Below, one piece after another: positions 1-64,000 of a DNA stretch of 64,000 nucleotides. Position 1 is the stretch's first letter; each line of letters opens with the position of its first letter. The translations under genes were made by a program, and so were the position numbers. Source of the stretch: Victivallis lenta (lineage in GTDB: Bacteria > Verrucomicrobiota > Lentisphaeria > Victivallales > Victivallaceae); assembly GCF_009695545.1 (NCBI RefSeq), contig NZ_VUNS01000019.1, forward strand, positions 1 to 64,000, in the 5' to 3' direction. The notes beneath the pieces were generated by a model. That model was not told the DNA's origin, did no database searches, and was given only the letters and a program-made list of their open reading frames with translations.

Positions 1-2
1 AG

Positions 3-680
3 CTCTGCGGCAGCGTTCCTGTGGTGACGAACATCCGCGAGCAGCCGGTTCCGGTCTGGCTCGACTATGACAAACTGACGCGGGATATTCTCTCGTTTTT
101 GTGGGACAGGGGGCACCGGCGGATCGGCTACATCACTTCTCCGGTCCGGATGTACGACCGGGCGGATACGACGGTCGGCGTCATGAAGACGTTTTTCGGC
201 GAACGCGGCGCGGAGTTCGGGCCGGGCTGGGTTTTCGAGGGAGAGGACTCCATTGAAAGCGGCATTTCCGGCGCGGAGCGGATTATGAAGGACGGCGGAG
301 TCACCGCCATCTTCACAGGGAACGACCAGATGGCGTTCGGCGTCTACCGCTGGGCTTACCGGAACGGCGTGAAGATTCCGGACGAACTCTCCGTGGTCGG
401 CTTCGACGATGTGCCGCAGGCGGCGACGATCATTCCGCCGCTGACCACGGTCCGCTTTCCGGTGGAGGAGATCGTCAGGCACACGGTCGAGCTGCTGGTG
501 ACGAAACTGAACCGGAGACCGCTGACCCCGGGCCGGATGACGCCCGAGATGCCGCTCGTGATCCGCGACTCCGTCGCCGACCGGACGCAAGAGGCGTATA
601 ATGCTCAGTATGTGAAGTTGCACGGGACTGCCATAGAATACTCAAGCTGCTTATCTGCAATGCACTGCATTGCCGCCTGA
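3..680 (+). CDS. LacI/GalR-type transcriptional regulator, C-terminal part (5' truncated by window edge)
   Basis: This is the effector-binding domain of a LacI/GalR-family regulator. The frame is open to the left edge, so the DNA-binding helix-turn-helix lies outside the window. Visible family features are the segment [11 protein letters not shown], the [16 protein letters not shown] block and [13 protein letters not shown] followed by PPLTTVRFP, which are typical of the periplasmic-binding-protein-like fold that senses a sugar. Family members normally end near the RDSVADRT segment. Here the frame runs about 30 residues further, into the left arm of a 25-bp inverted repeat (594-618), and stops at 678-680, so the natural C-terminus may have been replaced. 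It could control the tandem pseudopilin/glycosidase genes downstream, but no operator was identified. Confidence 0.85.
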
Positions 681-832
681 TATTTTCTGCCGCCGCCGGC
701 GTTCGCCGCGGCCGTATGACCGTTGTTTCCATTTTCCTGACCGTTAGACATCGTTATCTTCCTTTCTTTGCAGCTGTTGGCTCTGCTATTCATATTTCCG
801 AACCGTCACTTCACATACTGAGCATTATGCGC
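594..832. repeat. 25-bp inverted repeat pair (594-618 / 808-832) bracketing ~190 bp
   Basis: The two arms are reverse complements over 25 positions with a single mismatch (core ATAATGCTCAGTATGTGAAG on the left arm). The left arm overlaps the extended 3' end of the LacI-type gene. The right arm ends 18 bp before the start codon of the next gene. The enclosed DNA holds a 48-codon minus-strand ORF with a plausible ribosome-binding site. The arrangement resembles a short non-autonomous element with terminal inverted repeats, but no clear target-site duplication was found. A long-range hairpin is the alternative reading. Confidence 0.6.
605..751 (-). CDS. Small 48-residue hypothetical protein inside the inverted-repeat pair
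   Basis: A minus-strand ORF starts [16 protein letters not shown] and ends VPCNFTY. An AAAGGAAG ribosome-binding site lies about 7 nt upstream of the ATG. The N-terminal half is rich in Gly, Asn and Ala, and the C-terminal half carries two Cys. The stop codon lies inside the left arm of the inverted repeat. The protein is not recognised and no domain is visible. An upstream in-frame ATG at 793 lacks a ribosome-binding site. The ORF may be a real small protein carried by a mobile element, or chance. Confidence 0.3.
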
Positions 833-850
833 AAACGGAGGAAAAGACGG

Positions 851-1483
851 ATGAAAAAGAGTCCATTTACCCTGATCGAACTGCTGGTTGTGATTGCGAT
901 CATCGCCATTCTGGCATCGATGCTGCTGCCGGCATTGAGCCAGGCGCGCGAGCGAGGCAAGACGACGGCGTGTCTGAACCAGCTCAAGCAAGTCGGGCTC
1001 GGCATCGGCATGTACGCGAATGACAATGCCGATCAGATTCCGAGCAAGTGGGAGGGGGATATGCGGGCGGTCAGCAACTGGAAAACCCGCTGCGGCCTCG
1101 GCTTGCTGACGCCGTCCTATCTGCCGATGCAGGGCAAGGTTACCGGCGCCGATGTCGTCAAGGGGGCCGGTTACGGCAGATCGCGCCTCATGCACTGCCC
1201 GTCGAATCTGAACAGCTTCGTGAAAACCGTCAATTTCAGCGATTACAATTACCGTTATTACGACGGTTACGGGAAGATTTCGAAACAGACCGGCCTGCAC
1301 CCGGATTTCAAGATCCGCTGGAGCGCGGTCATGATGGTTCAGGATGAAGTCGGCGCCTTCAATCAGGCCTATCATGCCGGAAAGACCAATCAGCTCTACT
1401 ACGGCGGTCACGCCGGAACCATTGCGTCCAGCCGCTATTTCGGCAAGACCTGGCAGTGGAAGTATATGAACGAGGAATTTTGA
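851..1483 (+). CDS. Pseudopilin-like protein with prepilin N-terminal methylation motif
   Basis: This 210-residue protein starts [20 protein letters not shown], the type IV pilin-like signal and N-terminal helix, followed by a long alpha-1 helix ([20 protein letters not shown]) and a soluble domain. The start was chosen for the GGAGG site 9 nt upstream; an in-frame extension to 716 has no such site. The +5 Glu is present but residue -1 is Pro instead of the canonical Gly. Near the C-terminus the H-X9-DG motif common in this family appears as H-X9-GG, so the Asp is lost. It is a paralogue of the next gene (1512), 28 bp away. It is probably an inner-membrane-anchored, periplasm-facing protein; its exact function is unknown. 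Confidence 0.85.
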
Positions 1484-1511
1484 GGATGATCCCGCTACGG
1501 AGGAAAGGCAA

Positions 1512-2156
1512 ATGAGAAAACATTTTACCCTGATCGAACTGCTCGTCGTTATTGCAATCATTACGATTCTTGCTGCGATGTTGCTTCCGGCGTTGAATCA
1601 GGCGCGCGAAAGAGGAAAGGCGGCTTCCTGTGTCAGCAACTTAAAGCAGACTGGAATTGCTCTTAACATGTACTCGAATGACAATCGGGATTTTCATCCG
1701 TATTTTTATGGACAGGAAAGCCATAACCGTTTGATTGTGAGTGACTGGAAAAAGCGTGTCGGGCTCGGGTTGCTGGCTCCGGACTATTTGCCGACTTTCG
1801 GCAGCCCGAACAGCGGAGAAATCCAAAATGGAGCCGGGAACGGCCGTCCTAAAACGATCAGATGCCCGGGAAATGGAGACGGTTTCAGGCAGAATGCGAA
1901 TTTCGGCGATTACCAATATATGCTCAGCCCGAGTTATTTGACGAAAAAGTCGACAACCGGATACAGCACGATGTACGGAACCGATTGGAACCGTGTTCCG
2001 CTTGTCCGGGATCAGACCGATTCGTCATCCGGGGCTTATTCGCGTGCTGTTCATCTGGGCTCTACGAATGCGGTCATGTACGATGGGCATGTCGGAAGCA
2101 TTAAACTGCACCAGTACTTCATGAAGGGATTCAAGGACGTGGTGGAAAAGCGTTAA
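1512..2156 (+). CDS. Pseudopilin-like protein with H-X9-DG C-terminal motif
   Basis: This 214-residue protein begins [20 protein letters not shown], with a GGAGGAAAGG ribosome-binding site just upstream. The N-terminal segment is a type IV pilin-like anchor helix with Glu at +5 and His at -1 in place of Gly. The C-terminal region contains [13 protein letters not shown], an intact H-X9-DG motif. It shares the same layout ([24 protein letters not shown]) with the gene at 851, so the two are a tandem duplication. A secreted glycosidase gene follows 34 bp later and may be co-transcribed. Such proteins are numerous in Lentisphaerota, Planctomycetota and Verrucomicrobiota, and their role is unresolved. 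Confidence 0.85.
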
Positions 2157-2190
2157 ATCTTTAATAATGATAGTTTGAGGTAATAAAAGC

Positions 2191-5100
2191 ATGAGATTTT
2201 ACAGGAAACTGTTCTGCATGATCGGGCTTGGCTGCCTGATTGCCGCATCCGCCTCCGCCGGCTGGAAAGAGGAGCGGGATTTTGCGGAAAAGATGAAAAA
2301 GGAGTGCGAGCGCTCGCCGCGTCAGACTCCATACCGGGTAAATGGAGAAACCATTCCGGTTGAGCCGGAGTTCTGTATCAATATCCATCATCTCGACGAT
2401 AAGGTCGCCGCGAATTTGAAAAAAGCCGGAATCAAAACCGTCCGGCATACAATTTACTGGTATGCTGTTGAGAAAACGAAAACTCCGGGCGTTTATGACA
2501 GGAATGAATTGGAAAAGCTCGACAAACGGTTTGCGGATTACAAGAAGTTCGGCCTCGAACCGCTGGTGATCGTCCACGGTAACGCGCCCGGCACGGGTTT
2601 TGCGAATCGGCAGGAGTCCTACGAACGGTTCGGGAAGTTCATGGCAATGCTCGCAAAGCGTTACCCGGACGTGAGATATTTCCAGTTGTGGAACGAGATG
2701 GATGTCGCGTTCACGGATCTTTTCGGAAAAAATGCAAAGCTTCCGATGGAGGAGCGCGCGAAGTGTTACGTCGAAATGCTGAAGGTCGTTACGCCGATGA
2801 TCAGGGCCGCGAATCCGAAAGCGGTCGTTGTGACGGGCGGCATGGTCGACAGCGACGAATTTCCGCACGGGCTTTACAAACACGGCGGCCGGGAGTATTT
2901 CGACGTGCTCGCGCTTCACACCTACGGCATGCCGCTTTCGTGGTCGTTCATCGGGCGCGGGGCGCGGGTGCGGAAGATCATGGACGAAAACGGCGACGCG
3001 GCAAAGCCGCTCTGGAACACCGAGTTCGGTGCAAGCGGCGAGGGAATCGCCCAGGCATGGGGCATCCCGAAGGAGGATCCGGTCAAGTCGTTTGATGAAC
3101 GTCAGTGCGATATGCTGACCGGATGTATGGAGTTCAACAAAAAGGCGAAAATTTACAGCAAATATTTCGTCTATGCCTACCATGCGGGTTCGGAGGCGTC
3201 GAAGGCGATGAAGGAAAAACTGGAGAAACAGGTTCCCGGCATCAATTTCAATGATATCACTTTCAGTCTGGTGAAAAAGGACGGAACTCCGAAAAAGTTC
3301 ATGCAGCGGTTGATCGATGATCAGTCGCGCAAAAAAAAAATAACGCAGGAAGCGGGACGCGCCAAAAGCGTTGATGGACGTCTCTATTTTCGCAACCGCC
3401 CGTTTTTCCCGCTCGGGCTGGTGTTCGGGCGGACCGATGCGGAGATGCAAAAGGCGAAGGCGTCCGGCTTCAACAGCATCCATCAGGAGTACAGCCTCCG
3501 CGATGTGCTGCCGGAAGGGCCGGACAGGATCGATCCGGCCGGCGTGCGGCGCATCCGCGATCTGCACGAGACCGCCCGGCGGAACGGCATGGTGCTGTTT
3601 CCGCTGCTGACCGGACACTACATACCGGGCTGGCTGGGCAAAACGGCGGGACCGGCTCCCGCCGACATCAACGGTGCTCCGGTCGGTCTCTGGTTCCGGC
3701 ACAGTCTGCATCACCCGGCCTACCGGAATGCGCTGGAAACCTTCTGGCGAACCGTGGCTCGGGAGGTCGGCGACGACCCGAATGCCGCGCTCTTCGTAAG
3801 CTGGAACGAACCGGCCTACGGGCTCGATGCGACACCGGCCGCCTTGAACGCCTACCGGAACGCGATGAAACGGCAGCACGGCTCGATCGACGCATTCAAT
3901 AAGGCGATGGGAACGCAATTCGCCGCATTTGAAACGATCGTTCCGCCCGCCGCGCCGGATGAAAACCGGAAATTTTTCTACTGCTGGTTCCGCTATAACC
4001 AGCAGGCGTTTGCGGATTTTTTCGCCTGGCAGCGTTCGATCCTGCTGGCCGAGGCCCCGGAAATGAAGCTCTCCGGCAAGCACCCGGTGACGGCATTGCT
4101 CGGCGACGCGCTTCAGGTCAACCATATACCGCTGCAGGCCGCGGCACAGGATATCTACGGCTGCGACGCCTACAACGGCTCTCTGCTCCATTATCGCGAC
4201 GCGATGGAGGCGGCCCGGTCGCTCTCCGGCGGCGGTCCGGTCATTTCGTACGAAACGCATGCACAGAAGGGGATTCCGCCGGTGAAGCCGGACCACGCCG
4301 CGTTGCAGATGTTCGTGCAGATCCTCGGCGGCTGCCGCGGGATTTTCTTCTTCTGCAACGGCGAACAGCCGCAGTTCGGCTTCTACTCCGACAAAGCCAC
4401 GCCGCCGCCGGTGCGGGAGAAGCTTGAAAAACTGTTCCGGCTCATCGATGCGAACCAGACGATTTTTTCGCTGCCGCGCGCGAAGGCGCAGATCGCGGTG
4501 CTGCTCTCCGACACGGCGAATCTGCACTACGGCAGCGACCCGGAGCCGCCGAGGCGGGACGAATATGCGAAACGGGTCTCTCAAACCTATGATCTTCTTC
4601 GCAATCAGCATTTTGCCGTCGACTTCATCACGGAGTCGCAACTGGCGGGGAAGCTTGGTGATTACCGCCTTCTCGTCGTCCCCTCCCGCTCGATCCTGAC
4701 TGATGCCGAGTTGGAACTCCTGGCCTCCTATCTGAAAAACGGCGGAAAACTGCTGGCGTTCGGCAAGGCGTTCGACCGCAACGAGTTTTTTGAACCGCGC
4801 GGCCTTCCGCCGCTGCTCGGCATCGACAGGCGCGAGCCTGCGCCGTGGAATCGCGGCCAGATGCGGCTGGTGGAGGTCGATCCGGCTCTGGCCGAACAGT
4901 TTCCGACCGAGATTATCGTGCAGGAACCCGAACGTGTGAATCCGCTGCCGATGGAACAGGCGATTCCGGGCTACATTCCCGAAAGCCGGCTGGATGCGCA
5001 TCGGACGCTGGCCGCAAATCAGGACGCCTACCCGTCGATCGTCATGTCGAACGACGGACGGGTGGTCTACTGCGCGTTCGATTCGCTCTACTCGACCGAG

Positions 5101-5409
5101 CTTTCGCAATTGATCGGGGGAATTGTCGAGCGGAGTCTCGGAATCCCGCGCGAAATGCGGATCACGCGCCCCGGCAGTCCGGACGAGGCGGTCGAGCTGC
5201 TGGGCGCCGTGAACCGATGCGGAGACGAGACGGCGCTCCTTTTTGCAAACTCCGGCGCGCGGCCGGGCCGATGGGAGATCGCCGTCCCCGGAGTTCCGGA
5301 CGGAACGTGGCGCGAACTTTCCTCCGGAGAGGCGGTTCCGGTGAAAGAGGGGCGTTTCTCTCTTTCGCTGCCGCCGTACGGCTACGCGGTGCTGACGCCG
5401 GCGCGCTGA
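2191..5409 (+). CDS. Secreted two-domain glycoside hydrolase (GH39-like + GH42/beta-galactosidase-like)
   Basis: The 1072-residue protein has a signal peptide (residues 1-23, hydrophobic core CMIGLGCLIAASASA) and two TIM-barrel glycosidase units. In the first (about 25-380), WNE places the acid/base Glu at 169 and WNTEFGASG the nucleophile Glu at 278, a clan GH-A pattern like GH39. The second (about 396-760) resembles GH42: SWNEPAYG gives Glu540 and ISYETHAQ gives Glu688. After it come a Rossmann-like trimerisation-type domain (about 780-930) and a beta-sandwich tail. The junction is encoded by ten consecutive A residues (3331-3340). With nine A the frame would stop at once after residue 383. 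The substrate is unknown; a beta-linked plant or mucin glycan is likely. Confidence 0.85.
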   Translation: MRFYRKLFCMIGLGCLIAASASAGWKEERDFAEKMKKECERSPRQTPYRVNGETIPVEPEFCINIHHLDDKVAANLKKAGIKTVRHTIYWYAVEKTKTPGVYDRNELEKLDKRFADYKKFGLEPLVIVHGNAPGTGFANRQESYERFGKFMAMLAKRYPDVRYFQLWNEMDVAFTDLFGKNAKLPMEERAKCYVEMLKVVTPMIRAANPKAVVVTGGMVDSDEFPHGLYKHGGREYFDVLALHTYGMPLSWSFIGRGARVRKIMDENGDAAKPLWNTEFGASGEGIAQAWGIPKEDPVKSFDERQCDMLTGCMEFNKKAKIYSKYFVYAYHAGSEASKAMKEKLEKQVPGINFNDITFSLVKKDGTPKKFMQRLIDDQSRKKKITQEAGRAKSVDGRLYFRNRPFFPLGLVFGRTDAEMQKAKASGFNSIHQEYSLRDVLPEGPDRIDPAGVRRIRDLHETARRNGMVLFPLLTGHYIPGWLGKTAGPAPADINGAPVGLWFRHSLHHPAYRNALETFWRTVAREVGDDPNAALFVSWNEPAYGLDATPAALNAYRNAMKRQHGSIDAFNKAMGTQFAAFETIVPPAAPDENRKFFYCWFRYNQQAFADFFAWQRSILLAEAPEMKLSGKHPVTALLGDALQVNHIPLQAAAQDIYGCDAYNGSLLHYRDAMEAARSLSGGGPVISYETHAQKGIPPVKPDHAALQMFVQILGGCRGIFFFCNGEQPQFGFYSDKATPPPVREKLEKLFRLIDANQTIFSLPRAKAQIAVLLSDTANLHYGSDPEPPRRDEYAKRVSQTYDLLRNQHFAVDFITESQLAGKLGDYRLLVVPSRSILTDAELELLASYLKNGGKLLAFGKAFDRNEFFEPRGLPPLLGIDRREPAPWNRGQMRLVEVDPALAEQFPTEIIVQEPERVNPLPMEQAIPGYIPESRLDAHRTLAANQDAYPSIVMSNDGRVVYCAFDSLYSTELSQLIGGIVERSLGIPREMRITRPGSPDEAVELLGAVNRCGDETALLFANSGARPGRWEIAVPGVPDGTWRELSSGEAVPVKEGRFSLSLPPYGYAVLTPAR

Positions 5410-5416
5410 GTCGCAT

Positions 5417-5445
5417 TTGCATTCCGCTTCCTCCCGGTGTATGTT
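5417..5445 (+). promoter_or_regulatory. Promoter, TTGCAT-N17-TATGTT
   Basis: A -35 TTGCAT (5417-5422) and -10 TATGTT (5440-5445) are separated by 17 bp, just after the glycosidase stop and upstream of the membrane-protein gene at 5483. TTGCAT as the -35 element recurs at several promoters in this window. Confidence 0.5.
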
Positions 5446-5482
5446 GTTGAGCAATCAACCATATCATACATCCGGAGGAATG

Positions 5483-5896
5483 ATGTTTCCGTACAGAACG
5501 CGCATCCTGCAACTGCTGGTCTATGCGGCCGCGATCGGCTGGGGAGTCGCCATTCTGGGCACGTTGCTGCCGTGGAACGTCATGGAGTTCCTGCTTCAGG
5601 GGTTGGGCAAGGAGATGACGGAGGAAGGGCCGATGGTCCGTTACTGGTTCCGCATGGCGTCCGGCGGCTGGAGCATCATCGGCTTCCTCTTTCTCTGCTG
5701 TGCCGTCCGTCCGCGCCGATATGCCGTTCTGCTTCCGCTGCTCGCCTGGGGAGCATTGTTTGAAGGAATGGTTCTCCTGATTCACGGCCTCGCACTGTCG
5801 CTGCCGCCGTTTCCGTTTTTCGGCGATGTCGCCTTCTGCTTCGTCACCGGTGCCGGAATCCTGATTTGCAGACAGAAAAAAGCCGCCCCGCAATGA
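5483..5896 (+). CDS. Small multi-spanning membrane protein of unknown function
   Basis: The 137-residue protein contains about four hydrophobic segments: ILQLLVYAAAIGWGVAILGT, WSIIGFLFLCCAVR, YAVLLPLLAWGALFEGMVLL and FGDVAFCFVTGAGILI. Two consecutive ATG codons follow CGGAGGA; the second (5483) gives the better 4-nt-plus spacing to GGAGG and was chosen over 5480. No catalytic motif is visible and I do not recognise the family. The gene ends inside a hairpin that serves as a terminator for the convergent pseudopilin gene. Confidence 0.7.
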   Translation: MFPYRTRILQLLVYAAAIGWGVAILGTLLPWNVMEFLLQGLGKEMTEEGPMVRYWFRMASGGWSIIGFLFLCCAVRPRRYAVLLPLLAWGALFEGMVLLIHGLALSLPPFPFFGDVAFCFVTGAGILICRQKKAAPQ

Positions 5897-5902
5897 GGCG
5901 GC
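5876..5902 (-). terminator. Intrinsic terminator of the minus-strand pseudopilin, overlapping the end of the convergent gene
   Basis: On the minus strand GCCGCC (5902-5897) pairs with GGCGGC (5887-5882) and is followed by six T residues (5881-5876). The hairpin overlaps the last codons and stop of the plus-strand membrane-protein gene, so its coding end doubles as a terminator for the opposing gene. Confidence 0.7.
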
Positions 5903-5919
5903 CCGGAATGCGGCATCCG

Positions 5920-6546
5920 TCAGAAGTTGAAGATGTCGTCAGACAGAAGTTCATTAGTTGAACTATCTTTAAAATAGGGGCTGCTGTCTTTTTCAAAATA
6001 GAGGCTACTGTTATTTAAGTTGCCGCTTGTCAGAGGAACCCCCTTGCCTTGCTTCGCAAGCACGCCGATATATCCATCCGGTCCCGCGGAATAGAGATCA
6101 TAACCTGTTTTATTGAATTTCCCCGGATAGGCATAGAAAATCGGGTTGCCCCAGCTGTCTTCCAGTTTATCATTGGAATTGATGCTCTCTTTCAGGGTTT
6201 CGGCATCAATCTGACTCAGGAATTCTTTCAGGTAGTCTTTTTCCGCCTGAGAACCGGAGGAGTCGAATGTCCGACCGCCGAATTCAAGTTTCTTGATCAA
6301 CCCTGAGGTACTATCCACAGTTACTGTTATTTCATTGAATTCAGCTTGAGTAGTACTTGGGGGAATGATGCCGAACTTCGTATTGCAGGATTCCAGCGCG
6401 GCGTTGAGGCGGGAGAAGAGGGCGCGGGTGGCGCTCTCTTTGGCCGAGTTCATCGCGTAACTGTACATGCCGAACCCGATCGCCGTCAGAACGCCGATCA
6501 GAAACACCACGACCAGGACTTCGGTCAGGGTAAAACGCTTTTTCAT
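5920..6546 (-). CDS. GspG-like pseudopilin
   Basis: This 208-residue protein begins MKKRFTLTEVLVVVFLIGVL, a prepilin-type leader with the conserved Glu, followed by a helix and a soluble domain. The C-terminal stretch GNPIFYAYPGKF...GYDLYSAGPDGYIG matches the pattern of major pseudopilins of type II secretion (GspG), which bind calcium in this region. The residue before the predicted cleavage point is Arg, not Gly. The start at 6546 follows AAAGGAAC; the in-frame extension to 6618 has no ribosome-binding site. Compared with its neighbours the gene is AT-rich and Ser/Asn-rich, and no other secretion genes are nearby. Confidence 0.8.
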   Translation of the reverse strand: MKKRFTLTEVLVVVFLIGVLTAIGFGMYSYAMNSAKESATRALFSRLNAALESCNTKFGIIPPSTTQAEFNEITVTVDSTSGLIKKLEFGGRTFDSSGSQAEKDYLKEFLSQIDAETLKESINSNDKLEDSWGNPIFYAYPGKFNKTGYDLYSAGPDGYIGVLAKQGKGVPLTSGNLNNSSLYFEKDSSPYFKDSSTNELLSDDIFNF

Positions 6547-6568
6547 TGAAGTTCCTTTCTTTTCCGGG

Positions 6569-6597
6569 TTGAAACCGCTTCCACTATGGAATATAAT
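6569..6597 (+). promoter_or_regulatory. Promoter, TTGAAA-N17-TATAAT
   Basis: The -35 TTGAAA (6569-6574) and consensus -10 TATAAT (6592-6597) are separated by 17 bp. The start codon of the SDR gene lies about 40 bp downstream. The promoter sits in the leader region of the divergent pseudopilin gene. Confidence 0.65.
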
Positions 6598-6638
6598 ATG
6601 GCTGATTCGTATTTTCAAAAGATTTGCCGGGAAAATTC

Positions 6639-7349
6639 ATGAATATTGATGGAAAAACCGTTCTCGTCACCGGCGGCGCGCGCCGGGTCGGGGCGGAGCT
6701 GGTCCGCGCCTTCGCCGCGGCGGGAGCCGATATCCGGCTTCACGTCCGGCGGTCGCGCGACGAAGCCGGGGAGCTGGCGGCGGCGCTGCCGGCGCCGGAG
6801 CGGTGCCGGATTCTGACGGCCGACCTCGCCGTTCCGGGGGAGGCTGCGAAACTGTTCGAAGCCTGCGGGCCGGTCGATATCCTCGTCAACAACGCCTCGA
6901 TGTTCGAGCCGGGCGAGCTGGCTGCCGGGCCGGAAGCGCGCGACCGGGAGCATTTCGAGGTGAATTTCTGGAGCCCGCTCGCCCTGATGCGCGCTTTTGC
7001 GGCGCAGCAGCTTCGGGAGGGAGCGGTCGTCAACCTGCTCGATCAGGAGGTCGTGCACGGTTCGGCGCGGGGAGGAGCTTACGCGCTGTCGCGCCGCGCG
7101 CTGGCCGATGCGACGCTCGAATTCGCGCGAGAACTCGGCCCCCGGAATCTGCGCTTCAACGCGGTTGCGCCCGGTCCCGTCCTGCCCCCTGCGTGGCTGC
7201 CGGGCGGAAAGATGGAGAAAACGCTTCCGACGCTGCCGTTGCGCCGGAAGGTCGGGCTGGCCGATCTTGCCGAAGCGGTTCTGTTCCTCTGCCGCAACGA
7301 TTCAATCACCGGAGAGATTCTCTGTGTCGACTGCGGCCAGCATCTGTGA
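6639..7349 (+). CDS. Short-chain dehydrogenase of the pteridine reductase/FolM type with Lys-to-Arg at the catalytic position
   Basis: This 236-residue protein has the NADPH-binding motif TGGARRVG (11-18), the HVRRS basic patch (35-39) and LVNNAS (82-87), a combination typical of pteridine reductases and dihydromonapterin reductase FolM. Asp135 and Tyr148 match the catalytic Asp and Tyr. The expected YxxxK motif reads YALSR, so Arg152 replaces the catalytic Lys. The likely role is reduction of a pterin for folate or molybdopterin-type cofactors. ATG 6639 was chosen over the upstream TTG at 6624. The gene is convergent with the AraC gene, 15 bp away. Confidence 0.8.
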   Translation: MNIDGKTVLVTGGARRVGAELVRAFAAAGADIRLHVRRSRDEAGELAAALPAPERCRILTADLAVPGEAAKLFEACGPVDILVNNASMFEPGELAAGPEARDREHFEVNFWSPLALMRAFAAQQLREGAVVNLLDQEVVHGSARGGAYALSRRALADATLEFARELGPRNLRFNAVAPGPVLPPAWLPGGKMEKTLPTLPLRRKVGLADLAEAVLFLCRNDSITGEILCVDCGQHL

Positions 7350-7364
7350 CCATTCGACCGGATT

Positions 7365-8183
7365 TCATGCATCGGAGGCGCTTTGCCGGTAAGCGGTGGG
7401 AGAGAGTCCGGTGCGGCGGCGGAACATGCGTGAAAACTGCAATGCATCCGGGTAGCCGCAGCGTTCGCCGATCTCCTTGACCGACAGATTCCGGTCGTGC
7501 AGCAGATGCCGCGCGAGTTCGATCCGGCTGTCGAGCTGGCAGCGGATCGGGGAGACTCCGAAGTGACGGCGGAAATTCGCGGCGAAGGCCGGTACGGAAC
7601 GGCTGACCATCCGGGCCAGCATGGCCAGGTCGAGTTCCTGTTCCGGGGTTGAGACGATCAGCCGGCGGACACGCAGATAGGAGTCCGGAATCCGGTTCCT
7701 TCTGCCGCTTTTGCGGGCGCGGCTGATTTCGAGAAACAGGGAGGAGAGATGATTCCGCAGCAGCCGGGGATCCGGTTCCGGCATGGCGGTGATCTCGCGG
7801 TAGACCGGTGCGAGGCACGACTCGAGCAGCGGAATGTCGTTCCACTCGAAACAGAACTCCTCCGCAAGCCCGGCCTCCGCCAGCAGGGCCGGAACGCAGC
7901 TGCCGTGGAAATGGAGCCAGCTGTGGCTCCAGCGTTCGACCGGATTCCCGTAAAAGTGACCGGCTCCCTCCCGCCAGAGCCGCAGGGCGGGGCCTTCGGT
8001 CTGAAGCTCCCCGTCCGCGACCCGGAGCCGGACCGGACCTGCGAAAAACATCAGCAGCCGGTCTCCGGTTCCATGCGGCCGGTCGATCAGTCCGGGCTCC
8101 ATCTCCTCGCCGATGCCGACGCCGGAGACCGCGAGCGGCCCCTCCCGGCGCGGCGTTTCGAATTTCAGGTAGCGGACTTTCAT
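7365..8183 (-). CDS. AraC-family transcriptional regulator
   Basis: This 272-residue protein has an N-terminal cupin-like sensing half (about 1-150; LLMFFAGPVRLRVADGE) and a C-terminal AraC double helix-turn-helix (about 170-268). Recognition segments are LDLAMLARMVSRSVPAFAANFRRHFGVSP and LSVKEIGERCGYPDALQFSRMFRRRTGLSPTAYR, shown here as two separate blocks. It probably senses a sugar. It is divergent from the GH172 gene across 465 bp of repeat-rich DNA and may control it and itself. A 14-bp direct repeat with 21-bp spacing overlaps its own start codon. Confidence 0.9.
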   Translation of the reverse strand: MKVRYLKFETPRREGPLAVSGVGIGEEMEPGLIDRPHGTGDRLLMFFAGPVRLRVADGELQTEGPALRLWREGAGHFYGNPVERWSHSWLHFHGSCVPALLAEAGLAEEFCFEWNDIPLLESCLAPVYREITAMPEPDPRLLRNHLSSLFLEISRARKSGRRNRIPDSYLRVRRLIVSTPEQELDLAMLARMVSRSVPAFAANFRRHFGVSPIRCQLDSRIELARHLLHDRNLSVKEIGERCGYPDALQFSRMFRRRTGLSPTAYRQSASDA

Positions 8184-8216
8184 CGTTTATGCCATTCTTT
8201 CAATCGTTTATGCCAT
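8182..8216. promoter_or_regulatory. Direct-repeat operator, two 14-bp copies 21 bp apart
   Basis: ATCGTTTATGCCAT occurs at 8182-8195 and again at 8203-8216, with starts 21 bp apart, exactly two helical turns. The first copy overlaps the start codon of the AraC-type gene. Direct repeats at 21-bp spacing are the arrangement bound by AraC-type regulators at araI1/araI2, so autoregulation is likely. Confidence 0.55.
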
Positions 8217-8310
8217 ACCGGAAAACGATTTTTTGTGGTATAATATACACGTTTCCATCGGAAAAGACAAATCCCCGCGGCCGAGGGAGCAACTTTTTGG
8301 AAAACAATAA

Positions 8311-8620
8311 ACAATGCCTTTTTCGGAGGTGTGAGTACGGCGGAGCCGCACGGAACACCGGAGACGAGCACGACACGCAGTGTCGGGCATGGTCTTTTGA
8401 GACGAGCACGACACGCAGTGTCGGGCATGGTCTTTTGAGACGAGCACGACACGCAGTGTCGGGCATGGTCTTTTGAGACGAGCACGACACGCAGTGTCGG
8501 GCATGGTCTCTTCAGAGAGCGGGGCCCCCGAAAAGTATCATCCGCCGCGCAAGCGCTGTGGATGACAGGCCCAACTTGTCCTCCGCAGTCTCGGCGAAGG
8601 AGGAAGGGGGATAACCTTTT
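8311..8620 (+). repeat. Modular dispersed repeat, copy A (upstream of GH172)
   Basis: This copy shares with copies B (18684-18868) and C (23582-23733, minus) the blocks AACAATGCCTTT, GAGCGGGGCCCCCGAAAAG, ATCCGCCGCGCAAGCGCTG and CGGCGAAGGAGGAAGG. It contains nested inverted repeats: a CATCC/GGATG stem, GACAGG/CTTGTC and CCTCC/GGAGG. A block of four 38-bp tandem repeats is inserted between the GCCGCACGG and GAGCGGGG modules. At 8287-8304 a fragment resembling the 3' tail of copy B (GCAACTTTTTGG) precedes it. It ends 28 bp before the GH172 start codon. No ORF in it is credible. Confidence 0.8.
8361..8512 (+). repeat. Four tandem copies of a 38-bp hairpin-forming repeat
   Basis: Units start at 8361, 8399, 8437 and 8475. 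The first three are identical and the last differs only near its end (CTCTT for CTTTT). Each unit contains CGACACGCAGTGTCG, a perfect 6-bp stem with a 3-nt loop, framed by AGAC and GTCT. There are no unique spacers, so this is not a CRISPR. Because 38 is not a multiple of three, apparent ORFs run through it in several frames; these are artefacts. Confidence 0.9.
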
Positions 8621-8648
8621 AGAAAAATATTAACTAGGAGAATGGAAA

Positions 8649-9731
8649 ATGTTTGGTTCACTCGATTCCCTCACGAAGATTTCGACGGCCCGTTCGCGTT
8701 CGATTTCGGCTGAAAATGTCTACGGCGAGCCCGGGCGAGGCGGCATGGCCGAGGTCAGCGATACGCCGCAGCCCGAGGTGGTCCGCATCGGGCAGGGGTG
8801 GGGCAATAACAGTTGCGCGCGCGAGCTCGGGCAAAAGTGGAAGGTGCGTCCGTGCATCACGCTCGCGCCGGCGGCGGTTACGACGCTGATGGATGTCGAC
8901 GGCCCCGGCTGTATCCGGCATATCTGGATTACGGTGAACGAAAAGCATCTGCGGAACATCGTGCTTCGGATGTACTGGGACGGGGAAGAGGCTCCGAGCG
9001 TCGAAGTTCCGCTCGGCGACTTCTTCTGCAACGCCTGTCTGCATACGGCGCAGATCGTCGCCGTTCCGATCAATGTGAATCCGACCAACGGCATGAACTG
9101 CTACTTCCCGATGCCGTTTGCCCGCCACGCGAAAATCACGGTGGAGAACCTGCTGCCGGACGAGGGAATCGACGGCTTCTTTTACACGATCAACTTCGAA
9201 GAGCTCGACGAGCCGGCCGGAGACGCATATTTCCACGCCCGGTTCAACCGGACGAATCCGCTCAGGTACGGCGACGACTACACGATTCTCGATGGCGTTG
9301 AAGGGAGCGGCAACTTCGTCGGCTGTTATATGACCTGGCAGCAGAACAACAACGGCTGGTGGGGCGAGGGCGAGGTCAAGATGTTCCTTGACGGCGACAC
9401 GGAATTCCCGACCATCTGCGGCACCGGCACCGAGGACTATTTCGGCGGAGCCTGGTGTTTCAATAAAACCTTCAGCTCTCCGTTTCTCGGCTATCCGTTC
9501 GGCGGGGAGAACCGCACCGGCGCGCGTCACAGCCTCTACCGCTTCCACGTGCTCGATGCAATTCATTTTCACAGCAGTCTGAAGGTTACGATCCAGGCGA
9601 TCGGCTGGCGCGACAAAGGGCGTTACCTGCCGCTGCAGGACGATATTTCGTCGGTTGCCTACTTCTATTTGAAAGAGCCGCACAAGCCGTTCCCGGCGCT
9701 GCCGGACCGCAACGGCCTTGAGATCATCTGA
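8649..9731 (+). CDS. GH172 (DUF2961) family glycoside hydrolase
   Basis: This 360-residue protein matches the DUF2961/GH172 family, whose characterised members act on fructo- and arabinofuranosyl linkages. The diagnostic ICGTGTEDYFGGAW block is present (about residues 256-269), with the early GCIRHIWITV and VPLGDFFCN segments. No signal peptide is seen, so it is probably cytoplasmic. The start at 8649 follows TAGGAG with 8-nt spacing. It lies downstream of a dispersed-repeat copy and divergent from an AraC regulator, which suggests substrate-dependent control. Actual substrate is unknown. Confidence 0.88.
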   Translation: MFGSLDSLTKISTARSRSISAENVYGEPGRGGMAEVSDTPQPEVVRIGQGWGNNSCARELGQKWKVRPCITLAPAAVTTLMDVDGPGCIRHIWITVNEKHLRNIVLRMYWDGEEAPSVEVPLGDFFCNACLHTAQIVAVPINVNPTNGMNCYFPMPFARHAKITVENLLPDEGIDGFFYTINFEELDEPAGDAYFHARFNRTNPLRYGDDYTILDGVEGSGNFVGCYMTWQQNNNGWWGEGEVKMFLDGDTEFPTICGTGTEDYFGGAWCFNKTFSSPFLGYPFGGENRTGARHSLYRFHVLDAIHFHSSLKVTIQAIGWRDKGRYLPLQDDISSVAYFYLKEPHKPFPALPDRNGLEII

Positions 9732-9738
9732 CCGCCTG

Positions 9739-9778
9739 CCGCCGCCGGCCCGGCTCCGTGCCGCTCTGCCGGCGGCGG
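9739..9778. terminator. GC-rich hairpin between convergent genes
   Basis: CCGCCGCCGGC (9739-9749) pairs perfectly with GCCGGCGGCGG (9768-9778). There is no strong T-tract on either side. The hairpin separates the GH172 gene from the convergent M56 gene and may act as a bidirectional terminator. Confidence 0.5.
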
Positions 9779-9801
9779 TATTGCGAATCATGACCGGTGG
9801 C

Positions 9802-11304
9802 TTATTCTGCGGCTGCGGTCTCGTACGGGTTGGGCCGATCGAGGGAGAAGGTCACTGTTTCGCCGAGTTTCAAGCGCGGAATCGCGTACTCCCGCACCAG
9901 CGTTTTCTCCTGAAATTCTTTTTTCTTTTCGTCGAACCGGCCGCCGCTGCGGAGAAAGACGGAACATTTGACTTCGGCATGATCGTCATCGAGGAATTTT
10001 CCCCGGCAGAGGATAACCGCGCCGAAGCCGTCGAGGGCTCCGATTCCGAAATTCTTCGACGGGAACTCCCGGCGAAAGGTCTCGCGCGGCAGAAAATCTG
10101 TCACCATTTCCACTGCCCCCTTGTCTCCGTCCGGGACGGCAATTCGCGGTGCGGCAATGGTTTTCCCTTTTTCTTTCAGGTCGAAATGGAACAGGATGAA
10201 ATCGGATTCATGCCGGACCGCCTTGCAGCGCAATAGAAGCCCGCTCGCAGGGTACGGCGACGTTGTGAAGGTTGTCTCCCGTGGGAAGCTCCGCCTTTTC
10301 CCGGCCGGTTCCGGTTTCATGACGCCCGGCGTCAGGCAGCAGCCCGCAATCCCGGCGGAAAAGAGTACGCACAGCATAATGCAGCGGAGGCGGCGGGAGG
10401 ATGCGGGAGAGTTCATGGTGATTCCCTGAATGCGTTGCCGGATGTTTTCGGCGCTTCGGCTGAGGCTGCAGGCGGGAAGAGGCGGAAAAACATTGCCGTC
10501 TGCGGCGAAATCGAGGATCAGCCGGGCATACGAACCGCGTCCGGCGGAAGTCAGGTTCAGGAGCTCCGCCGTTTGTGCGTCACACTCCATCTCCCGGAAC
10601 TGCTCAAGCCGGGAGCGGCAGAGGCGGATAAGCGGATTGAACCAGAACAGCGTTCCGGTCAGCGTGAGCAGGAGTGTCCGCAGCGGATCGCGCCGCTTCA
10701 GGTGCAGACATTCATGGGTCAGCAACATAAGGAGTTCACGGTCAGGCAGAAGGCCACATCGCTCCGCGGGAAGCAGGATGACGGAACGGAATACGCAGCA
10801 GGAGAGCGGCCCGGCATTGAGCGAACCGCCGTCGCGGAGATCGATCCTGCGGCGGGTGTTTCCGGTCAGATTCCTTGCCCGGTTCAGCAGGGCTGCCATG
10901 CGTGCGTCGCAAATCGGCGGCAGGCTGCGTACCCGGCGCGTCCAGCGACGAAGCCGGTGCAATCGTTTCAGCAGCAGAAACAGTCCGGCCGCAATCAGAA
11001 ACAGGGCAGTTCGGCCCATCGCATGATGCAGGGAGACCGGGGCGGGAACGGAGGATGCACTCCCCGTCTGGGAAGACGGTGCCGCCGGTCGCTCCTCCCG
11101 GACTGTTTGCATCGTCCGGAGTTGAATCTCCGACGGCAGGCGCAGGACAGGCTGGCTCAAGGGGAGAAAGGAGAGACAAAGCAGTACGAGAAGCTGCTTC
11201 CGGCCCGGACGTACCTGAAAGAGGCGTTCAACGGTGATCAGCAGAAGCGCCAGCAGACAGCCGCGCAGCAGCATGCCGAGGAGATAAGTGCCGAGCTCAC
11301 TCAT
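9802..11304 (-). CDS. M56-family (BlaR1-like) membrane metallopeptidase sensor
   Basis: This 500-residue protein has N-terminal membrane helices (5-25, 37-50, 98-113), the zinc-protease motif HECLH (197-201) and a downstream Glu in EMECDAQT. A further membrane segment near 308-325 leads to a C-terminal beta-rich extracytoplasmic domain. The M56 domain is that of BlaR1/MecR1, which cleave a partner BlaI repressor on signal. The sensor domain here is not a penicillin-binding domain, so the ligand is not predictable as a beta-lactam. It overlaps the BlaI gene by 8 nt, so the two are translationally coupled. Confidence 0.85.
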   Translation of the reverse strand: MSELGTYLLGMLLRGCLLALLLITVERLFQVRPGRKQLLVLLCLSFLPLSQPVLRLPSEIQLRTMQTVREERPAAPSSQTGSASSVPAPVSLHHAMGRTALFLIAAGLFLLLKRLHRLRRWTRRVRSLPPICDARMAALLNRARNLTGNTRRRIDLRDGGSLNAGPLSCCVFRSVILLPAERCGLLPDRELLMLLTHECLHLKRRDPLRTLLLTLTGTLFWFNPLIRLCRSRLEQFREMECDAQTAELLNLTSAGRGSYARLILDFAADGNVFPPLPACSLSRSAENIRQRIQGITMNSPASSRRLRCIMLCVLFSAGIAGCCLTPGVMKPEPAGKRRSFPRETTFTTSPYPASGLLLRCKAVRHESDFILFHFDLKEKGKTIAAPRIAVPDGDKGAVEMVTDFLPRETFRREFPSKNFGIGALDGFGAVILCRGKFLDDDHAEVKCSVFLRSGGRFDEKKKEFQEKTLVREYAIPRLKLGETVTFSLDRPNPYETAAAE

Positions 11305-11677
11305 TTTCCGTCTCCTGTTCGTCGAGAAGGCGTTTCAGTTCCGCGATATCCGCGGCGGAAAGCTTCCCTCTCCGCACGAAGAAGCTGACCATCGCCGCGC
11401 AGTCGTCGTCGAACGCCTGAGCGGCCAGCCGTTCGCCGGCCGCTTCGCGGTACTCCTCCCGGCTCAGCAGCGGCCGGTAGAAGTAGAAGCGTTTGCGGCC
11501 GCATTGCCGGACGGCGCCTTTCCCGACCAGCCGCGCCAGCAGGGTCTTCACCGTGCTGGCGTCCCAGCCGCAGGAGGCGGCCGCCCGTTCCGTCAGTTCC
11601 GGCGCAGTCAGGGGAGAAGTCTCCCATAACAGCTTCAAAAGTTCGAGTTCACTGTTCGTCACCACTGTGTTTTTCAC
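11297..11677 (-). CDS. BlaI/MecI-family transcriptional repressor
   Basis: This 126-residue winged-helix protein has a BlaI/MecI/CopY pattern: VTNSELELLKLLWE, then the recognition region GWDASTVKTLLARLVGKGAV and the wing RKRFYFYRPLLSREEY. Dimeric BlaI proteins bind TACA-N2-TGTA operators and are inactivated by cleavage by the partner M56 protease. The gene begins the blaI-M56 operon. Two operator-like sites overlap the -35 and the transcription start of its predicted promoter, which predicts autorepression. No beta-lactamase gene is present nearby, so drug resistance is not implied. Confidence 0.9.
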   Translation of the reverse strand: MKNTVVTNSELELLKLLWETSPLTAPELTERAAASCGWDASTVKTLLARLVGKGAVRQCGRKRFYFYRPLLSREEYREAAGERLAAQAFDDDCAAMVSFFVRRGKLSAADIAELKRLLDEQETENE

Positions 11678-11717
11678 TGTTCCGCCCTTTCCCGTTCCGG
11701 TTTGCCGGAGATTAATC

Positions 11718-11761
11718 TACATCTGTAAATTATAAAATCAAATACATAATTGACAATTGTA
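11718..11761 (-). promoter_or_regulatory. blaI promoter with two BlaI-type operators
   Basis: Read on the minus strand, TTGTCA (11756-11751) and TATAAT (11734-11729) form a promoter with a 16-bp spacer. A perfect TACATCTGTA box (11718-11727) sits just downstream of the -10. A second box, GACAATTGTA (11752-11761, one mismatch to TACA-N2-TGTA), overlaps the -35. This is the arrangement of autorepressed bla/mec-type promoters. Confidence 0.7.
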
Positions 11762-11798
11762 AATTATATTTTTTTGAAAAAAGTACCGCTCCGAATCC

Positions 11799-11826
11799 TT
11801 GTAAAAGCGCGTCTTTCGGATATAGT
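11799..11826 (+). promoter_or_regulatory. Promoter of the MFS transporter, TTGTAA-N16-TATAGT
   Basis: The -35 TTGTAA (11799-11804) and -10 TATAGT (11821-11826) are separated by 16 bp. A small hairpin, CACGCA/TGCGTG (about 11847-11864), lies in the leader before the start codon at 11892. Confidence 0.55.
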
Positions 11827-11891
11827 GTAGCGGAGAGGGAGATCATCACGCATGTTTTTGCGTGAATATTGGCGAGAAGGAGAGCCGAAAG

Positions 11892-13199
11892 ATGGAGAAG
11901 AAGAAAATTCCGCTGCTGCACCGGGACGGCGTCAGCTATGTCCTGCCGTTTGTTCTGATCACCGCATGTTTCGCGCTGTGGGGATTTGCGAACGATATCA
12001 CGAATCCGATGGTCAAGGCGTTTGCGAAGATTTTCCGCACGACCACGACTGAAGGCTCGCTCGTGCAGGTCGCCTTTTACGGCGGCTATTTCGCGATGGC
12101 GTTCCCGGCTGCGGTGTTCATCCGGAAATATTCGTACAAGGCAGGCATCCTGCTCGGGCTGGCGCTCTATGCGGTCGGGGCGCTGCTGTTTTTTCCGGCC
12201 AGGCTGACCGGGAATTTCTATCCGTTCCTGATGGCTTACTTTATCCTGACCTGCGGCTTGTCATTTCTCGAAACCAGCGCGAATCCGTATATCCTGTCGA
12301 TGGGGAGCGAAGAGACGTCGACGCAGCGGCTGAATTTTGCGCAGTCGTTCAATCCGATCGGCTCCCTGTTCGGCATGTATGTCGCAATGGAGTTCATCCA
12401 GTCCCGGCTCTCCCCGCTCGATACGGCCGGGCGCGCCGCGCTGACCGATGCGGAATTCGCCCGGGTCCGCGATGCGGATCTGACGGTGCTGATCCGTCCC
12501 TATCTGCTGATCGGGCTGGTCATCATCGCGCTGTTTCTGCTGATCCGGTTCGTGAAGATGCCGGCCAGCGCCGACCAGTCGCACAAGATCGATTTCCTGC
12601 CGACGCTCCGGCGGATTTTCCGGATTCCTCGCTACCGCGACGGAGTGATCGCGCAGTTCTTCTACATCGGCGCGCAGATCATGTGCTGGACCTTCATCAT
12701 CCAGTACGGCACCCGGATTTTTCTCGGGCAGGGGATGGATGAGCGGGCGGCGGAGGTGCTTTCGCAGCAGTACAACATCGCCGCGATGGTCCTCTTCTGC
12801 GCGAGCCGCTTCATCTGCACATTCCTGCTGCGCTACCTGAATCCCGGCAAGCTGCTGCTGATTCTGGCGGTTGCGGGCGGAGTCTTCACTCTCGGCGTAA
12901 TCGGCTTCACCAATGTTTTCGGCCTCTACTGCCTGGTTGCCGTTTCGGGGTGCATGTCGCTGATGTTCCCGACCATCTACGGCATCGCGCTCAAGGGGCT
13001 CGGCGACGATGCGAAGTTCGGTGCGGCGGGGCTCATCATGGCGATTCTCGGCGGTTCGGTGCTGCCGCCGCTGCAGGCGGCGGTCATCGACCGCGGCGAA
13101 TTTTTCGGCTTCCCGGCTGTGAACCTCTCATTTGCGCTGCCGCTGATCTGTTTTGCCGTGGTGGCGCTCTACGGCTACCGCACAAGGCGTTCGGCCTGA
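11892..13199 (+). CDS. fucP: MFS sugar transporter, L-fucose permease (FucP) family
   Basis: This 435-residue inner-membrane protein has twelve predicted helices. FucP-family motifs include CFALWGFANDITNPMVKAF near residue 27, the TCGLSFLETSANPYIL block and FNPIGSLFGMY. FucP members import L-fucose, or related sugars such as glucose or galactose, in symport with protons. The start was chosen for the AAGGAG site 9 nt upstream of 11892. It is divergent from the blaI-M56 pair. The substrate among the family's sugars cannot be fixed from sequence alone. Confidence 0.85.
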   Translation: MEKKKIPLLHRDGVSYVLPFVLITACFALWGFANDITNPMVKAFAKIFRTTTTEGSLVQVAFYGGYFAMAFPAAVFIRKYSYKAGILLGLALYAVGALLFFPARLTGNFYPFLMAYFILTCGLSFLETSANPYILSMGSEETSTQRLNFAQSFNPIGSLFGMYVAMEFIQSRLSPLDTAGRAALTDAEFARVRDADLTVLIRPYLLIGLVIIALFLLIRFVKMPASADQSHKIDFLPTLRRIFRIPRYRDGVIAQFFYIGAQIMCWTFIIQYGTRIFLGQGMDERAAEVLSQQYNIAAMVLFCASRFICTFLLRYLNPGKLLLILAVAGGVFTLGVIGFTNVFGLYCLVAVSGCMSLMFPTIYGIALKGLGDDAKFGAAGLIMAILGGSVLPPLQAAVIDRGEFFGFPAVNLSFALPLICFAVVALYGYRTRRSA

Positions 13200-13215
13200 C
13201 GCCGGAAGAAAACGG

Positions 13216-13248
13216 AACAGGCCGGAACCTGCATGGCCCCGGCCTGTT
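13216..13248. terminator. Perfect 10-bp hairpin between convergent genes
   Basis: AACAGGCCGG (13216-13225) pairs with CCGGCCTGTT (13239-13248). It lies between the transporter and the convergent FAD-oxidoreductase gene. No T-run follows, so efficiency is uncertain. Confidence 0.5.
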
Positions 13249-13263
13249 GCCGCTGTTGCCGCT

Positions 13264-14967
13264 TTACCGGACTTCGAAATCGAAGACGCGCATCGGGCGT
13301 TCGCTCCACCCTTCCTCAAGCACGAGCCTGACCTCCGTGCACGGAACCGGCTCCCAGCGGAGCAGGACGAGCCGGTGATGGTTGTCGGCGACTTCGGCCA
13401 GCGTGCGCTTCCGGCCGCCGACCGTTGCTTCGATCCGGAACTTTTTCGGCAGCTGCGCCGGCATGGCGCGGAACATCTGGTGATCCTCCACATTCAGCTG
13501 GCGCTTCAGGTCCGAAAGATCGCTGTCGAAAACGAGCCGGACGCCGCCGACCGTCTCCGGCGCATCGAAGCGGTAGACGGCTTCTCCGCCGGCCGGAAAT
13601 TCCGCGCCCTGTTTGCCGTCGTCCCAGTCGCGGTCGCGGCCGTTCCGCAGGATTTCGCAGCTGATCGCCCCCCGGAGCGAAAGCGGCGAAACCCGGCGCG
13701 GAATATTCGGGATGAACTGGTCCTGGTCAAGCAGCGTCTGCTGGAGTTCGTCCAGATGCCGTTCATAGATGCCGCGCGGCGATTCACCGTATTTCACCGC
13801 GAGCGCGGCGGCGGTGCCGACCGCCTGGCCGAGCATCGACGTCGTCGCCATGACCCGGGTCGAACTCAGCGCCATGTGCGTCGTCGAAATATTGCGCCCG
13901 GCGAAGAACAGATTGTCGATGTTGACCGAGTAGAGCGAACGGTACGGAATGCCGAACGGCGACGGCGCAGGGTGGAAGATCGTCGGCGCGCCGGGATAAT
14001 AGATCGCTTCGGGGTGGTGGTCGTCCATGGTCCAGCCGCCGTAGGCGACCGCGTCGTCGAATTTCCCTTCGGCTTCGACCTCCTTCTGGCAGAGCACGTG
14101 ATCGCCGACGTAGCGGATGTTCTCGCGCTTGCCGGGCAGGCTGCCGATCCAGTCAAGCTCCCACTTGCGGCCGCGGCCGTCCGGATGGTTCTTGATGTAC
14201 TCCCAGCAGCCGTAGGCGATTTTATAAAGCTCGTCGCGGATTGCGTCGGCATCTCCGACCGTATCCATGACGCCGCCGAACTCCATCCACCAGAAGTTGT
14301 TGCCTTCCGGTTCGAAATTGCGTTTCGGCAGCGTCTCCTCGGTGTAATGATACGCCCACTCAGGCGCCCGGAACGGAATGTGCCGGTCGGTGCGCCGGAG
14401 CTGGATCAGGATCGAATTGCCCATCGTCTTGGCGTCGGCCTTCTCCGGGGCGTGCGGCTCGTCGAATTCATCGCGCGCCTCGCGGCCGCTGCGGTATTTC
14501 GCACCGGAGAGACGCAGGATGCTGTCGCCGGAACAGTCGGCGAACAGTTTCCCTTCAACCTTGTAGCGGCAGTATTCGGTGAGGTTCCAGCCGGTAACCG
14601 AAGTGATGCGGCCGTTTTCGGTCTCGACCTTTTCGACCGTCGTATTCAGCAGGACGGTCAGATTTTTCTCCTGCTTCGCGAATCCGTACATGACATCGTC
14701 CCAGATCGTGTACTTCATGGTCGGATTGTAGTAATAGTTGTCGAGCTGAAGCTCTTCGAGGAGTCCGGTCTCCTTGCGGTTTTCGCCGTGAGCGCCGCAG
14801 ATCCACATGCGGATTTCGCTCGAGGCGTTGCCGCCGAACATCGGGCGGTCCTGGATGATCACGGTCTTTGCTCCGTTGCGCGCGGCGGCGACGGCCGCGC
14901 AGAGTCCGGCGATGCCGCCGCCGACCACGACGAAGTCGGCGGAGAGTCTGCGTCTGGTAATAATCAT
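13264..14967 (-). CDS. FAD-dependent oxidoreductase (FAD_oxidored/PF12831 type)
   Basis: This 567-residue protein starts with a Rossmann FAD-binding motif, VVVGGGIAGLCAAVAAARNG (G16-x-G18-xx-G21), and has the FAD-family segment LFADCSGDSILR. Near the middle is NLFFAGRNISTTHMALSSTR, typical of PF12831 flavoproteins, and the final ~130 residues form a beta-rich, discoidin-like extension. Relatives are common in glycan-degrading Planctomycetota and Lentisphaerota, but substrates are not established. The start at 14967 follows GGAG with 8-nt spacing; the ORF extension to 15036 has none. No signal peptide is visible. Confidence 0.82.
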   Translation of the reverse strand: MIITRRRLSADFVVVGGGIAGLCAAVAAARNGAKTVIIQDRPMFGGNASSEIRMWICGAHGENRKETGLLEELQLDNYYYNPTMKYTIWDDVMYGFAKQEKNLTVLLNTTVEKVETENGRITSVTGWNLTEYCRYKVEGKLFADCSGDSILRLSGAKYRSGREARDEFDEPHAPEKADAKTMGNSILIQLRRTDRHIPFRAPEWAYHYTEETLPKRNFEPEGNNFWWMEFGGVMDTVGDADAIRDELYKIAYGCWEYIKNHPDGRGRKWELDWIGSLPGKRENIRYVGDHVLCQKEVEAEGKFDDAVAYGGWTMDDHHPEAIYYPGAPTIFHPAPSPFGIPYRSLYSVNIDNLFFAGRNISTTHMALSSTRVMATTSMLGQAVGTAAALAVKYGESPRGIYERHLDELQQTLLDQDQFIPNIPRRVSPLSLRGAISCEILRNGRDRDWDDGKQGAEFPAGGEAVYRFDAPETVGGVRLVFDSDLSDLKRQLNVEDHQMFRAMPAQLPKKFRIEATVGGRKRTLAEVADNHHRLVLLRWEPVPCTEVRLVLEEGWSERPMRVFDFEVR

Positions 14968-15060
14968 TCTTCTGCTCCGTATCTCAATGTTGCAGGATAT
15001 CTTCTTTAATAGAATCCGGGTCCGGCCGTATTTCAAGTTCCGGTCCGGCTGAAAAACGCC

Positions 15061-15798
15061 TCAGTTGACGTTGCACCAGAAATCTCCCCTGTTGTCGGAC
15101 TGGCTGTTCAGGCGGTTATACGGAATTTCTTCAAAACTGCGTCCTTCTACATGGCCGTCGACGAAGCAGATGTTTCCGCCGCTTCCGCCTTTGTGCCGCC
15201 AGGTGCCGTTTTTGCCGTTGTCCACCATCTCCGCCCGGTTCTGGGCTGCCGGGGAGTAAGGAGCGCGGCTGCCGTTCGGGCTGCTGCCGCTGCGGTAGAT
15301 ATCGAAAAGCATGGCGCGCCCGGAGGCGTTGCGGATTTTCGACAGTGCGTAGCCGCCCTGGTTGTCCGGGCAGTCCGGCGTGATGCGGTGGTTGATTCCG
15401 TAATGGCGCACCAGCGCTTCATTTTCAGTCGAAGTGACGCTGGACGGACAGGCGAAGACGCCGGAAGGCCGTTTTTTGTCGGCCGCGAGATAGCTGCCCT
15501 TCTCCTGTTTGGCGCCGGAATTATTCGCATAATAGAGCACATCCTGCCAGGTGCCGGTCATCGTGGTTGCACCGCCGCCGTAGTTGCGGAACGAAGAGGG
15601 CATGCGCCCGCGCTCCTGATCGAGGTACATCGACATGTAAGTGCCGAGCTGCTTGAGGTTGGCCGTACACTGGGTGTCGCGGGCCCGGGCGCGGGCCTGG
15701 TTCAGGGCGGGCAGCAGCATTCCGGCCAGAATCGCGATAATCGCAATCACGACCAGAAGTTCGATCAGGGTGAAGCGGGATACGGAGTGATTCATCAT
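15061..15798 (-). CDS. Pseudopilin-like protein with H-Xn-DG motif
   Basis: This 245-residue protein begins [20 protein letters not shown], a prepilin-type signal with Arg at -1, followed by [20 protein letters not shown]. Near the C-terminus [15 protein letters not shown] is the family's His...Asp-Gly signature with eleven rather than nine residues between. An AAGGAG site lies 9 nt before the first ATG. It is the last gene downstream-adjacent to the FAD oxidoreductase (94 bp) and may share its promoter region with the divergent IclR gene. Confidence 0.85.
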
Positions 15799-15900
15799 CT
15801 TTGCATTCTCCTTGGGATATGGTTGGTTCCGGATGAATTTCGATTCCGTAATAATTATACCGGATTACAGATGAAAAAACAAGACGATAATTTAAAAATG

Positions 15901-15936
15901 CAATATTAAAATATTGAAATATCATAATGTGATATT
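15901..15936. promoter_or_regulatory. Two AT-rich palindromes between a pseudopilin gene and the divergent IclR gene
   Basis: CAATATTAAAATATTG (15901-15916) and AATATCA-N5-TGATATT (15918-15936) lie side by side in a strongly AT-rich intergenic region. They are likely operator sites, plausibly for the IclR protein encoded 100 bp downstream, or for a global AT-rich binder. Confidence 0.4.
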
Positions 15937-16037
15937 ATAATATTGAAATTGAAATTTTCATTGCGGAAGAGAGAGTCGGCTTGTAATCCGGGGAGAAACG
16001 GATTATCTTTTCTGAAATTGCATGAAACGGAGTGAGG

Positions 16038-16772
16038 ATGAAAAATAAACTGCTGGAAAAAACCTTTCAGGTGCTTGAAGCGGTCGCAGCTTCGCCGGAG
16101 CCGGTTTCCCTCAAGGAACTGAGCGGCCGGCTCGGAATCAATTCGAGCACGCTGTCGCGGATCGCGGCGGACCTGGTGGAGACCGGATATCTGACCAAAG
16201 CCGGATACCGCAATTTCGAGCCGGCCCTCGGCCTGATCCGGATCGGACAGAATGCGGTGCACAGTTCGCACCTGCCGCGCACGGTCAATCCGCTGGTCAG
16301 AAGCCGGGTCGACGAACTTGGAGTGAACGGCGCTTTTGCGGGGATCGAGAGCGGGCAGGTCGTCTATCTGTACCGCAGCGACGCTTTTTCGGATGAAAAC
16401 CGGATCGGCCTGCCGTACCGGGTTCCGCTCTACCGGTCGAATATCGCGATTGCGATTCTGGCGATGAGCCTCCCGCCCGGGGAGGCGCTGGAACGTTTCC
16501 GGGCCGATATCCACGCCCGGCACGCCGAACACGCCGCCAAGGCGGACCTGGCGGAGATCCGGGACCTGCTTGAGCATGTCGCCCGGAACGGCTATCTGTT
16601 CCGCCGCGAGCCGGAGGCGCGCTGGAACATCACCTTTCCGGTCGAATACGGCGGTCAGTTCTACGGCGTCTCCTTTTACGGCGACCGGGCAGGGGAGCGG
16701 AACTTCGACCGCCTGCTGTTCGAGTGTTCGCTCCTGGCTTCCCGCATCCGTTCGAAACTGGTCATGGGGTGA
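16038..16772 (+). CDS. IclR-family transcriptional regulator
   Basis: This 244-residue protein has an N-terminal winged helix (KTFQVLEAVAASPEPVSLKELSGRLGINSSTLSRIAADLVETGYL) described here as residues about 6-52, and a C-terminal GAF-like effector domain (about 75-244). ATG 16038 was chosen over GTG 16032 because ACGGAG is correctly spaced from it. IclR proteins usually control local catabolic genes, and the trehalase gene begins 76 bp downstream with its own promoter. The palindromes at 15901-15936 are candidate binding sites. Confidence 0.88.
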   Translation: MKNKLLEKTFQVLEAVAASPEPVSLKELSGRLGINSSTLSRIAADLVETGYLTKAGYRNFEPALGLIRIGQNAVHSSHLPRTVNPLVRSRVDELGVNGAFAGIESGQVVYLYRSDAFSDENRIGLPYRVPLYRSNIAIAILAMSLPPGEALERFRADIHARHAEHAAKADLAEIRDLLEHVARNGYLFRREPEARWNITFPVEYGGQFYGVSFYGDRAGERNFDRLLFECSLLASRIRSKLVMG

Positions 16773-16784
16773 GGCGCTTCCGGC

Positions 16785-16812
16785 TTGCATTGTCTGACAA
16801 CCCTGATATATT
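16785..16812 (+). promoter_or_regulatory. Promoter, TTGCAT-N16-TATATT
   Basis: The -35 TTGCAT (16785-16790) and -10 TATATT (16807-16812) are 16 bp apart, directly after the IclR stop codon and upstream of the trehalase start at 16849. The same element pair occurs upstream of the sulfite reductase and the CNNM gene. Confidence 0.65.
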
Positions 16813-16848
16813 ACGACAGGGACAACTTTTTTGAGGAGCGCCGGATTT

Positions 16849-18078
16849 ATGCAGAAAGTATTGGATTACATCGCCGCGAACTGGGGGAACACGACCCGTT
16901 TCAATCCGGTTTCGGAGGGGACGCTGATCGGGCTGCCGCACCCGTACACCGTGCCGTGCGCCGACGGCGCGTTTCAGGAGTTCTACTATTGGGACACCTA
17001 TTTCACAAGCCGCGGCCTGGCGCTGCAGGGACACCCCGAGCTCGTGCGGGACAACTGCGAAAATCTGATTTACGAAGCCGACGAGCTCGGTTTCATTCCG
17101 AACGGCAACCGGACTTATTACCTTGACCGTTCCCAGCCGCCCGTCTTCGGTGCAATGCTGGAGCTGACCGGATCGGTGTATCCGGAGGACCGGGCATGGC
17201 TGCGCCGTGCGGCGCGTGCGCTTGAACTTGAGCTGCATTTCTGGAAATATCGCCGCCGCGACCGGTGCGGACTTACTCATTACGGCACCGACGCGACCGA
17301 AGAGCAGCTGATGGCGTTCTACCCGTGCTGCGTCGCGCGTCTCGGGTATCCGGCCGAGGCGACCGAGGAGGAGATGCGGGCGGCCGCGCGCGAAGCGATG
17401 GCCGAAGCGGAGTCCGGCTGGGATTTCAACCCGCGCTTCGAGCGCCGCTGCCCCGATTTCGCGGCGATCGACCTGAATTCGCTGCTCGTGCGAAGCCGCA
17501 ATGAGCTCGGCGAGCTCTATCGCGATCTCGGAGACCTCGAGCGCTCCGACGAGTGGAAGCACAGCGCCGAGATCCGCAAGGAGCTGATCCACTGCTACTG
17601 CTGGAACGACCGGCGCGGCGTGTTTCTCGACTACAACTTCGTGACGAAACGGCACTCGAACGTATTTTCGTGCGCATCGCTCTTTCCGCTCTGGTGCGGC
17701 ATTGCGACGCCGGAACAGGCGGAGTCGACGTTGTATGCGGTCGAGCATGAACTCGAATGCGAGCACGGCCTGGCCGCCTGCGAGAAGAACGATTCCGGCC
17801 GCGTCTACCAGTGGGACTACCCGAACGGCTGGGCGCCGCTGCATTTTGTGGCGATCGAAGGGCTCGACCGCTACGGCTTTACCGATGCGGCCCGCCGCAT
17901 CGCCCGGAAATACGTCGATACGGTGGTGCGCAATTTCGAGCGGACCGGCGCTCTGTGGGAGAAGTACAACGTGGTGACCGGTTCGGTCGACGTGAAGGAC
18001 GAATACAAAATGCCGCAGATGCTCGGCTGGACCGCCGGCGCCTTCGTTTACGCCGCGGACTATCTGAACGGTCACTGA
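16849..18078 (+). CDS. GH37 trehalase-like glycosidase
   Basis: This 409-residue protein carries the GH37 signatures FQEFYYWDTYF (42-52), ESGWDFNPRF (188-197, with the catalytic Asp at 192) and QWDYPNGWAP (321-330), plus WEKYNV near the C-terminus. GH37 enzymes hydrolyse alpha,alpha-trehalose to two glucose. No signal peptide is visible, so it probably acts in the cytoplasm on imported disaccharide. It is shorter than E. coli TreA because the N-terminal region is reduced, so a related substrate is possible. The start follows GAGGAG. The last 7 nt overlap the convergent DUF3592 gene. Confidence 0.85.
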   Translation: MQKVLDYIAANWGNTTRFNPVSEGTLIGLPHPYTVPCADGAFQEFYYWDTYFTSRGLALQGHPELVRDNCENLIYEADELGFIPNGNRTYYLDRSQPPVFGAMLELTGSVYPEDRAWLRRAARALELELHFWKYRRRDRCGLTHYGTDATEEQLMAFYPCCVARLGYPAEATEEEMRAAAREAMAEAESGWDFNPRFERRCPDFAAIDLNSLLVRSRNELGELYRDLGDLERSDEWKHSAEIRKELIHCYCWNDRRGVFLDYNFVTKRHSNVFSCASLFPLWCGIATPEQAESTLYAVEHELECEHGLAACEKNDSGRVYQWDYPNGWAPLHFVAIEGLDRYGFTDAARRIARKYVDTVVRNFERTGALWEKYNVVTGSVDVKDEYKMPQMLGWTAGAFVYAADYLNGH

Positions 18079-18569
18079 ACGGACGGTCGCCGCCGGAACC
18101 TGCTGCGGAACGCGCATACGATCAGGAGCAGTCCGGCCGCCGCCCCGGCCAGCCCTGCGGCCAGCCGGACGTAATATCGTCCCGGAACGGAGCGTTCGAT
18201 GACCGCTTCGAACGGTCGTCGCGGGTCCGCATGGCAGGTGATCCGCTTTCCGGCCGGAAAGCGGCGCAGGAGCGGCAGGAGCGTCTCCGCCGTGCCGTGC
18301 GTCCGGCCGAAGAAATCATACCGGTGCGAGCCGTACGGCCGTCCGCCGACCGTGTAGCGGTAGTCGATCCGCAGTTCGGTTCCGCGCGCGGTCAGCGAGG
18401 CGGAGACGACTTCCGCCTGTGTCGGAAGCCAGCTGCGTGAAGCGATCGCTTCGCGGCAGGGAAGCAGCACGGTTTCGCGGATGAAATAAAGCGAGAACAG
18501 CAGGAGGATGACGCCGGACGCCGTCATCAGCTTGAAATTATTCCCGGCCTGGTCATTTTTTCGTTTCAT
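18072..18569 (-). CDS. DUF3592-type membrane protein
   Basis: This 165-residue protein has an N-terminal transmembrane helix (LMTASGVILLLFSLYFI), an extracytoplasmic beta domain with LPTQAEVVSASL, YRYTVGGRPYGSHRYDF and ITCHADPRRPFEAVIE, and a C-terminal helix (LAAGLAGAAAGLLLIVCAF). This is the DUF3592 pattern of two helices flanking a small beta domain. Function is unknown. It overlaps the end of the trehalase gene on the opposite strand. Confidence 0.75.
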   Translation of the reverse strand: MKRKNDQAGNNFKLMTASGVILLLFSLYFIRETVLLPCREAIASRSWLPTQAEVVSASLTARGTELRIDYRYTVGGRPYGSHRYDFFGRTHGTAETLLPLLRRFPAGKRITCHADPRRPFEAVIERSVPGRYYVRLAAGLAGAAAGLLLIVCAFRSRFRRRPSVQ

Positions 18570-18575
18570 ATTCTG

Positions 18576-18604
18576 AATATAGCATATCCGGGCGATTTAC
18601 GCAA
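18576..18604 (-). promoter_or_regulatory. Promoter, TTGCGT-N17-TATATT (minus strand)
   Basis: On the minus strand TTGCGT (18604-18599) and TATATT (18581-18576) are separated by 17 bp. The DUF3592 start codon is at 18569, so the transcript would be nearly leaderless. Confidence 0.5.
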
Positions 18605-18683
18605 ATATTTTTCCGTCCCGGCTTGCATCGCGTTCCGCCGGATATTATTTTATACCAGTCATAATCGCAAAAGAGATGGTATG

Positions 18684-18868
18684 TTAATACCATCGAAATA
18701 GTAACAATGCCTTTCTCCAAGGTGTGAGTACGGCGGAGCCGCACGGAGCACCGCAGAGCGGGGCCCCCGAAAAGTATCATCCGCCGCGCAAGCGCTGTGG
18801 ATGACAAGCCCGACTTGTCCTCCGCAGCCTCGGCGAAGGAGGAAGGGGGGCAGCTTTTTGGGGAACAA
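18684..18868 (+). repeat. Modular dispersed repeat, copy B (upstream of a membrane-protein gene)
   Basis: This copy contains the most complete module order without insertions: TTAATACCATCGAAA, AACAATGCCTTTCTC, GGTGTGAGTACGGCGGAGCC, GAGCGGGGCCCCCGAAAAG, the CATCC/GGATG hairpin, GACAAG-CCCGA-CTTGTC, the CCTCC/GGAGG hairpin and the tail GCAGCTTTTTGGGGAACA. The G-A pair of the GACAAG stem is A-T here and G-T in copies A and C, so pairing is kept. Upstream, ATGGTAT-GTTA-ATACCAT (18677-18694 region) forms another hairpin. It ends 12 bp before the start codon at 18881. Confidence 0.8.
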
Positions 18869-18880
18869 AGGAGGAACCGT

Positions 18881-19885
18881 ATGGCCGATCGTCACATTTC
18901 ATTGGACCGGGTCCTGACCCGCGCCTGGACGCGCATGGTGCAGATTCTGTTCCGGCCGTTTTCCATCGAACGCTGGCTGATGCTCGGCTTCTGCTGCTGG
19001 ATGCTCTCGCTATCCGGCGACATTTCCACGATTCTGAATATCGGTTCGAATGCGTTGTCGCATGATGCGGCGGACACCGCGTCCCATGCCCCCGCCGATA
19101 AGCTGGCGGCGCTCGACAATGTTCTGAACGGGACCGACGGCTCGTTCCTGCAGCGGCTCGGCACGGAGCTGCAGTGGGAGCCCGCAGCCGTCCAGGGCTG
19201 GAGCCTGTTCATCGGCATCGCCGCCCCTCTGATCGTTATTCTTCTGGTCGTCTGCTACTGGCTTTACTGCCGCTTTGAATTCGTCTTTCTTGACGATCTG
19301 ATGCGCGACAGCACTGAAATCAGAAAGCCGTGGAATGAATTCCGGTCAATCGGGAACTCCTATTTTGCCGGGTCGCTTCTGGTGACGGCTGCTCTCTTTC
19401 TGTTCAACCTTCTCTTCTTCTTCCTCGCAGGCAGCGTGATACTCGACTGGCTGAAGGAGTGCGGCGCCGCGCGGGAGTGGCTGGCGTTCGGTGCGTCCCG
19501 GGTCTATTCCCTGCTCTTCCTCGGCGGAGCCTGGTTTCTGATCTCGCTGGTTGCGGGGATTTACATCTGGTTTTTCTATTTTCTCCTGGTTCCGATCATG
19601 TATCGGGACCGGGTCGGCTTTTCCGAAGGGCTGCGGCGCATGAATGCGCTCTTCCGGCGCCGTTTCTGGATCTGTCTTCTGTTCTGGCTGATGATGCTCG
19701 TCATTCTGTTCGGATTCGGCATCTGCCTGCTGATCGGCTACGTTCTGACCTGCTGCCTGCTGGGTTTCCTGCTCGGGATTCCGTATGTCCGCGCCGTCAT
19801 CCTGCTGCCCTATTGGACCTTTCTGCGTCTCTCCGGCGTGGAACTGCTCGAGGAGCTCGATCCGCTTCCCGCCGGGCAGCCCTGA
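18881..19885 (+). CDS. Polytopic membrane protein of unknown function
   Basis: This 334-residue protein begins MADRHISLDRVLTRAWTRMV after AAAGGAGG, and has about six or seven hydrophobic helices, e.g. FIGIAAPLIVILLVVCYWLY, VYSLLFLGGAWFLISLVAGI and LIGYVLTCCLLGFLLGIPYV. A soluble loop lies between residues about 50 and 105. The N-terminal amphipathic segment followed by RPFSIERWLMLGF resembles uncharacterised membrane proteins annotated DUF7544/DUF4013-like, but the assignment is weak. Its leader is dispersed-repeat copy B. Confidence 0.7.
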   Translation: MADRHISLDRVLTRAWTRMVQILFRPFSIERWLMLGFCCWMLSLSGDISTILNIGSNALSHDAADTASHAPADKLAALDNVLNGTDGSFLQRLGTELQWEPAAVQGWSLFIGIAAPLIVILLVVCYWLYCRFEFVFLDDLMRDSTEIRKPWNEFRSIGNSYFAGSLLVTAALFLFNLLFFFLAGSVILDWLKECGAAREWLAFGASRVYSLLFLGGAWFLISLVAGIYIWFFYFLLVPIMYRDRVGFSEGLRRMNALFRRRFWICLLFWLMMLVILFGFGICLLIGYVLTCCLLGFLLGIPYVRAVILLPYWTFLRLSGVELLEELDPLPAGQP

Positions 19886-19894
19886 TACGCCGCA

Positions 19895-19930
19895 GGCCCC
19901 GGAGGCGGCACTTCGTCCGACTCCGGGGCC
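19895..19930. terminator. Perfect 10-bp hairpin between convergent genes
   Basis: GGCCCCGGAG (19895-19904) pairs with CTCCGGGGCC (19921-19930). It lies between the membrane-protein gene and the convergent hydrogenase operon, with no T-run. It is the third GC-rich hairpin of this kind at a convergent junction here. Confidence 0.5.
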
Positions 19931-19952
19931 CGCAATATGGCGGTGTTCCGAT

Positions 19953-21692
19953 TTACTTCTTGCTGCGGGCGATGTAATGCGTGTGCAGGAGTTTGTGGGC
20001 GAAGTGGCTGCCAGGCTCTCCGAGAAACTCCGCATACAGCTTCCGGATCGACGGATTCTGGTGCGATTTGCGGATCGGCGCGTTCTTGTCGTCCCGATAG
20101 AGCGCTTCAAGCCGCTTGGAAAGGATCTGCCCGTGTCCGTGGTGGTAGGGCTGCCCGCCGCCGTTCAGACAGCCGCCGGGACAGGCCATGATTTCGATGG
20201 CCTGATAATCCGCTTCGCCCCGCTGAATCTTATTCAGCAGCTTGCGGGCGTTGCCGAGTCCGGAGCAGATTGCGACATGCAGCTCGATTCCGGCGATATT
20301 GACGGTCGCCTCTTTGATTCCCCTGATGCCGCGCACGGCGGTGAAGTCGATCTCCTGCAGATCCTGGCCGGCCAGCCAGTCGGCCGCGGTGCGCAGCGCC
20401 GCTTCAAGCACGCCGCCGGTCGCGCCGAAAATCACGGCGGCGCCGGTCGATTCGCCGAGCGGGGAGTCGTATTCCTGATCTTCCAGCTGGCTGAACTGGA
20501 TGCCGGCTTCGCGGATCATGTCGGCAAGCTCCCGGGTCGAAATCACGATATCGACATCGGGAACGCCGTTGTGGCTGAATTCTTCGCGCGACGCCTCGTA
20601 CTTCTTCGCAAGACACGGCATGACCGAAACCACGATCAGATCTTCGGGCCTGACGCCGATCTTTTCAGCGTAGTAGCTTTTGGCGATTGCGCCGAACATC
20701 TGCTGCGGCGACTTCGCGGTCGACGGCATGTAGATCAGGTCCGGGAACTGGTGCTCGAGAAATTTGACCCAGCCGGGACAGCAGCTGGTCAGGATCGGCA
20801 AATTTTCGCCGCTCTTGACGCGCTCGATAAGCTCGGTCGTCTCCTCCATGATCGTCAGGTCGGCCGCGAAGTCGGTGTCGAACACCTTGTCGAAACCGAG
20901 CTTGCGCAGCGCCGCGACCATTTTTCCTGTGCTGACCGAGCCGGGCGCCATGCCGAACTCCTCGCCGATTGCGACGCGGACCGCGGGGGCGGTCTGGACC
21001 ACCACGGTCTTGGCCGGGTCGTTCAGCATGCGCCAGACCGGATACTTGTAGTCCATCTCGGTCAGGGCGCCGACCGGGCAGGCCTGTACGCACTGGCCGC
21101 AGAAAACGCATTCGGTTTCGACCAGCGGCTTGAGGCCGGCCGGAGCAACCACGGCTTCGAAGCCGCGCCCGACGCCGGAGAGGACGCCGACCGTCTGGAT
21201 GACGTTGCAGGCGGTTTCGCAGCGGCGGCACATGATGCACTTGTCGAGGTCGCGGGCGATCGCCTTGCTCGAAAGGTCGCGGTTGTAGGTGGACTGCTCG
21301 CCTTTGTAGAGCAGGTGGTGCAGCCCGAGCTCCTGCGCCAGCGCCTGAAGCTGGCAGTCGAGGTTTTTCGGGCAGATCAAACAGTCCTTCGGGTGATCCG
21401 AAAGCAGCAGATCGAGGATCGTGCGGCGCGCGTTGATCGCCCGCAGCGTATTGGTGTGAACCTCCATTCCTTCCGTCACCGGGGTGCTGCAGGCCGGGGC
21501 GAGATTCGGGCGGCCCTTGACTTCGACCACGCAGACGCGGCAGGAGCCGGAGCGGTGCTCGAAGTTCAGGCAGTCCATTTTCATATGGCAGAGGGTCGGA
21601 ATGCGGATGTCGAGCAGCTCGGCCGCTTCCAGAATCGTGGCCCCGGCTTCGACGGAAACCGGGGAATCGTTGATCTTCAGATTGACTTTCAT
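19953..21692 (-). CDS. hydA: [FeFe] hydrogenase catalytic subunit HydA of a trimeric NAD(P)-linked enzyme
   Basis: This 579-residue protein carries an N-terminal [2Fe-2S] domain (Cys35, 51, 54, 68), a His-Cys3 [4Fe-4S] site (HPKDCLICPKNLDC, 100-113), two [4Fe-4S] clusters (CIMCRRCETAC and CVFCGQCVQACP) and the H-cluster motifs TSCCPGW (302-308), MPCLAKKYE (358-366) and EIMACPGGCLNGGGQP (500-515). It reduces protons to H2 with electrons from ferredoxin and NADH delivered via HydB. The start at 21692 begins the conserved domain; the extension to 21782 is arginine-rich, and 30 bp separate it from hydB. It is the last gene of hydCBA. Confidence 0.95.
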   Translation of the reverse strand: MKVNLKINDSPVSVEAGATILEAAELLDIRIPTLCHMKMDCLNFEHRSGSCRVCVVEVKGRPNLAPACSTPVTEGMEVHTNTLRAINARRTILDLLLSDHPKDCLICPKNLDCQLQALAQELGLHHLLYKGEQSTYNRDLSSKAIARDLDKCIMCRRCETACNVIQTVGVLSGVGRGFEAVVAPAGLKPLVETECVFCGQCVQACPVGALTEMDYKYPVWRMLNDPAKTVVVQTAPAVRVAIGEEFGMAPGSVSTGKMVAALRKLGFDKVFDTDFAADLTIMEETTELIERVKSGENLPILTSCCPGWVKFLEHQFPDLIYMPSTAKSPQQMFGAIAKSYYAEKIGVRPEDLIVVSVMPCLAKKYEASREEFSHNGVPDVDIVISTRELADMIREAGIQFSQLEDQEYDSPLGESTGAAVIFGATGGVLEAALRTAADWLAGQDLQEIDFTAVRGIRGIKEATVNIAGIELHVAICSGLGNARKLLNKIQRGEADYQAIEIMACPGGCLNGGGQPYHHGHGQILSKRLEALYRDDKNAPIRKSHQNPSIRKLYAEFLGEPGSHFAHKLLHTHYIARSKK

Positions 21693-21721
21693 ATTCGGAA
21701 ATGCTCCTCTCTGTCTGTTGC

Positions 21722-23566
21722 TCAATGCTTTTCCACCGCGTGGAACTTGCAGACGCCGTAGCAGGCGCCGCACTTGATGCACCGCGACTGATCGATTTCA
21801 TGCCGCATCTTTCTCTCGCCGGAGATGCAGTTCACCGGGCAGTGACGGATACAGAGCCCGCAGCCGACGCACTTATCGGTGATTTCGTAACGGATCAGCC
21901 TGACGCAGACGCCGGCCGGACAGCGGGCCTCCTTCACATGCGCCAGATACTCCTCCTCGAAATTGTTCATGGTGGAAAGCACCGGATTCGGCGAAGTCTG
22001 CCCGAGCCCGCAAAGAGCGGTATCCTTGATCGTGGCCGAAAGCGTCCGGAGCTTTTCGAGCGTATCCATCGTGCCGCGGCCGTCGGTGATCTCCTCGAGC
22101 ATCTCGTAAAGACGGCGGTTGCCGATCCGGCACGGAGTGCATTTCCCGCACGATTCGTCGAGCGTGAATTCGAGGAAGAACTTCGCGATGTTGACCATGC
22201 AGTCGTCCTCGTCCATGACGATCATGCCTCCGGAGCCCATCATCGAGCCGATTCCCTTCAGGGCTTCGTAGTCGATCGGCAGGTCGAGGTGCTTCGGAGT
22301 GATGCAGCCGCCGGAGGGACCGCCGGTCTGGACCGCTTTAAACGCCCGCCCGTGCTTGATGCCGCCGCCGATGCCGAAGATGATCTGACGCAGCGTGCTG
22401 CCCATCGGAACCTCGACGAGCCCGACGTTCGTGACCTTGCCGGCCAGGGCGAACACCTTCGTGCCCGGGGAACCCTCGGTGCCGATCGCGCGGAACCAGT
22501 CGGCTCCCCTGCGGATGATTGCGCAGACGTTCGCGTAGGTTTCGACGTTGTTGACCACGCTCGGCCGCTTCCAGAGTCCCTGCACGGCGGGGAAGGGGGG
22601 CTTGACAGTCGGTTCGCCGCGCATCCCCTCGATCGAGTGGATCAGCGCGGTCTCCTCTCCGCAGACGAATGCGCCGGCGCCGAATTTGATCTCGATGCCG
22701 AAATCGAAGCCGCTGCCGAAGATGTTTCCGCCGAGCAGGCCGAGCTCTTTCGCCTGGGCGATCGCGATTTCGAGCCGCTTGACCGCCAGCGGATATTCGG
22801 CGCGGATGTAGATGACGCCGGTCGACGCGCCGATCGCATAGCCGCCGATCGCCATGGCTTCAAGCACGGAATGCGGGTCTCCTTCGAGGACGGCGCGGTC
22901 CATGAATGCGCCGGGATCGCCTTCGTCGGCATTGCAGATGATGAACTTTTCACCCTCCGGCTGATTGGCGGCGAACTGCCACTTCCTGCCGGTCGGGAAG
23001 CCGCCGCCGCCGCGTCCGCGCAGGCCCGAGGCGATGACGGTTTCGATCACCTCCTGCGGCTTCATCTTCGTCAGCGCGGTCGCGAGTGCGGAATAGCCGC
23101 CCTCGGCAATGTACTCTTCGATTTTCTCGGGGTTGATCCGGCCGGTGTTGCGCAGCACGATGCGGGCCTGAAGTTCGTCCGGGGAGGCGCTTTCCGTCTC
23201 CGGATAATACCAGGTGCGTTCGAGCGTGCGGGTTCCCGTCGCGGGCGCCCCGGTTCCGGCCGACAGGATGGCCGGAACCTGCTGCGGCGTCACATCCCCG
23301 TAGATCAGCCGCTTGCCGCTGTCGCGGTCGACGAGCATGATGACCGGCTCGGCGAAGCAGAGACCCATGCAGCCGACTTCGCTGACTTCAATCGCATTTT
23401 CGAGGCGGCGTTCGGTGATTTCGTCCCTGATCGCCTTCAAGACGGGCTGGGTTCCGGCGGCGATGCCGCAGGTTCCGAGCGAGACAAGCAGTTTCACCGG
23501 CGGGCGCGGCCGGGATTTGAGTTCAGCGGCGATTTCCGCCAGCTGCGCGGCATTTTCAACTTTCAT
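21722..23566 (-). CDS. hydB: NADH-binding flavoprotein subunit HydB (NuoF-like) of the bifurcating hydrogenase
   Basis: This 614-residue protein has an N-terminal thioredoxin-like [2Fe-2S] domain (SLGTCGIAAG, VGCMGLCFAEP), a NuoF-type FMN/NADH domain (RGRGGGGFPTGRKW), a [4Fe-4S] motif (ESCGKCTPCRIG), and a C-terminal pair of ferredoxin clusters (CVGCGLCIRHCP and CIKCGACYGVC). It passes electrons between NADH and ferredoxin and HydA. ATG 23566 was chosen because GGGAGAG precedes it; an ATG at 23581 lies too close to any site. A dispersed-repeat copy fills the gap to hydC, which is unusual inside an operon. Confidence 0.95.
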   Translation of the reverse strand: MKVENAAQLAEIAAELKSRPRPPVKLLVSLGTCGIAAGTQPVLKAIRDEITERRLENAIEVSEVGCMGLCFAEPVIMLVDRDSGKRLIYGDVTPQQVPAILSAGTGAPATGTRTLERTWYYPETESASPDELQARIVLRNTGRINPEKIEEYIAEGGYSALATALTKMKPQEVIETVIASGLRGRGGGGFPTGRKWQFAANQPEGEKFIICNADEGDPGAFMDRAVLEGDPHSVLEAMAIGGYAIGASTGVIYIRAEYPLAVKRLEIAIAQAKELGLLGGNIFGSGFDFGIEIKFGAGAFVCGEETALIHSIEGMRGEPTVKPPFPAVQGLWKRPSVVNNVETYANVCAIIRRGADWFRAIGTEGSPGTKVFALAGKVTNVGLVEVPMGSTLRQIIFGIGGGIKHGRAFKAVQTGGPSGGCITPKHLDLPIDYEALKGIGSMMGSGGMIVMDEDDCMVNIAKFFLEFTLDESCGKCTPCRIGNRRLYEMLEEITDGRGTMDTLEKLRTLSATIKDTALCGLGQTSPNPVLSTMNNFEEEYLAHVKEARCPAGVCVRLIRYEITDKCVGCGLCIRHCPVNCISGERKMRHEIDQSRCIKCGACYGVCKFHAVEKH

Positions 23567-23581
23567 GACAGACTCTCCCAT

Positions 23582-23733
23582 GTTCCCTGAAAAGTGGCCT
23601 TCCTTCCTCCTTCGCCGAGGCTGCGGAGGACAAGTCGGGCCTGTCATCCACAGCGCTTGCGCGGCGGATGACACTTTTCGGGGGGCCCCGCTCTCTGAAG
23701 AGAAAGGCATTGTTTCTGTTTCGATGGTATTAA
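23582..23733 (-). repeat. Modular dispersed repeat, copy C (inside the hydrogenase operon)
   Basis: On the minus strand this copy runs TTAATACCATCGAAA, AACAATGCCTTTCTC, then directly GAGCGGGGCCCCCCGAAAAG, lacking the GGTGTGAGTACGG module of copies A and B. The TGTCATCC/GGATGACA stem is perfect here over 8 bp, and the GACAGG/CTTGTC and CCTCC/GGAGG stems are kept. It lies between hydC and hydB, co-oriented with hydB, and ends 15 bp upstream of the hydB start, next to its ribosome-binding site. Confidence 0.8.
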
Positions 23734-23760
23734 AGTATATTCCTGTTTCGTCGGTACCGG

Positions 23761-24291
23761 TTATTCCCCGCACTCCCTGAGGATGTCGGCGACCTTGTCC
23801 GCGGTCATGTTGCCGTAGACCTTGTCGTTGACCATGACCACCGGGGCGAGGCTGCAGGCGCCGACGCAGCGGAGCGCGCCGAGGAAGAAGCGGCCGTCCG
23901 GCGTGCTTTCGCCTTCCTTGATGTTCAACCGGCGCTTCAGTTCGTCGAGCACCTTCGGGGCTCCTTTGACGAAACAGGCGGTTCCGGTGCAGACGTTGAT
24001 TTTATAGCGTCCGACCGGCTTGTCGGTGAAGTAGCTGTAGAAGCTGATGACTCCGTAAACCTCCGCGCGGGAAATTCCGAGCCGGGCCGCGACGAATCCC
24101 TGAACCTCTTCGGGCAGGTAGCCGAACAGATTCTGCGCCCTGTGCAGGATCTGGATCAGCGAACCGCGGCGGCGATCCGGAATTCTGTCCACCTGAAGGG
24201 AAGCGATGTAGCGTTCGAGTTCGTCGAATTTCGCCGCCTCTTCGGGAGTCCGGATGACGGTCCCGGAGGCGCCCTGGCAATTACAGCTCAT
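23761..24291 (-). CDS. hydC: [2Fe-2S] subunit HydC (NuoE-like) of the bifurcating hydrogenase
   Basis: This 176-residue protein has the NuoE/24-kDa fold: an N-terminal helical part with LIQILHRAQNLFGYLPEE and the motif VYGVISFYSYF, and a C-terminal thioredoxin-like [2Fe-2S] domain with CTGTACFVKG and RCVGACSLAP. The start follows CAGGAG with normal spacing. It is the first gene of the hydCBA operon, whose products couple oxidation of NADH and reduced ferredoxin to H2 formation. A tandem Rex-like palindrome lies 140-200 bp upstream. Confidence 0.95.
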   Translation of the reverse strand: MSCNCQGASGTVIRTPEEAAKFDELERYIASLQVDRIPDRRRGSLIQILHRAQNLFGYLPEEVQGFVAARLGISRAEVYGVISFYSYFTDKPVGRYKINVCTGTACFVKGAPKVLDELKRRLNIKEGESTPDGRFFLGALRCVGACSLAPVVMVNDKVYGNMTADKVADILRECGE

Positions 24292-24397
24292 ACTTGGTTC
24301 TCCTGTGAAATTTGAAAATTTCGGGCTTCTTTACCAAATAGCGCCTTGTTTCCGTTTTTTCAAGCGTCCGGGAGGGTAAAAACAGATCTTTTTGCAA

Positions 24398-24424
24398 AAT
24401 ATATTTTTGTTGCAACTTATTCAA
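24398..24424 (-). promoter_or_regulatory. Candidate hydCBA promoter, TTGAAT-N15-TATATT
   Basis: On the minus strand TTGAAT (24424-24419) and TATATT (24403-24398) are separated by 15 bp, a little short. The first Rex-like palindrome begins 7 bp upstream of the -35. The leader of about 100 nt ends with CAGGAG before hydC. Confidence 0.4.
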
Positions 24425-24428
24425 CCAC

Positions 24429-24503
24429 AATTGATAAAAATATATCAAACCATCCCGGCTGGTGTGCTGCAATTGATAAAAATATATCAGACCATCCGGC
24501 CGG
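24429..24503. promoter_or_regulatory. Tandem Rex-like operators upstream of hydCBA
   Basis: TTGATAAAAATATATCAA (24431-24448) and TTGATAAAAATATATCAG (24473-24490) are 18-bp imperfect palindromes of the form TTG-N12-CAA. Rex operators (TTGTTAA-N4-TTAACAA type) have the same length and ends. Their starts are 42 bp apart, four helical turns, and identity extends into flanking CAA and ACCATCC, so the pair arose by duplication of a 42-bp unit. A hairpin, GCCGGCGTAACGCCGGC, follows at about 24499-24515. Confidence 0.55.
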
Positions 24504-24647
24504 CGTAACGCCGGCGCACCTTCCTGTGCTCCGGTGGAAAGCGAAGTTTCAAACGGACGCAAAGGAGTTTACCGGCAGAACGGACGGATCTCCTGGGGAT
24601 GATGCCGCAATTGTCACGGGTTTGCGGAAATTATGAAAAGAAGGTGC

Positions 24648-24676
24648 TTGACAAAAGGGAGAAAACGGGGTATTGA
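24648..24676 (+). promoter_or_regulatory. Candidate promoter, TTGACA-N17-TATTGA
   Basis: A consensus -35 TTGACA (24648-24653) and a weak -10 TATTGA (24671-24676) are spaced 17 bp apart on the plus strand. They would drive the unrecognised gene ending at 25212 with a start codon downstream of 24683. Confidence 0.45.
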
Positions 24677-25212
24677 TAGACCGGTACTCTTTTCCGAATG
24701 TCCGCCGCATCCCGTTCCTCGCGGACCGCGAATTCGATGTGCAGGAGTTCACCATAACGATGAAGAACGGCGAAAACGCTTCCGCCGAACATGTTTACGT
24801 GATCGCCCACGATGTGTACTCTGCCGCCGGGACGCTGGTCGCCATTGCGAAAGGCAGCGAACATGTGACGGCTGTCGGCTTCCCGGGGACAAAGATGCTC
24901 GGCATGGGGATCGATCCGTACCATTTTGCGCTGCCGAACAGCAAGCTGATCATCTCCGTGGAACCGGCGGTCGACCTCTCCAACTGCAGAAGCGCGGCGG
25001 ATACGCTCCACCTCGATATCGAAGTCGAGCTTCCGATGTCGGCGGAAGAGCATTTCGCCTGCCAATCTCATCCCGTGCCCGCCGATTGCCGCAGCTATCT
25101 GGAGAACGAGGACCCCTTCATGCAGAAGATCTTCGGCCTGATCCGGGAACGCGAAACCGCCGCAAATCGGAACTCGGAACAAAGCCGGTTCCGTCAGACG
25201 GATACCGAATAA
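24673..25212 (+). CDS. Hypothetical protein, start uncertain
   Basis: The frame encodes up to 179 residues with a balanced composition (FDVQEFTITMKNGENASAEH, VYVIAHDVYSAAGTLVAIAK, GFPGTKMLGMGIDPYHFALP) that looks coding. I do not recognise the family and see no signal peptide or catalytic motif. The only start covering the whole frame is a TTG that lies inside the predicted -10. The first ATG is at 24760, 12 nt after AGGAG, which would give 150 residues. It may be a 5'-truncated gene remnant. It stands alone between the divergent hydrogenase operon and the convergent ldhA. Confidence 0.45.
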   Translation: MIDRYSFPNVRRIPFLADREFDVQEFTITMKNGENASAEHVYVIAHDVYSAAGTLVAIAKGSEHVTAVGFPGTKMLGMGIDPYHFALPNSKLIISVEPAVDLSNCRSAADTLHLDIEVELPMSAEEHFACQSHPVPADCRSYLENEDPFMQKIFGLIRERETAANRNSEQSRFRQTDTE

Positions 25213-25272
25213 AAAACGGGACGGATGCGGCCGTTTGTCCGGCCGGCCTCCGCCCCGCCTTCGTTCCCGCCC

Positions 25273-26319
25273 TTATTTTCCGCAGGGCTTCGAGGAGCAG
25301 CCCTTGCTGCCGTCGCACATCTCGCAGATGCCGTTCGGCAGCTCGTCCTTCTCGAAATAGTCGCGGATGTTCTCCAGCGTGACGTTCGCAATGTTCCATA
25401 CCGCTTCGCGCGTGAAAAACGCCTGGTGCGAAGTAACGAGCACGTTCGGAAAGGTCAGCAGTCTCGCCAGCACATCGTCGATGATCGGCGCATCCGAACG
25501 GTCTTCGAAGAAGTAGTCGCCTTCCTCCTCGTAGACGTCGAGGCAGGCGCCGCCGACCTTGCCGCTCTTGAGCCCTTCGATCAGTGCGGCAGTGTCGATG
25601 AGCTTGCCGCGGCTCGTGTTGATGATATATACGCCCTGCTTCATTTCGCCGATCGCTTCGGCGTTGATCATATGGACGTTTTCCCGGGTCAGGGGGCAGT
25701 GCAGCGAGATCACGTCGGATTCGCGGTACAGCACGTCGAGCGGAACGTATTCGATGTGAAGCTTCTCCGCCATGGCCTTGTTCGGATACATGTCGTAAGC
25801 GAGAATCCGGACGCCGTACCCCTGCAGGACTTCCGCGAAGACCATGCCGATCTTGCCGGTCCCGATGATGCCGACGGTTTTGCCGCGCAGGTCGGAGCCG
25901 ATGAGCCCGTTGATCGAAAAGTTGTTTTCACGCACCCGGTTGTAGGCCCGGTGCAGCGAACGGTTCAGCGTCATGTACATGGCCAGCGCATACTCGGCGA
26001 CCGCATAGGGCGAGTAGCCCGGCACGCGGACGACGACCAGCTTGCCGTAGGCGGCCGCCAGGTCGACGTTGTTGTAGCCGGCGCAGCGCATGGCGATCAT
26101 CTGAACCTTCTCTTCGGCGAGCACCTTGATGGTTTTCGCCCCGATATCGTCGTTTACGAAGGCGCAGACCACGTCGTAGCCGGCGGCCATGCGGGCCGAG
26201 GCCGGATTCAGCCTCGCTTCGAAATAGGTGAGCTCGAAACCGAATTTCTCATTGGCCGCGTCGAATGATTTGCGGTCATACGGCTTGGTGTCAAAAAACG
26301 CAACTCTGATCTTTTTCAT
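25273..26319 (-). CDS. ldhA: D-lactate dehydrogenase, with Cys-rich C-terminal tail
   Basis: This 348-residue D-isomer-specific 2-hydroxyacid dehydrogenase has the NAD motif GIIGTGKIGMVFAEVLQGYG, the catalytic Arg in NTSRGKLID, Glu in DVYEEEGDYF and His in TSHQAFFTREAVWN, closest to fermentative LdhA. It reduces pyruvate to D-lactate with NADH, an alternative electron sink to the neighbouring hydrogenase. Unlike E. coli LdhA it ends in GICEMCDGSKGCSSKPCGK, with four Cys in the last 18 residues, a possible metal or redox site. A GAGGAGG site precedes the ATG. Confidence 0.9.
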   Translation of the reverse strand: MKKIRVAFFDTKPYDRKSFDAANEKFGFELTYFEARLNPASARMAAGYDVVCAFVNDDIGAKTIKVLAEEKVQMIAMRCAGYNNVDLAAAYGKLVVVRVPGYSPYAVAEYALAMYMTLNRSLHRAYNRVRENNFSINGLIGSDLRGKTVGIIGTGKIGMVFAEVLQGYGVRILAYDMYPNKAMAEKLHIEYVPLDVLYRESDVISLHCPLTRENVHMINAEAIGEMKQGVYIINTSRGKLIDTAALIEGLKSGKVGGACLDVYEEEGDYFFEDRSDAPIIDDVLARLLTFPNVLVTSHQAFFTREAVWNIANVTLENIRDYFEKDELPNGICEMCDGSKGCSSKPCGK

Positions 26320-26389
26320 GATAACGTCCTCCTCGTTACTGTATGATAATATACATGGCAGGGAACGGGAATGCCACCCTGAAACGGAT

Positions 26390-28390
26390 TCATTTGCCGT
26401 TTTTTGCAGATGCCGCCTCGGCGATCTCCTCTTTCCCCGGCTCCTTTTCGAGCGGGGATTTGAATACCAGAAGCTCCAGTGCGGGATTGGCGGGAAACCA
26501 CTTCAGCTGCCGGGCTTCGGCAGCCATCGGCGCGTCGCCGGAGTCGCAGAGCATCAGGTAATATTCGTTGGCTTCGTCGGGATGGCGGTCCTTCAGGCAG
26601 TACCCGGCGGACCAGAACGCCGCCGCGCGCAGCGCCGGGTCGTCGGCCAGCACTCCGGCGCGCGCGAAAAAATCCGCAGCGATTCTGCGATAGTGAAAAC
26701 GGCGGGCCAGCCGGTTCAGATTCGGCAGCGGCGCGCTCCAGTTGATGAGTTCCGGGCCGCGCGGCAGGTCCGAGAAGTACCAGTCGACGGTTTTCAGCGG
26801 AAACTGCCCATCGCGCCAGTTCTGGGACGGCAGCTCCTCATGCGCCCCCGCCACGATGAACTGATCCGGCTCGAGTTCCGTCCCGCGCAGCTCGAAGCCC
26901 CGCTGCCGGAGAAGCCGGCCGAGCTGGAAAAGCGCCAGCGCCCGTTCGCCTTCCGCCAGCGACGGATCGTTGGCGCGGCGGTTTGCTGTGCGGTAGAGTT
27001 CATAAAGCGGCTTCATCGCTTCGGGAAAGAATGCGCCGGCCTCTTCCACGCGGTACTCGCGCATCAGCCGCCGCGCGAGGAGGTAACGCAACCGTGCCTG
27101 CCGGGCATTCTCCGGGTCGGACGCATGGTTCCGGCAGTATTCGATCAGCCGATCGGTCGGCAGCAGTTGTTCGGCGACGATCGCCGCGTCGTTCCAGCTG
27201 CCCGCCGCCAGGAAGGCGTGCAGCGCTTCAAGGAAGTCCTGCTGCTCGACGAGGATGGTTCCGAGGACGCCGTTCACCTCCTCCGGGAAGCTGTTTCCGG
27301 CGGCGGAGGCGTCGACTGCGTACAGCCGCTTGGCTTCATCCGGATGGAAGGTCAAGCCGGTTTTTCCAGCCGCGCGGTAAGTTCTCAGCCAGCGCGACAG
27401 CTTGTCTGCCGCGAGCGGAATATCCCCTTCGCGCCGTGCCAGGCGCGCTTCGAGATAGAGGCGGATCAGGGAGTTTTCCGGACAGAGCGCCAGCAGCGCC
27501 CGGCAGGCATCGAGACGGTTGTCGAAGTAACAGCGCGCAGCGAGGCGCTCGGCCATGAGCGGCTTCGTTTCCGGCTGCAGCCGGGCGAGCAGCGGGAGCG
27601 GATCGGCGGATGTCGCCAGCAGAACTTCGCGGACGACCGGATCAGCCAGCGCCTCTTTCGCATTCTCTTTCGCGGCCTTTCCGGCGATCCGGCGGAACGC
27701 CCACAGATCGGGGGTGCGCCCGCCGGCCACAGCGGCGACCATATAACGGAGCGCCTGCGGCCCCGGCGTTTTTTCGTTGGTCCGCAAACTCAGCCAGGCG
27801 AGACCGATCGTGTCGGCGAATCCCTCGCGGGCGGCTTCGCGCAGCCGGGTGTAGTACCGGAACGCCTCCTCCGGGGCCCGGTTCAGCTGCAGATTGCCGA
27901 GCATATAGAGCACCCAGGTCGTCCGGTAATGCCGGAGCTCCGGCGGCAGGGATAGCAGTTCCCGCCATGCTTCGGGGCAGCGGTCGTCCGGGTCGGTCAT
28001 TACGGCATTTCTTCCGAGCGCATACAGATAAAACTCGCGCAGCTTCGCGGGGAGGGCGGACGGAACCGCTTCCGGGGAAGGCTGTCGGCAGAACGCCAGA
28101 TAACGTTCGAGCGCAACCGGGCATTCCCGCTCCGGCAGGCCGGCCGCGGCTGCGGCGGCCAGGAAATCGAGCCGGGTTCCCTCGGCGGTGGATACGTTTT
28201 TCGCCGGCTTCGGAACGATCGGCATGTCGGGGTGGAAATGCTCCGCCAGCGCCTTGATGTGGCAGGCGAGATCGAAGTCGCCGGTTCGCGGCGTTTCGAA
28301 CGCCAGATAGGATTCCGGGAAGTACGGCCCGCAGCCGAGAGCCGCGGCGGCGGAAAGACCGAAGGTCAGTGCGGCAAGCAAATTTTTCAT
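26390..28390 (-). CDS. Large exported helical-repeat protein paired with a DUF3142 protein
   Basis: This 666-residue protein begins with an export signal ending in ALGCGPYFPES, a possible lipobox with Cys20. The rest is helical and repeat-like (RAPEEAFRYYTRLREAAREG, ARLARREGDIPLAADKLSRW, EQQDFLEALHAFLAAGSWND), resembling degenerate TPR/Sel1-type repeats. Its start codon overlaps the stop of the DUF3142 gene by 4 nt, so the two are translationally coupled. A comparable pairing of a DUF3142 protein with a long helical partner is known in other bacteria, function unknown. It is probably periplasmic or outer-membrane anchored. Confidence 0.75.
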   Translation of the reverse strand: MKNLLAALTFGLSAAAALGCGPYFPESYLAFETPRTGDFDLACHIKALAEHFHPDMPIVPKPAKNVSTAEGTRLDFLAAAAAAGLPERECPVALERYLAFCRQPSPEAVPSALPAKLREFYLYALGRNAVMTDPDDRCPEAWRELLSLPPELRHYRTTWVLYMLGNLQLNRAPEEAFRYYTRLREAAREGFADTIGLAWLSLRTNEKTPGPQALRYMVAAVAGGRTPDLWAFRRIAGKAAKENAKEALADPVVREVLLATSADPLPLLARLQPETKPLMAERLAARCYFDNRLDACRALLALCPENSLIRLYLEARLARREGDIPLAADKLSRWLRTYRAAGKTGLTFHPDEAKRLYAVDASAAGNSFPEEVNGVLGTILVEQQDFLEALHAFLAAGSWNDAAIVAEQLLPTDRLIEYCRNHASDPENARQARLRYLLARRLMREYRVEEAGAFFPEAMKPLYELYRTANRRANDPSLAEGERALALFQLGRLLRQRGFELRGTELEPDQFIVAGAHEELPSQNWRDGQFPLKTVDWYFSDLPRGPELINWSAPLPNLNRLARRFHYRRIAADFFARAGVLADDPALRAAAFWSAGYCLKDRHPDEANEYYLMLCDSGDAPMAAEARQLKWFPANPALELLVFKSPLEKEPGKEEIAEAASAKNGK

Positions 28391-29535
28391 GGTTTTATTT
28401 CCTTTATGACAGGATGATTGGTTTCGTCGATGAAGAATGTGGCGGCGCGCACCTGTGTGCCGCAGCCGCCGAACGGAACCGAGAGCCGGTCCGGCAGAAC
28501 GGCGAACGCCCGGTTGCCGGATTCGTTCCTCACGCCGGGAGCGAGGTCGAATTCGCCGGTCCGCCGCGGCCAGGAGAGTTCAAGCCGGAGCGGTTCAAGC
28601 TGAATCCGGGCGCGGGGCGTGACCCGGAGCTCGACCGCGTTCGGCGCGGTCCGCCGCAGCTCGATATCGAGCCGCTCGACCGGGATGACTCCCGTTTCGA
28701 GTTGTGCGATCGTTTCCCGGTCGTAATTGAGCAGATCGCCGCGGACCGGAAGCCGGAACCAGATGACTGGCAGATCTGGATTTTCCCGCAGGAGATCGCG
28801 GAGCAGCGCCGGGTCCGGAGCGGCCAGACGATTGTTCCAGCGTCCCTCCGGCGGAGCGCCGCCCTCCGCACTGATGGCGGCGAAAGCTCCGGTGCCGGGG
28901 TCGAACGAGAGCCGGTAGGCGTAGGTCGGCAGCGCGAGGCGGAACGGCCGCCCGAGCTTCCGGGCCCGGACGATCGCGGTTCGGGCAACGGCCGGGTCGA
29001 GCAGCGCATACGGTTCTTCGATGTTCCGCGGCACGTCGAGTCCGTGCAGCTGAAGCACGTAATAGTCGGCCTGCCGGGCCGCGTCGGCGAAGGCGGCGTG
29101 CGGCAGGTGGCAGGGCAGGGCGGTAATGGAGAATTCGCGGACGGATGCGGGAAGCGCCTGCCGCAGTTCCTTCAGGCGGTCCGCATATTCCGCCAGCCGC
29201 CGCTCGGGTATATCGGCGTCGAGCTGGACCCGGGGGCAGCCGTTCCGGACGATTTCGGCAGCAAGCCGCCGGAATCCCTCCGTGCTGAAGGCGTCGAGGC
29301 GAAGCCGGAAAACGGCGGTGACGCCGGGACGGCGCCAGAACTCGGCCGGTGCGGCGGAGCGTTCGGTTTTGTCGCGGGAAAGCTCTGCCGCGAATGCCGA
29401 AAGCGGCCGGTCGCATGCGCGGACCGCCAGTTCCGTTTCCGGCGTCCAGCTGCGCTGCCAGAGATAGAAGGCGCGCTCCGCCGCAGGCACCGGCAGACAG
29501 GCCGGCAGAATGAACAGCAACAGGATAAATTTCAT
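28387..29535 (-). CDS. DUF3142 domain-containing exported protein
   Basis: This 382-residue protein has a signal peptide (MKFILLLFILPACLPVPAA) and the DUF3142 pattern: FYLWQRSWTPE at the mature N-terminus, VQLDADIPERRL, ITALPCHLPHAAF and DYYVLQLHGLDVP. The fold resembles TIM-barrel glycosidase-like proteins, but no activity is established. A beta-rich tail occupies the last ~110 residues. It is first in a two-gene operon with the helical-repeat protein. Confidence 0.8.
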   Translation of the reverse strand: MKFILLLFILPACLPVPAAERAFYLWQRSWTPETELAVRACDRPLSAFAAELSRDKTERSAAPAEFWRRPGVTAVFRLRLDAFSTEGFRRLAAEIVRNGCPRVQLDADIPERRLAEYADRLKELRQALPASVREFSITALPCHLPHAAFADAARQADYYVLQLHGLDVPRNIEEPYALLDPAVARTAIVRARKLGRPFRLALPTYAYRLSFDPGTGAFAAISAEGGAPPEGRWNNRLAAPDPALLRDLLRENPDLPVIWFRLPVRGDLLNYDRETIAQLETGVIPVERLDIELRRTAPNAVELRVTPRARIQLEPLRLELSWPRRTGEFDLAPGVRNESGNRAFAVLPDRLSVPFGGCGTQVRAATFFIDETNHPVIKEIKP

Positions 29536-29675
29536 GACGACGGCCCTTCCTCCTCCGGAGGGTAATCTACCGAATGCGGCGGAAAATACAAGCCGGATTC
29601 GTTTTTTTTTCCGTTTTTTTTCGTTTCCGGTGCAATATCGGGGGAAGAAAGCGCGTTATTTTAACAATTACGGAC

Positions 29676-29747
29676 TTGAAAATCGAAAAATTGCGGTTAT
29701 ATTCCTTAGGATAACCTAAAAGTATTTGCAGTTATTGTATCAATAAC
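29676..29747 (+). promoter_or_regulatory. Promoter TTGAAA-N16-TATATT followed by two palindromes
   Basis: The -35 TTGAAA (29676-29681) and -10 TATATT (29698-29703) are 16 bp apart. Just downstream, TTAGG-ATAA-CCTAA (29706-29719) overlaps the expected transcription start, and GTTATTG-TAT-CAATAAC (29731-29747) lies in the leader. The first is placed like a repressor operator. The second could be an operator or RNA hairpin. Confidence 0.55.
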
Positions 29748-29788
29748 ATTTCAAGATTCCTGACAGTTTTTGGGAGTGAAGGAAAATT

Positions 29789-31531
29789 ATGGAGCTGAGA
29801 AACGTATTCAAGGTTGGCGCGTTCGGTCTTCTGCTGGCAGCCGCGGGCGGGTGTTACGAATACCCGCTGCCGCCGGCGGCGACGATGGGGGATACCTATA
29901 CCCAGCGGAAGCAGGACGGTGCGGACCGCCTGCTGGACGACATCACCGACCTGACGCTGGCCGATGCCCAGCGGATCGCCATCAGGAACAATCCGACCTA
30001 CATTGCGGCCTATCACGCGGTCAATGCGGCCCGGATGCGCTACCTGCAGGCCTGGGGCGCCTATTCGCCGACCGTGAGCGCGAGCTTCTCGCTCGGCGAC
30101 AAGCAAACCTGGACCCGCAATACCGTCAATACGACCGGAACGCCGAATTATACGGAGGGCATTTCCACGAGCACGGCGATCAACGTGAACTGGCTCGTGT
30201 TCGACGGTCTGGCGCGTGAATTCTCCGTCCTGATCTACCGGCATAACTTCGACTACCAGAAGATGCTCGAAGAGGACGAAGCCCGCACGATGATGCGCGC
30301 CGTCGCCTACGCCTACAATACGGTTCTGCTGGCTATCGAAAACAAGCGCATCGCCGAAGAGGACCGCGACTTCCAGAAGTCGAGCCTGCGCGATACGCAG
30401 CTCAAGTATCAGGCCGGTGCGGTTCCGCTCTCCGACGTGCTGAACTTCGAAATCCAGATGAACTCGGCCGAGACGAACCTGATCAGCGCCGACTACCAGT
30501 ACGAAACGGCGATCTATGCGCTCGCGGTCCTGATGGGTTACCCGGAAGGAACTTTCCCGAAGGAGCTGAAGTTTCCGTCCGACTTCAAGACGAACTTCAG
30601 CGACCTGCCGTCGGTCGATGTTTATCTCGACACGGCGCTGGCGAACCGGCCGGACCTGAAGGGCTACCGCGAACAGCTCGAAGTCGCCAAATACCAGATG
30701 TACCAGACCTGGAGCGCCTATTCGCCGACGGTCAACGCATATTTCAATTTCGGCTACAGCACGAGCCTGAACCGCCGCAGCGGCTGGCAGAGCGAGCCGC
30801 CCGCCAAAAGCGGGGAACCCTACAACAATCCGGCCAAGCGGACTTACAGCGAATCGCCGTCGATCGGCTACGGGCTGACCGCCGACTGGACGATCTTCAA
30901 CGGGCTGATCCGTGAGAACAAGATCCGCGAATACAAGGCGAACCTCGCGGTCGCCGAGTTCTCCGTCGCCGCCAAATGGCTCGAGGTGGTCAGCGAGGTC
31001 CGTACCGCGTATGCGAACTATGTGCAGAGCGTCAAGCAGACCCGCATCTTCGAGAAAACCCGCGATCTTTCGGCGCAGCAGCGCGACCTGGTCGACGAAG
31101 GGTACAAGGCCGGCAATACCGAGCTGACCCGTCTGAACGAGGCGCAGCGCGACCTGGTCGAGGCTGAAACCAACCTCGCCAGCAGCTACATCAACATCCA
31201 GAATGCGAAGGCGCAGCTCGATGCGGCGGTGGCGGCCAATTCCGCCGCTTACTACGGCGACCCCGAGAACACCGCTCCGGGCGAACTGAAGAATACGCCG
31301 GTTTCGGCGGATTCGCCGGAGACGCAGCCAGTGCCGGCTCCGGCCGACGAAAGCTTCATCCCCCCGGCCAATCCGGCGGGAACGACGATGGATTCCGGGC
31401 TGAAGGCTCCGGCGAGCCAGAGCCAGATTCCTCCGGCGAACCGTTCGACAACGGTGGTGGTCGATGAACCGGCCGCGCCCGCAAAGGCTCCGGCGATTCC
31501 GGCCGACCCGACCAAGGCGCCGGAAAAGTAA
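29789..31531 (+). CDS. TolC-family outer-membrane efflux lipoprotein
   Basis: This 580-residue protein has a lipoprotein-like signal (LLLAAAGGC, Cys22) and two TolC/OEP repeats: LTLADAQRIAIRNNPTYIAA and the later VDVYLDTALANRPDLKGYRE, each followed by YQAGAVPLSDVLNFE or YKAGNTELTRLNEAQ helices. Such proteins form the trimeric outer-membrane duct of efflux or type I secretion systems. A Pro/Ala-rich low-complexity tail of about 90 residues follows the second repeat, which is unusual. No inner-membrane partner lies nearby. It is monocistronic, with a terminator at 31556. Confidence 0.88.
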   Translation: MELRNVFKVGAFGLLLAAAGGCYEYPLPPAATMGDTYTQRKQDGADRLLDDITDLTLADAQRIAIRNNPTYIAAYHAVNAARMRYLQAWGAYSPTVSASFSLGDKQTWTRNTVNTTGTPNYTEGISTSTAINVNWLVFDGLAREFSVLIYRHNFDYQKMLEEDEARTMMRAVAYAYNTVLLAIENKRIAEEDRDFQKSSLRDTQLKYQAGAVPLSDVLNFEIQMNSAETNLISADYQYETAIYALAVLMGYPEGTFPKELKFPSDFKTNFSDLPSVDVYLDTALANRPDLKGYREQLEVAKYQMYQTWSAYSPTVNAYFNFGYSTSLNRRSGWQSEPPAKSGEPYNNPAKRTYSESPSIGYGLTADWTIFNGLIRENKIREYKANLAVAEFSVAAKWLEVVSEVRTAYANYVQSVKQTRIFEKTRDLSAQQRDLVDEGYKAGNTELTRLNEAQRDLVEAETNLASSYINIQNAKAQLDAAVAANSAAYYGDPENTAPGELKNTPVSADSPETQPVPAPADESFIPPANPAGTTMDSGLKAPASQSQIPPANRSTTVVVDEPAAPAKAPAIPADPTKAPEK

Positions 31532-31555
31532 GGAACCTGCCGGACCGCTTTCTGA

Positions 31556-31580
31556 CCGTCGGAGTACTCCGACGGTTTTT
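31556..31580 (+). terminator. Intrinsic terminator after the TolC-family gene
   Basis: CCGTCGGAG (31556-31564) and CTCCGACGG (31567-31575) form a perfect 9-bp stem followed by five T residues (31576-31580). Confidence 0.9.
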
Positions 31581-31650
31581 GCGTCTCTTGGCGCGAAAGG
31601 GAAAGCAGAAGCTTGTTTTAGTGGTAACATATTGAAATACAGGAGAAAAG

Positions 31651-32244
31651 ATGCTGTTCAGAAATAAGAAGCGGTATGTGGTTCACACACTCGGCGACCC
31701 GGTCCTGCGGGAAGTCGCCCGGCCGGTCGGCGTGATTACGCCCGAGCTGCGGCTGCTGGCCGAAAAGATGATCGAGGTTGTGAAGGCGTTCGAAGGAGTC
31801 GGCCTTGCCGCGCCGCAGGTCGGCGAATCGGTCCGCATGGTCGTGCTGAATCTGCCGATGGAGTCGATGAGCGATATTCCGAGCGCGGGTGAGAAGCTGC
31901 TGCTGCCGGAGATGCCGCTGGTGGTGGTGAATCCGGAGATCATTTCGAGTTCGCCCGAAACGGAGTGCCGCGACGAAGGGTGTCTTTCGCTGCCGGACGT
32001 ATGGGCGCCGGTGGAGCGTCCGTCCCGGGTCTTTTTCCGGGCGATGACCCTTGACGGCAAGCCGGTGGAGTGCGAGTGCGGCGGCCTGCTCGGGCGCTGC
32101 ATTCAACATGAGCTCGACCATCTGGACGGAAAGCTGTTCGTCGATCGCGTCGAACCGGTCGAACTCGGCAAGGTCGAGCGCGAGCTTCGCCAGCTGCAGC
32201 GTTACGGGGAGAAGCATCATTTCCATCGGATCAAGGTGAAATAA
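31651..32244 (+). CDS. def: Peptide deformylase
   Basis: This 197-residue enzyme removes the formyl group from nascent proteins. All three motifs are present: GVGLAAPQVG (49-58), DEGCLSLP (108-115, metal ligand Cys111) and QHELDHLDG (152-160, ligands His153 and His157 with catalytic Glu154). An AGGAGAAAAG site precedes the start. It is followed after 4 nt by the membrane-protein gene, so an operon def-membrane protein-CDC123 is likely. Confidence 0.95.
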   Translation: MLFRNKKRYVVHTLGDPVLREVARPVGVITPELRLLAEKMIEVVKAFEGVGLAAPQVGESVRMVVLNLPMESMSDIPSAGEKLLLPEMPLVVVNPEIISSSPETECRDEGCLSLPDVWAPVERPSRVFFRAMTLDGKPVECECGGLLGRCIQHELDHLDGKLFVDRVEPVELGKVERELRQLQRYGEKHHFHRIKVK

Positions 32245-32248
32245 GACG

Positions 32249-33166
32249 ATGAAAGATCAGGTCGGTTTTTTCAACGCGCTCCTGGGCACCTGCCGCGGCA
32301 CGGAGATCTTTCCCCGTCTCTGCCGGAATTCGTGGGGACGGACGGTTCTGCATTTGTTCCTGCTGTCGGTATTCTGCGCCTTTGCGGTCACGCTGGTGCA
32401 GGCGGTGAGGACCGGCCCGGAAATCAACAGATTCGCCACGGGATTTTTCGATGCGTTCGGCAATCTGAAATTCAATGCATACGGCCTGAAGCCGGAAATA
32501 CAGCCGGACAAGGCGCGGACCTACGCGATTTCGGGCGGAAGGTGGGTCTCATATTTCCCGTCGACTCCGGACGGAGTCGTGATACCGGAGAAGGAGCTGC
32601 TTCTCACCACCGTCGGGGTGGTCTGGACGCCGAAACAGCTGATCGTCCTGACGCCGCTGGGCGAGGATTCCTGGCAGTGCAGCGTGTTTCCGATCGGCAG
32701 TCTGTTTCCGTCGGGGCGCAATTGTTCGACTGCGGAGCTGAAGAGTTTTCTGGCCGGACTGCGGGACGTTCCCGGCAAAATTCCGTTTATGCCGGAGACG
32801 ACGGCCGTCTGGACGAAACATTATGTCATGACCAATATCTGTGCCGTAATGGCGGTGATGCTTCTGCTTTTTCACTTTCTGACCGCTTTTATCCTGCCGT
32901 TTTTCTACACGGGGATGTTTGCTCTGGTGTTCCGGTTCACCGGTGGCCGCCAGCTGCGGAGCATGACGCTCGGAACATTTTGGAAGATCGGAATTTACGC
33001 CGGCTTTCCGGTGATGCTGTTCGCCAGCTGTTTTCCGGCATTCGACCTGCCGTTCCTGAGGTACGGCACGGTATATATGATCGGCCTGGTGATTTATTGG
33101 CTGGTGGCTGCCGGCCGGATCGAACGGGCGGGAATGGAATCTGGAGGGAGGAGATTCGATGAGTGA
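32249..33166 (+). CDS. Membrane protein, DUF1189-like layout
   Basis: This 305-residue protein has one N-terminal helix (VLHLFLLSVFCAFAVTLVQA), an extracytoplasmic domain of about 130 residues (GFFDAFGNLKFNAYGLKPEI, AISGGRWVSYFPSTPDGVVI), and four C-terminal helices. That layout resembles DUF1189 membrane proteins, but homology is uncertain. It overlaps the CDC123-like gene by 8 nt, indicating translational coupling and a possible functional link. Confidence 0.65.
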   Translation: MKDQVGFFNALLGTCRGTEIFPRLCRNSWGRTVLHLFLLSVFCAFAVTLVQAVRTGPEINRFATGFFDAFGNLKFNAYGLKPEIQPDKARTYAISGGRWVSYFPSTPDGVVIPEKELLLTTVGVVWTPKQLIVLTPLGEDSWQCSVFPIGSLFPSGRNCSTAELKSFLAGLRDVPGKIPFMPETTAVWTKHYVMTNICAVMAVMLLLFHFLTAFILPFFYTGMFALVFRFTGGRQLRSMTLGTFWKIGIYAGFPVMLFASCFPAFDLPFLRYGTVYMIGLVIYWLVAAGRIERAGMESGGRRFDE

Positions 33167-33890
33167 TGTGAATGATTTTCTGCGGATGCCGAACTGGTAT
33201 CCGGTTCTGGCCGGGCACACGTTCCTGACCTCGTTCGTCAAAATGCGCTCCGACGTGATCGCCGCGCTGGCGGCAGGGGAGACTGGGGAGCACGATAAAA
33301 GCGCGGCGGTCGCCTCCATTCTGGAAGACCTGCGCCAGCCGCTCGGCGCGATTCCCGGCAACGCGTTTGCGTGCGTCGACTGCTGCGCGCCGACGGACAC
33401 CGAGCGTTTCGAACTGAAGCGCGGCGCGGTGTTTTCGCCCGAAAGCACCTGGAAATATCTGGCGCTGAGCGGAAAGGTCCGCCAGGCGGCGGCGGAGGGA
33501 AAAGCCGAATACATCTGCCTGCGCCCGTTCCGGCGCATGAACCGGACGCGCGAATTCCGCCTCTTCATCCGCGACGGCAAACTGAACGCCATGAGCCAGT
33601 ACCATCTGATCCGCCACTTCCGGCGGCTCGAAGGGGTCCGCAACTCGTTCTGGGAGCAGGCCGCCGACTTTGTTGACCGCATCGCGTGGCTCCTGCCGCT
33701 CAAGACGCTGGTGATGGATATCTATTTTACCAGCAGCGGCAAAATTCTCATCATAGACCTGAATCCGTGGGGTGAGCCGACCGATCCGCTGCTGCTGCAG
33801 AGCTGGGAGCGCGACTGGAGCGTTCCGGCCGGTATCGTGCTGATGGACCCGCCCACGCGGATTTACGGCGACGTCAACGTCTCTTTCTGA
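33159..33890 (+). CDS. CDC123/D123-family ATP-grasp protein
   Basis: This 243-residue protein matches the D123 (CDC123) family along its length: NWYPVLAGHTFLTSFVKM near the N-terminus, YICLRPFRRMNRTREFRLFI (118-137), SQYHLIRHF, and DIYFTSSGKILIIDLNPWGE followed by PTDPLLL. These give the ATP-grasp Mg-ATP ligands (Arg132 and Arg134, Asp187, Asp200, Asn202). In eukaryotes CDC123 assembles eIF2; bacteria have no eIF2, and bacterial members are predicted peptide or protein ligases. Coupled to the membrane-protein gene upstream. Function unknown here. Confidence 0.8.
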   Translation: MSDVNDFLRMPNWYPVLAGHTFLTSFVKMRSDVIAALAAGETGEHDKSAAVASILEDLRQPLGAIPGNAFACVDCCAPTDTERFELKRGAVFSPESTWKYLALSGKVRQAAAEGKAEYICLRPFRRMNRTREFRLFIRDGKLNAMSQYHLIRHFRRLEGVRNSFWEQAADFVDRIAWLLPLKTLVMDIYFTSSGKILIIDLNPWGEPTDPLLLQSWERDWSVPAGIVLMDPPTRIYGDVNVSF

Positions 33891-33904
33891 AACGCGGGAG
33901 CTGC

Positions 33905-35893
33905 ATGGCTATGGGGATGATCCTGTCCGACTGTTCCGCCGCCGGCCCTGTGCCGACCGGCTGTTTCGCCTCTTTGAATGCCGGAGTCGTCAAGCTCGGC
34001 AACCGCCGTTTTTCGCGCAGCTGGCACATAACCCGAAGCGGGCTTGTGCCGCTGTCGGTCCTGTTCGACGGCCGTGAACTGCTTTCGCCGGCACCGGTTC
34101 CGGAAACGGAGGAGGCGGTCGTTCCGCGTTTCCGGGTCGCCGGTTCTCCGCTGACGGAGGTCGGAGCTCCGGCGCTCCATGCATTCCTGGAACTCGATGC
34201 GCCCGGAGGCGTGATCTCCTATCATTTCGCCGTGACGCCCGGAGTTCCGGCCGTCACGGTCGAGCGGATTGCGCCGCAGCAGACAGAGAGCGTCCGCCGT
34301 ACCGGCGGCGACGAGCCGACCGGCCTCGAAACTGACCCCGCAGCGGCGGCGGAAACGGATGAAGCTGCGTGCTGTGAATTCTTCCGGCCAGGCTGCGCCC
34401 ATTTGAAGCTCCGCTTTTTCCGGTTTGCGGACCAGACGGACCGTCACGACAACCTGCTGCAGATTGAGGAGCTCCGCCTCTCCCCGGCCGAGCCGCTTTC
34501 GCTGCGCGGGACGCTGTTTGCGGTGGAGGACCCGCTTTCGGGGCAGGGGATCGTTCTGTTGAAATTCGCGCCGCTGCCGGAGCGCCGTCCGCTGCCGGAC
34601 CCGGTTGATTTCGAATGGGATACGGCGGCTTTTGCTCTTTGCAGCGACCGTTATCCGTGGGCTGTGATCGGCTATGACGGCGGCATGACCGGGTTGACGC
34701 GGGCGCTGCATCTGTACCAGCAGGAGCTGCGCATCGTGAAGCCGGGGCGCGACGGCCTCGCGCTTTCAAACACCTGGGGCGACCGCAACCGCGACCAGGC
34801 GTTGAACGAGGCGTTCATGCTTTCCGAGATCGATATCGCCTCTTCACTCGGCATCGACGTCTGTCAGATCGACGACGGCTGGCAGGGCGGCGTCACGGTC
34901 AACTCCTCGAAAGCGCAGGAGGCCGGCGGGGGCGTCTGGGAGGGATATCACGCCGCCGATCCGGAGTTCTGGCGTGTGCATGCCGGACGGTTCCCGAACG
35001 GCCTCGCTCCGCTGGTGAAACGGGCCGCCGAGCGGAAGGTCGGTCTCGGGCTCTGGTTTTCACCCGACTCCTCGAATGACTTTGCGAACTGGCGCAGGGA
35101 CGTCGATACCGTATGCCGCCTGCAGCGGGAATTCGGCGTTGAATGGATCAAGATCGACGGCGTCAAGTCGCGCACCCGCGAAGGGGAGGCGAATCTGCGC
35201 CGCTTCTTTGCGGAGGCGATCCGGCGCACGGCGGGAGCGCTGACCTTCGACCTCGATGTGACCGCCGAAATCCGGCCCGGTTATTTCGGCATGCCGTCCT
35301 GTGGAACGCTCTTTGTCGAAAACCGGTATACGGACTGGCATCGCTGGTGGCCGTATGCGACGTTCCGCAATCTCTGGCAGCTGTCGCAGGCGATCCCGCC
35401 GGTCCGGCTCCGCTTCGAGTGTCTGAATCCGAAGCGCAACATGGACAAGTACCGGAACGATCCGCTTGCTCCGGCCGGTTATCCGCTGGATTGGATTTTC
35501 GCGTCGGTGATGGCGGCTTCGCCGCTGATCTGGTGCGAACTCTCCGGGCTGTCGGCGGAGTCGCGCACGGAACTCGGCCGGATCCTTCCGGTCTGGCGGG
35601 GCTTCCGGGACGAGCTGCATGCGGGAGTCGCCTATCCGGTCGGGCCGTGTCCGGACGGGACGACCACCTCCGGCTTCTTCACGACGACGGCGGACGAATC
35701 GACCTGCCACCTGATTCTGCTGCGCGACCTCGATGCGGCGCCGGAGCGCGAATTCGAATTACCGGTCCGGCTCTCCGAATACGCGGTCACGACCGTCATG
35801 GGGGAGGGGAGTGTGAAACCCGCAGCGGAGAAACGGCTCCGCTGCACGCTGCCGCCTCGCCGCAGTTACCTCTGGCTCAGGCTGTCGCGGTAG
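33905..35893 (+). CDS. GH36-type alpha-galactosidase-like enzyme
   Basis: This 662-residue protein has an N-terminal beta-sandwich (about 1-270) and a TIM barrel with IDVCQIDDGWQ (317-327), LGLWFSPDSS and EWIKIDGVKS (413-422, nucleophile Asp418), then FDLDVTAEIRPGYFG and LIWCELSGLSAE. This is the clan GH-D pattern of GH36 alpha-galactosidases and related enzymes. No signal peptide is present. It begins 14 bp after the CDC123-like gene and may be co-transcribed. Its last 28 nt overlap the convergent URO-D gene. Confidence 0.82.
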   Translation: MAMGMILSDCSAAGPVPTGCFASLNAGVVKLGNRRFSRSWHITRSGLVPLSVLFDGRELLSPAPVPETEEAVVPRFRVAGSPLTEVGAPALHAFLELDAPGGVISYHFAVTPGVPAVTVERIAPQQTESVRRTGGDEPTGLETDPAAAAETDEAACCEFFRPGCAHLKLRFFRFADQTDRHDNLLQIEELRLSPAEPLSLRGTLFAVEDPLSGQGIVLLKFAPLPERRPLPDPVDFEWDTAAFALCSDRYPWAVIGYDGGMTGLTRALHLYQQELRIVKPGRDGLALSNTWGDRNRDQALNEAFMLSEIDIASSLGIDVCQIDDGWQGGVTVNSSKAQEAGGGVWEGYHAADPEFWRVHAGRFPNGLAPLVKRAAERKVGLGLWFSPDSSNDFANWRRDVDTVCRLQREFGVEWIKIDGVKSRTREGEANLRRFFAEAIRRTAGALTFDLDVTAEIRPGYFGMPSCGTLFVENRYTDWHRWWPYATFRNLWQLSQAIPPVRLRFECLNPKRNMDKYRNDPLAPAGYPLDWIFASVMAASPLIWCELSGLSAESRTELGRILPVWRGFRDELHAGVAYPVGPCPDGTTTSGFFTTTADESTCHLILLRDLDAAPEREFELPVRLSEYAVTTVMGEGSVKPAAEKRLRCTLPPRRSYLWLRLSR

Positions 35894-36933
35894 GCGTTGA
35901 CCGCTTCGAGCATGGCGAGGTAGTTTTCCGCCGGAACATAGTCCGGAATCGAATTGCCGGTTCCGATGGCGAAGCCGTTGGCGAGATCACGGAAGCGCGG
36001 AGCCTCGGCGTCGATTTTCCGGCGGATCTCTTCGGGGGAGCGCGACACGATGAAGTCCATGTCGATGCCGCCGAAGAGGCCGATCCGATCCGAATAATCG
36101 TGAATCCAGCGTTCGAACGGAGCGATCGCGTCTTCATTCGAATGTTTCGCGTCGATGCCGGCCGCGATCAGGTCGTCCATGACTTCAAAAATGCATCCGC
36201 AGCAGTGCAGCAGGAACGGCTTTCCGGCGGCATGCACGCGGTCGATGACCCGCTTGTATTGCGGAATGACCAGTTGGCGGACGGTGTCCGGCATGGTCAG
36301 CAGCGAGCTGCGGAAGCCGAGGTCGTCGCCGATCCGGCAGACGCAGTAGAGCTCTCCGAACTCCTTCAGGAATCGCGTCCAGATCGTTTCCATCAGGTCT
36401 CCGATTCTCCGGTAGAGCTCGGCATGAGCCTCGGGATCGTCAGCTTCCAGGAACGGCAGGTACTGCAGCCCGACGAGATCTTCGGCGAGTTCGAAGGCGC
36501 CGTTCCCGACGCCGCCGATCGCCTTCATGCCGTACGGCATCCGGCGGCCGAGCGCTTCGAACATCGGTGCGGCCAGATCCCAGTAGCGGTCCGGAACCTG
36601 CTCCCACGGAAACGCTTCGAGATCCGCCCGGCTCTGGATCGGCCCCATGCCGCCGCGCAGCGCTCCGCCCGGCGGCATGGCCGCGCCGATGCAGTATTCG
36701 AAGGTGACGACATCATATCCGGCCAGCCGGAAGAACTCTCCATAGGCGGCAAACGCCGCATCGAAGTCACCGGACTCCATCCGGCCGCAGACATCGCTGC
36801 CGGCCAGTTCGTCGATGATTTTGCAGGATACGTTATGCTCGTAGAGCGGCAGGATTTCACTGCGGCAGTTTTCGGCCGCAGCGACCATGCGCCGGTAGTC
36901 CGGCGCCACGCGGGACAACTCTTTTTTCAACAT
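35866..36933 (-). CDS. Uroporphyrinogen-decarboxylase-family protein (probable methyltransferase-type)
   Basis: This 355-residue URO-D superfamily protein has the FLLHCCGCIFEVMDDLI segment whose His/Cys residues are typical zinc ligands of corrinoid-linked methyltransferases (MtaA/CmuA type) rather than haem-making HemE. It also has IGLFGGIDMDFIVSRSPEEI and NGFAIGTGNSIPDYVP. A role in methyl transfer or an uncharacterised C1 step is plausible; the substrate is unknown. It is third in an operon with the isomerase-like gene (7-nt overlap). No corrinoid protein gene is adjacent. Confidence 0.78.
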   Translation of the reverse strand: MLKKELSRVAPDYRRMVAAAENCRSEILPLYEHNVSCKIIDELAGSDVCGRMESGDFDAAFAAYGEFFRLAGYDVVTFEYCIGAAMPPGGALRGGMGPIQSRADLEAFPWEQVPDRYWDLAAPMFEALGRRMPYGMKAIGGVGNGAFELAEDLVGLQYLPFLEADDPEAHAELYRRIGDLMETIWTRFLKEFGELYCVCRIGDDLGFRSSLLTMPDTVRQLVIPQYKRVIDRVHAAGKPFLLHCCGCIFEVMDDLIAAGIDAKHSNEDAIAPFERWIHDYSDRIGLFGGIDMDFIVSRSPEEIRRKIDAEAPRFRDLANGFAIGTGNSIPDYVPAENYLAMLEAVNAYRDSLSQR

Positions 36934-37718
36934 GAATGCCTTAACTCCTTGACTGTCTCTGTTCCGGCGTAACTCCGGAACAGTTTTTCGGCTTTTGCCG
37001 CATCTTCGGCCGGATTTCCGCTCAGGAACTCCATGCCGAAGAATCCGGTGTACGTTTCCCTGACCGGGAGCAGGAGCCGGCGGTAGTCGATCGCGGCCCC
37101 TTCCGCCGGGAAGCCGCGCTTTTCGAGTGCCGCGATGTGAAAGTGGCCGATCCGGTCGATATGCCGGGGAACGCTGTCATACGGGTCGTCGCCCGCTTTC
37201 GCCATATGGTAAACGTCGTACAACAGCAGAAAATCAGGATCGTCAAGGGCATCCGCCAGCTCGAAACCGAATGCTTCGCGGTCAGCCAGATAATCCTTGT
37301 GATCAAAGGAGTTCAGCATCTCGAAAAGCAGTTTCACCCCGCTGCCCCGCAATTCCGGCAGCAGCCCGGAAAAAGCTTCGCGGCAGTTTTCGAACCCTTC
37401 CTCTCTGCTCATGCCGCCGCGGTTCCCGCTGAAGACGACCAGGTACGGCGCTCCGCAGGCGGAAGCTTCATCGGCGAGCCGTTTGAGCTCGTCCGTCAGC
37501 TTCGCGCGGTTGGCCCGGCGGCTGAAGCCGTCCGCCATGCCGGGACCGGCGAGGCTGACGATTTCAAGTCCGGCATCGAGAGCCGCCTGCCGCCGCTCGG
37601 CGGGCACGAGCTCGACCCCGTCGTACCCCATCGCCCGAACCTGACGGAACCACGCTTCGGCAGCAGCCTCCGGCGGGCGGAAACACCAGTCGGCGAGGCT
37701 GAGTCGAAGAGGATTCAC
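36927..37718 (-). CDS. Sugar phosphate isomerase/epimerase, hydroxypyruvate-isomerase-like TIM barrel
   Basis: This 263-residue xylose-isomerase-like TIM-barrel protein shows the metal-site segments LFEMLNSFDHKDYL, LLLYDVYHMAKAGDDPYD and IGHFHIAALEKRG, close to hydroxypyruvate isomerase Hyi. GTG 37718 was chosen because GGAG lies 8 nt upstream and the codon overlaps the stop of the upstream gene (GTGA). The ATG extension at 37751 has no such site. It is the middle gene of a three-gene operon. Confidence 0.8.
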   Translation of the reverse strand: MNPLRLSLADWCFRPPEAAAEAWFRQVRAMGYDGVELVPAERRQAALDAGLEIVSLAGPGMADGFSRRANRAKLTDELKRLADEASACGAPYLVVFSGNRGGMSREEGFENCREAFSGLLPELRGSGVKLLFEMLNSFDHKDYLADREAFGFELADALDDPDFLLLYDVYHMAKAGDDPYDSVPRHIDRIGHFHIAALEKRGFPAEGAAIDYRRLLLPVRETYTGFFGMEFLSGNPAEDAAKAEKLFRSYAGTETVKELRHSC

Positions 37719-38014
37719 TTTATTTTCTCCGCAGCCGGGTGGATTGTCCATACCGAAACGTAGTCAACTCCGGTGACGGTTTTACCGCTCTCCGACAAGG
37801 TGTAGACCGCATCGGGATCGGCCGGCTGCAGGGACCCCGGATCGAGCGGGATCGTGAATTCGCCGTCATCCTCCGCCCGTTTGAAGCAGACGGCGCCGTT
37901 GCCGGCGGAGACGATGATTCCGTGATACTCCGTCCGGCGCAGGAGTTTCCCCCGGGCGTCCGTCCAGGTCAGGCCGGTCAGAATGTGTTTCCCGACGAGT
38001 TGATCCGTGTTCAT
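37715..38014 (-). CDS. Conserved small protein of unknown function
   Basis: This 99-residue soluble protein reads MNTDQLVGKHILTGLTWTDA, then EYHGIIVSAGNGAVCFKRAE, FTIPLDPGSLQPADPDAVYT and VTGVDYVSVWTIHP. It resembles a widespread uncharacterised family with the pattern HG.I......G......LPP...L.PA.PGEY....G..V..PDY...W. It is probably a small beta-barrel. A GAGGAG site precedes ATG 38014. It leads the operon with the isomerase-like and URO-D genes, with GTGA coupling. Confidence 0.7.
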   Translation of the reverse strand: MNTDQLVGKHILTGLTWTDARGKLLRRTEYHGIIVSAGNGAVCFKRAEDDGEFTIPLDPGSLQPADPDAVYTLSESGKTVTGVDYVSVWTIHPAAEKIK

Positions 38015-38276
38015 GGCTGCGTCTCCTCTGGTTTGATTCAGGCGATTCCTGTTCCCGATGCGGAAGAGGACCGGTATAGGCGGCAATCAGACATCTCCCT
38101 TTCCCTGAGGAAGATGAAATTCCGGCGATCCCCAGGGGCAGCCGGACCGCCGCGATTCCTCCCGCGCTTTCTTTAGGATACATCAGGTGTGCCGGTTTTG
38201 CAAATCCGGTTTCGCAAAAAAAGCAAACAGCAGAACGGGGACGCAGCCGGATTGCCGCGTCCCTGCAAATCCGGGA

Positions 38277-38513
38277 TCAGTTTCGGGCGGCGTGCGCGAG
38301 AATCCCGTTTGCCCATTGCTTCAGTTCCTCTGCCGAATAGCGGCCGCTGACGCCGATCAGCGCCGGACTTGCGGCGGACGGAGCTGTCCCGGACGGCCTC
38401 CTGCAGGTAAACACCGGTGTACCGATTGCCCTCCAGCTGCCCGATCAGGTTCCAGCTTCGGCTTCGGTAATCTGAATCGGTTTCCTATTTTCCCTCTCGG
38501 ATTGCTGATTCAT
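38277..38513 (-). pseudogene. Small gene with two compensating frameshifts
   Basis: From ATG 38513 the minus strand reads MNQQSERENRKPIQITEAEA, then in another frame SWNLIGQLEGNRYTGVYLQE followed by AVRD, then back in the first frame SPALIGVSGRYSAEELKQWA and NGILAHAARN with a stop at 38277-38279. The first frame is broken by a TGA. Two indels would restore one ORF of about 79 codons. The protein is not recognised. A BlaI-type box lies 8 bp upstream of its start. Sequencing error is the alternative. The rest of 38015-38668 holds only a GGGACGC/GCGTCCC hairpin (about 38238-38263) and the operator. Confidence 0.45.
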
Positions 38514-38522
38514 TAATAAATC

Positions 38523-38551
38523 TACACATGTAGATGATAATTACGAGTGTA
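38523..38551. promoter_or_regulatory. BlaI-type operator pair
   Basis: A perfect TACACATGTA (38523-38532) lies in the longer palindrome TCTACACATGTAGA. A second site, TACGAGTGTA (38542-38551, one mismatch), begins 19 bp later. They lie between the frameshifted minus-strand gene and the SDR gene. No BlaI gene is adjacent. Confidence 0.55.
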
Positions 38552-38668
38552 GATGATAAAAAAACGAAAAAAGTCCGTTCCGGCAGTCTCGGCATTTCTC
38601 CGGAATTGCCGTCCGGAGGAATCCATGCTAAATTATATGGACAAAGTTCAGAATGAAAGGAACGGATG

Positions 38669-39427
38669 ATGGAAGCCTCATTACAGGGAAAAGTCGCAGT
38701 TGTCACGGGGGGAGCCAAGGGAATCGGAGCCGCCGTCGTGCGGCGTCTGTCGAACGACGGCGCACAGGTGATTGTCGCTGATATTGATGAAAAGAGCGGA
38801 ACGGAGCTTGCCGGAGCGTCTGCGAGGGTGTCGTTCGTCCGCTGCGACGTCTCCGACGAGAAGCAGATTCTCGCGGTGCTGGATAAGGTCGACAGCCGTT
38901 TCGGGCGGCTCGATATTCTGGTCAACGACGCCGCGTGGCAGTTGAATAAGCCCTTGCTCGAAACGACGACGGAGGAGTTCGAACAGGTTATGCGGATCAA
39001 TGTGACCGGCAGCTTCATTTTCCTGCGTGAAAGCGCGAAGCGCATGATTGCAAAGGGAATTCCCGGCGCGATTGTGAATTTCGCCTCGACTTTTGCGGTG
39101 GTGGGTTCTCCCGGATATCTGGCCTATCATGCCTCGAAAGGGGCGATCGCCTCAATGACGCGTGCCGCCGCGATTGCATTGCAGCCGCACGGCATCCGGG
39201 TGAACGCCGTCGCGCCGGGAACGGTCGATACGCCGGGACTTCATGACGGAGCGCGCGATACCGGCGACGAGCGGCGCGGGCTTGAGAGCTTTCTCGCGCT
39301 GCAGCCGCTGAAGCGGTTCGGGCAGCCGGAGGAGATTGCGAACGTGGTCCGTTTTCTCGTGGACGAACAGGCCTCCTTCGTTCACGGCGCGGTGGTCATG
39401 GCCGACGGCGGTTACACGATCGTATAA
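38669..39427 (+). CDS. Short-chain dehydrogenase/reductase (classical SDR)
   Basis: This 252-residue NAD(P)-dependent oxidoreductase has the cofactor motif TGGAKGIG, LVNDAA in place of the usual NNAG, catalytic Ser in NFASTF and YHASK with the catalytic Tyr and Lys, then VNAVAPGTVDTPG. Ribose- or sugar-type or 3-oxoacyl reductases share this pattern, so the substrate is open. Of two consecutive ATGs the second (38669) has better spacing from AAAGGA. A promoter-like TTGCCG-N17-TAAATT lies at 38606-38634. Confidence 0.88.
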   Translation: MEASLQGKVAVVTGGAKGIGAAVVRRLSNDGAQVIVADIDEKSGTELAGASARVSFVRCDVSDEKQILAVLDKVDSRFGRLDILVNDAAWQLNKPLLETTTEEFEQVMRINVTGSFIFLRESAKRMIAKGIPGAIVNFASTFAVVGSPGYLAYHASKGAIASMTRAAAIALQPHGIRVNAVAPGTVDTPGLHDGARDTGDERRGLESFLALQPLKRFGQPEEIANVVRFLVDEQASFVHGAVVMADGGYTIV

Positions 39428-39536
39428 GGGAAGGCGGCAGAGCCGCCGAGGCATCTTCAGCATCGACGGTTCGCGCTTTAACAGGATTTGCGGCTCCGGT
39501 TGTTCTTTCTCTTTTCTCAATACGGCTGCGAGTGCT

Positions 39537-40463
39537 CTATTTCCTGCTGTAATGCTTCACCAGCCGGAACCAGGCGTCGTTCAGGCGTCCGGCAGCCGCT
39601 TTCCCCGTGATGATCAGCGAAACGGAGACGATGATCATCACAATCCCGGTCGCCAGCCGGAAGGTCAGTTGTTCACCGAACACCATCACGCCGAAAAAAA
39701 CGGCGGTGACCGGCTCGAGGGCGCCGAGAATCGCGGTCGGCGTCGCACCGATGTAACGGATCGCCAGCGCCGTGCAGACCAGCGAAATCACCGTCGGAAG
39801 GAATGCGATCATGAGAATGTTCGCCAGCGCCGTCCAGGAGGGAATCCATTGCAGTTCCAGCCCGAATTTCAGCCGCACCACATAGATCGACAGCCCGAAA
39901 AGCAGCGCGTAGAAGGTCAGGACCGCCCCCGGCAGCTCCCGCAGCGCCGACACCTTGACTCCGACGATGTAAATTGCGTAGGCGAGGGCCGAGAGCATCA
40001 CAAGCGTGATCCCGGCAAAACTGAGCGGTCCGCCGTCCCCGCCCTTGTACAGCAGCGCGATGCCGGAAAGGGCCAGCACAATGCTGAACACCGTCACCGG
40101 CGTGATTTTTTCATGGAAGAACAGCGCCATGATGACCGCCACCATGACCGGATAGACGAAGAGGATCGTCGATGCGATTCCCGCATCCATATGGCGGTAG
40201 GAGAGGAATAAGAAGAGCGAGGACCCGGAGAACAGAAGCCCGCCGATGACGAGCGGAAGGAGTTCCCTCCGCTTCAGCGCAAAGGACTGCTTCGTGAATT
40301 TCATTATGACGCCGAGCATCGCCACTGCCATCGAATAGCGGTAGAAGAGAACCGAATCCGCGCTCAGTCCCTCCTTGTAGAGCGGCAGGGCGAAGAGCGG
40401 ATTCATGCCGTATGTGGCCGCGGCGACGGCTCCGACAACGAAGCCCTTGACTTTATCGTTCAT
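39537..40463 (-). CDS. EamA/DMT-superfamily transporter
   Basis: This 308-residue inner-membrane protein has ten predicted helices formed from two EamA repeats; MNPLFALPLYKEGLSADSVL begins the first and ITLVMLSALAYAIYIVGVKV the second, with GALEPVTAVFFGVMVFGEQL near the end. DMT members export or import metabolites such as amino acids or purines. The substrate is unknown. It is convergent with the SDR gene. Confidence 0.88.
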   Translation of the reverse strand: MNDKVKGFVVGAVAAATYGMNPLFALPLYKEGLSADSVLFYRYSMAVAMLGVIMKFTKQSFALKRRELLPLVIGGLLFSGSSLFLFLSYRHMDAGIASTILFVYPVMVAVIMALFFHEKITPVTVFSIVLALSGIALLYKGGDGGPLSFAGITLVMLSALAYAIYIVGVKVSALRELPGAVLTFYALLFGLSIYVVRLKFGLELQWIPSWTALANILMIAFLPTVISLVCTALAIRYIGATPTAILGALEPVTAVFFGVMVFGEQLTFRLATGIVMIIVSVSLIITGKAAAGRLNDAWFRLVKHYSRK

Positions 40464-40525
40464 AAACCGGTCTTTCGAAAGGGGACAGGAAATACGGATT
40501 GATAAGATACACCGGAAGATTCATT

Positions 40526-40586
40526 CCGTCAAGTCCGCTTCCCGCGCTTTCCGGGACTTGACGGAGAGAGGGAAGCGGGTTATATT
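40526..40586 (+). promoter_or_regulatory. Promoter TTGACG-N17-TATATT overlapping an 11-bp inverted repeat
   Basis: The -35 TTGACG (40558-40563) and -10 TATATT (40581-40586) are 17 bp apart. The -35 lies in the right arm of a perfect inverted repeat CCGTCAAGTCC (40526-40536) / GGACTTGACGG (40554-40564). A regulator bound to the repeat would cover the -35. The promoter serves the GH78 gene at 40658. Confidence 0.6.
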
Positions 40587-40657
40587 GAAAACTTCGTTCC
40601 GGACCCGGTGGTCCGTGACGCTGAACCCATCATTTTGAACGATTCCGGGATATTGCA

Positions 40658-42745
40658 ATGAGCATTGAAAAAGCGGTCTGGATCCGGGCGGCGGGCGAAG
40701 TCCTGCCCCATCAGTTTTCTCAGTTCAGGCGTCGTGTCGACCTGCCGGAGGCGGCGGAGGCCGTGCTTCGCGTCTCGGCCGATTCCGACTTCGTCGCATA
40801 TTGGGACGGCCGCGAACTTATGCGCGGACAATTCAGCGATTATCCGGCGGAAAAAACATACAGTGAAATCCGGTTCCGCGCCGAAGCCGGAACGCATCTG
40901 CTCTTCTTCGACGTCTACTACTGCGGCATCGACTTTTCCACAGGAATCCGGGGCGATGCCGGGTTCTGGGCGGAGTTCGGGGCCGGAGACTCGATTTGCG
41001 GCAGCACTCCGGCATGGGAAGCCCGGATCAATCCCGCCTTTCTGCGCGACCGTCTCGACAAGCTGACCAGCCAGCTCGGCATGGTTGTCGGCTACGACGC
41101 GCGGTGCGAGGATGACGAGTCCGGCTGGTGCGCCGCCGTCGAATCGGCGCGCCGCGGCCGGCCGGTTCCGCGCCCGGTCCCGCTGCTCGTCAACCGGGAG
41201 CCGGTGCCGGGCAGGCTGATCCGGCGCGGTTCCCTGCGGCGGGAAAGCCGGGAAGGCTCCTATGCCGAGCAGGTCGCCGCCGACCGTTACGGCGACTCGC
41301 CCGGCAACGGCTTCTGGTTCCTCTACGATCTCGGCAGCGAATATGCGGGGCTGATCGAAACGGAGGTCGACCTGCCGCCCGGAACCGTCGTCGACATCTC
41401 CCACGGCGAACATATTGCCGACGGCCGCGTCCGCAACCGCATCGGCGACCGGAACTTCACGGACCGTTATATTGCGGGGGCGGGGCGCCGCCGCTGGACG
41501 CTGCGCCGCCGCGTCGGTGCGCGTTACCTGCAGCTGAACGTGATTCCGCCCGATCCGGTGCGGGAGGTCGGGCTCCTTCGGATCGCGCTGCGGCCGACCG
41601 AGCTTGAACTCCCGCCGCCGGCGGAGTTTGACTGCGATTCCGCCGAGGCCTGCAGACTGTACCGGAATTCGGTGCGTACGCTGCAGCTCTGCATGCACGA
41701 GCATTATGAGGATACGCCGTGGCGCGAGCAGTCGCTCTACGGCTGCGACTCCCGCAACCAGATGCTGTTCGGCTACACGGTCTGGGGCAACTACGGGTTT
41801 GCGGCCGAGTCGCTGCGGCTGCTCGCTCGCGGCCAGCGCCGGGACGGGTTTCTGACGCTGACCGCTCCGTCTCTCTCCGGTCCGCCGATTCCGGCATTCT
41901 CGATGATCTGGGTGATCGCGCTCTGGGAGCACTATCTGTACAGCGGTTCGCGCGCGGTATTCGACTCCTGCCGGGAGCAGGCGCTCCGGGTGGCCGAAAC
42001 CGTTCTGGCGCTGCGGGACGCCGAAACCGGGCTGATACACTTGCCGGCCTCCGGCGAGCTCTGGCATTTCTACGAGTGGTGCGACGGTCTCGAAGGAAAC
42101 CGCAGAGATTCCGGCGATTCACAGTTCGAAGCGCCCTGCAGCCTCTTCGCCGTCGAGATGTTCGATGCGCTGTTCCGCCTGACCGGGGAGACGGCCTGGA
42201 TAGAGCGGGCCGACGCGCTGCGCCGCGCGGTTTACGCCTTTTTCTGGTCGCCGGAGAAGCAGTGTCTGCTGACCCGGAGAGACGACGGTCGCACCCACGA
42301 ACTCGTCCAGCTGCTCGGGCTCTATACCGGCGCGGTTCCGGAAGAGAAACGCCGGACGGTGCTGGACGGGATTCTCGCGGAGAAGCACCTGCGCGTCACG
42401 CCGAGCTCGATGCCGTACCTGGTCCGGGTGCTGGCCGAAGGGCCGCGGGAGGCGCAGCTCTATCTGGAAAGCCGGATCGAGCGGGAATTTTATCCGATGC
42501 TGGCGGAGGGCTCCACGACGGTATGGGAAACCGCGTTCGGCCAGGCCGATTTCAACAATGCCGGCAGTCTCTGCCACGGCTGGAGCGCAGTCGCCGTGTA
42601 CTATTATCACGCCTGTGTCCTCGGCGTCCGGCCGGAGAAGCCGGGATTCGCCGAAATCCGCCGGTCGCCGGTCGCGACCGCCCGCATCAGAAACATGCGC
42701 GGCGAGATCGTGACGCCATCGGGACGGCTTGTCTTCGAGCGGTAG
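40658..42745 (+). CDS. GH78-type alpha-L-rhamnosidase-like protein
   Basis: This 695-residue protein has N-terminal beta domains (1-320) and an (alpha/alpha)6 barrel (about 330-640). YEDTPWREQSLYGCDSRNQM matches the GH78 motif around the general acid (usually DCP.RE..W.GD), here Glu in WREQ and Asp in GCDSR, and TTVWETAFG supplies a likely base Glu. No signal peptide is visible. It would remove rhamnose from plant or microbial glycans. The ribosome-binding site is weak. Confidence 0.82.
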   Translation: MSIEKAVWIRAAGEVLPHQFSQFRRRVDLPEAAEAVLRVSADSDFVAYWDGRELMRGQFSDYPAEKTYSEIRFRAEAGTHLLFFDVYYCGIDFSTGIRGDAGFWAEFGAGDSICGSTPAWEARINPAFLRDRLDKLTSQLGMVVGYDARCEDDESGWCAAVESARRGRPVPRPVPLLVNREPVPGRLIRRGSLRRESREGSYAEQVAADRYGDSPGNGFWFLYDLGSEYAGLIETEVDLPPGTVVDISHGEHIADGRVRNRIGDRNFTDRYIAGAGRRRWTLRRRVGARYLQLNVIPPDPVREVGLLRIALRPTELELPPPAEFDCDSAEACRLYRNSVRTLQLCMHEHYEDTPWREQSLYGCDSRNQMLFGYTVWGNYGFAAESLRLLARGQRRDGFLTLTAPSLSGPPIPAFSMIWVIALWEHYLYSGSRAVFDSCREQALRVAETVLALRDAETGLIHLPASGELWHFYEWCDGLEGNRRDSGDSQFEAPCSLFAVEMFDALFRLTGETAWIERADALRRAVYAFFWSPEKQCLLTRRDDGRTHELVQLLGLYTGAVPEEKRRTVLDGILAEKHLRVTPSSMPYLVRVLAEGPREAQLYLESRIEREFYPMLAEGSTTVWETAFGQADFNNAGSLCHGWSAVAVYYYHACVLGVRPEKPGFAEIRRSPVATARIRNMRGEIVTPSGRLVFER

Positions 42746-42769
42746 AGCCGTCTTTTCGGCCGTATCCCG

Positions 42770-42798
42770 TTGAAAATACGGCCGGGGCGGCTTATATT
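42770..42798 (+). promoter_or_regulatory. Promoter, TTGAAA-N17-TATATT
   Basis: The -35 TTGAAA (42770-42775) and -10 TATATT (42793-42798) are 17 bp apart, just upstream of the amino-acid ABC transporter operon. Confidence 0.65.
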
Positions 42799-42832
42799 AT
42801 GTCGTCAATACGATTGAATGGAAAGGGATTTC

Positions 42833-43561
42833 ATGAAACTGAAACTGATCTCCGCCGTTCCGGCCGCTCTGCTGCTGGTGTTTGCTTTGTCCGGCTGCGG
42901 CCGGAATGACGACAGACTTGTGATGGTGACCGAAGCCACGTTTCCGCCTTACGAGTTCCGCGAAGGCGGGAAAATCGTCGGCATCGACGTCGATCTGATG
43001 AAAGCCGTCGCCAAGAAAACCGGCCGCGAGCTCGTCGTCGAAGATATGAGCTTCGACTCGGTTATCGCGGCGGTGCAGGCCGGCAAGGCCGACGTCGCCG
43101 CTTCCGGAATCACCGTCACCGACGAACGGAAGCGCCAGGTCGGGTTCTCCCGTCCGTATGTCACGGCGCAGCAGGTCGTCATCGTGCCGAAGGATTCCGA
43201 GATCCGCGGCAGCGCCGATCTGAAGGGGAAACGCATCGGCGTCCAGCACGGCACGACCGGCGACCTCTATGTGACGAAGAACATCCGGGAGCCGGAGCGG
43301 TTCCCGAACGGTTCGCTTGCGGTCGCCGCGCTCGATGCGGGCAAGCTCGATGCCGTCGTGCTTGACGGGGAGCCTTCGAAGGTGCATGTCGCTCTGCACG
43401 AGAATCTGGTCATCCTCGATGAGCCGCTGACCACCGAGGAGTATGCGATCGCCGTCAACAGGAAGAATACGGCGCTGCTCGAAGAAATCAACGCCGTGAT
43501 CGACGAACTCCGGGAAAACGGCGGACTCGAGAAGATCAAGGCGAAGTACGTCAAGCAGTAA
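42833..43561 (+). CDS. Polar amino-acid ABC transporter substrate-binding lipoprotein
   Basis: This 242-residue family-3 solute-binding protein has a lipoprotein signal (LLVFALSGCGRND, Cys at 22). Ligand-site segments are TEATFPPYEFREGGKIVGID, AGKADVAASGITVTDERKRQ and VLDGEPSKV. It captures a polar amino acid such as glutamine, arginine or cystine. A GGAAAGGGA site precedes ATG 42833. It starts a three-gene operon with permease and ATPase. Confidence 0.92.
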   Translation: MKLKLISAVPAALLLVFALSGCGRNDDRLVMVTEATFPPYEFREGGKIVGIDVDLMKAVAKKTGRELVVEDMSFDSVIAAVQAGKADVAASGITVTDERKRQVGFSRPYVTAQQVVIVPKDSEIRGSADLKGKRIGVQHGTTGDLYVTKNIREPERFPNGSLAVAALDAGKLDAVVLDGEPSKVHVALHENLVILDEPLTTEEYAIAVNRKNTALLEEINAVIDELRENGGLEKIKAKYVKQ

Positions 43562-43573
43562 ACGGACTCCCAC

Positions 43574-44293
43574 ATGAATGCGGCATTGAATTACTTACGG
43601 TCGAGCTGGGCGGATTTCAGCGAATCGTTTTACATCAACTTCATCAAGGATGATCGCTGGCATTATCTCTCCGACGGATTCCTCGTCACGATCGAGGTTG
43701 CCTTCTGCGCCGTGCTGGTCGGGGTGCTGGTCGGTTTTACGGTGGCGGTGATCCGTTCGACGCACGACAAGACCGGCAAGCTCCGGCTGCTCGATTTTCT
43801 CTGCCGCGTTTATCTGACCGTGATCCGCGGAACGCCGGTGGTCGTCCAACTGCTGATCATCTACTTCGTGATTTTCGGCTCGGTCAACATCAGCAAGGTG
43901 CTGGTGGCGATCGTCGCCTTCGGCGTGAACTCGGGGGCTTATGTCGCCGAGATCATCCGCGGCGGCATCATGTCGGTCGACAAAGGGCAGTTCGAGGCAG
44001 GGCGCAGCCTCGGACTCGGCTATGGGCAGACGATGATCTACATCATTCTGCCGCAGGCGTTCAAGAATGTCCTGCCGGCACTCGGCAACGAGTTCATCGT
44101 GCTGCTGAAGGAGACCAGCGTCTCCGGCTACATCGCGCTTCAGGACCTGACCAAGGGCGGCGACATCATCCGCAGCCAGACCTACACGGCGTTCCTGCCG
44201 CTCATCGCGGTCGCCGGAATCTATCTGGCCGTGGTCATGCTGTTCAGCTGGCTGCTCGGCAAACTCGAACGGAGACTCAAGAACAATGAATAA
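43574..44293 (+). CDS. Polar amino-acid ABC transporter permease
   Basis: This 239-residue HisM/GlnP-type permease has about five helices, an N-terminal segment typical of the family ([20 protein letters not shown]), [20 protein letters not shown], and the EAA loop [20 protein letters not shown] followed by LPQAF. It overlaps the ATPase gene by 8 nt. As a single permease gene it is expected to form a homodimer. Confidence 0.93.
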
Positions 44294-45038
44294 GGCGATC
44301 GACAGAAGCGCTCCCGTGTTCAGGATCAACCATCTGGTGAAGGAGTTCGGTCCGCTTCGCGCGGTGGATGACGTTTCCGCTGAAATTTTTCACGGCGAAG
44401 CCGTTTTCATCATCGGGCCGTCCGGCTCCGGCAAGAGCACGTTCCTGCGCTGCCTGAATCTGCTTGAGGAGCCGACCTCCGGCGAGATCCTGTTCAAAGG
44501 CAGGAAGATCAATGCGCCGAAGACGCCGGTCAACAAGTTCCGGCAGCAGGTCGGAATGGTGTTTCAGCACTTCAATCTGTTCCCGCATCTGACGATTCTC
44601 GAGAACATCACGATCGCGCCGGTCAAAACCGGCCGGTCGACCCGCGTCGAGGCAGTGGCGAAGGCCGACGCGCTGCTGAAACGCATCGGGCTCTACGCGA
44701 AACGCGATGCGTACCCGCAGCAGCTCTCCGGCGGCCAGAAGCAGCGTATCGCGATCGTGCGTTCGCTGGTCATGAATCCGGATGTGATTCTGTTCGACGA
44801 GCCGACCTCGGCCCTCGATCCGGAAATGGTCGGCGAAGTGCTTTCGCTCATGAAGGAGCTCGCCGGGGAGGGGCTGACCATGATTGTGGTGACCCACGAG
44901 ATCGGTTTCGCCCGCGAGGTCGCCACGCGCGTCATGTTCATGGACCGCGGCCGCGTTCTCGAGGAAGGGGAGCCCGGCGGATTCTTCAACAGTCCGTCGA
45001 ATCCGCGGCTCCGCGACTTCCTCTCGCGGGTGCTGTGA
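44286..45038 (+). CDS. Polar amino-acid ABC transporter ATP-binding protein
   Basis: This 250-residue GlnQ-type ATPase has Walker [11 protein letters not shown]-loop [14 protein letters not shown], signature LSGGQKQR and Walker [14 protein letters not shown] followed by the H-loop [15 protein letters not shown]. It completes the uptake operon 42833-45038. The end is 9 bp from the convergent GH2 gene. Confidence 0.94.
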
Positions 45039-45047
45039 TCCGTCCGG

Positions 45048-47381
45048 TCATTCGGCTTTGACGGCGAGCTTTGCGGCGGGCAGGCCCGGCGCTTCCGCCG
45101 TCAGCGTGAGAATTCCGGGCGTTTCTCCGGCGCGCAGGAATGCGGCGCACTTGCCGGAGAACAGGCGCATCGAATTCCCGGTAAACACTTCAAGCGAGGT
45201 CGCATCCCCGTTGCAGAGCGCCGCGAGCGCGCCGGCCCCTTCGGTCCGGAAGCTGACCGGCAGCGCGGACAGCGGGTGCGGAGTTCCGTTGCGGTCCACT
45301 GCCTCCACAGTCACGCAGATGAGATCTTCTCCGCCGGCCGCGAAAACGGCCCGGTCGGCGGAGAGGCGCAGCGCGGCCGGTTCCTCCGCCGTCCGCATGA
45401 GGGAGGAGGCAACGGCTTTCCCTTCGGAGTCGAGCGCGACGGCCTTGAGTTCGCCGGGCCGGTACGGAACGCCTTCCCAGACCAGCCGCGGCGTGCCGGC
45501 ACGTTCGCGGACCCCCTGCGAAACGCCGTTCAGGAAGAGCTCGACCCGGTCATAATTCGTGTAGACGTGAACCGGCAGGAGGGTCTCCTCCCGTCCGGGC
45601 CAGTTCCAGTGCGGAAGCAGATGCAGCACCGGCTCCTCCGACCAGCGTGCCTTGTAAAGGTACGCCCGGTCCTTCGGCAGTCCGGCCAGATCGAAAATTC
45701 CGTAGTACGAGCTGCGGACCGGCCAGTGGCTGTTGTAGGGCGACGGCTCTCCGAGGTAGTCGAAGCCGGTCCAGACGAACTCGCCCATGATCCACGGGCA
45801 GGCGTCCTGCTGTTCGAATTCGTGATCCGGCGTCGTCGCATAGGGCGGATGCTCGAGGTCGCAGCTCGAGCACTGCCGGTTTTCGCGGATGATCCGCTCG
45901 GCGAGGAACGGAAAATCGTACCAGCCGCGCGAACTGAAGGTTGACGCCGTTTCGCTGCCGAACTGCGGTATGCCGGGCAGTTTCGCATGGAATTCCGGAT
46001 AGCGGGCCGGTTTGTAGTTCCACCCCGCGATGTCGAGTTCCTGCGGCAGACGGTTGGCGAACGCTTCATCGGGCCGGTCGAGCCCGGCCGTAACCGGGCG
46101 CGACGGATCGAGTTCATGGCAGAGCGCGGCAAGCTCGCGCGCGACGGCTGCGCCGCCCGGCAGCCCCTGTTCGTTGATTTCGTTGCCGATGCTCCAGAGA
46201 ATGACCGAGACGTGGTGGCGGTCGCGGCGGATCAGATCGGCGAGATCGGTCCGGTGCCAGGCCGGATAATCGCAACTGTAATCATTGGCGACTTTTCCGG
46301 CGGCCCAGCAGTCGAACGCTTCGTCGATGACGACGAACCCTGTCTCATCGGCAAGATCGAGAAATTTCGGGTCCGGCGGATTGTGGCTGGTTCGCAGCGC
46401 GTTGCAGCCGATGGACTTCAAAAGCCCGAAGCGGCGGCGCAGCTCGGGCAGGGAGAAGGCCGCTCCGAACGGCCCGAAATCGTGGTGCAAACAGATGCCG
46501 TTCATGCGGAACGCTTTCCCATTCAGGAACATCCCTGCATCGGCATCGAAACGGACAAGGCGGAAGCCGCAGCGCAGCGTGACCCGGTCGACGGCGACGC
46601 CGTTTTCCCGCAGTTCGATTTCCACCGTGTAGAGTTCCGGCGCATCCGGCGACCAGAGCCGGATTGCGTCGAGTTCGATTTCCCCTCCCTCCGGAGAGCA
46701 TTCGAATGCGGCGGCGCAACTGCCGCCCGGAGCCGAGACCGAGACAGCGAGCCGCGCCTGCCTGGTCCCGGTATGGGAAGCCGAGAGCCGGAGCCGTCCG
46801 CGCCGTTTTTCAAGGTCCGCGACCGATGCGTCAAGCCGGACCCCGTTATAGTTGAAATGCGACGGCTCGAGCGTGAGAAGCCGGACCTCGCGGTAGATTC
46901 CGGCGCCCGGATACCAGCGCGACGCGGCGGACCGGTTTTCGGCGCGGACGGTGATGACGTTCGCGCCCGGCTTCAGCAGCCCGGTCGCATCAACCGCGAA
47001 GGAGCTGTAACCGAACGCCCGCCCGCCCGCCTCGCGGCCGTTGATCCGGACGGTTGCATGGCTCATGACCCCGTCGAATTCGAGCCGGAACGCCTTGCCG
47101 GCCCATTCGGCCGGAATCTCGAGCACGTTCCGGTAAAAACCGGTGCCGATATGCGGCAGCGCGCCGGTGCGTCCGTAATGGCGTGTCTCCTCCATTTCGC
47201 CGTCCTGCATGATGCGGGTGACCTGGAGGTCGTTCTCCGCGGCGAAGGGACCGGAGATGGCCCAGTCGTGCGGCAGCCGTACAGACTCCCAGCCGGAGTC
47301 GTCGAAACCGGCGGCTTCCGCGCCGGGCTGCTCTCCGCGCCGGAATTTCCAGCCGCGGCTGAGAATTTGTGTCGTTCTCAT
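45048..47381 (-). CDS. GH2-family beta-galactosidase-like enzyme
   Basis: This 777-residue cytoplasmic-type enzyme has a sugar-binding jelly roll (1-170), an immunoglobulin-like domain (about 170-280), and the GH2 TIM barrel with NGICLHHDFG, ALRTSHNPPDP, WSIGNEINEQG (acid/base Glu) and MGEFVWTGFDYLGEPSPYN (nucleophile Glu). C-terminal beta domains follow (YLYKARWSEEPVLHLLPHW). Specificity for galactoside, mannoside or glucuronide cannot be fixed. It starts 5 bp after the sulfite reductase-type gene and may be co-transcribed. Confidence 0.88.
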   Translation of the reverse strand: MRTTQILSRGWKFRRGEQPGAEAAGFDDSGWESVRLPHDWAISGPFAAENDLQVTRIMQDGEMEETRHYGRTGALPHIGTGFYRNVLEIPAEWAGKAFRLEFDGVMSHATVRINGREAGGRAFGYSSFAVDATGLLKPGANVITVRAENRSAASRWYPGAGIYREVRLLTLEPSHFNYNGVRLDASVADLEKRRGRLRLSASHTGTRQARLAVSVSAPGGSCAAAFECSPEGGEIELDAIRLWSPDAPELYTVEIELRENGVAVDRVTLRCGFRLVRFDADAGMFLNGKAFRMNGICLHHDFGPFGAAFSLPELRRRFGLLKSIGCNALRTSHNPPDPKFLDLADETGFVVIDEAFDCWAAGKVANDYSCDYPAWHRTDLADLIRRDRHHVSVILWSIGNEINEQGLPGGAAVARELAALCHELDPSRPVTAGLDRPDEAFANRLPQELDIAGWNYKPARYPEFHAKLPGIPQFGSETASTFSSRGWYDFPFLAERIIRENRQCSSCDLEHPPYATTPDHEFEQQDACPWIMGEFVWTGFDYLGEPSPYNSHWPVRSSYYGIFDLAGLPKDRAYLYKARWSEEPVLHLLPHWNWPGREETLLPVHVYTNYDRVELFLNGVSQGVRERAGTPRLVWEGVPYRPGELKAVALDSEGKAVASSLMRTAEEPAALRLSADRAVFAAGGEDLICVTVEAVDRNGTPHPLSALPVSFRTEGAGALAALCNGDATSLEVFTGNSMRLFSGKCAAFLRAGETPGILTLTAEAPGLPAAKLAVKAE

Positions 47382-47386
47382 CCGGT

Positions 47387-48943
47387 TCAGCCGTTCAGAA
47401 TCTTTTCTTCTTTCAGAAGTTCGATGACGCGCTCACCGATTTCGGCGGCCGGGATCACTTCGCCGGTATCGGTTCCGATCGGTGAAGCCGGGAATTCGGG
47501 ATTGCGCCAGAGAACGAAACAGTCGGTCAGCACACCGTTCAGCGTCTTTTTGCACCCCTGGAAGCCGAAACAGGAGACTTCGTGCGCCGTGCAGGAGTTC
47601 GGACAGCCCGAGAAATGCATGAGTTCGATCAGCTTCACGGCTTTTTCGGCCCGTTCCTCCGGATGCGCTTCGAAATAGCGGTCGAGCGCCGCCGCAGCGA
47701 GTTCACCGTATTTCGGCGCATCGAGCACGCCGATTTTGCAGACGGTTGCGCCGATGCAGCAGTCGAGCTGGCCGGAGAAACTGCGGAACGTCAGGTCGAC
47801 CGGCAGCTGCCGGAGCGCCCGGTAAAGGTGCGGCAGCGCCGCCGCCGATACGACCGGCAGCACGATGTTCTGTTCGAAGGTCAGCCGGACCGCCGGCAGG
47901 CCGAAATCCGAGATCAGATCGGCGACCGCCGCAAATTCGTCCGGGCTCAGCACGCCGCGCGGCACAAAGAGCGTGACCGTCGCGGTGTCGGCGCCGAAAC
48001 GGGTCGGGCGCACCGCGGCAGCGCGCCATTTGCGGTACTCTTCGCTATCCGGCTCCGGCACGGCGTCGAACGTTTTGCGGCGGCCGGCGAGCGGCCAGTC
48101 GTGCGGAACGGCCGGCGGCGCCGGATAGTCAGCCGGATCAAGCCGGTCGTAATACTCCCGGTAGAGCTTCAGAAACGCCTCGTCTCCGAGCCGTTTGCGG
48201 ATGAAGCGGATGCGCGCCCTGCCGCGGTTGGTCCGGTCGCCGTGGTCGCTGAAGAGCTCGACCATCGCCCGCGCCGCCATGACGAGATTCCGTGCCGGCA
48301 GGAAGTCGAAAAGAGGGATGCCCGCCGCCGATTCCCGGCCGAAGCCGCCGGCGCCGTAAACCGCAAAGCCGGGGTTGCCGTCCGCGTCGGAAGCCGCGAC
48401 GAAGCCGAGGTCCTGCCGCAGCGCGAGTCCCTTGTCCGAGGGGGAGGCCATGCCGATCTTGATCTTGCGCGGGAGTTTGAAGGCGATGTCCCAGTCGAAG
48501 ATCGCATCGGTCAGGAAACGCGCATAGGGGGCCAGGTCGCAGGAACCGTCCGGCGCGATGCCGCTGCCGGCTGTGATCGAGATGTTCCGGAACGTGTCGC
48601 CGCCGCCGCCGCGGTACGGCAGGCCGTTGGCTGTGCAGGATTGGACGACTTCGATCGAATTGAGCGGCGTCACACCGTGGAGCTGGATGTTCTGCCGGGT
48701 CGAGACATGGACGAACTCCGCGCCGCTCCGGTAGACGAGTCCGCGCAGGAACCGGAGCGTTTCCGCCGGAATTTCGCCGCCGGTGAGCCGGATCCGGTTC
48801 ATGAATTTGCCGTCGCGCTGCTGATAGATGCCGAACGGGGCTCCGAACGGTTTCATTGCGGCGGAGTCCAGTTCGCCGGCCGCGAATTTCCGAAGCGCGC
48901 CGAGCAGGTCGGACTGCGCCTCGATGATGTGTTCGAGATTCAT
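47387..48943 (-). CDS. Ferredoxin-type sulfite/nitrite reductase (sirohaem and [4Fe-4S])
   Basis: This 518-residue protein has two sulfite/nitrite-reductase half-domains; STRQNIQLHGVTP and LTFEQNIVLPVV are the paired substrate-site segments. The sirohaem-cluster ligands are CCIGATVCKIG and FSGCPNSCTAHEVSCFGFQG with C-X5-C and C-X3-C. It reduces sulfite to sulfide or nitrite to ammonia using six electrons. The start follows AAGGAG with 9-nt spacing; the extension to 49078 is rejected. A promoter lies 49 bp upstream. Confidence 0.88.
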   Translation of the reverse strand: MNLEHIIEAQSDLLGALRKFAAGELDSAAMKPFGAPFGIYQQRDGKFMNRIRLTGGEIPAETLRFLRGLVYRSGAEFVHVSTRQNIQLHGVTPLNSIEVVQSCTANGLPYRGGGGDTFRNISITAGSGIAPDGSCDLAPYARFLTDAIFDWDIAFKLPRKIKIGMASPSDKGLALRQDLGFVAASDADGNPGFAVYGAGGFGRESAAGIPLFDFLPARNLVMAARAMVELFSDHGDRTNRGRARIRFIRKRLGDEAFLKLYREYYDRLDPADYPAPPAVPHDWPLAGRRKTFDAVPEPDSEEYRKWRAAAVRPTRFGADTATVTLFVPRGVLSPDEFAAVADLISDFGLPAVRLTFEQNIVLPVVSAAALPHLYRALRQLPVDLTFRSFSGQLDCCIGATVCKIGVLDAPKYGELAAAALDRYFEAHPEERAEKAVKLIELMHFSGCPNSCTAHEVSCFGFQGCKKTLNGVLTDCFVLWRNPEFPASPIGTDTGEVIPAAEIGERVIELLKEEKILNG

Positions 48944-48991
48944 AGGGAAAAACTCCTTCTGTCTGAATGAAGTGGAAAACAACCGGCCATT

Positions 48992-49019
48992 AATATAAAA
49001 CCGAACCGGCCGAATGCAA
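48992..49019 (-). promoter_or_regulatory. Promoter, TTGCAT-N16-TATATT (minus strand)
   Basis: On the minus strand TTGCAT (49019-49014) and TATATT (48997-48992) are separated by 16 bp, 49 bp before the sulfite reductase start. It is identical in both hexamers and spacing to the promoter of the divergent gene. Confidence 0.65.
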
Positions 49020-49072
49020 CGGTCCGCACGGAAAATTCCGCGATATCCGCCCCGGGTTCCGTTTCCGCCGGA

Positions 49073-49100
49073 TTGCATTTATCTTTTTTTCTGTTATATT
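49073..49100 (+). promoter_or_regulatory. Promoter, TTGCAT-N16-TATATT
   Basis: The -35 TTGCAT (49073-49078) and -10 TATATT (49095-49100) are separated by 16 bp. It drives the CNNM/CBS gene starting at 49175. Confidence 0.65.
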
Positions 49101-49174
49101 ACAATATGATTAACCGTTTTTATGCGTGATTCATTCCGAACCGCAGCGGCTTGACTCGAACAAAAGGATTTATT

Positions 49175-50518
49175 TTGGAAGACGGCAGTTTATTGTTTCT
49201 GCAGTTGCTGTTTCTGTTTTTTCTGATCTTGCTGAACGCGTTTTTCGCGTCCTCCGAGGTCGCATTGATCTCCCTGAAGCCGGCGGTGATCCGGCGGCTC
49301 GGGCAGGAGGGAGGGGCGCGCGGCAGGAGGTTGGTCCGACTGACGGAGAATTCGGGCCGTTTTCTTGCCACCGTGCAGGTCGGCGTCACCTTCGCCGGAT
49401 TCATGGCGAGCGCATTCGCCGCCGAGAGCTTTTCGGACCCGGTGACCGATCTGCTCTGCGACAGCGGAGTCACCTTCCTGCCGCGCGGAACGCTCGACGG
49501 GATCATCGTCGTTCTGATCACACTGATTCTCTCCTATCTGTCCCTTGTGTTCGGCGAGCTTGTGCCGAAGCAGCTCGGGCTGCGTTATGCGGAGCAGGTC
49601 GCGCTCTATGCGGCCGGTCCGATCGATTTCACTGCGAAGGTGACGGCTCCTTTCGTCCGGCTGCTGAATGCGTCGGTCAACGGTGTGCTCCGCATGTTCG
49701 GCCTGTCGCCCGGCGCCTCGCAGGAGGTCACCGAGGAGGAGATCCGCATGATGGTCGACATCGGCGAGGAGAACGGCGCCATCGAGAGCGATGAAAAGCG
49801 CATGATCGAAAACGTCTTCGAATTCAATAACACGACCGCCGCCGAAGTCATGACTCACCGGACGGAGCTCGTGGCGCTGGAGATCGACACGCCTCCCGAC
49901 GAAGTCGAGCGTGTGCTGCTCTCCTGCGGTTTTTCGCGCGTGCCGGTCTACCGGAACGACATCGACGACATCGTCGGCATGCTGCACTTCCGCGAATACC
50001 TTTCGGCCAAGCTGAAGGGGGAGGCGGCTCCGGACATCCGGAAGCTGCTGAAACCGGTCTATTTCGCCCCCGGAACCATGCGCGCCAACATCCTGTTCCG
50101 CAACATGCAGAGCCGGAAATTCGGCATGGCGGTGATTCTCGACGAGTTCGGCGGCACCTCGGGCATCGTTTCGGTCGAAGACCTGCTAGAGGAGATCGTC
50201 GGCAGCCTGTACGACGAATATGACGAGCCGGAGGTCGAGATCGAAGAGGTCGCGGAGAACGAGTGGCGCATCGGCGGGTCGATGCGGCTCGACGAGATCG
50301 CCCGGAAGCTCGACATTCTGCTGCCGGAGGAGGAGTACGACACGATCGGCGGCCTGGTGTTCGGGGAACTGAACGCGATTCCGACGGTCGGCGCCGTGGT
50401 CGAGCTGCCGGAAGCGGGAGTGACCATCCGGGTCGTATCGGTCGACGAGCGGCGGGTCGAGCAGGTGCTCCTGACCCGGCAGCCGCGCACGGCCGAAGAG
50501 GAGGCGGAGGAGGAATAA
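49175..50518 (+). CDS. CNNM/CBS-domain (CorC/HlyC) membrane protein, probable Mg/Co transport factor
   Basis: This 447-residue protein has an N-terminal CNNM transmembrane domain (LLFLFFLILLNAFFASSEVA, FGELVPKQLGLRYAEQVALY), two CBS domains (about 200-320; MTHRTELVALE and FGMAVILDEFGGTSGIVSVE) and a C-terminal CorC_HlyC domain (WRIGGSMRLDEIARKLDILL). Members are linked to magnesium efflux and homeostasis. No ATG fits. TTG 49175 follows AAAGGA at 5 nt and was preferred to TTG 49151. A strong terminator follows. Confidence 0.88.
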   Translation: MEDGSLLFLQLLFLFFLILLNAFFASSEVALISLKPAVIRRLGQEGGARGRRLVRLTENSGRFLATVQVGVTFAGFMASAFAAESFSDPVTDLLCDSGVTFLPRGTLDGIIVVLITLILSYLSLVFGELVPKQLGLRYAEQVALYAAGPIDFTAKVTAPFVRLLNASVNGVLRMFGLSPGASQEVTEEEIRMMVDIGEENGAIESDEKRMIENVFEFNNTTAAEVMTHRTELVALEIDTPPDEVERVLLSCGFSRVPVYRNDIDDIVGMLHFREYLSAKLKGEAAPDIRKLLKPVYFAPGTMRANILFRNMQSRKFGMAVILDEFGGTSGIVSVEDLLEEIVGSLYDEYDEPEVEIEEVAENEWRIGGSMRLDEIARKLDILLPEEEYDTIGGLVFGELNAIPTVGAVVELPEAGVTIRVVSVDERRVEQVLLTRQPRTAEEEAEEE

Positions 50519-50552
50519 CTCCGCGCCGGCCATATACGAATGCATCCCGGCC

Positions 50553-50579
50553 GGGACGGTGTCGAAACCGTCCCTTTTT
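50553..50579 (+). terminator. Intrinsic terminator after the CNNM gene
   Basis: GGGACGGT (50553-50560) pairs with ACCGTCCC (50567-50574) and is followed by five T residues. Confidence 0.9.
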
Positions 50580-50603
50580 CTTGAATATCTCCCCGTTTTG
50601 CTG

Positions 50604-50715
50604 TTGACAATTCGCAAGAATTGTATCACCATGACCAAATGGGCGGGCGGAAAAGAGTCTGCCGGACTGACGGACAGGCGAAAATCATCCGTTTTGCCGG
50701 CAGACTCCGTTTTTT
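50604..50715 (+). ncRNA. Candidate small transcript ending in a long terminator hairpin
   Basis: A TTGACA hexamer (50604-50609) overlaps the palindrome ACAATTC-GCAA-GAATTGT (50607-50624). About 30 bp later GAGTCTGCCGG (50655-50665) and CCGGCAGACTC (50697-50707) form a perfect 11-bp stem, followed by CG and six T (50710-50715), a clear intrinsic terminator with no gene ending just before it. A good -10 is missing, so a separate small RNA is only suggested. A 32-codon ORF (50631-50729) has no ribosome-binding site. Confidence 0.35.
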
Positions 50716-50725
50716 CATCTGCTCA

Positions 50726-50842
50726 TTGATTACAAGTGTAATTATTGTAATGTATTGGTTTAAAATAAATTATATTATTTGCAGATAAAATAATTGAAAA
50801 ATATTCCGTTTCCAGCTTGCATTTTGCGATTACACTTGTAAC
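50726..50842 (+). promoter_or_regulatory. Two perfect BlaI-type boxes upstream of the ABC/pseudopilin/M56 operon
   Basis: TACAAGTGTA (50731-50740, inside ATTACAAGTGTAAT) lies in the spacer of a TTGATT-N16-TAATGT promoter (50726-50731, 50748-50753). TACACTTGTA (50831-50840, inside ATTACACTTGTAAC) begins exactly 100 bp later, within a second possible promoter, TTGCAT-N16-TAACTT (50817-50844). ATTACA-N2-TGTAAT is the BlaI/MecI operator core, and the operon encodes its own BlaI. Confidence 0.7.
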
Positions 50843-50893
50843 TTTATAAAAACGACACAGTGACAATCTCGGATGCAAGAAGGGAAGGGCACC

Positions 50894-51496
50894 ATGAAGG
50901 AATCATCCAAAGCCGCAGGCCGGGCGAAGCGACGGACGGCCGAGCGCTGGAAAATGCTGCTGTATCCGGCCCTGATCGGTATGCCGGTGCTGGCCGTGCT
51001 GCTCTGGCTGCTGGTCGGTCTCAAGCCGGAGCCGCTGACTTCGGAGGAGATTCTCGCCAAAAGCGAATGGAGCGAGAAAGAATTGACCGACACGCTGGCG
51101 CGCGCATTCGCGCCGCAGAGCAATCGCGGTTCACGCAGGGAGGTGCTCGCGCATCTGCGGCGGCAGTTGCGGAAATATCCGGAGGAGAAACAGCGGGAGA
51201 TCCGGATCCGGGCGCTGACCGGCGCCGTGGGCGAAACGCTCCGGCAGATCCGCGCCATGCCGGAGGATGAGCAGGACAAGATGTTCGACGCCATTCAGAA
51301 GCAGGCCGAAAAGTGGCACAAGGAGGCGCAGAGCGCCGAAGGGCGCCAGATGCTGACCCAGATCCGCGAATCCGAAGAGGGCAGGGCGTTCAACAACGAA
51401 GTCACGCGCATGATCCACAGCGAATTCACGCCGGAGGAACGCCGCAAGTTCGCGCCGATCACGAATATCTGGATTCAGACGCTGAAGCTGCCGTAA
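50894..51496 (+). CDS. Single-helix-anchored protein with helical extracytoplasmic domain
   Basis: This 200-residue protein has a basic N-terminus, one transmembrane helix ([20 protein letters not shown], about 21-40) and a charged, mostly helical domain outside the membrane ([40 protein letters not shown]). No Cys and no known domain. ATG 50894 follows GGGAAGGG; the ATG at 50873 has no site. It is the first gene of a likely operon continuing with pseudopilin, ABC, BlaI and M56 genes. Function unknown. Confidence 0.7.
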
Positions 51497-51510
51497 GAAA
51501 GGAGATCACC

Positions 51511-52044
51511 ATGAGATGCCGTTTTACCCTGATCGAACTCCTGGTCGTAATCGCGATCATCGCGGTTCTGGCCGGCATGCTGATGCCGGCGCTGAACGGA
51601 GCCCGGAGCCGGGCGCGGCGGACCGCCTGCACCGGCAATCTGCGGCAGATCGGCACCGCGCTCGAATCGTATCTGAACGACAGCCGTTCCGTGCTGCCCT
51701 CCTGCCGGATCATGCCGAAAACAGCAGGGGAGGGGGAGGAATCGCTTCCCGGCATCGTCGAAACGCTTCAGCCGTATCTCGGTGGAAATGAAAAGGTCTT
51801 CCGCTGCCCTTCCGACACCGAACGGCTGTTCGAAAACGAAGGCAGCAGTTACGTATGGGGGCGCGAATGGGGAATCAACGGCAAACGCGCGGATGACCGT
51901 GAGCTTCAGATGCTCGGCTACCGCATCCCGCTCCTCTACGACGGCGGCGCGTTTCACGGCCCGGCGGGCGAAGTAAAGTCGCGGAACTATCTCTACCTGA
52001 CCCTCCGGATCAGCGATAACGCCATGAAGGAGAAGGTTCAATGA
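51511..52044 (+). CDS. Pseudopilin-like protein in a BlaI-controlled operon
   Basis: This 177-residue protein begins [20 protein letters not shown] after AAAGGAG, a prepilin-type anchor with Arg at -1, followed by [20 protein letters not shown]. The soluble domain ends without an H-X9-DG motif. Its stop overlaps the start of the ABC ATPase gene (ATGA). A pilin-like protein within an ABC exporter operon is unusual. Confidence 0.82.
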
Positions 52045-52967
52045 GTGTTGAATGCTTCTGCCTGACCAAGCGTTACGGCCGAAGGGTCGTCCTGGACGAT
52101 GTGTCGCTGGAAATCAACGACGGCGGCGTGACCGGGCTGATCGGGCCGAACGGAGCCGGAAAGAGCACGCTCATCAAGCTCATCACCGGACTCATCTGGC
52201 CGACCGAGGGATTCGTTCTTGTGGACGGTTTCGACGCGCACAGAGAGCACACGAAGGCCATGCGGCGGATCGGCGCCGTAATCGAGTGGCCCGCCTTCAT
52301 TCCGGACTTGTCCGCACGGGCGAACCTCGATATCTTTTCCGGCGGCCACGGGCGCGCCTACCGGGAGAAACGTGCAGAGATCCTGCGCTTCATGGAGCTT
52401 GAATCCGTGCTCGACCGCAAGGTCGGTTCATTTTCCACCGGCATGCGGCAACGCCTCGGCATCACGCTCGCGCTGCTGCCGGATTCGGAGTTCATCATCC
52501 TCGATGAGCCGACCAACGGGCTCGATCCGGCCGGGATCGTCGAAATCCGCCAGATCATCCGTGAATACAACAGACAATTCGGCGTCAGCGTCATGGTCAG
52601 CAGTCATCTGTTGTCCGAGGTCGAGCAGATCTGCGACCACCTGATCCTGATCGACGGCGGCCGGCTGAAAGCGTGGGGGGAGATCGGCGAACTGCTCGAC
52701 AGCCGTCCGCGGCTCCGGCTGCGCACCGACCGTCCGGAATCGGCAGCCGCTCTCCTGCGGCGGGCCGTTGCCGGAAACGTATTGCCGCCGTGCGGCATCG
52801 AGAACGGGCCGGACGGCATTCTGCTCGAACTCGGCGAATCCTGCGCCGGAGCGGTGAACCGCCTGCTCGTCGAGAACGGATTCAACGTCACGCATCTCGC
52901 CGTCGAACGGCAGACGCTCGAAAATTTCTTTCTCAAAGAAACGGCGGGGGATAACGGCCATGCTTAG
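52041..52967 (+). CDS. ABC transporter ATP-binding protein (BcrA/NatA type)
   Basis: This 308-residue ATPase has Walker [10 protein letters not shown], a signature region [11 protein letters not shown], Walker [16 protein letters not shown] and the H-loop [10 protein letters not shown], with a C-terminal domain of about 90 residues. Such ATPases pair with a six-helix permease in lantibiotic immunity, sodium or gliding-type exporters. It overlaps both neighbours by 4 and 8 nt. Confidence 0.92.
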
Positions 52968-53811
52968 AAGCCTCTGCCATGAACTCGTCAAGCTGCGGAT
53001 TCAGAAGAAAAACTACGTCATGCTGGGGGGGCATCTGCTCTTTCTCGGACTCTGCTATCTGGCTTTCCGTTCGGCACAGGGCAACTTCTTCCGCCGGTTC
53101 GACAAGACGATGAATTTTCACGTCGAAGACCTGACCAGTTACCTGGACGGCCTTTTCTTCGCCCGGATCGCGATGGTGCCGACCTTCATCGTCCTCATGC
53201 CGATCGTGGTCGCCACGCTCGCGGGTGACTGCGTGGCCGGGGAGATGCAGGAGGGCAGTCTGAAGCTGTATGTCTCCCGCCCGCGTTCGCGCAGCCGGAT
53301 CATCCTTTCGAAGTTCTTCGCGGTTTACCTGGCGACGCTGCTCTACTGTCTCTACTTCGCCGCTCTCAATATCGCAATCGGCGTGCTTGTCCTCAATATT
53401 TCTCCGACGCAGCTGGTGATGCTGACCGATCGGGTGTTCGGCACCGACGTGGTCATCATGGGAGTCCGCGGCGCGTTGCTGCGCTATTTTGCGGCGACCG
53501 TTTACTTCTCCTTCTCGCTGACCGCGCTCGGGGCGATCACGCTCTTCTTTTCGACCGTGTTCAACCGGATGAGCGCGGCGACCGTGACGGTTATCTCGTT
53601 CTACTTCGTCTCCTACGTAATCGCCGCGCTGCCGTTCAGCGAGAGCATCCGGCCCTATCTGCTTTCGGAGGTCATGAACAATTCGTTCCTGCTCTGGCTC
53701 TCGCCGCTGCCGGTCAACAAGCTGCTGGTCAATCTGTCGACGCTCTCGCTTTACACCGTCGGCTTCCTGCTGCTGGCGACGCTGATGTTCAATTATAAAG
53801 ATCTGAAATGA
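52960..53811 (+). CDS. ABC transporter permease (ABC-2 type)
   Basis: This 283-residue membrane protein has about six helices; TFIVLMPIVVATLAGDCVAG and EMQEGSLKLYVSRPRSRSRI form the ABC-2 permease coupling region, and FATLYCLYFAALNIAIG-like helices follow. With the preceding ATPase it forms a predicted exporter or envelope-remodelling complex. The substrate is unknown. It ends 39 bp before the BlaI gene. Confidence 0.85.
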   Translation: MLRSLCHELVKLRIQKKNYVMLGGHLLFLGLCYLAFRSAQGNFFRRFDKTMNFHVEDLTSYLDGLFFARIAMVPTFIVLMPIVVATLAGDCVAGEMQEGSLKLYVSRPRSRSRIILSKFFAVYLATLLYCLYFAALNIAIGVLVLNISPTQLVMLTDRVFGTDVVIMGVRGALLRYFAATVYFSFSLTALGAITLFFSTVFNRMSAATVTVISFYFVSYVIAALPFSESIRPYLLSEVMNNSFLLWLSPLPVNKLLVNLSTLSLYTVGFLLLATLMFNYKDLK

Positions 53812-53813
53812 AT

Positions 53814-53842
53814 TTGACAACGGGCCGCCGGACGGTTATGGT
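53814..53842 (+). promoter_or_regulatory. Internal promoter TTGACA-N17-TATGGT immediately before the BlaI gene
   Basis: The -35 TTGACA (53814-53819) and -10 TATGGT (53837-53842) are 17 bp apart. Transcription would start around 53849, at the start codon (53851), giving a leaderless mRNA. No Shine-Dalgarno sequence precedes the ATG. No TACA-N2-TGTA box is present here. Confidence 0.5.
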
Positions 53843-53850
53843 ATGATACA

Positions 53851-54246
53851 ATGAAAAAGATGAATATATCCGATGCGGAGCTGGAGCTCCTGAAAGAACT
53901 CTGGGTCGAGTCCCCGCTCACCTCGCGCCAGCTGGTCGACCGGCTGCAGATGCGGACGCAGTGGGGGGAGCCGACCATCAAGACCCTGCTGCTGCGGCTG
54001 CTCCGCAAAAAAGCCGTGAAGCGCCAGTCGCAGGGAAAGTCGTTTCTCTATTCGGCGGCGATCCGTCGGGACGAATACCAGTATACCGTCAGCCGCTCGG
54101 TGATCGACCGGCTGTTCGACGGCCTGGCCGGAAACTTTCTGACCTGCCTTGTGCGGAACGAGTCATTCCGCCCCGGCGAACTTGAGGAGCTGCGGCGGCT
54201 GCTCGATGAAAAGGCGGCCGCACAGGATGAACAGCAGCCGGAGTAA
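53851..54246 (+). CDS. BlaI/MecI-family transcriptional repressor (second copy)
   Basis: This 131-residue protein matches BlaI: ISDAELELLKELWVESPLTS, the recognition helix WGEPTIKTLLLRLLRKKAVK and the wing GKSFLYSAAIRRDEYQ. It is a paralogue of the repressor at 11297. It probably binds the two perfect boxes at 50731 and 50831 and represses the whole operon, and is cleaved on signal by the M56 protein encoded next. ATG 53851 is used; an internal ATG at 53860 is also possible. Confidence 0.9.
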   Translation: MKKMNISDAELELLKELWVESPLTSRQLVDRLQMRTQWGEPTIKTLLLRLLRKKAVKRQSQGKSFLYSAAIRRDEYQYTVSRSVIDRLFDGLAGNFLTCLVRNESFRPGELEELRRLLDEKAAAQDEQQPE

Positions 54247-54261
54247 AGAGGGAAAACGCCC

Positions 54262-55776
54262 ATGACCACGTTTGAGCTCTATTTCTGTGCAACGCTTCTG
54301 CGCGGCGCGCTTGCCGTGCTGTTTCTGCTCGGCGCGGAGTCCCTGCTGCGGCATCGGCTTTCCGCCGGGCTGCGCCGATTGCTCTGGGCCGGGTGCATCC
54401 TGCTCCTGCTGGTTCCGCAGATGAATTTTTCGGCATTGCCGCTCAAACTTGATCTCTCTTCGCTCCGGACGGCCGGCGCGGCAACGGCGCCGGCAAGGCC
54501 GTCGGCACGAACCGCCGGAGCGGGACAGCCCGGAATCGCTCCGGCCGGAGAACGGCCGCGCTCCCTCATCCGGGCCGCATGGCGCCGGTTCCAGCAGCAC
54601 CGCCGGAATGTGGAACTCGGCATCATCGCGTTCCTGCCGATTCCGGCGCTTCTGCTTTTGCTGTGGCGCTATCTGCGCTGCCGAAGAGTGATCCGCCGAC
54701 TGCCGCCGGTTACAGACCGGCGGGTGCTCGACTCCTGGCGCGCAATCCTGATGCGGAACGGCGCGCTTCGCACTCCGGTGGTGCTGCTCGATTCGAGCCG
54801 TCCCGGACTCGGCCCGACGCTGTTCGGCGGATTCCGCCGCAAATTGCTCCTGCCGGTGGAGGCGCTGCGCCCTTTGCCGGACAAGGAGCTCGGTCTGCTA
54901 CTCGAACACGAATATCATCACAGCCGGGCCGGAGACCCGCTCCTGAATCTGGGCGCCCTTTTTCTGTGGGCGCTGATCTGGTACAACCCGTTCATGCTGA
55001 TCGCCCGGCGGCGGTTTCGCAGCTGCTGCGAACTTGAGTGTGACCGGAAGGTCCTCGAACGGCATCCGCAGGCAGTGTGCGAGTACGGCAATCTGCTGCT
55101 GCGTTTCGCCTCAGCCGGAACGCAGGTCCCGGCGGTGACGCTGGGATTGGCCGAGTCTCCGCGTGAACTGTCGCGCCGGATCAGGAGCATGACCGCCGCC
55201 GTCCGGCCCCGCAGCGGCAAAAGACGGTTCGAAACCGTCGCGGCTTTGCTGATTGCGGCGCTCCTTGCAGCGCCGGTCTGCCTCGTGGCTGTCAATGCGA
55301 AGCCGGCGGCCCGCCCGCGCCCGGCTTCAACGGCAACGGCCAGGCCGATGCTGCCGCACCTGATCCTGAAGCCGCTGCCGGCCGTCCCGGAGGACGACAC
55401 TCTGATGCAGTGCTGGGAGATCGTCTATCCGGAGAATTTTCCGGCCGAAAAAAGCCGGCTGGCGATTGAAATCGGCGAAGCGCACCTTGAGGCACACCTG
55501 CGGAATCGTCCGTGTTTTCTGCTGCTGCGGGGCAGGGGGGCGGTTTCGCCGGAAGCGGAAATCCGAATCGAGTTCGCGGCTTCCCCTCCGTCAGCCTCTC
55601 TCCCGGCGGAAGAGGCTCTGAAGGGGCTGGCCGCCCCGAAGCTCGTTCCCGCCGCGGACCGCAGACCGGTCTATGCCGCGCTTTTCCGCAACGGGGAGCC
55701 GGTCGCCATCCATCTCCGGGTGGACGGCATCGAAGCGGAGCATCTGAGCGGCTTCCGCCCCGTCTCCGTGCGCTGA
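54262..55776 (+). CDS. M56-family (BlaR1-like) membrane metallopeptidase sensor (second copy)
   Basis: This 504-residue protein has membrane helices (about 10-28, 38-52, 118-136), the zinc motif HEYHH (216-220) and CELECDRKVLERHP with the third-ligand region. A further helix (about 325-345) precedes an extracytoplasmic domain of about 150 residues that is not a penicillin-binding fold. It is the expected protease partner of the BlaI encoded 15 bp upstream. The proline- and alanine-rich loop at 75-100 is unusually long. Confidence 0.87.
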   Translation: MTTFELYFCATLLRGALAVLFLLGAESLLRHRLSAGLRRLLWAGCILLLLVPQMNFSALPLKLDLSSLRTAGAATAPARPSARTAGAGQPGIAPAGERPRSLIRAAWRRFQQHRRNVELGIIAFLPIPALLLLLWRYLRCRRVIRRLPPVTDRRVLDSWRAILMRNGALRTPVVLLDSSRPGLGPTLFGGFRRKLLLPVEALRPLPDKELGLLLEHEYHHSRAGDPLLNLGALFLWALIWYNPFMLIARRRFRSCCELECDRKVLERHPQAVCEYGNLLLRFASAGTQVPAVTLGLAESPRELSRRIRSMTAAVRPRSGKRRFETVAALLIAALLAAPVCLVAVNAKPAARPRPASTATARPMLPHLILKPLPAVPEDDTLMQCWEIVYPENFPAEKSRLAIEIGEAHLEAHLRNRPCFLLLRGRGAVSPEAEIRIEFAASPPSASLPAEEALKGLAAPKLVPAADRRPVYAALFRNGEPVAIHLRVDGIEAEHLSGFRPVSVR

Positions 55777-55808
55777 TCGGCTCCACTCGTGCATGACATA
55801 CATCGGAG

Positions 55809-56189
55809 CTAATTCCAGTTGTGCGGAAGCAGGTCTCCGAGTGTGACGATTCTGCCGCCGTCAAGCAGGACCTCGCATCGCCGGTTTTCATCGTGCAGCT
55901 GGCAGAGAAATTCGCGGCAGCGTCCGCACGGCGCCCCCGGCGTGCCGTTCGAAAATACGGCGACGAGGCGGACGATCCGGTTTTCTCCTGCCGTCACCAT
56001 CGCGGCGGCCGCCGCATGTTCAGCGCAGAATCCCATCGAGCACGGCGTGTCGATGCAGACCCCGGTGTAGACGTTTCCACCATCGGTCAGCAGGGCTGCC
56101 GCAACTTCTCCGGCAGAGGAACTTCGGGAAAGCCGGCGCGGCTTCAGGGTTCTGCGGGCAATTTCGCAAAGCTCTTCGAAGGTCTTCAT
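55809..56189 (-). CDS. cdd: Cytidine deaminase
   Basis: This 126-residue enzyme shows the zinc motifs [10 protein letters not shown] (Cys ligand with catalytic Glu) and [11 protein letters not shown], with [17 protein letters not shown] preceding. It converts cytidine or deoxycytidine to uridine in pyrimidine salvage. The second of two ATGs was chosen for 8-nt spacing from AAAGGA. The long upstream extension of this frame is antisense to nothing real but out of frame with the permease gene, so it is rejected. Confidence 0.9.
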
Positions 56190-56206
56190 CATAAAAATCC
56201 TTTCTC

Positions 56207-57142
56207 TCACAAGGTTCTCTGGCGGGGGTCGAGCGCATCCCGCAGCGAGTCGCCGAGAACGTTCAGCGCCAGCACGAGGACGAACATGAAGCCGGTCGCG
56301 GCGGCAATCTCCCACCAGATGCCGCGCCAGAGCCGCTCCTGTCCGTCCGAAATCATGACGCCCCAGCTCGGCGCACTCTGCACGCCGAATCCGAGATAGC
56401 TGACAATGACCTCCAGCATGATCGCGCCGGCGAACGAAAGCGTAAAGTAGATGATGACCAGATGGAACACGTTCGGCAGAATATGACGGCGGATAATGAC
56501 CGCGCTGCCGACACCCGCCACCCGCGCCGCCGATACGAACGGCATGGTTTTGAGCCGCATCGTTTCGGCCCGCACGACCCGGCACAGCGTAATCCAGCCG
56601 GTGATGCCGATCGCAAGGTAGACGGCGAGCATTCCGGGTTCGGCCCGCAGCACGGAGCCGAGCAGCTCCGCCGCATGCATCATTCCGGGCGACAGGAAAT
56701 TGCGCGAAACGAGAAGCGCGAAGGCCAGAATGAAAAGCAGCGTCGGCATCGACGCGAAGGTGCTGTATGCCCAGACCACGGCGTCATCGAATTTCCCGCC
56801 GTAAAACCCCGCCGCCGCACCGAGCGCAACGCCGATGACGGCGGCGATCAGGCTGGCGATAACGCCGACTTTGACTGCTGTGGCGCTGCCGGCGATCGCC
56901 CGGAGCAGCACGTCGCGCCCCTGATAATCGGTTCCGAGCCAGTGTTCGGGGGAGGGGGGAGCGTAACGCGCCGTATCGTCCGGCTGCTGGTAGACCGGGA
57001 TCACATGATTCGACTCGCACCAGGCTGCGTAAACTTCGGTTCCGACGGCTGCAAAAACATAGAGCAGCACGACTCCGAGCGAGATCATGGCCGACGGGCT
57101 TCGGCGCAGCCGGCTCCAGGCTGTGGCGGCAGGGCGGCTCAT
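56207..57142 (-). CDS. DppC/OppC-type ABC transporter permease
   Basis: This 311-residue permease has an N-terminal helix, a periplasmic loop with [20 protein letters not shown] (the family motif GTD..GRD) and helices carrying the EAA loop [20 protein letters not shown] followed by LPNV. It would form a heterodimer with a DppB-type permease in peptide or oligosaccharide import. No DppA, B, D or F gene is adjacent. It overlaps the mnmG stop by 4 nt and precedes cdd by 17 bp. Confidence 0.9.
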
Positions 57143-59013
57143 CCGGCGGACTCCTCGCGGCTCCGGCGGACGATTGACACCTGCAACAGCGCGATATCGG
57201 CCGGTGTCACTCCGTCGATCCGTCCGGCCTGGGCCAGGGTGGTCGGACGAACCCGCTCGAGCTTCTGGCGCGCTTCGCCGGCCAGGCCGCGAACGATGCT
57301 GTAATCGAAGTCTTCCGGAATACTCAGCACCTCGAGTTTCCGCATTCGGCCGATCTCGGCCGCTTCGCGCTGCAGATAGCCGTCGTAGCGCGCTTCAACC
57401 AGAAGTTCGTTCCAGACCCGGCGTCCGGTACGCCCCTCCGGAATCGCGGGCAGCAGCCCGGCGGGGAAGGGGAGGCGGGCCATGCCCTCCTCCCGGGAGA
57501 TTCCGTCCGGGAGATCCTTCAGATGAACCAGCAGCGGCTTGCCGGAGGATTTCGTCGTGCGGCAGACGGCCAGCACCCGCTCGAGCTCCCGGCGGTACGC
57601 TTCGAACTCCCGGTATTTTTTTTCCGGGAGCAGGCCGAGTTCATGCGCCTGTTCCGACAGGCGCAGATCCGCGTTGTCCTGCCGGAGATGCAGCCGGTAT
57701 TCGGCGCGGCTTGTAAAAAGCCGATAGGGTTCGACAATCTCCTTGGTGCAGAGGTCGTCGATCATAACGCCGATGTAGCTCTTGTCGCGTCCGAGTTCGA
57801 CCGGCGTTTTGCCCGCGGCGAGGCGGGAAGCGTTGAGGCCGGCCACAAGTCCCTGGCCCGCAGCCTCTTCGTAGCCGCTGGTGCCGTTGATCTGTCCGGC
57901 GCTGAATAAATTCCGGTAAGATTTGACGCGCAGCGACCGCTCGAGCTGATCCGGATACAGAAAGTCATATTCGATCGCATATGCATACCGGGAGATGACC
58001 GCCCGTTCCATCCCCGGGATCGACCGGACCATGGCCCGCTGCACTTCGACCGGCAGACTGGTCGAGATGCCGTTGATATAGTATTCGCGGGTGTCGGCGC
58101 CCTCCGGCTCGAGATAAAGCAGATGGACCGGGTGCTGCGGAAAACGAACGACCTTGTCTTCGAACGACGGGCAGTAACGTGTGCCGATTCCCTTGATCAC
58201 TCCCTGATACATCGGGGAAAACTGAATATTGTCGCGAACGATCTGCGCGGTTTCTTCGGTAGAATAGACCTGATGACACGGCATGTCGTGACGGCGCGCA
58301 TGGGGAAGGGGGGGGAGCTGTTCTCTGCTCCAGCAGCAGAATTCCTCTTCCTGCCCCTCCGCCTCCTGGAGCTTCATGCGGGAAAAATCGATGGTTTTCG
58401 CCAGGATGCGGGGCGGAGTCCCGGTTTTGAGGCGTCCGATCCGGAGCCCGAGCTGTCCGGAAAGCGCGGTCGAAAGCGCGTTGGACGGGAAATCGCCTGC
58501 CCGCCCTCCCGGGAAATTACGCATTCCGTAATGCAGTTTGCCGTTCAGGAACGTACCGGTTGTAACGACGACCGCCCGGCATGGAATCCGGTCTCCAAAC
58601 TGGTTTTCTACGCCGGTGATTCGGCCGTTTTCGACCAGGAATCCGGTCACTTCGGCCTGAAGGATATCGAGATTCGGCGTCTCCTCAAGCAGCAGCTTCA
58701 TGGCGCGCTGGTAGACGACTTTATCGCACTGGGAACGCGGCGACCAGACCGCCGGCCCCTTGGTCCGGTTCAGCATGCGGAACTGGATTGACGCGGCATC
58801 GGTGACTAAGCCCTGAGCACCGCCCATTGCATCGATTTCGCGCACGACCTGCCCCTTGGCGATGCCGCCGACAGCAGGATTGCAGCTCATCTGGGCGATA
58901 TGGTCCATATTCAGCGTGATCAGCAGGACATCCGCCCCCACCCGCGCGGCGGCGAAAGCGGCTTCGCACCCGGCATGACCGCCGCCGATCACAACAACAT
59001 CATATTCTTTCAT
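57139..59013 (-). CDS. mnmG: tRNA uridine-5-carboxymethylaminomethyl(34) synthesis enzyme MnmG
   Basis: This 624-residue FAD protein starts VVVIGGGHAGCEAAFAAARV and carries MSCNPAVGGIAKGQVVREID, TGTFLNGKLHYG, KTGTPPRI and GQINGTSGYEEAAGQGLVAG, the hallmarks of MnmG/GidA. With MnmE it modifies the wobble uridine of several tRNAs. The length is normal. It leads the operon mnmG-permease-cdd. Confidence 0.97.
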   Translation of the reverse strand: MKEYDVVVIGGGHAGCEAAFAAARVGADVLLITLNMDHIAQMSCNPAVGGIAKGQVVREIDAMGGAQGLVTDAASIQFRMLNRTKGPAVWSPRSQCDKVVYQRAMKLLLEETPNLDILQAEVTGFLVENGRITGVENQFGDRIPCRAVVVTTGTFLNGKLHYGMRNFPGGRAGDFPSNALSTALSGQLGLRIGRLKTGTPPRILAKTIDFSRMKLQEAEGQEEEFCCWSREQLPPLPHARRHDMPCHQVYSTEETAQIVRDNIQFSPMYQGVIKGIGTRYCPSFEDKVVRFPQHPVHLLYLEPEGADTREYYINGISTSLPVEVQRAMVRSIPGMERAVISRYAYAIEYDFLYPDQLERSLRVKSYRNLFSAGQINGTSGYEEAAGQGLVAGLNASRLAAGKTPVELGRDKSYIGVMIDDLCTKEIVEPYRLFTSRAEYRLHLRQDNADLRLSEQAHELGLLPEKKYREFEAYRRELERVLAVCRTTKSSGKPLLVHLKDLPDGISREEGMARLPFPAGLLPAIPEGRTGRRVWNELLVEARYDGYLQREAAEIGRMRKLEVLSIPEDFDYSIVRGLAGEARQKLERVRPTTLAQAGRIDGVTPADIALLQVSIVRRSREESAG

Positions 59014-59353
59014 ATAACAGCAATGAATTCTCCGTCAAAAACGATATTCCTATAAAATAAGTTCAAAGGTTGACATTATCAATATCAATGACGATGAAAT
59101 TCAATAAAATCCCGCAGGATTGCGAAGGTCGCCGCGAGGGATAGACCGGCCGCAGCTTTCCGATCGATCCCCCCTCCCCGGAAATCCCTGTCTTAAATTT
59201 ATCATAACATACATTATGCGACGTTATATATCTGTGCGGAGAAAGCTCTCTTTGGACTGCTGTTTTTTGAGAAAAAACGGATTGCGGCTTGACAGGAATT
59301 TTATCGGCTGTATACTTTAAAGTTGCAGGTGAATTTCAGAAAGGAAAAAGAGG
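59014..59353 (+). promoter_or_regulatory. Divergent intergenic region with promoter TTGACA-N16-TATACT
   Basis: This 340-bp AT-rich region separates mnmG from the SGNH hydrolase gene. On the plus strand TTGACA (59289-59294) and TATACT (59311-59316) form a strong promoter. On the minus strand a TTGATA-N17-TATTTT candidate for mnmG lies near 59050-59085. Nothing else with a clear function was seen; no ORF is credible. Confidence 0.55.
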
Positions 59354-60403
59354 ATGCTGTCCGATTGGTTGTGGAACAGAGAAACCGGTGATGTTTGTGG
59401 AGAAACCGTGTTGTTTACGGAGTCGGAGAGCGCAGTTCTGGCGTTTCCGGCGGAGGAGGTGACTGCGGTTTACAATCCGACGCTCGGCGCGGTTTATGCG
59501 GAAGGACGTGATTTCCGGCTGGAGCAGGGCGGCCGTGTGCTGCGCCGCCTGCCCGGTTCCACGATGCCGTTTCTGACGCGCGAGAGGTTGTATCCGTCCC
59601 CTGAACGCGCCGTCCTGTTTCCGGATGAAGGGGCAAACGCAATCGGTTCGGCGTCCGGATCCCCGACCGGGCTGGTCTGTTTCGACCGGGCGGATTTCTT
59701 TGCACGGCATCAGGTTTCAATCGATTACCGGACCCGGGCCCCCTTCCCCGCAATTCCGGCCGCCGATCCGGCGAAGTTGCCGAAGACGAGGAAATGTCTG
59801 TGCGAAAAGAAATTGCTCGATATCGCCTTTATCGGCGACAGCATCACGGACGGCTGGAATTCCACGGAAAAGGTCGGAGTTGCGCCCGGACAGGCCCCCT
59901 GGCCCGGATTGGTGACGGAACGGCTTTCCCGGCGGACCTCCTGCCGCATGGTCAACGGCGCGGTTTCCGGTTCCGGTTCGGCTTTCGGAGTGGAACATCT
60001 TGAGGCGTGCTGCCGGGAGTTCCCCCCTGCCCTGTTGTTTATCGCTTACGGAATGAATGATTTATCCCATCTTTCCGAGGAAGGGTTCGGCCGGAATATC
60101 AGTCGGATCGTCGATGCGGGGCTGGCGAAAAATCCGGATATGGAGTTCGTGCTGGTTTCGCAGATGAGCGGCAATCCGGAATGGGACCTGACTCCGGCTG
60201 GAAAAGATACGGTTTTCGCCCGGAAGCTGCGGCAGATCGCGGAAGATGGCGGCGCCCGCCTGGCCTACGCTCCGGTGAATGAACTCTGGCATGCGCTGAT
60301 TGCCGGGAAGCGGTTTCTTGATGTGACCGGCAACGGGGTGAACCACCCGAACGACTACGGCCACCGCATTTATGCGGCGGCCGCAGCATCCGTTTGGGAT
60401 TGA
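59354..60403 (+). CDS. SGNH/GDSL-type hydrolase
   Basis: This 349-residue protein has an N-terminal beta domain (1-150) and a C-terminal SGNH domain with GDSITDGWNS (161-170, nucleophile Ser163), the Gly block VNGAVSGSGSAFGVE, YGMND with the block III Asn and NGVNHPNDYGH with the catalytic Asp/His. Members deacetylate or deacylate glycans. No signal peptide is visible. AAAGGAAAAAGAGG precedes the ATG. Confidence 0.87.
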   Translation: MLSDWLWNRETGDVCGETVLFTESESAVLAFPAEEVTAVYNPTLGAVYAEGRDFRLEQGGRVLRRLPGSTMPFLTRERLYPSPERAVLFPDEGANAIGSASGSPTGLVCFDRADFFARHQVSIDYRTRAPFPAIPAADPAKLPKTRKCLCEKKLLDIAFIGDSITDGWNSTEKVGVAPGQAPWPGLVTERLSRRTSCRMVNGAVSGSGSAFGVEHLEACCREFPPALLFIAYGMNDLSHLSEEGFGRNISRIVDAGLAKNPDMEFVLVSQMSGNPEWDLTPAGKDTVFARKLRQIAEDGGARLAYAPVNELWHALIAGKRFLDVTGNGVNHPNDYGHRIYAAAAASVWD

Positions 60404-60416
60404 CGGACGCTTCCGT

Positions 60417-61295
60417 TCAGCGTTTGCGGAAGAGACCGCTGGTCCACTCCCGCAATGTTTCGCGGTCGAGTTCCTCGAAACCGAGTTCGATAAAAGCGGC
60501 CGCGACACCGTCGAACTCGGTCGACAGGATTCCGGCCAGCGTCAGATAGCCGCCGGGACGGACCCAGCTGACGATATTGTTGCGGAATGCGACGAGCAGA
60601 TGGCCGAGAATGTTCGCGCATACGAGATCGTACTGCTCCGCCCTGCCCTGCCAGACCGCCGCGTCGCCGACGACCGGACTGACCGTCCCGATGCGGTTCA
60701 GCGCGAGGTTTTCGGCCGCGATCCGCACTGCGTCAGGATCGTTGTCGAAGGCATCGACCGGGTCGTAGCCGCGCAGCGCCGCCGCAATGGTCAGGATGCC
60801 GGAGCCGCAGCCGGCGTCGAGCATGCTTTTGACGCCGGGCTTCCCGGCCAGGCGGTCGATCGTTTTCAGGCAGTAGTAAGTCGTTGCATGCTGTCCGGTT
60901 CCGAAGCTCATGCCGGGATCGATCTCAACGACCGCCATGCCGGGTTTGCGCTGGACATCAAGCCAGCTCGGCTTGATGACCAGCGTCTCCGAGACCGGAA
61001 TGACGTCGAAATATTTTTTCCAGACTTCCGCCCAGTCCTCTTTCTTGAGTTCGAACGGTTCGATGGCGGAAATCCGCACTCCGAGCGGCGTCCACTCTTT
61101 CACGGCGTTCGTGACCAGTGCGAGGTTTTCCGCCGCCGTCTCCGGATCGGCCGCGTAGATGGTGTGGCAGACCCGCTTGTTCTCCTTGTCCTCAAAGCTG
61201 CTCGATTCCAGCTCAAGTGCGGCGAGCATTTCGGCCGCCAGGTCGAAGTTTTCCGAGTCGTCTACGAGTTTGATGCAGTAAAGCATGTCATTCAT
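60417..61295 (-). CDS. prmA: Ribosomal protein L11 methyltransferase
   Basis: This 292-residue methyltransferase has the PrmA segments KYFDVIPVSETLVIKPSWLD, DPGMSFGTGQHATT, the SAM motif LDAGCGSGILTIAA and VCANILGHLL. It methylates ribosomal protein L11 (or a related target) using S-adenosylmethionine. It overlaps the upstream SGNH gene by 8 nt. Confidence 0.93.
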   Translation of the reverse strand: MNDMLYCIKLVDDSENFDLAAEMLAALELESSSFEDKENKRVCHTIYAADPETAAENLALVTNAVKEWTPLGVRISAIEPFELKKEDWAEVWKKYFDVIPVSETLVIKPSWLDVQRKPGMAVVEIDPGMSFGTGQHATTYYCLKTIDRLAGKPGVKSMLDAGCGSGILTIAAALRGYDPVDAFDNDPDAVRIAAENLALNRIGTVSPVVGDAAVWQGRAEQYDLVCANILGHLLVAFRNNIVSWVRPGGYLTLAGILSTEFDGVAAAFIELGFEELDRETLREWTSGLFRKR

Positions 61296-62403
61296 GATGT
61301 GTTCCCGTCAATGTCAATAATTCGCTGATAACCGGCAGCAGACCTTCCGCCATCCGGTGAAAACCCAGGTCGGTCGGATGCACTCCGTCGACCGTGCACT
61401 CATGCCAATCCGGCCCGGTGAGCGATTCCCCGTTCAGGAAAAAGACCAGCCGGTCGCCTGCCGCGCGGCGGCGCTCCGCCTCCGTCCGCTGATATGCAAT
61501 CGCCTCTTCCGCCTCGGCGTCGTGCAGGAAATCGCTGCCGGTAACGAGCCGTTCCCGGTTCCAGCGGATCCGGCTGACAATGAGTACCGGAACAGACGGA
61601 TGCGTTTCGCGCAGCGTGTCGATGGCGCCCGCCAGCGTATCGCGGATTCCGGCGCTTCCGGCATTGGCCTGATAGTCGAGCACGAAAAGCGCCGGGGTTC
61701 GCACCGCCGCGATCGCGGCGATCACCTCCGGTTCGCCTTTGCCGCTTCCGGAGAAGCCGAAGTTCAGGAACGGACGGTCGAGCATCCGGCTCAGCATGGC
61801 CGGAAATGCGCTGCCCGGCCGGGACGCACAGCCTCCCTGTGTGATGGAGGAGCCGTAAATGACGACCGGAGCCGGATTGCTCCAGGGAGCGGGCGTCTCA
61901 AGCACGGCGCCTTCGTCCAGTCCGACCGCCAATGAACCGATGCCGCTGTACAGCGGAAAATTCAGCTGGAACTCCTCCATGCCGCCCTGTTCCCGCTCCA
62001 GCAGCAGAATTTCGTATTCTGCCGCCGCCGGATCGAACCGGGCAATGCCGGAAAAGCGGCGGTGTCCGGCCGGCCCCGCATAAAGATCGAAGCCGCCGGA
62101 GCCGGTCGCCGCCATATGGTCCATCCGGCAGTGGTTTTCGAGCCGCGCCCGGAGCCGGATGCGGCGGCTGTCGGTACGGAACGTCAGCATCCCGCCCGCC
62201 GTGTGCCCGGCCAGCGCATTGACCGCCTCCGGCAGGGCGGGACTGTACGGCAGGCGCCGGAACGGTTCTCCGGCAGAGCGGAAGGCGAAGCCGTCGAGCC
62301 GGCAGCGCGAATCGTCGGCATCGATCCAGAATACACCGCCGCCGGCGCACACCTCCGCGGTTTTCATATTGGCGTCAAAGCGCCGCAGGTCGATTTTTTT
62401 CAT
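61288..62403 (-). CDS. SGNH/GDSL-type hydrolase, two-domain carbohydrate-esterase-like
   Basis: This 371-residue protein has an N-terminal beta-sandwich (1-165) and an SGNH domain with VIYGSSITQGG (nucleophile Ser), NFGFSGSGKGEPE, LDYQANAG and DGVHPTDLGFH (Asp and His). This layout is common in carbohydrate deacetylases. No signal peptide is seen. It begins a two-gene operon with prmA, an odd partnership of a carbohydrate enzyme with a housekeeping methyltransferase. Confidence 0.86.
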   Translation of the reverse strand: MKKIDLRRFDANMKTAEVCAGGGVFWIDADDSRCRLDGFAFRSAGEPFRRLPYSPALPEAVNALAGHTAGGMLTFRTDSRRIRLRARLENHCRMDHMAATGSGGFDLYAGPAGHRRFSGIARFDPAAAEYEILLLEREQGGMEEFQLNFPLYSGIGSLAVGLDEGAVLETPAPWSNPAPVVIYGSSITQGGCASRPGSAFPAMLSRMLDRPFLNFGFSGSGKGEPEVIAAIAAVRTPALFVLDYQANAGSAGIRDTLAGAIDTLRETHPSVPVLIVSRIRWNRERLVTGSDFLHDAEAEEAIAYQRTEAERRRAAGDRLVFFLNGESLTGPDWHECTVDGVHPTDLGFHRMAEGLLPVISELLTLTGTHHE

Positions 62404-62476
62404 CGTTTTTCATTCCCGTTTCCTGGCAACGGGGAAACTATACTCCGAAAACTCCGAAAATGAAAGTCCCCTCCCC

Positions 62477-62505
62477 TTTAAAAGCACCGTTTTTCGTGCT
62501 ATATT
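62477..62505 (+). promoter_or_regulatory. Promoter of guaA, TTTAAA-N17-TATATT
   Basis: The -35 TTTAAA (62477-62482) and -10 TATATT (62500-62505) are 17 bp apart. AGCAC/GTGCT forms a hairpin across the spacer. The leader of about 40 nt contains no sign of a purine riboswitch. Confidence 0.5.
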
Positions 62506-62554
62506 AACGGAATAATATCAGGAAACCATCCTTTGCAAAGGAGAAGCCACCTCT

Positions 62555-64000
62555 ATGAGTGAAACGATCATCGTCCTCGATTTCGGCTCCCAGTACAGTC
62601 AGCTGATCGCGCGGCGGATTCGTGAATGCCGGGTGTACAGCAGGATCATGCCGTTCAACACGCCGGCCGAAACCATCCGGGCGGAGCGCCCGCAGGGCAT
62701 CATCCTGTCCGGCGGCCCGTCGAGTGTTTATGCCGAAAACGCGCCGAAGTGCGATCCGGCCATCTTCGAACTCGGCATTCCGATCCTCGGCATCTGTTAC
62801 GGGCTGCAGCTCATGATTCAGACGCTCGGCGGAGAGATCGCCCGCGGCAGAGCGCGCGAATACGGCAAGGCGATCCTCGAAATCGCGGAGCCCGGTGAAT
62901 TGTTCGTCGGCGTTTCTCCGAAGACGCAGGTCTGGATGTCGCACGGCGACAAAGTCGCACGGATGCCGGAGGGCGGGTTCCGCGTACTCGGCTCGAGCGG
63001 CAACACCGAATTCTGCGCCGTCCATATGCCGGAACGGAATCTTTACGGCATTCAATTCCACCCCGAGGTCGTTCACACGCCGGAGGGGAAAAGCATCATC
63101 GGCAACTTCTGCCGCCGGATCTGCGGCTGCGCGGGGGATTGGACGATGGAGTCCTTCATCGAACAGCAGCTGCGGGAAATCCGCGCGACGGTCGGCAAGT
63201 CGAACGTCATCCTCGGCCTGTCGGGCGGCGTCGATTCGTCGGTGGCCGCGGCGCTGATCCACAAGGCGATCGGGAAGCAGCTGAACTGCATCTTCGTCAA
63301 CAACGGCGTGCTGCGCAAAAACGAAGCGGAGCGGGTCCGAGAGCTCTTCGGCCGCAACTTCGACATGAAGCTCATCTACGTCGACGCGACCGACCGCTTC
63401 CTTTCAAAGCTCGCCGGCGTCGACGAGCCGGAGAAAAAGCGCAAGATCATCGGCAATGAGTTCGTAACCGTATTCGACGAAGCCTCCGCAAAAATCGAAA
63501 ACGCCGAATTTCTTGCGCAGGGGACCACCTATCCCGATGTGATCGAGAGCGTTCCGATCGACGGAAATCCCGCCGCGATGATCAAGAGCCACCACAACGT
63601 CGGCGGTTTGCCCGAAGAGATGAAATTCAAGCTGCTCGAGCCGCTGTCGCGTCTCTTCAAGGATGAAGTCCGCGAGGTCGGCCGCCAGCTCGGGCTGCCG
63701 GAGGATGTGGTCATGCGCCAGCCGTTCCCGGGACCGGGGCTCGCCGTGCGCCACCTCGGCGCGGTGACCCGCGAAACGCTCGACATTTTGCGCGATGCGG
63801 ATGAAATCGTCGTCGACGAAATCAAGAAGGCCGGGCTCTATTACAGCATCTGGCAGACTTTTGCGGTGTTTCTGCCGGTCCGCACCGTCGGCGTCATGGG
63901 CGATGAACGGACTTACGACTACGTGATCGCGCTGCGCGCGGTGGAGAGCTCGGACGGCATGACCGCCGACTGGGTCCAGCTGCCGTATGACCTGCTCGGA
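62555..64000 (+). CDS. guaA: GMP synthase (glutamine-hydrolysing), 3' truncated by window edge
   Basis: The first 482 residues of GuaA are present. The class I glutamine amidotransferase domain (1-190) has GICYGLQLM with the catalytic Cys and [11 protein letters not shown] with the His and Glu. The ATP-pyrophosphatase domain has the P-loop [13 protein letters not shown], and the start of the dimerisation domain ([12 protein letters not shown]) follows. It converts XMP to GMP. About 30 residues remain outside the window. AAAGGAG precedes the ATG. Confidence 0.97.

Follow-up and report, generated by a model that had tools for sequence, protein, structure and literature searches.

A run of ten A residues lies inside a long open reading frame of Victivallis lenta, at the junction of two predicted glycosidase domains, and this position raises the question of whether the run acts as a switch. 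According to the original prediction, RNA polymerase slippage on the run could yield both a one-domain and a two-domain secreted enzyme from the same gene. If true, a single gene would provide two enzymes that differ in reach, with no need for a second promoter or a protease. The window analyzed here is the whole 64-kb stretch of DNA at the start of contig NZ_VUNS01000019.1, and the features of interest are collected in Table 1. The results favor, with a probability of roughly three in four, a lineage-specific homopolymer in the fast-evolving linker of a genuine fusion protein, which probably leaks some truncated enzyme and is not a programmed switch.

Table 1. Features of the glycosidase gene and of its poly-A run, in window coordinates.
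Feature	Position	Strand	Basis or remark
ORF, 1072 aa plus stop, predicted secreted two-domain glycoside hydrolase	2191..5409	+	Uninterrupted in the V. vadensis orthologue
Probable signal peptide (MRFYRKLFCMIGLGCLIAASASA, cut before GW)	2191..2259	+	Reading of the sequence; V. vadensis has the ASAGW cut site too
Predicted N-terminal clan GH-A barrel, GH5/GH39-like; catalytic Glu candidates within QLWNEMD and NTEFG	2398..3300	+	Pfam Cellulase; PslG; low-confidence model
Inverted repeat GC-A-GCGGTTGATC / GAT / GATCAGTCGCGC, core of 10 pairs with 2 more outside it, about -11 kcal/mol as RNA	3303..3330	+	Abuts the run
A10 tract in the inter-domain linker, encoding three Lys and the first base of an Ile codon	3331..3340	+	Sequence, frame reading
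TAA, stop at one base fewer (or two more)	3341..3343	+	Run-length simulation
TGA, stop at one base more (or two fewer)	3372..3374	+	Run-length simulation
Predicted C-terminal GH42-like part; catalytic Glu candidates within SWNEP and SYETH	3391..5406	+	Glyco_hydro_42, Glyco_hydro_42M, C-terminal beta domain

The identity of the two parts was probed by domain and structure searches. Residues 70–280 match the Pfam Cellulase model (PF00150) with 52 bits (cut-off 23.5), and the nearest solved structure for the N-terminal part in the PDB is PslG, with an alignment that spans the WNE and TE(F/W)G motifs. These matches assign the N-terminal part to clan GH-A as a GH5/GH39-like domain in which both catalytic glutamates are present as candidates, with the family within the clan left general. 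The C-terminal part matches the GH42 catalytic domain (PF02449, 34.9 bits, cut-off 21) and the GH42 trimerisation domain (PF08532, 28.9 bits, cut-off 25.8), as well as structure 5xb7 remotely, and is classed as GH42-like on the basis of two domain models above their curated cut-offs. Reading of the sequence suggests a candidate acid/base and a candidate nucleophile glutamate in each part. The Pfam and PDB matches to both parts bear out the proposal of a two-domain glycosidase with its junction at the run. In a low-confidence AlphaFold model (mean pLDDT 65, approximately 44 around residue 380 in the linker), the first barrel finishes before a terminal helix (residues 369–388) that contains the KKK encoded by the run, while the strands of the second domain start at residue 391, indicating that the run sits between the domains, although the exact boundary is not fixed by the model. 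The composition of the gene also changes here, as the GC content rises across the junction from 53.6% in the first part to 63.1% in the second, and the A-over-T skew peaks at 3001–3500.

The run is flanked by CGC before and TAACG after, and the frame of the ORF crosses it as CGC AAA AAA AAA ATA ACG (R-K-K-K-I-T, residues 380–385), in agreement with the reading first proposed, that of three lysines and the first base of an isoleucine codon at the linker. The consequences of a change in run length were determined by simulation from A8 to A13. Loss of one base (A9) gives a product of 383 aa ending in RKKK, so the TAA expected immediately after the lysines is indeed there. Gain of one base (A11) gives 394 aa ending in RKKKNNAGSGTRQKR, with a stop 11 codons past the run, inside the span of about 15 codons that had been anticipated. 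Lengths of A8 and A12 yield 393 and 384 aa, respectively, and only A10 (1072 aa) and A13 (1073 aa) lead to the full-length, two-domain protein. All lengths outside 10 + 3n consequently terminate at the linker or just beyond, and each of the slipped frames (A8, A9, A11, and A12) gives a defined short product of 383–394 aa.

Comparative evidence on the junction comes from Victivallis vadensis DSM 14823 (NZ_QEKH01000056), whose orthologue is a single uninterrupted ORF of 1075 aa that is syntenic and shares 68% identity. A survey that covered 78 genomes from the family and 388 from the phylum found, apart from this genome, a true orthologue in V. vadensis only. A contig search returned no match with the present protein as query and only V. 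vadensis with the V. vadensis protein; no orthologue was found in viral contigs or plasmids, and a search of the genus for the junction sequence, allowing up to 3 mismatches, gave nothing beyond this genome except partial matches to unrelated sequence. Four paralogues from the genus with a GH42-like part (L010, L070, L073, and L076) were considered as further informants on the junction and set aside, as their N-terminal parts differ; of the three scanned against Pfam, two are CBM9-like and one has no match. The V. vadensis protein is the same two-domain enzyme with the same upstream neighbor, and it differs in having neither the A-run nor the hairpin that precedes it here. At the position of the run it reads CGA AAA ACA TCT GCC GGA, with a linker of RKTSAGRENGG. 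Identity falls to 31% in the linker (residues 371–400) compared to 64% in the N domain and 73% in the C domain, and the synonymous sites of the linker and C domain are saturated. Lysine codons by the junction are replaced by arginine in V. vadensis (KK/RR, residues 368–369), and the GC step is far milder there (59.4% to 62.4%), with the N-terminal half at 0.594 versus 0.536 here. This comparison argues strongly, at the level of sequence, that the two-domain fusion is genuine and that the full-length form is the conserved product. The expectation that homologues would keep the run while the codons around it vary is contradicted by this sole orthologue, which was an outcome named beforehand as evidence against the switch.

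The run is unusual yet within chance. No other A or T run in the window is as long; the runners-up are T9, T8, and A7. Counted on both strands of the 5.5-Mb genome, there are 279 runs of exactly A8, 44 of exactly A9, and six loci with A10 or longer; counts drop six- to sevenfold per extra base in a smooth decay, with no surplus of long A/T runs. One of the six long runs is a T11 located right behind a GC-rich hairpin, which is terminator-like (L003). A second long run in a coding ORF is a T10 inside the confident ORF L001:1037-1903 (G000:C4 near 103595), an example of the A/T runs of 9 or 10 that likewise lie within confident ORFs. The product of the L001 ORF resembles a multi-spanning membrane protein and has no Pfam match. 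Elsewhere in the window (29602–29621), an A9 and an A8 lie three bases apart in the minus-strand sense, approximately 65 bases before a probable ATG, and look intergenic. Given KKKI and the codon usage of this gene, 13% of synonymous recodings yield an A10, because all isoleucine codons start with A. That a TAA follows directly is mildly coincidental: in this gene, the loss of one base leads to an immediate stop at 2.7% of codons, and the gain of one base to a stop within 14 codons at 29%.

Precedents for productive slippage are available. The A9 of Thermus thermophilus dnaX undergoes measured transcriptional slippage that provides approximately 50% short product (PMC1088944), and slippage on an A9 in the full-length ORF of Yersinia pseudotuberculosis tssM3 leads to 15–25% truncated product (PMC4256274). 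In a Roseiflexus IS, an inverted repeat 5' adjacent to the slippage motif T5C5 stimulates slippage (PMC5009743). The present locus resembles dnaX in that one ORF encodes the full-length protein, the poly-A run lies inside it, and nearby stops occur in both other frames, such that slipped transcripts would give a shorter product without the C-terminal part. The two differ in that slippage in dnaX is measured and functional, whereas the run described here is unconserved, lies in a glycosidase gene, and is known from sequence alone. Similar to tssM3, the run is a poly-A tract in a long ORF that is not common to homologous genes; in contrast to this A10, tssM3 has an A9 whose slippage has been measured and which is part of a type VI secretion gene. 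The inverted repeat immediately 5' of a motif of about the length of the RNA:DNA hybrid recalls the Roseiflexus IS, although the motif there is heteropolymeric, slips only with the hairpin, and slips to give a longer, needed product.

The hairpin is best regarded as a lead only, as it was spotted after the fact. It stands out by the length of its stem but not by its folding energy. Its stem has 10 uninterrupted pairs counting G-U (two G-U pairs); a stem of this length occurs at 0.23% of window positions, and a 10-pair hairpin is found in 2.8% of synonymous recodings. In contrast, an upstream hairpin that is equally stable by folding energy is found at 13% of window positions.

Taken as a productive slippage site of the dnaX type, in which A10 and a nascent-RNA hairpin would set a useful balance between the one- and two-domain enzymes, the locus offers an A/T run of at least 9 in a coding region, defined short products from wrong frames that close quickly at a domain boundary, and a hairpin that abuts the run and resembles a known stimulator. 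Its anatomy would thus allow it to work as in dnaX or tssM3. Conservation, however, fails in the one orthologue at 68% identity, where both run and hairpin are missing, and the weight of the hairpin is reduced by its frequency by energy and its post hoc discovery. With a single orthologue at this distance for comparison, a switch of recent origin in this lineage keeps a small probability. Furthermore, E. coli RNA polymerase in homopolymeric A/T runs produces mainly insertions, with deletions rare (PMC5574713), and a clean loss of one A is therefore not the predominant outcome there. Productive slippage is consequently considered unlikely, and the narrower proposal, in which hairpin-assisted slippage at a lineage-specific poly-A site sets the ratio of single- to two-domain secreted glycosidase, is less likely still. 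Were the run to slip productively, polymerase error would dose two enzyme forms and recoding of the dnaX/tssM type would extend to polysaccharide degradation. We know of no slippage-set ratio for a secreted carbohydrate-active enzyme, and a literature search for slippage combined with a glycosidase found no such case.

A second proposal is phase variation at the DNA level, wherein replication slippage would alter the length of the run within the population and turn the second domain on or off. The run is a coding mononucleotide repeat, and a precedent for productive replication slippage exists at a G-tract of the gut commensal Bifidobacterium breve (PMC9187656). This proposal is nevertheless very unlikely: the V. 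vadensis orthologue has no run, long A/T runs are not in excess genome-wide, the assembled length is the in-frame length, and the enzyme is no obvious surface antigen.

An assembly or sequencing error would mean that the true length of the run differs and that the locus is two genes or a broken gene. Long homopolymers are often error-prone in sequencing, and an artefact joining two genes had been raised from the beginning; the V. vadensis orthologue contradicts this, as its fusion is intact and a single ORF continues over the junction. The second part lacks both a signal peptide of its own and a suitable start codon ahead of its first strand, which together with the intact V. vadensis ORF makes wrongly joined genes unlikely. 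In addition, A10 is, as judged by sequence comparison, exactly the length that homology on both sides requires, rendering an error highly improbable. Equally improbable is ribosome sliding on AAA AAA AAA A in place of polymerase slippage as the source of a truncated product, given that in vitro A9 and A10 give little truncated product while A11 is robust (PMC4363877), and that no strong structure was found downstream of the run (z -0.5).

The reading preferred here, a lineage-specific homopolymer in a tolerant linker, suggests that A10 arose in this lineage when neighboring AAA lysine codons coalesced in a lysine-rich, fast-evolving stretch, where changes would be cheap and the run would be tolerated. 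Drift towards AAA lysine codons appears to be a sufficient account of the run, based on the AT-rich N-terminal half and the Lys/Arg differences from V. vadensis. RNA polymerase very likely slips on such a run at some level, and because any length but 10 or 13 terminates at or after the linker, a minority of first-domain-only enzyme would be expected as a by-product. Since insertions dominate in E. coli, A11 with its 11-residue tail would be the likelier short form, and the A9/TAA product would probably be the minor one. There is no sign that selection or regulation acts on this by-product. Of the original prediction, polymerase slippage on the run thus remains physically plausible from the A9 precedents, while its use as a switch between a one- and a two-domain enzyme is not borne out, as run and hairpin are both absent from the only orthologue. 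As it stands, the locus suggests that a poly-A run can be harmless in an inter-domain linker, and that a homopolymer at a domain boundary is by itself weak evidence for recoding.

Immediately 5' of the glycosidase gene, the window contains two consecutive pilin-like genes with an N-methylation motif (716–1483 and 1512–2156). In V. vadensis one prepilin-like gene is located directly 5' of the orthologue, the same upstream neighbor as here.
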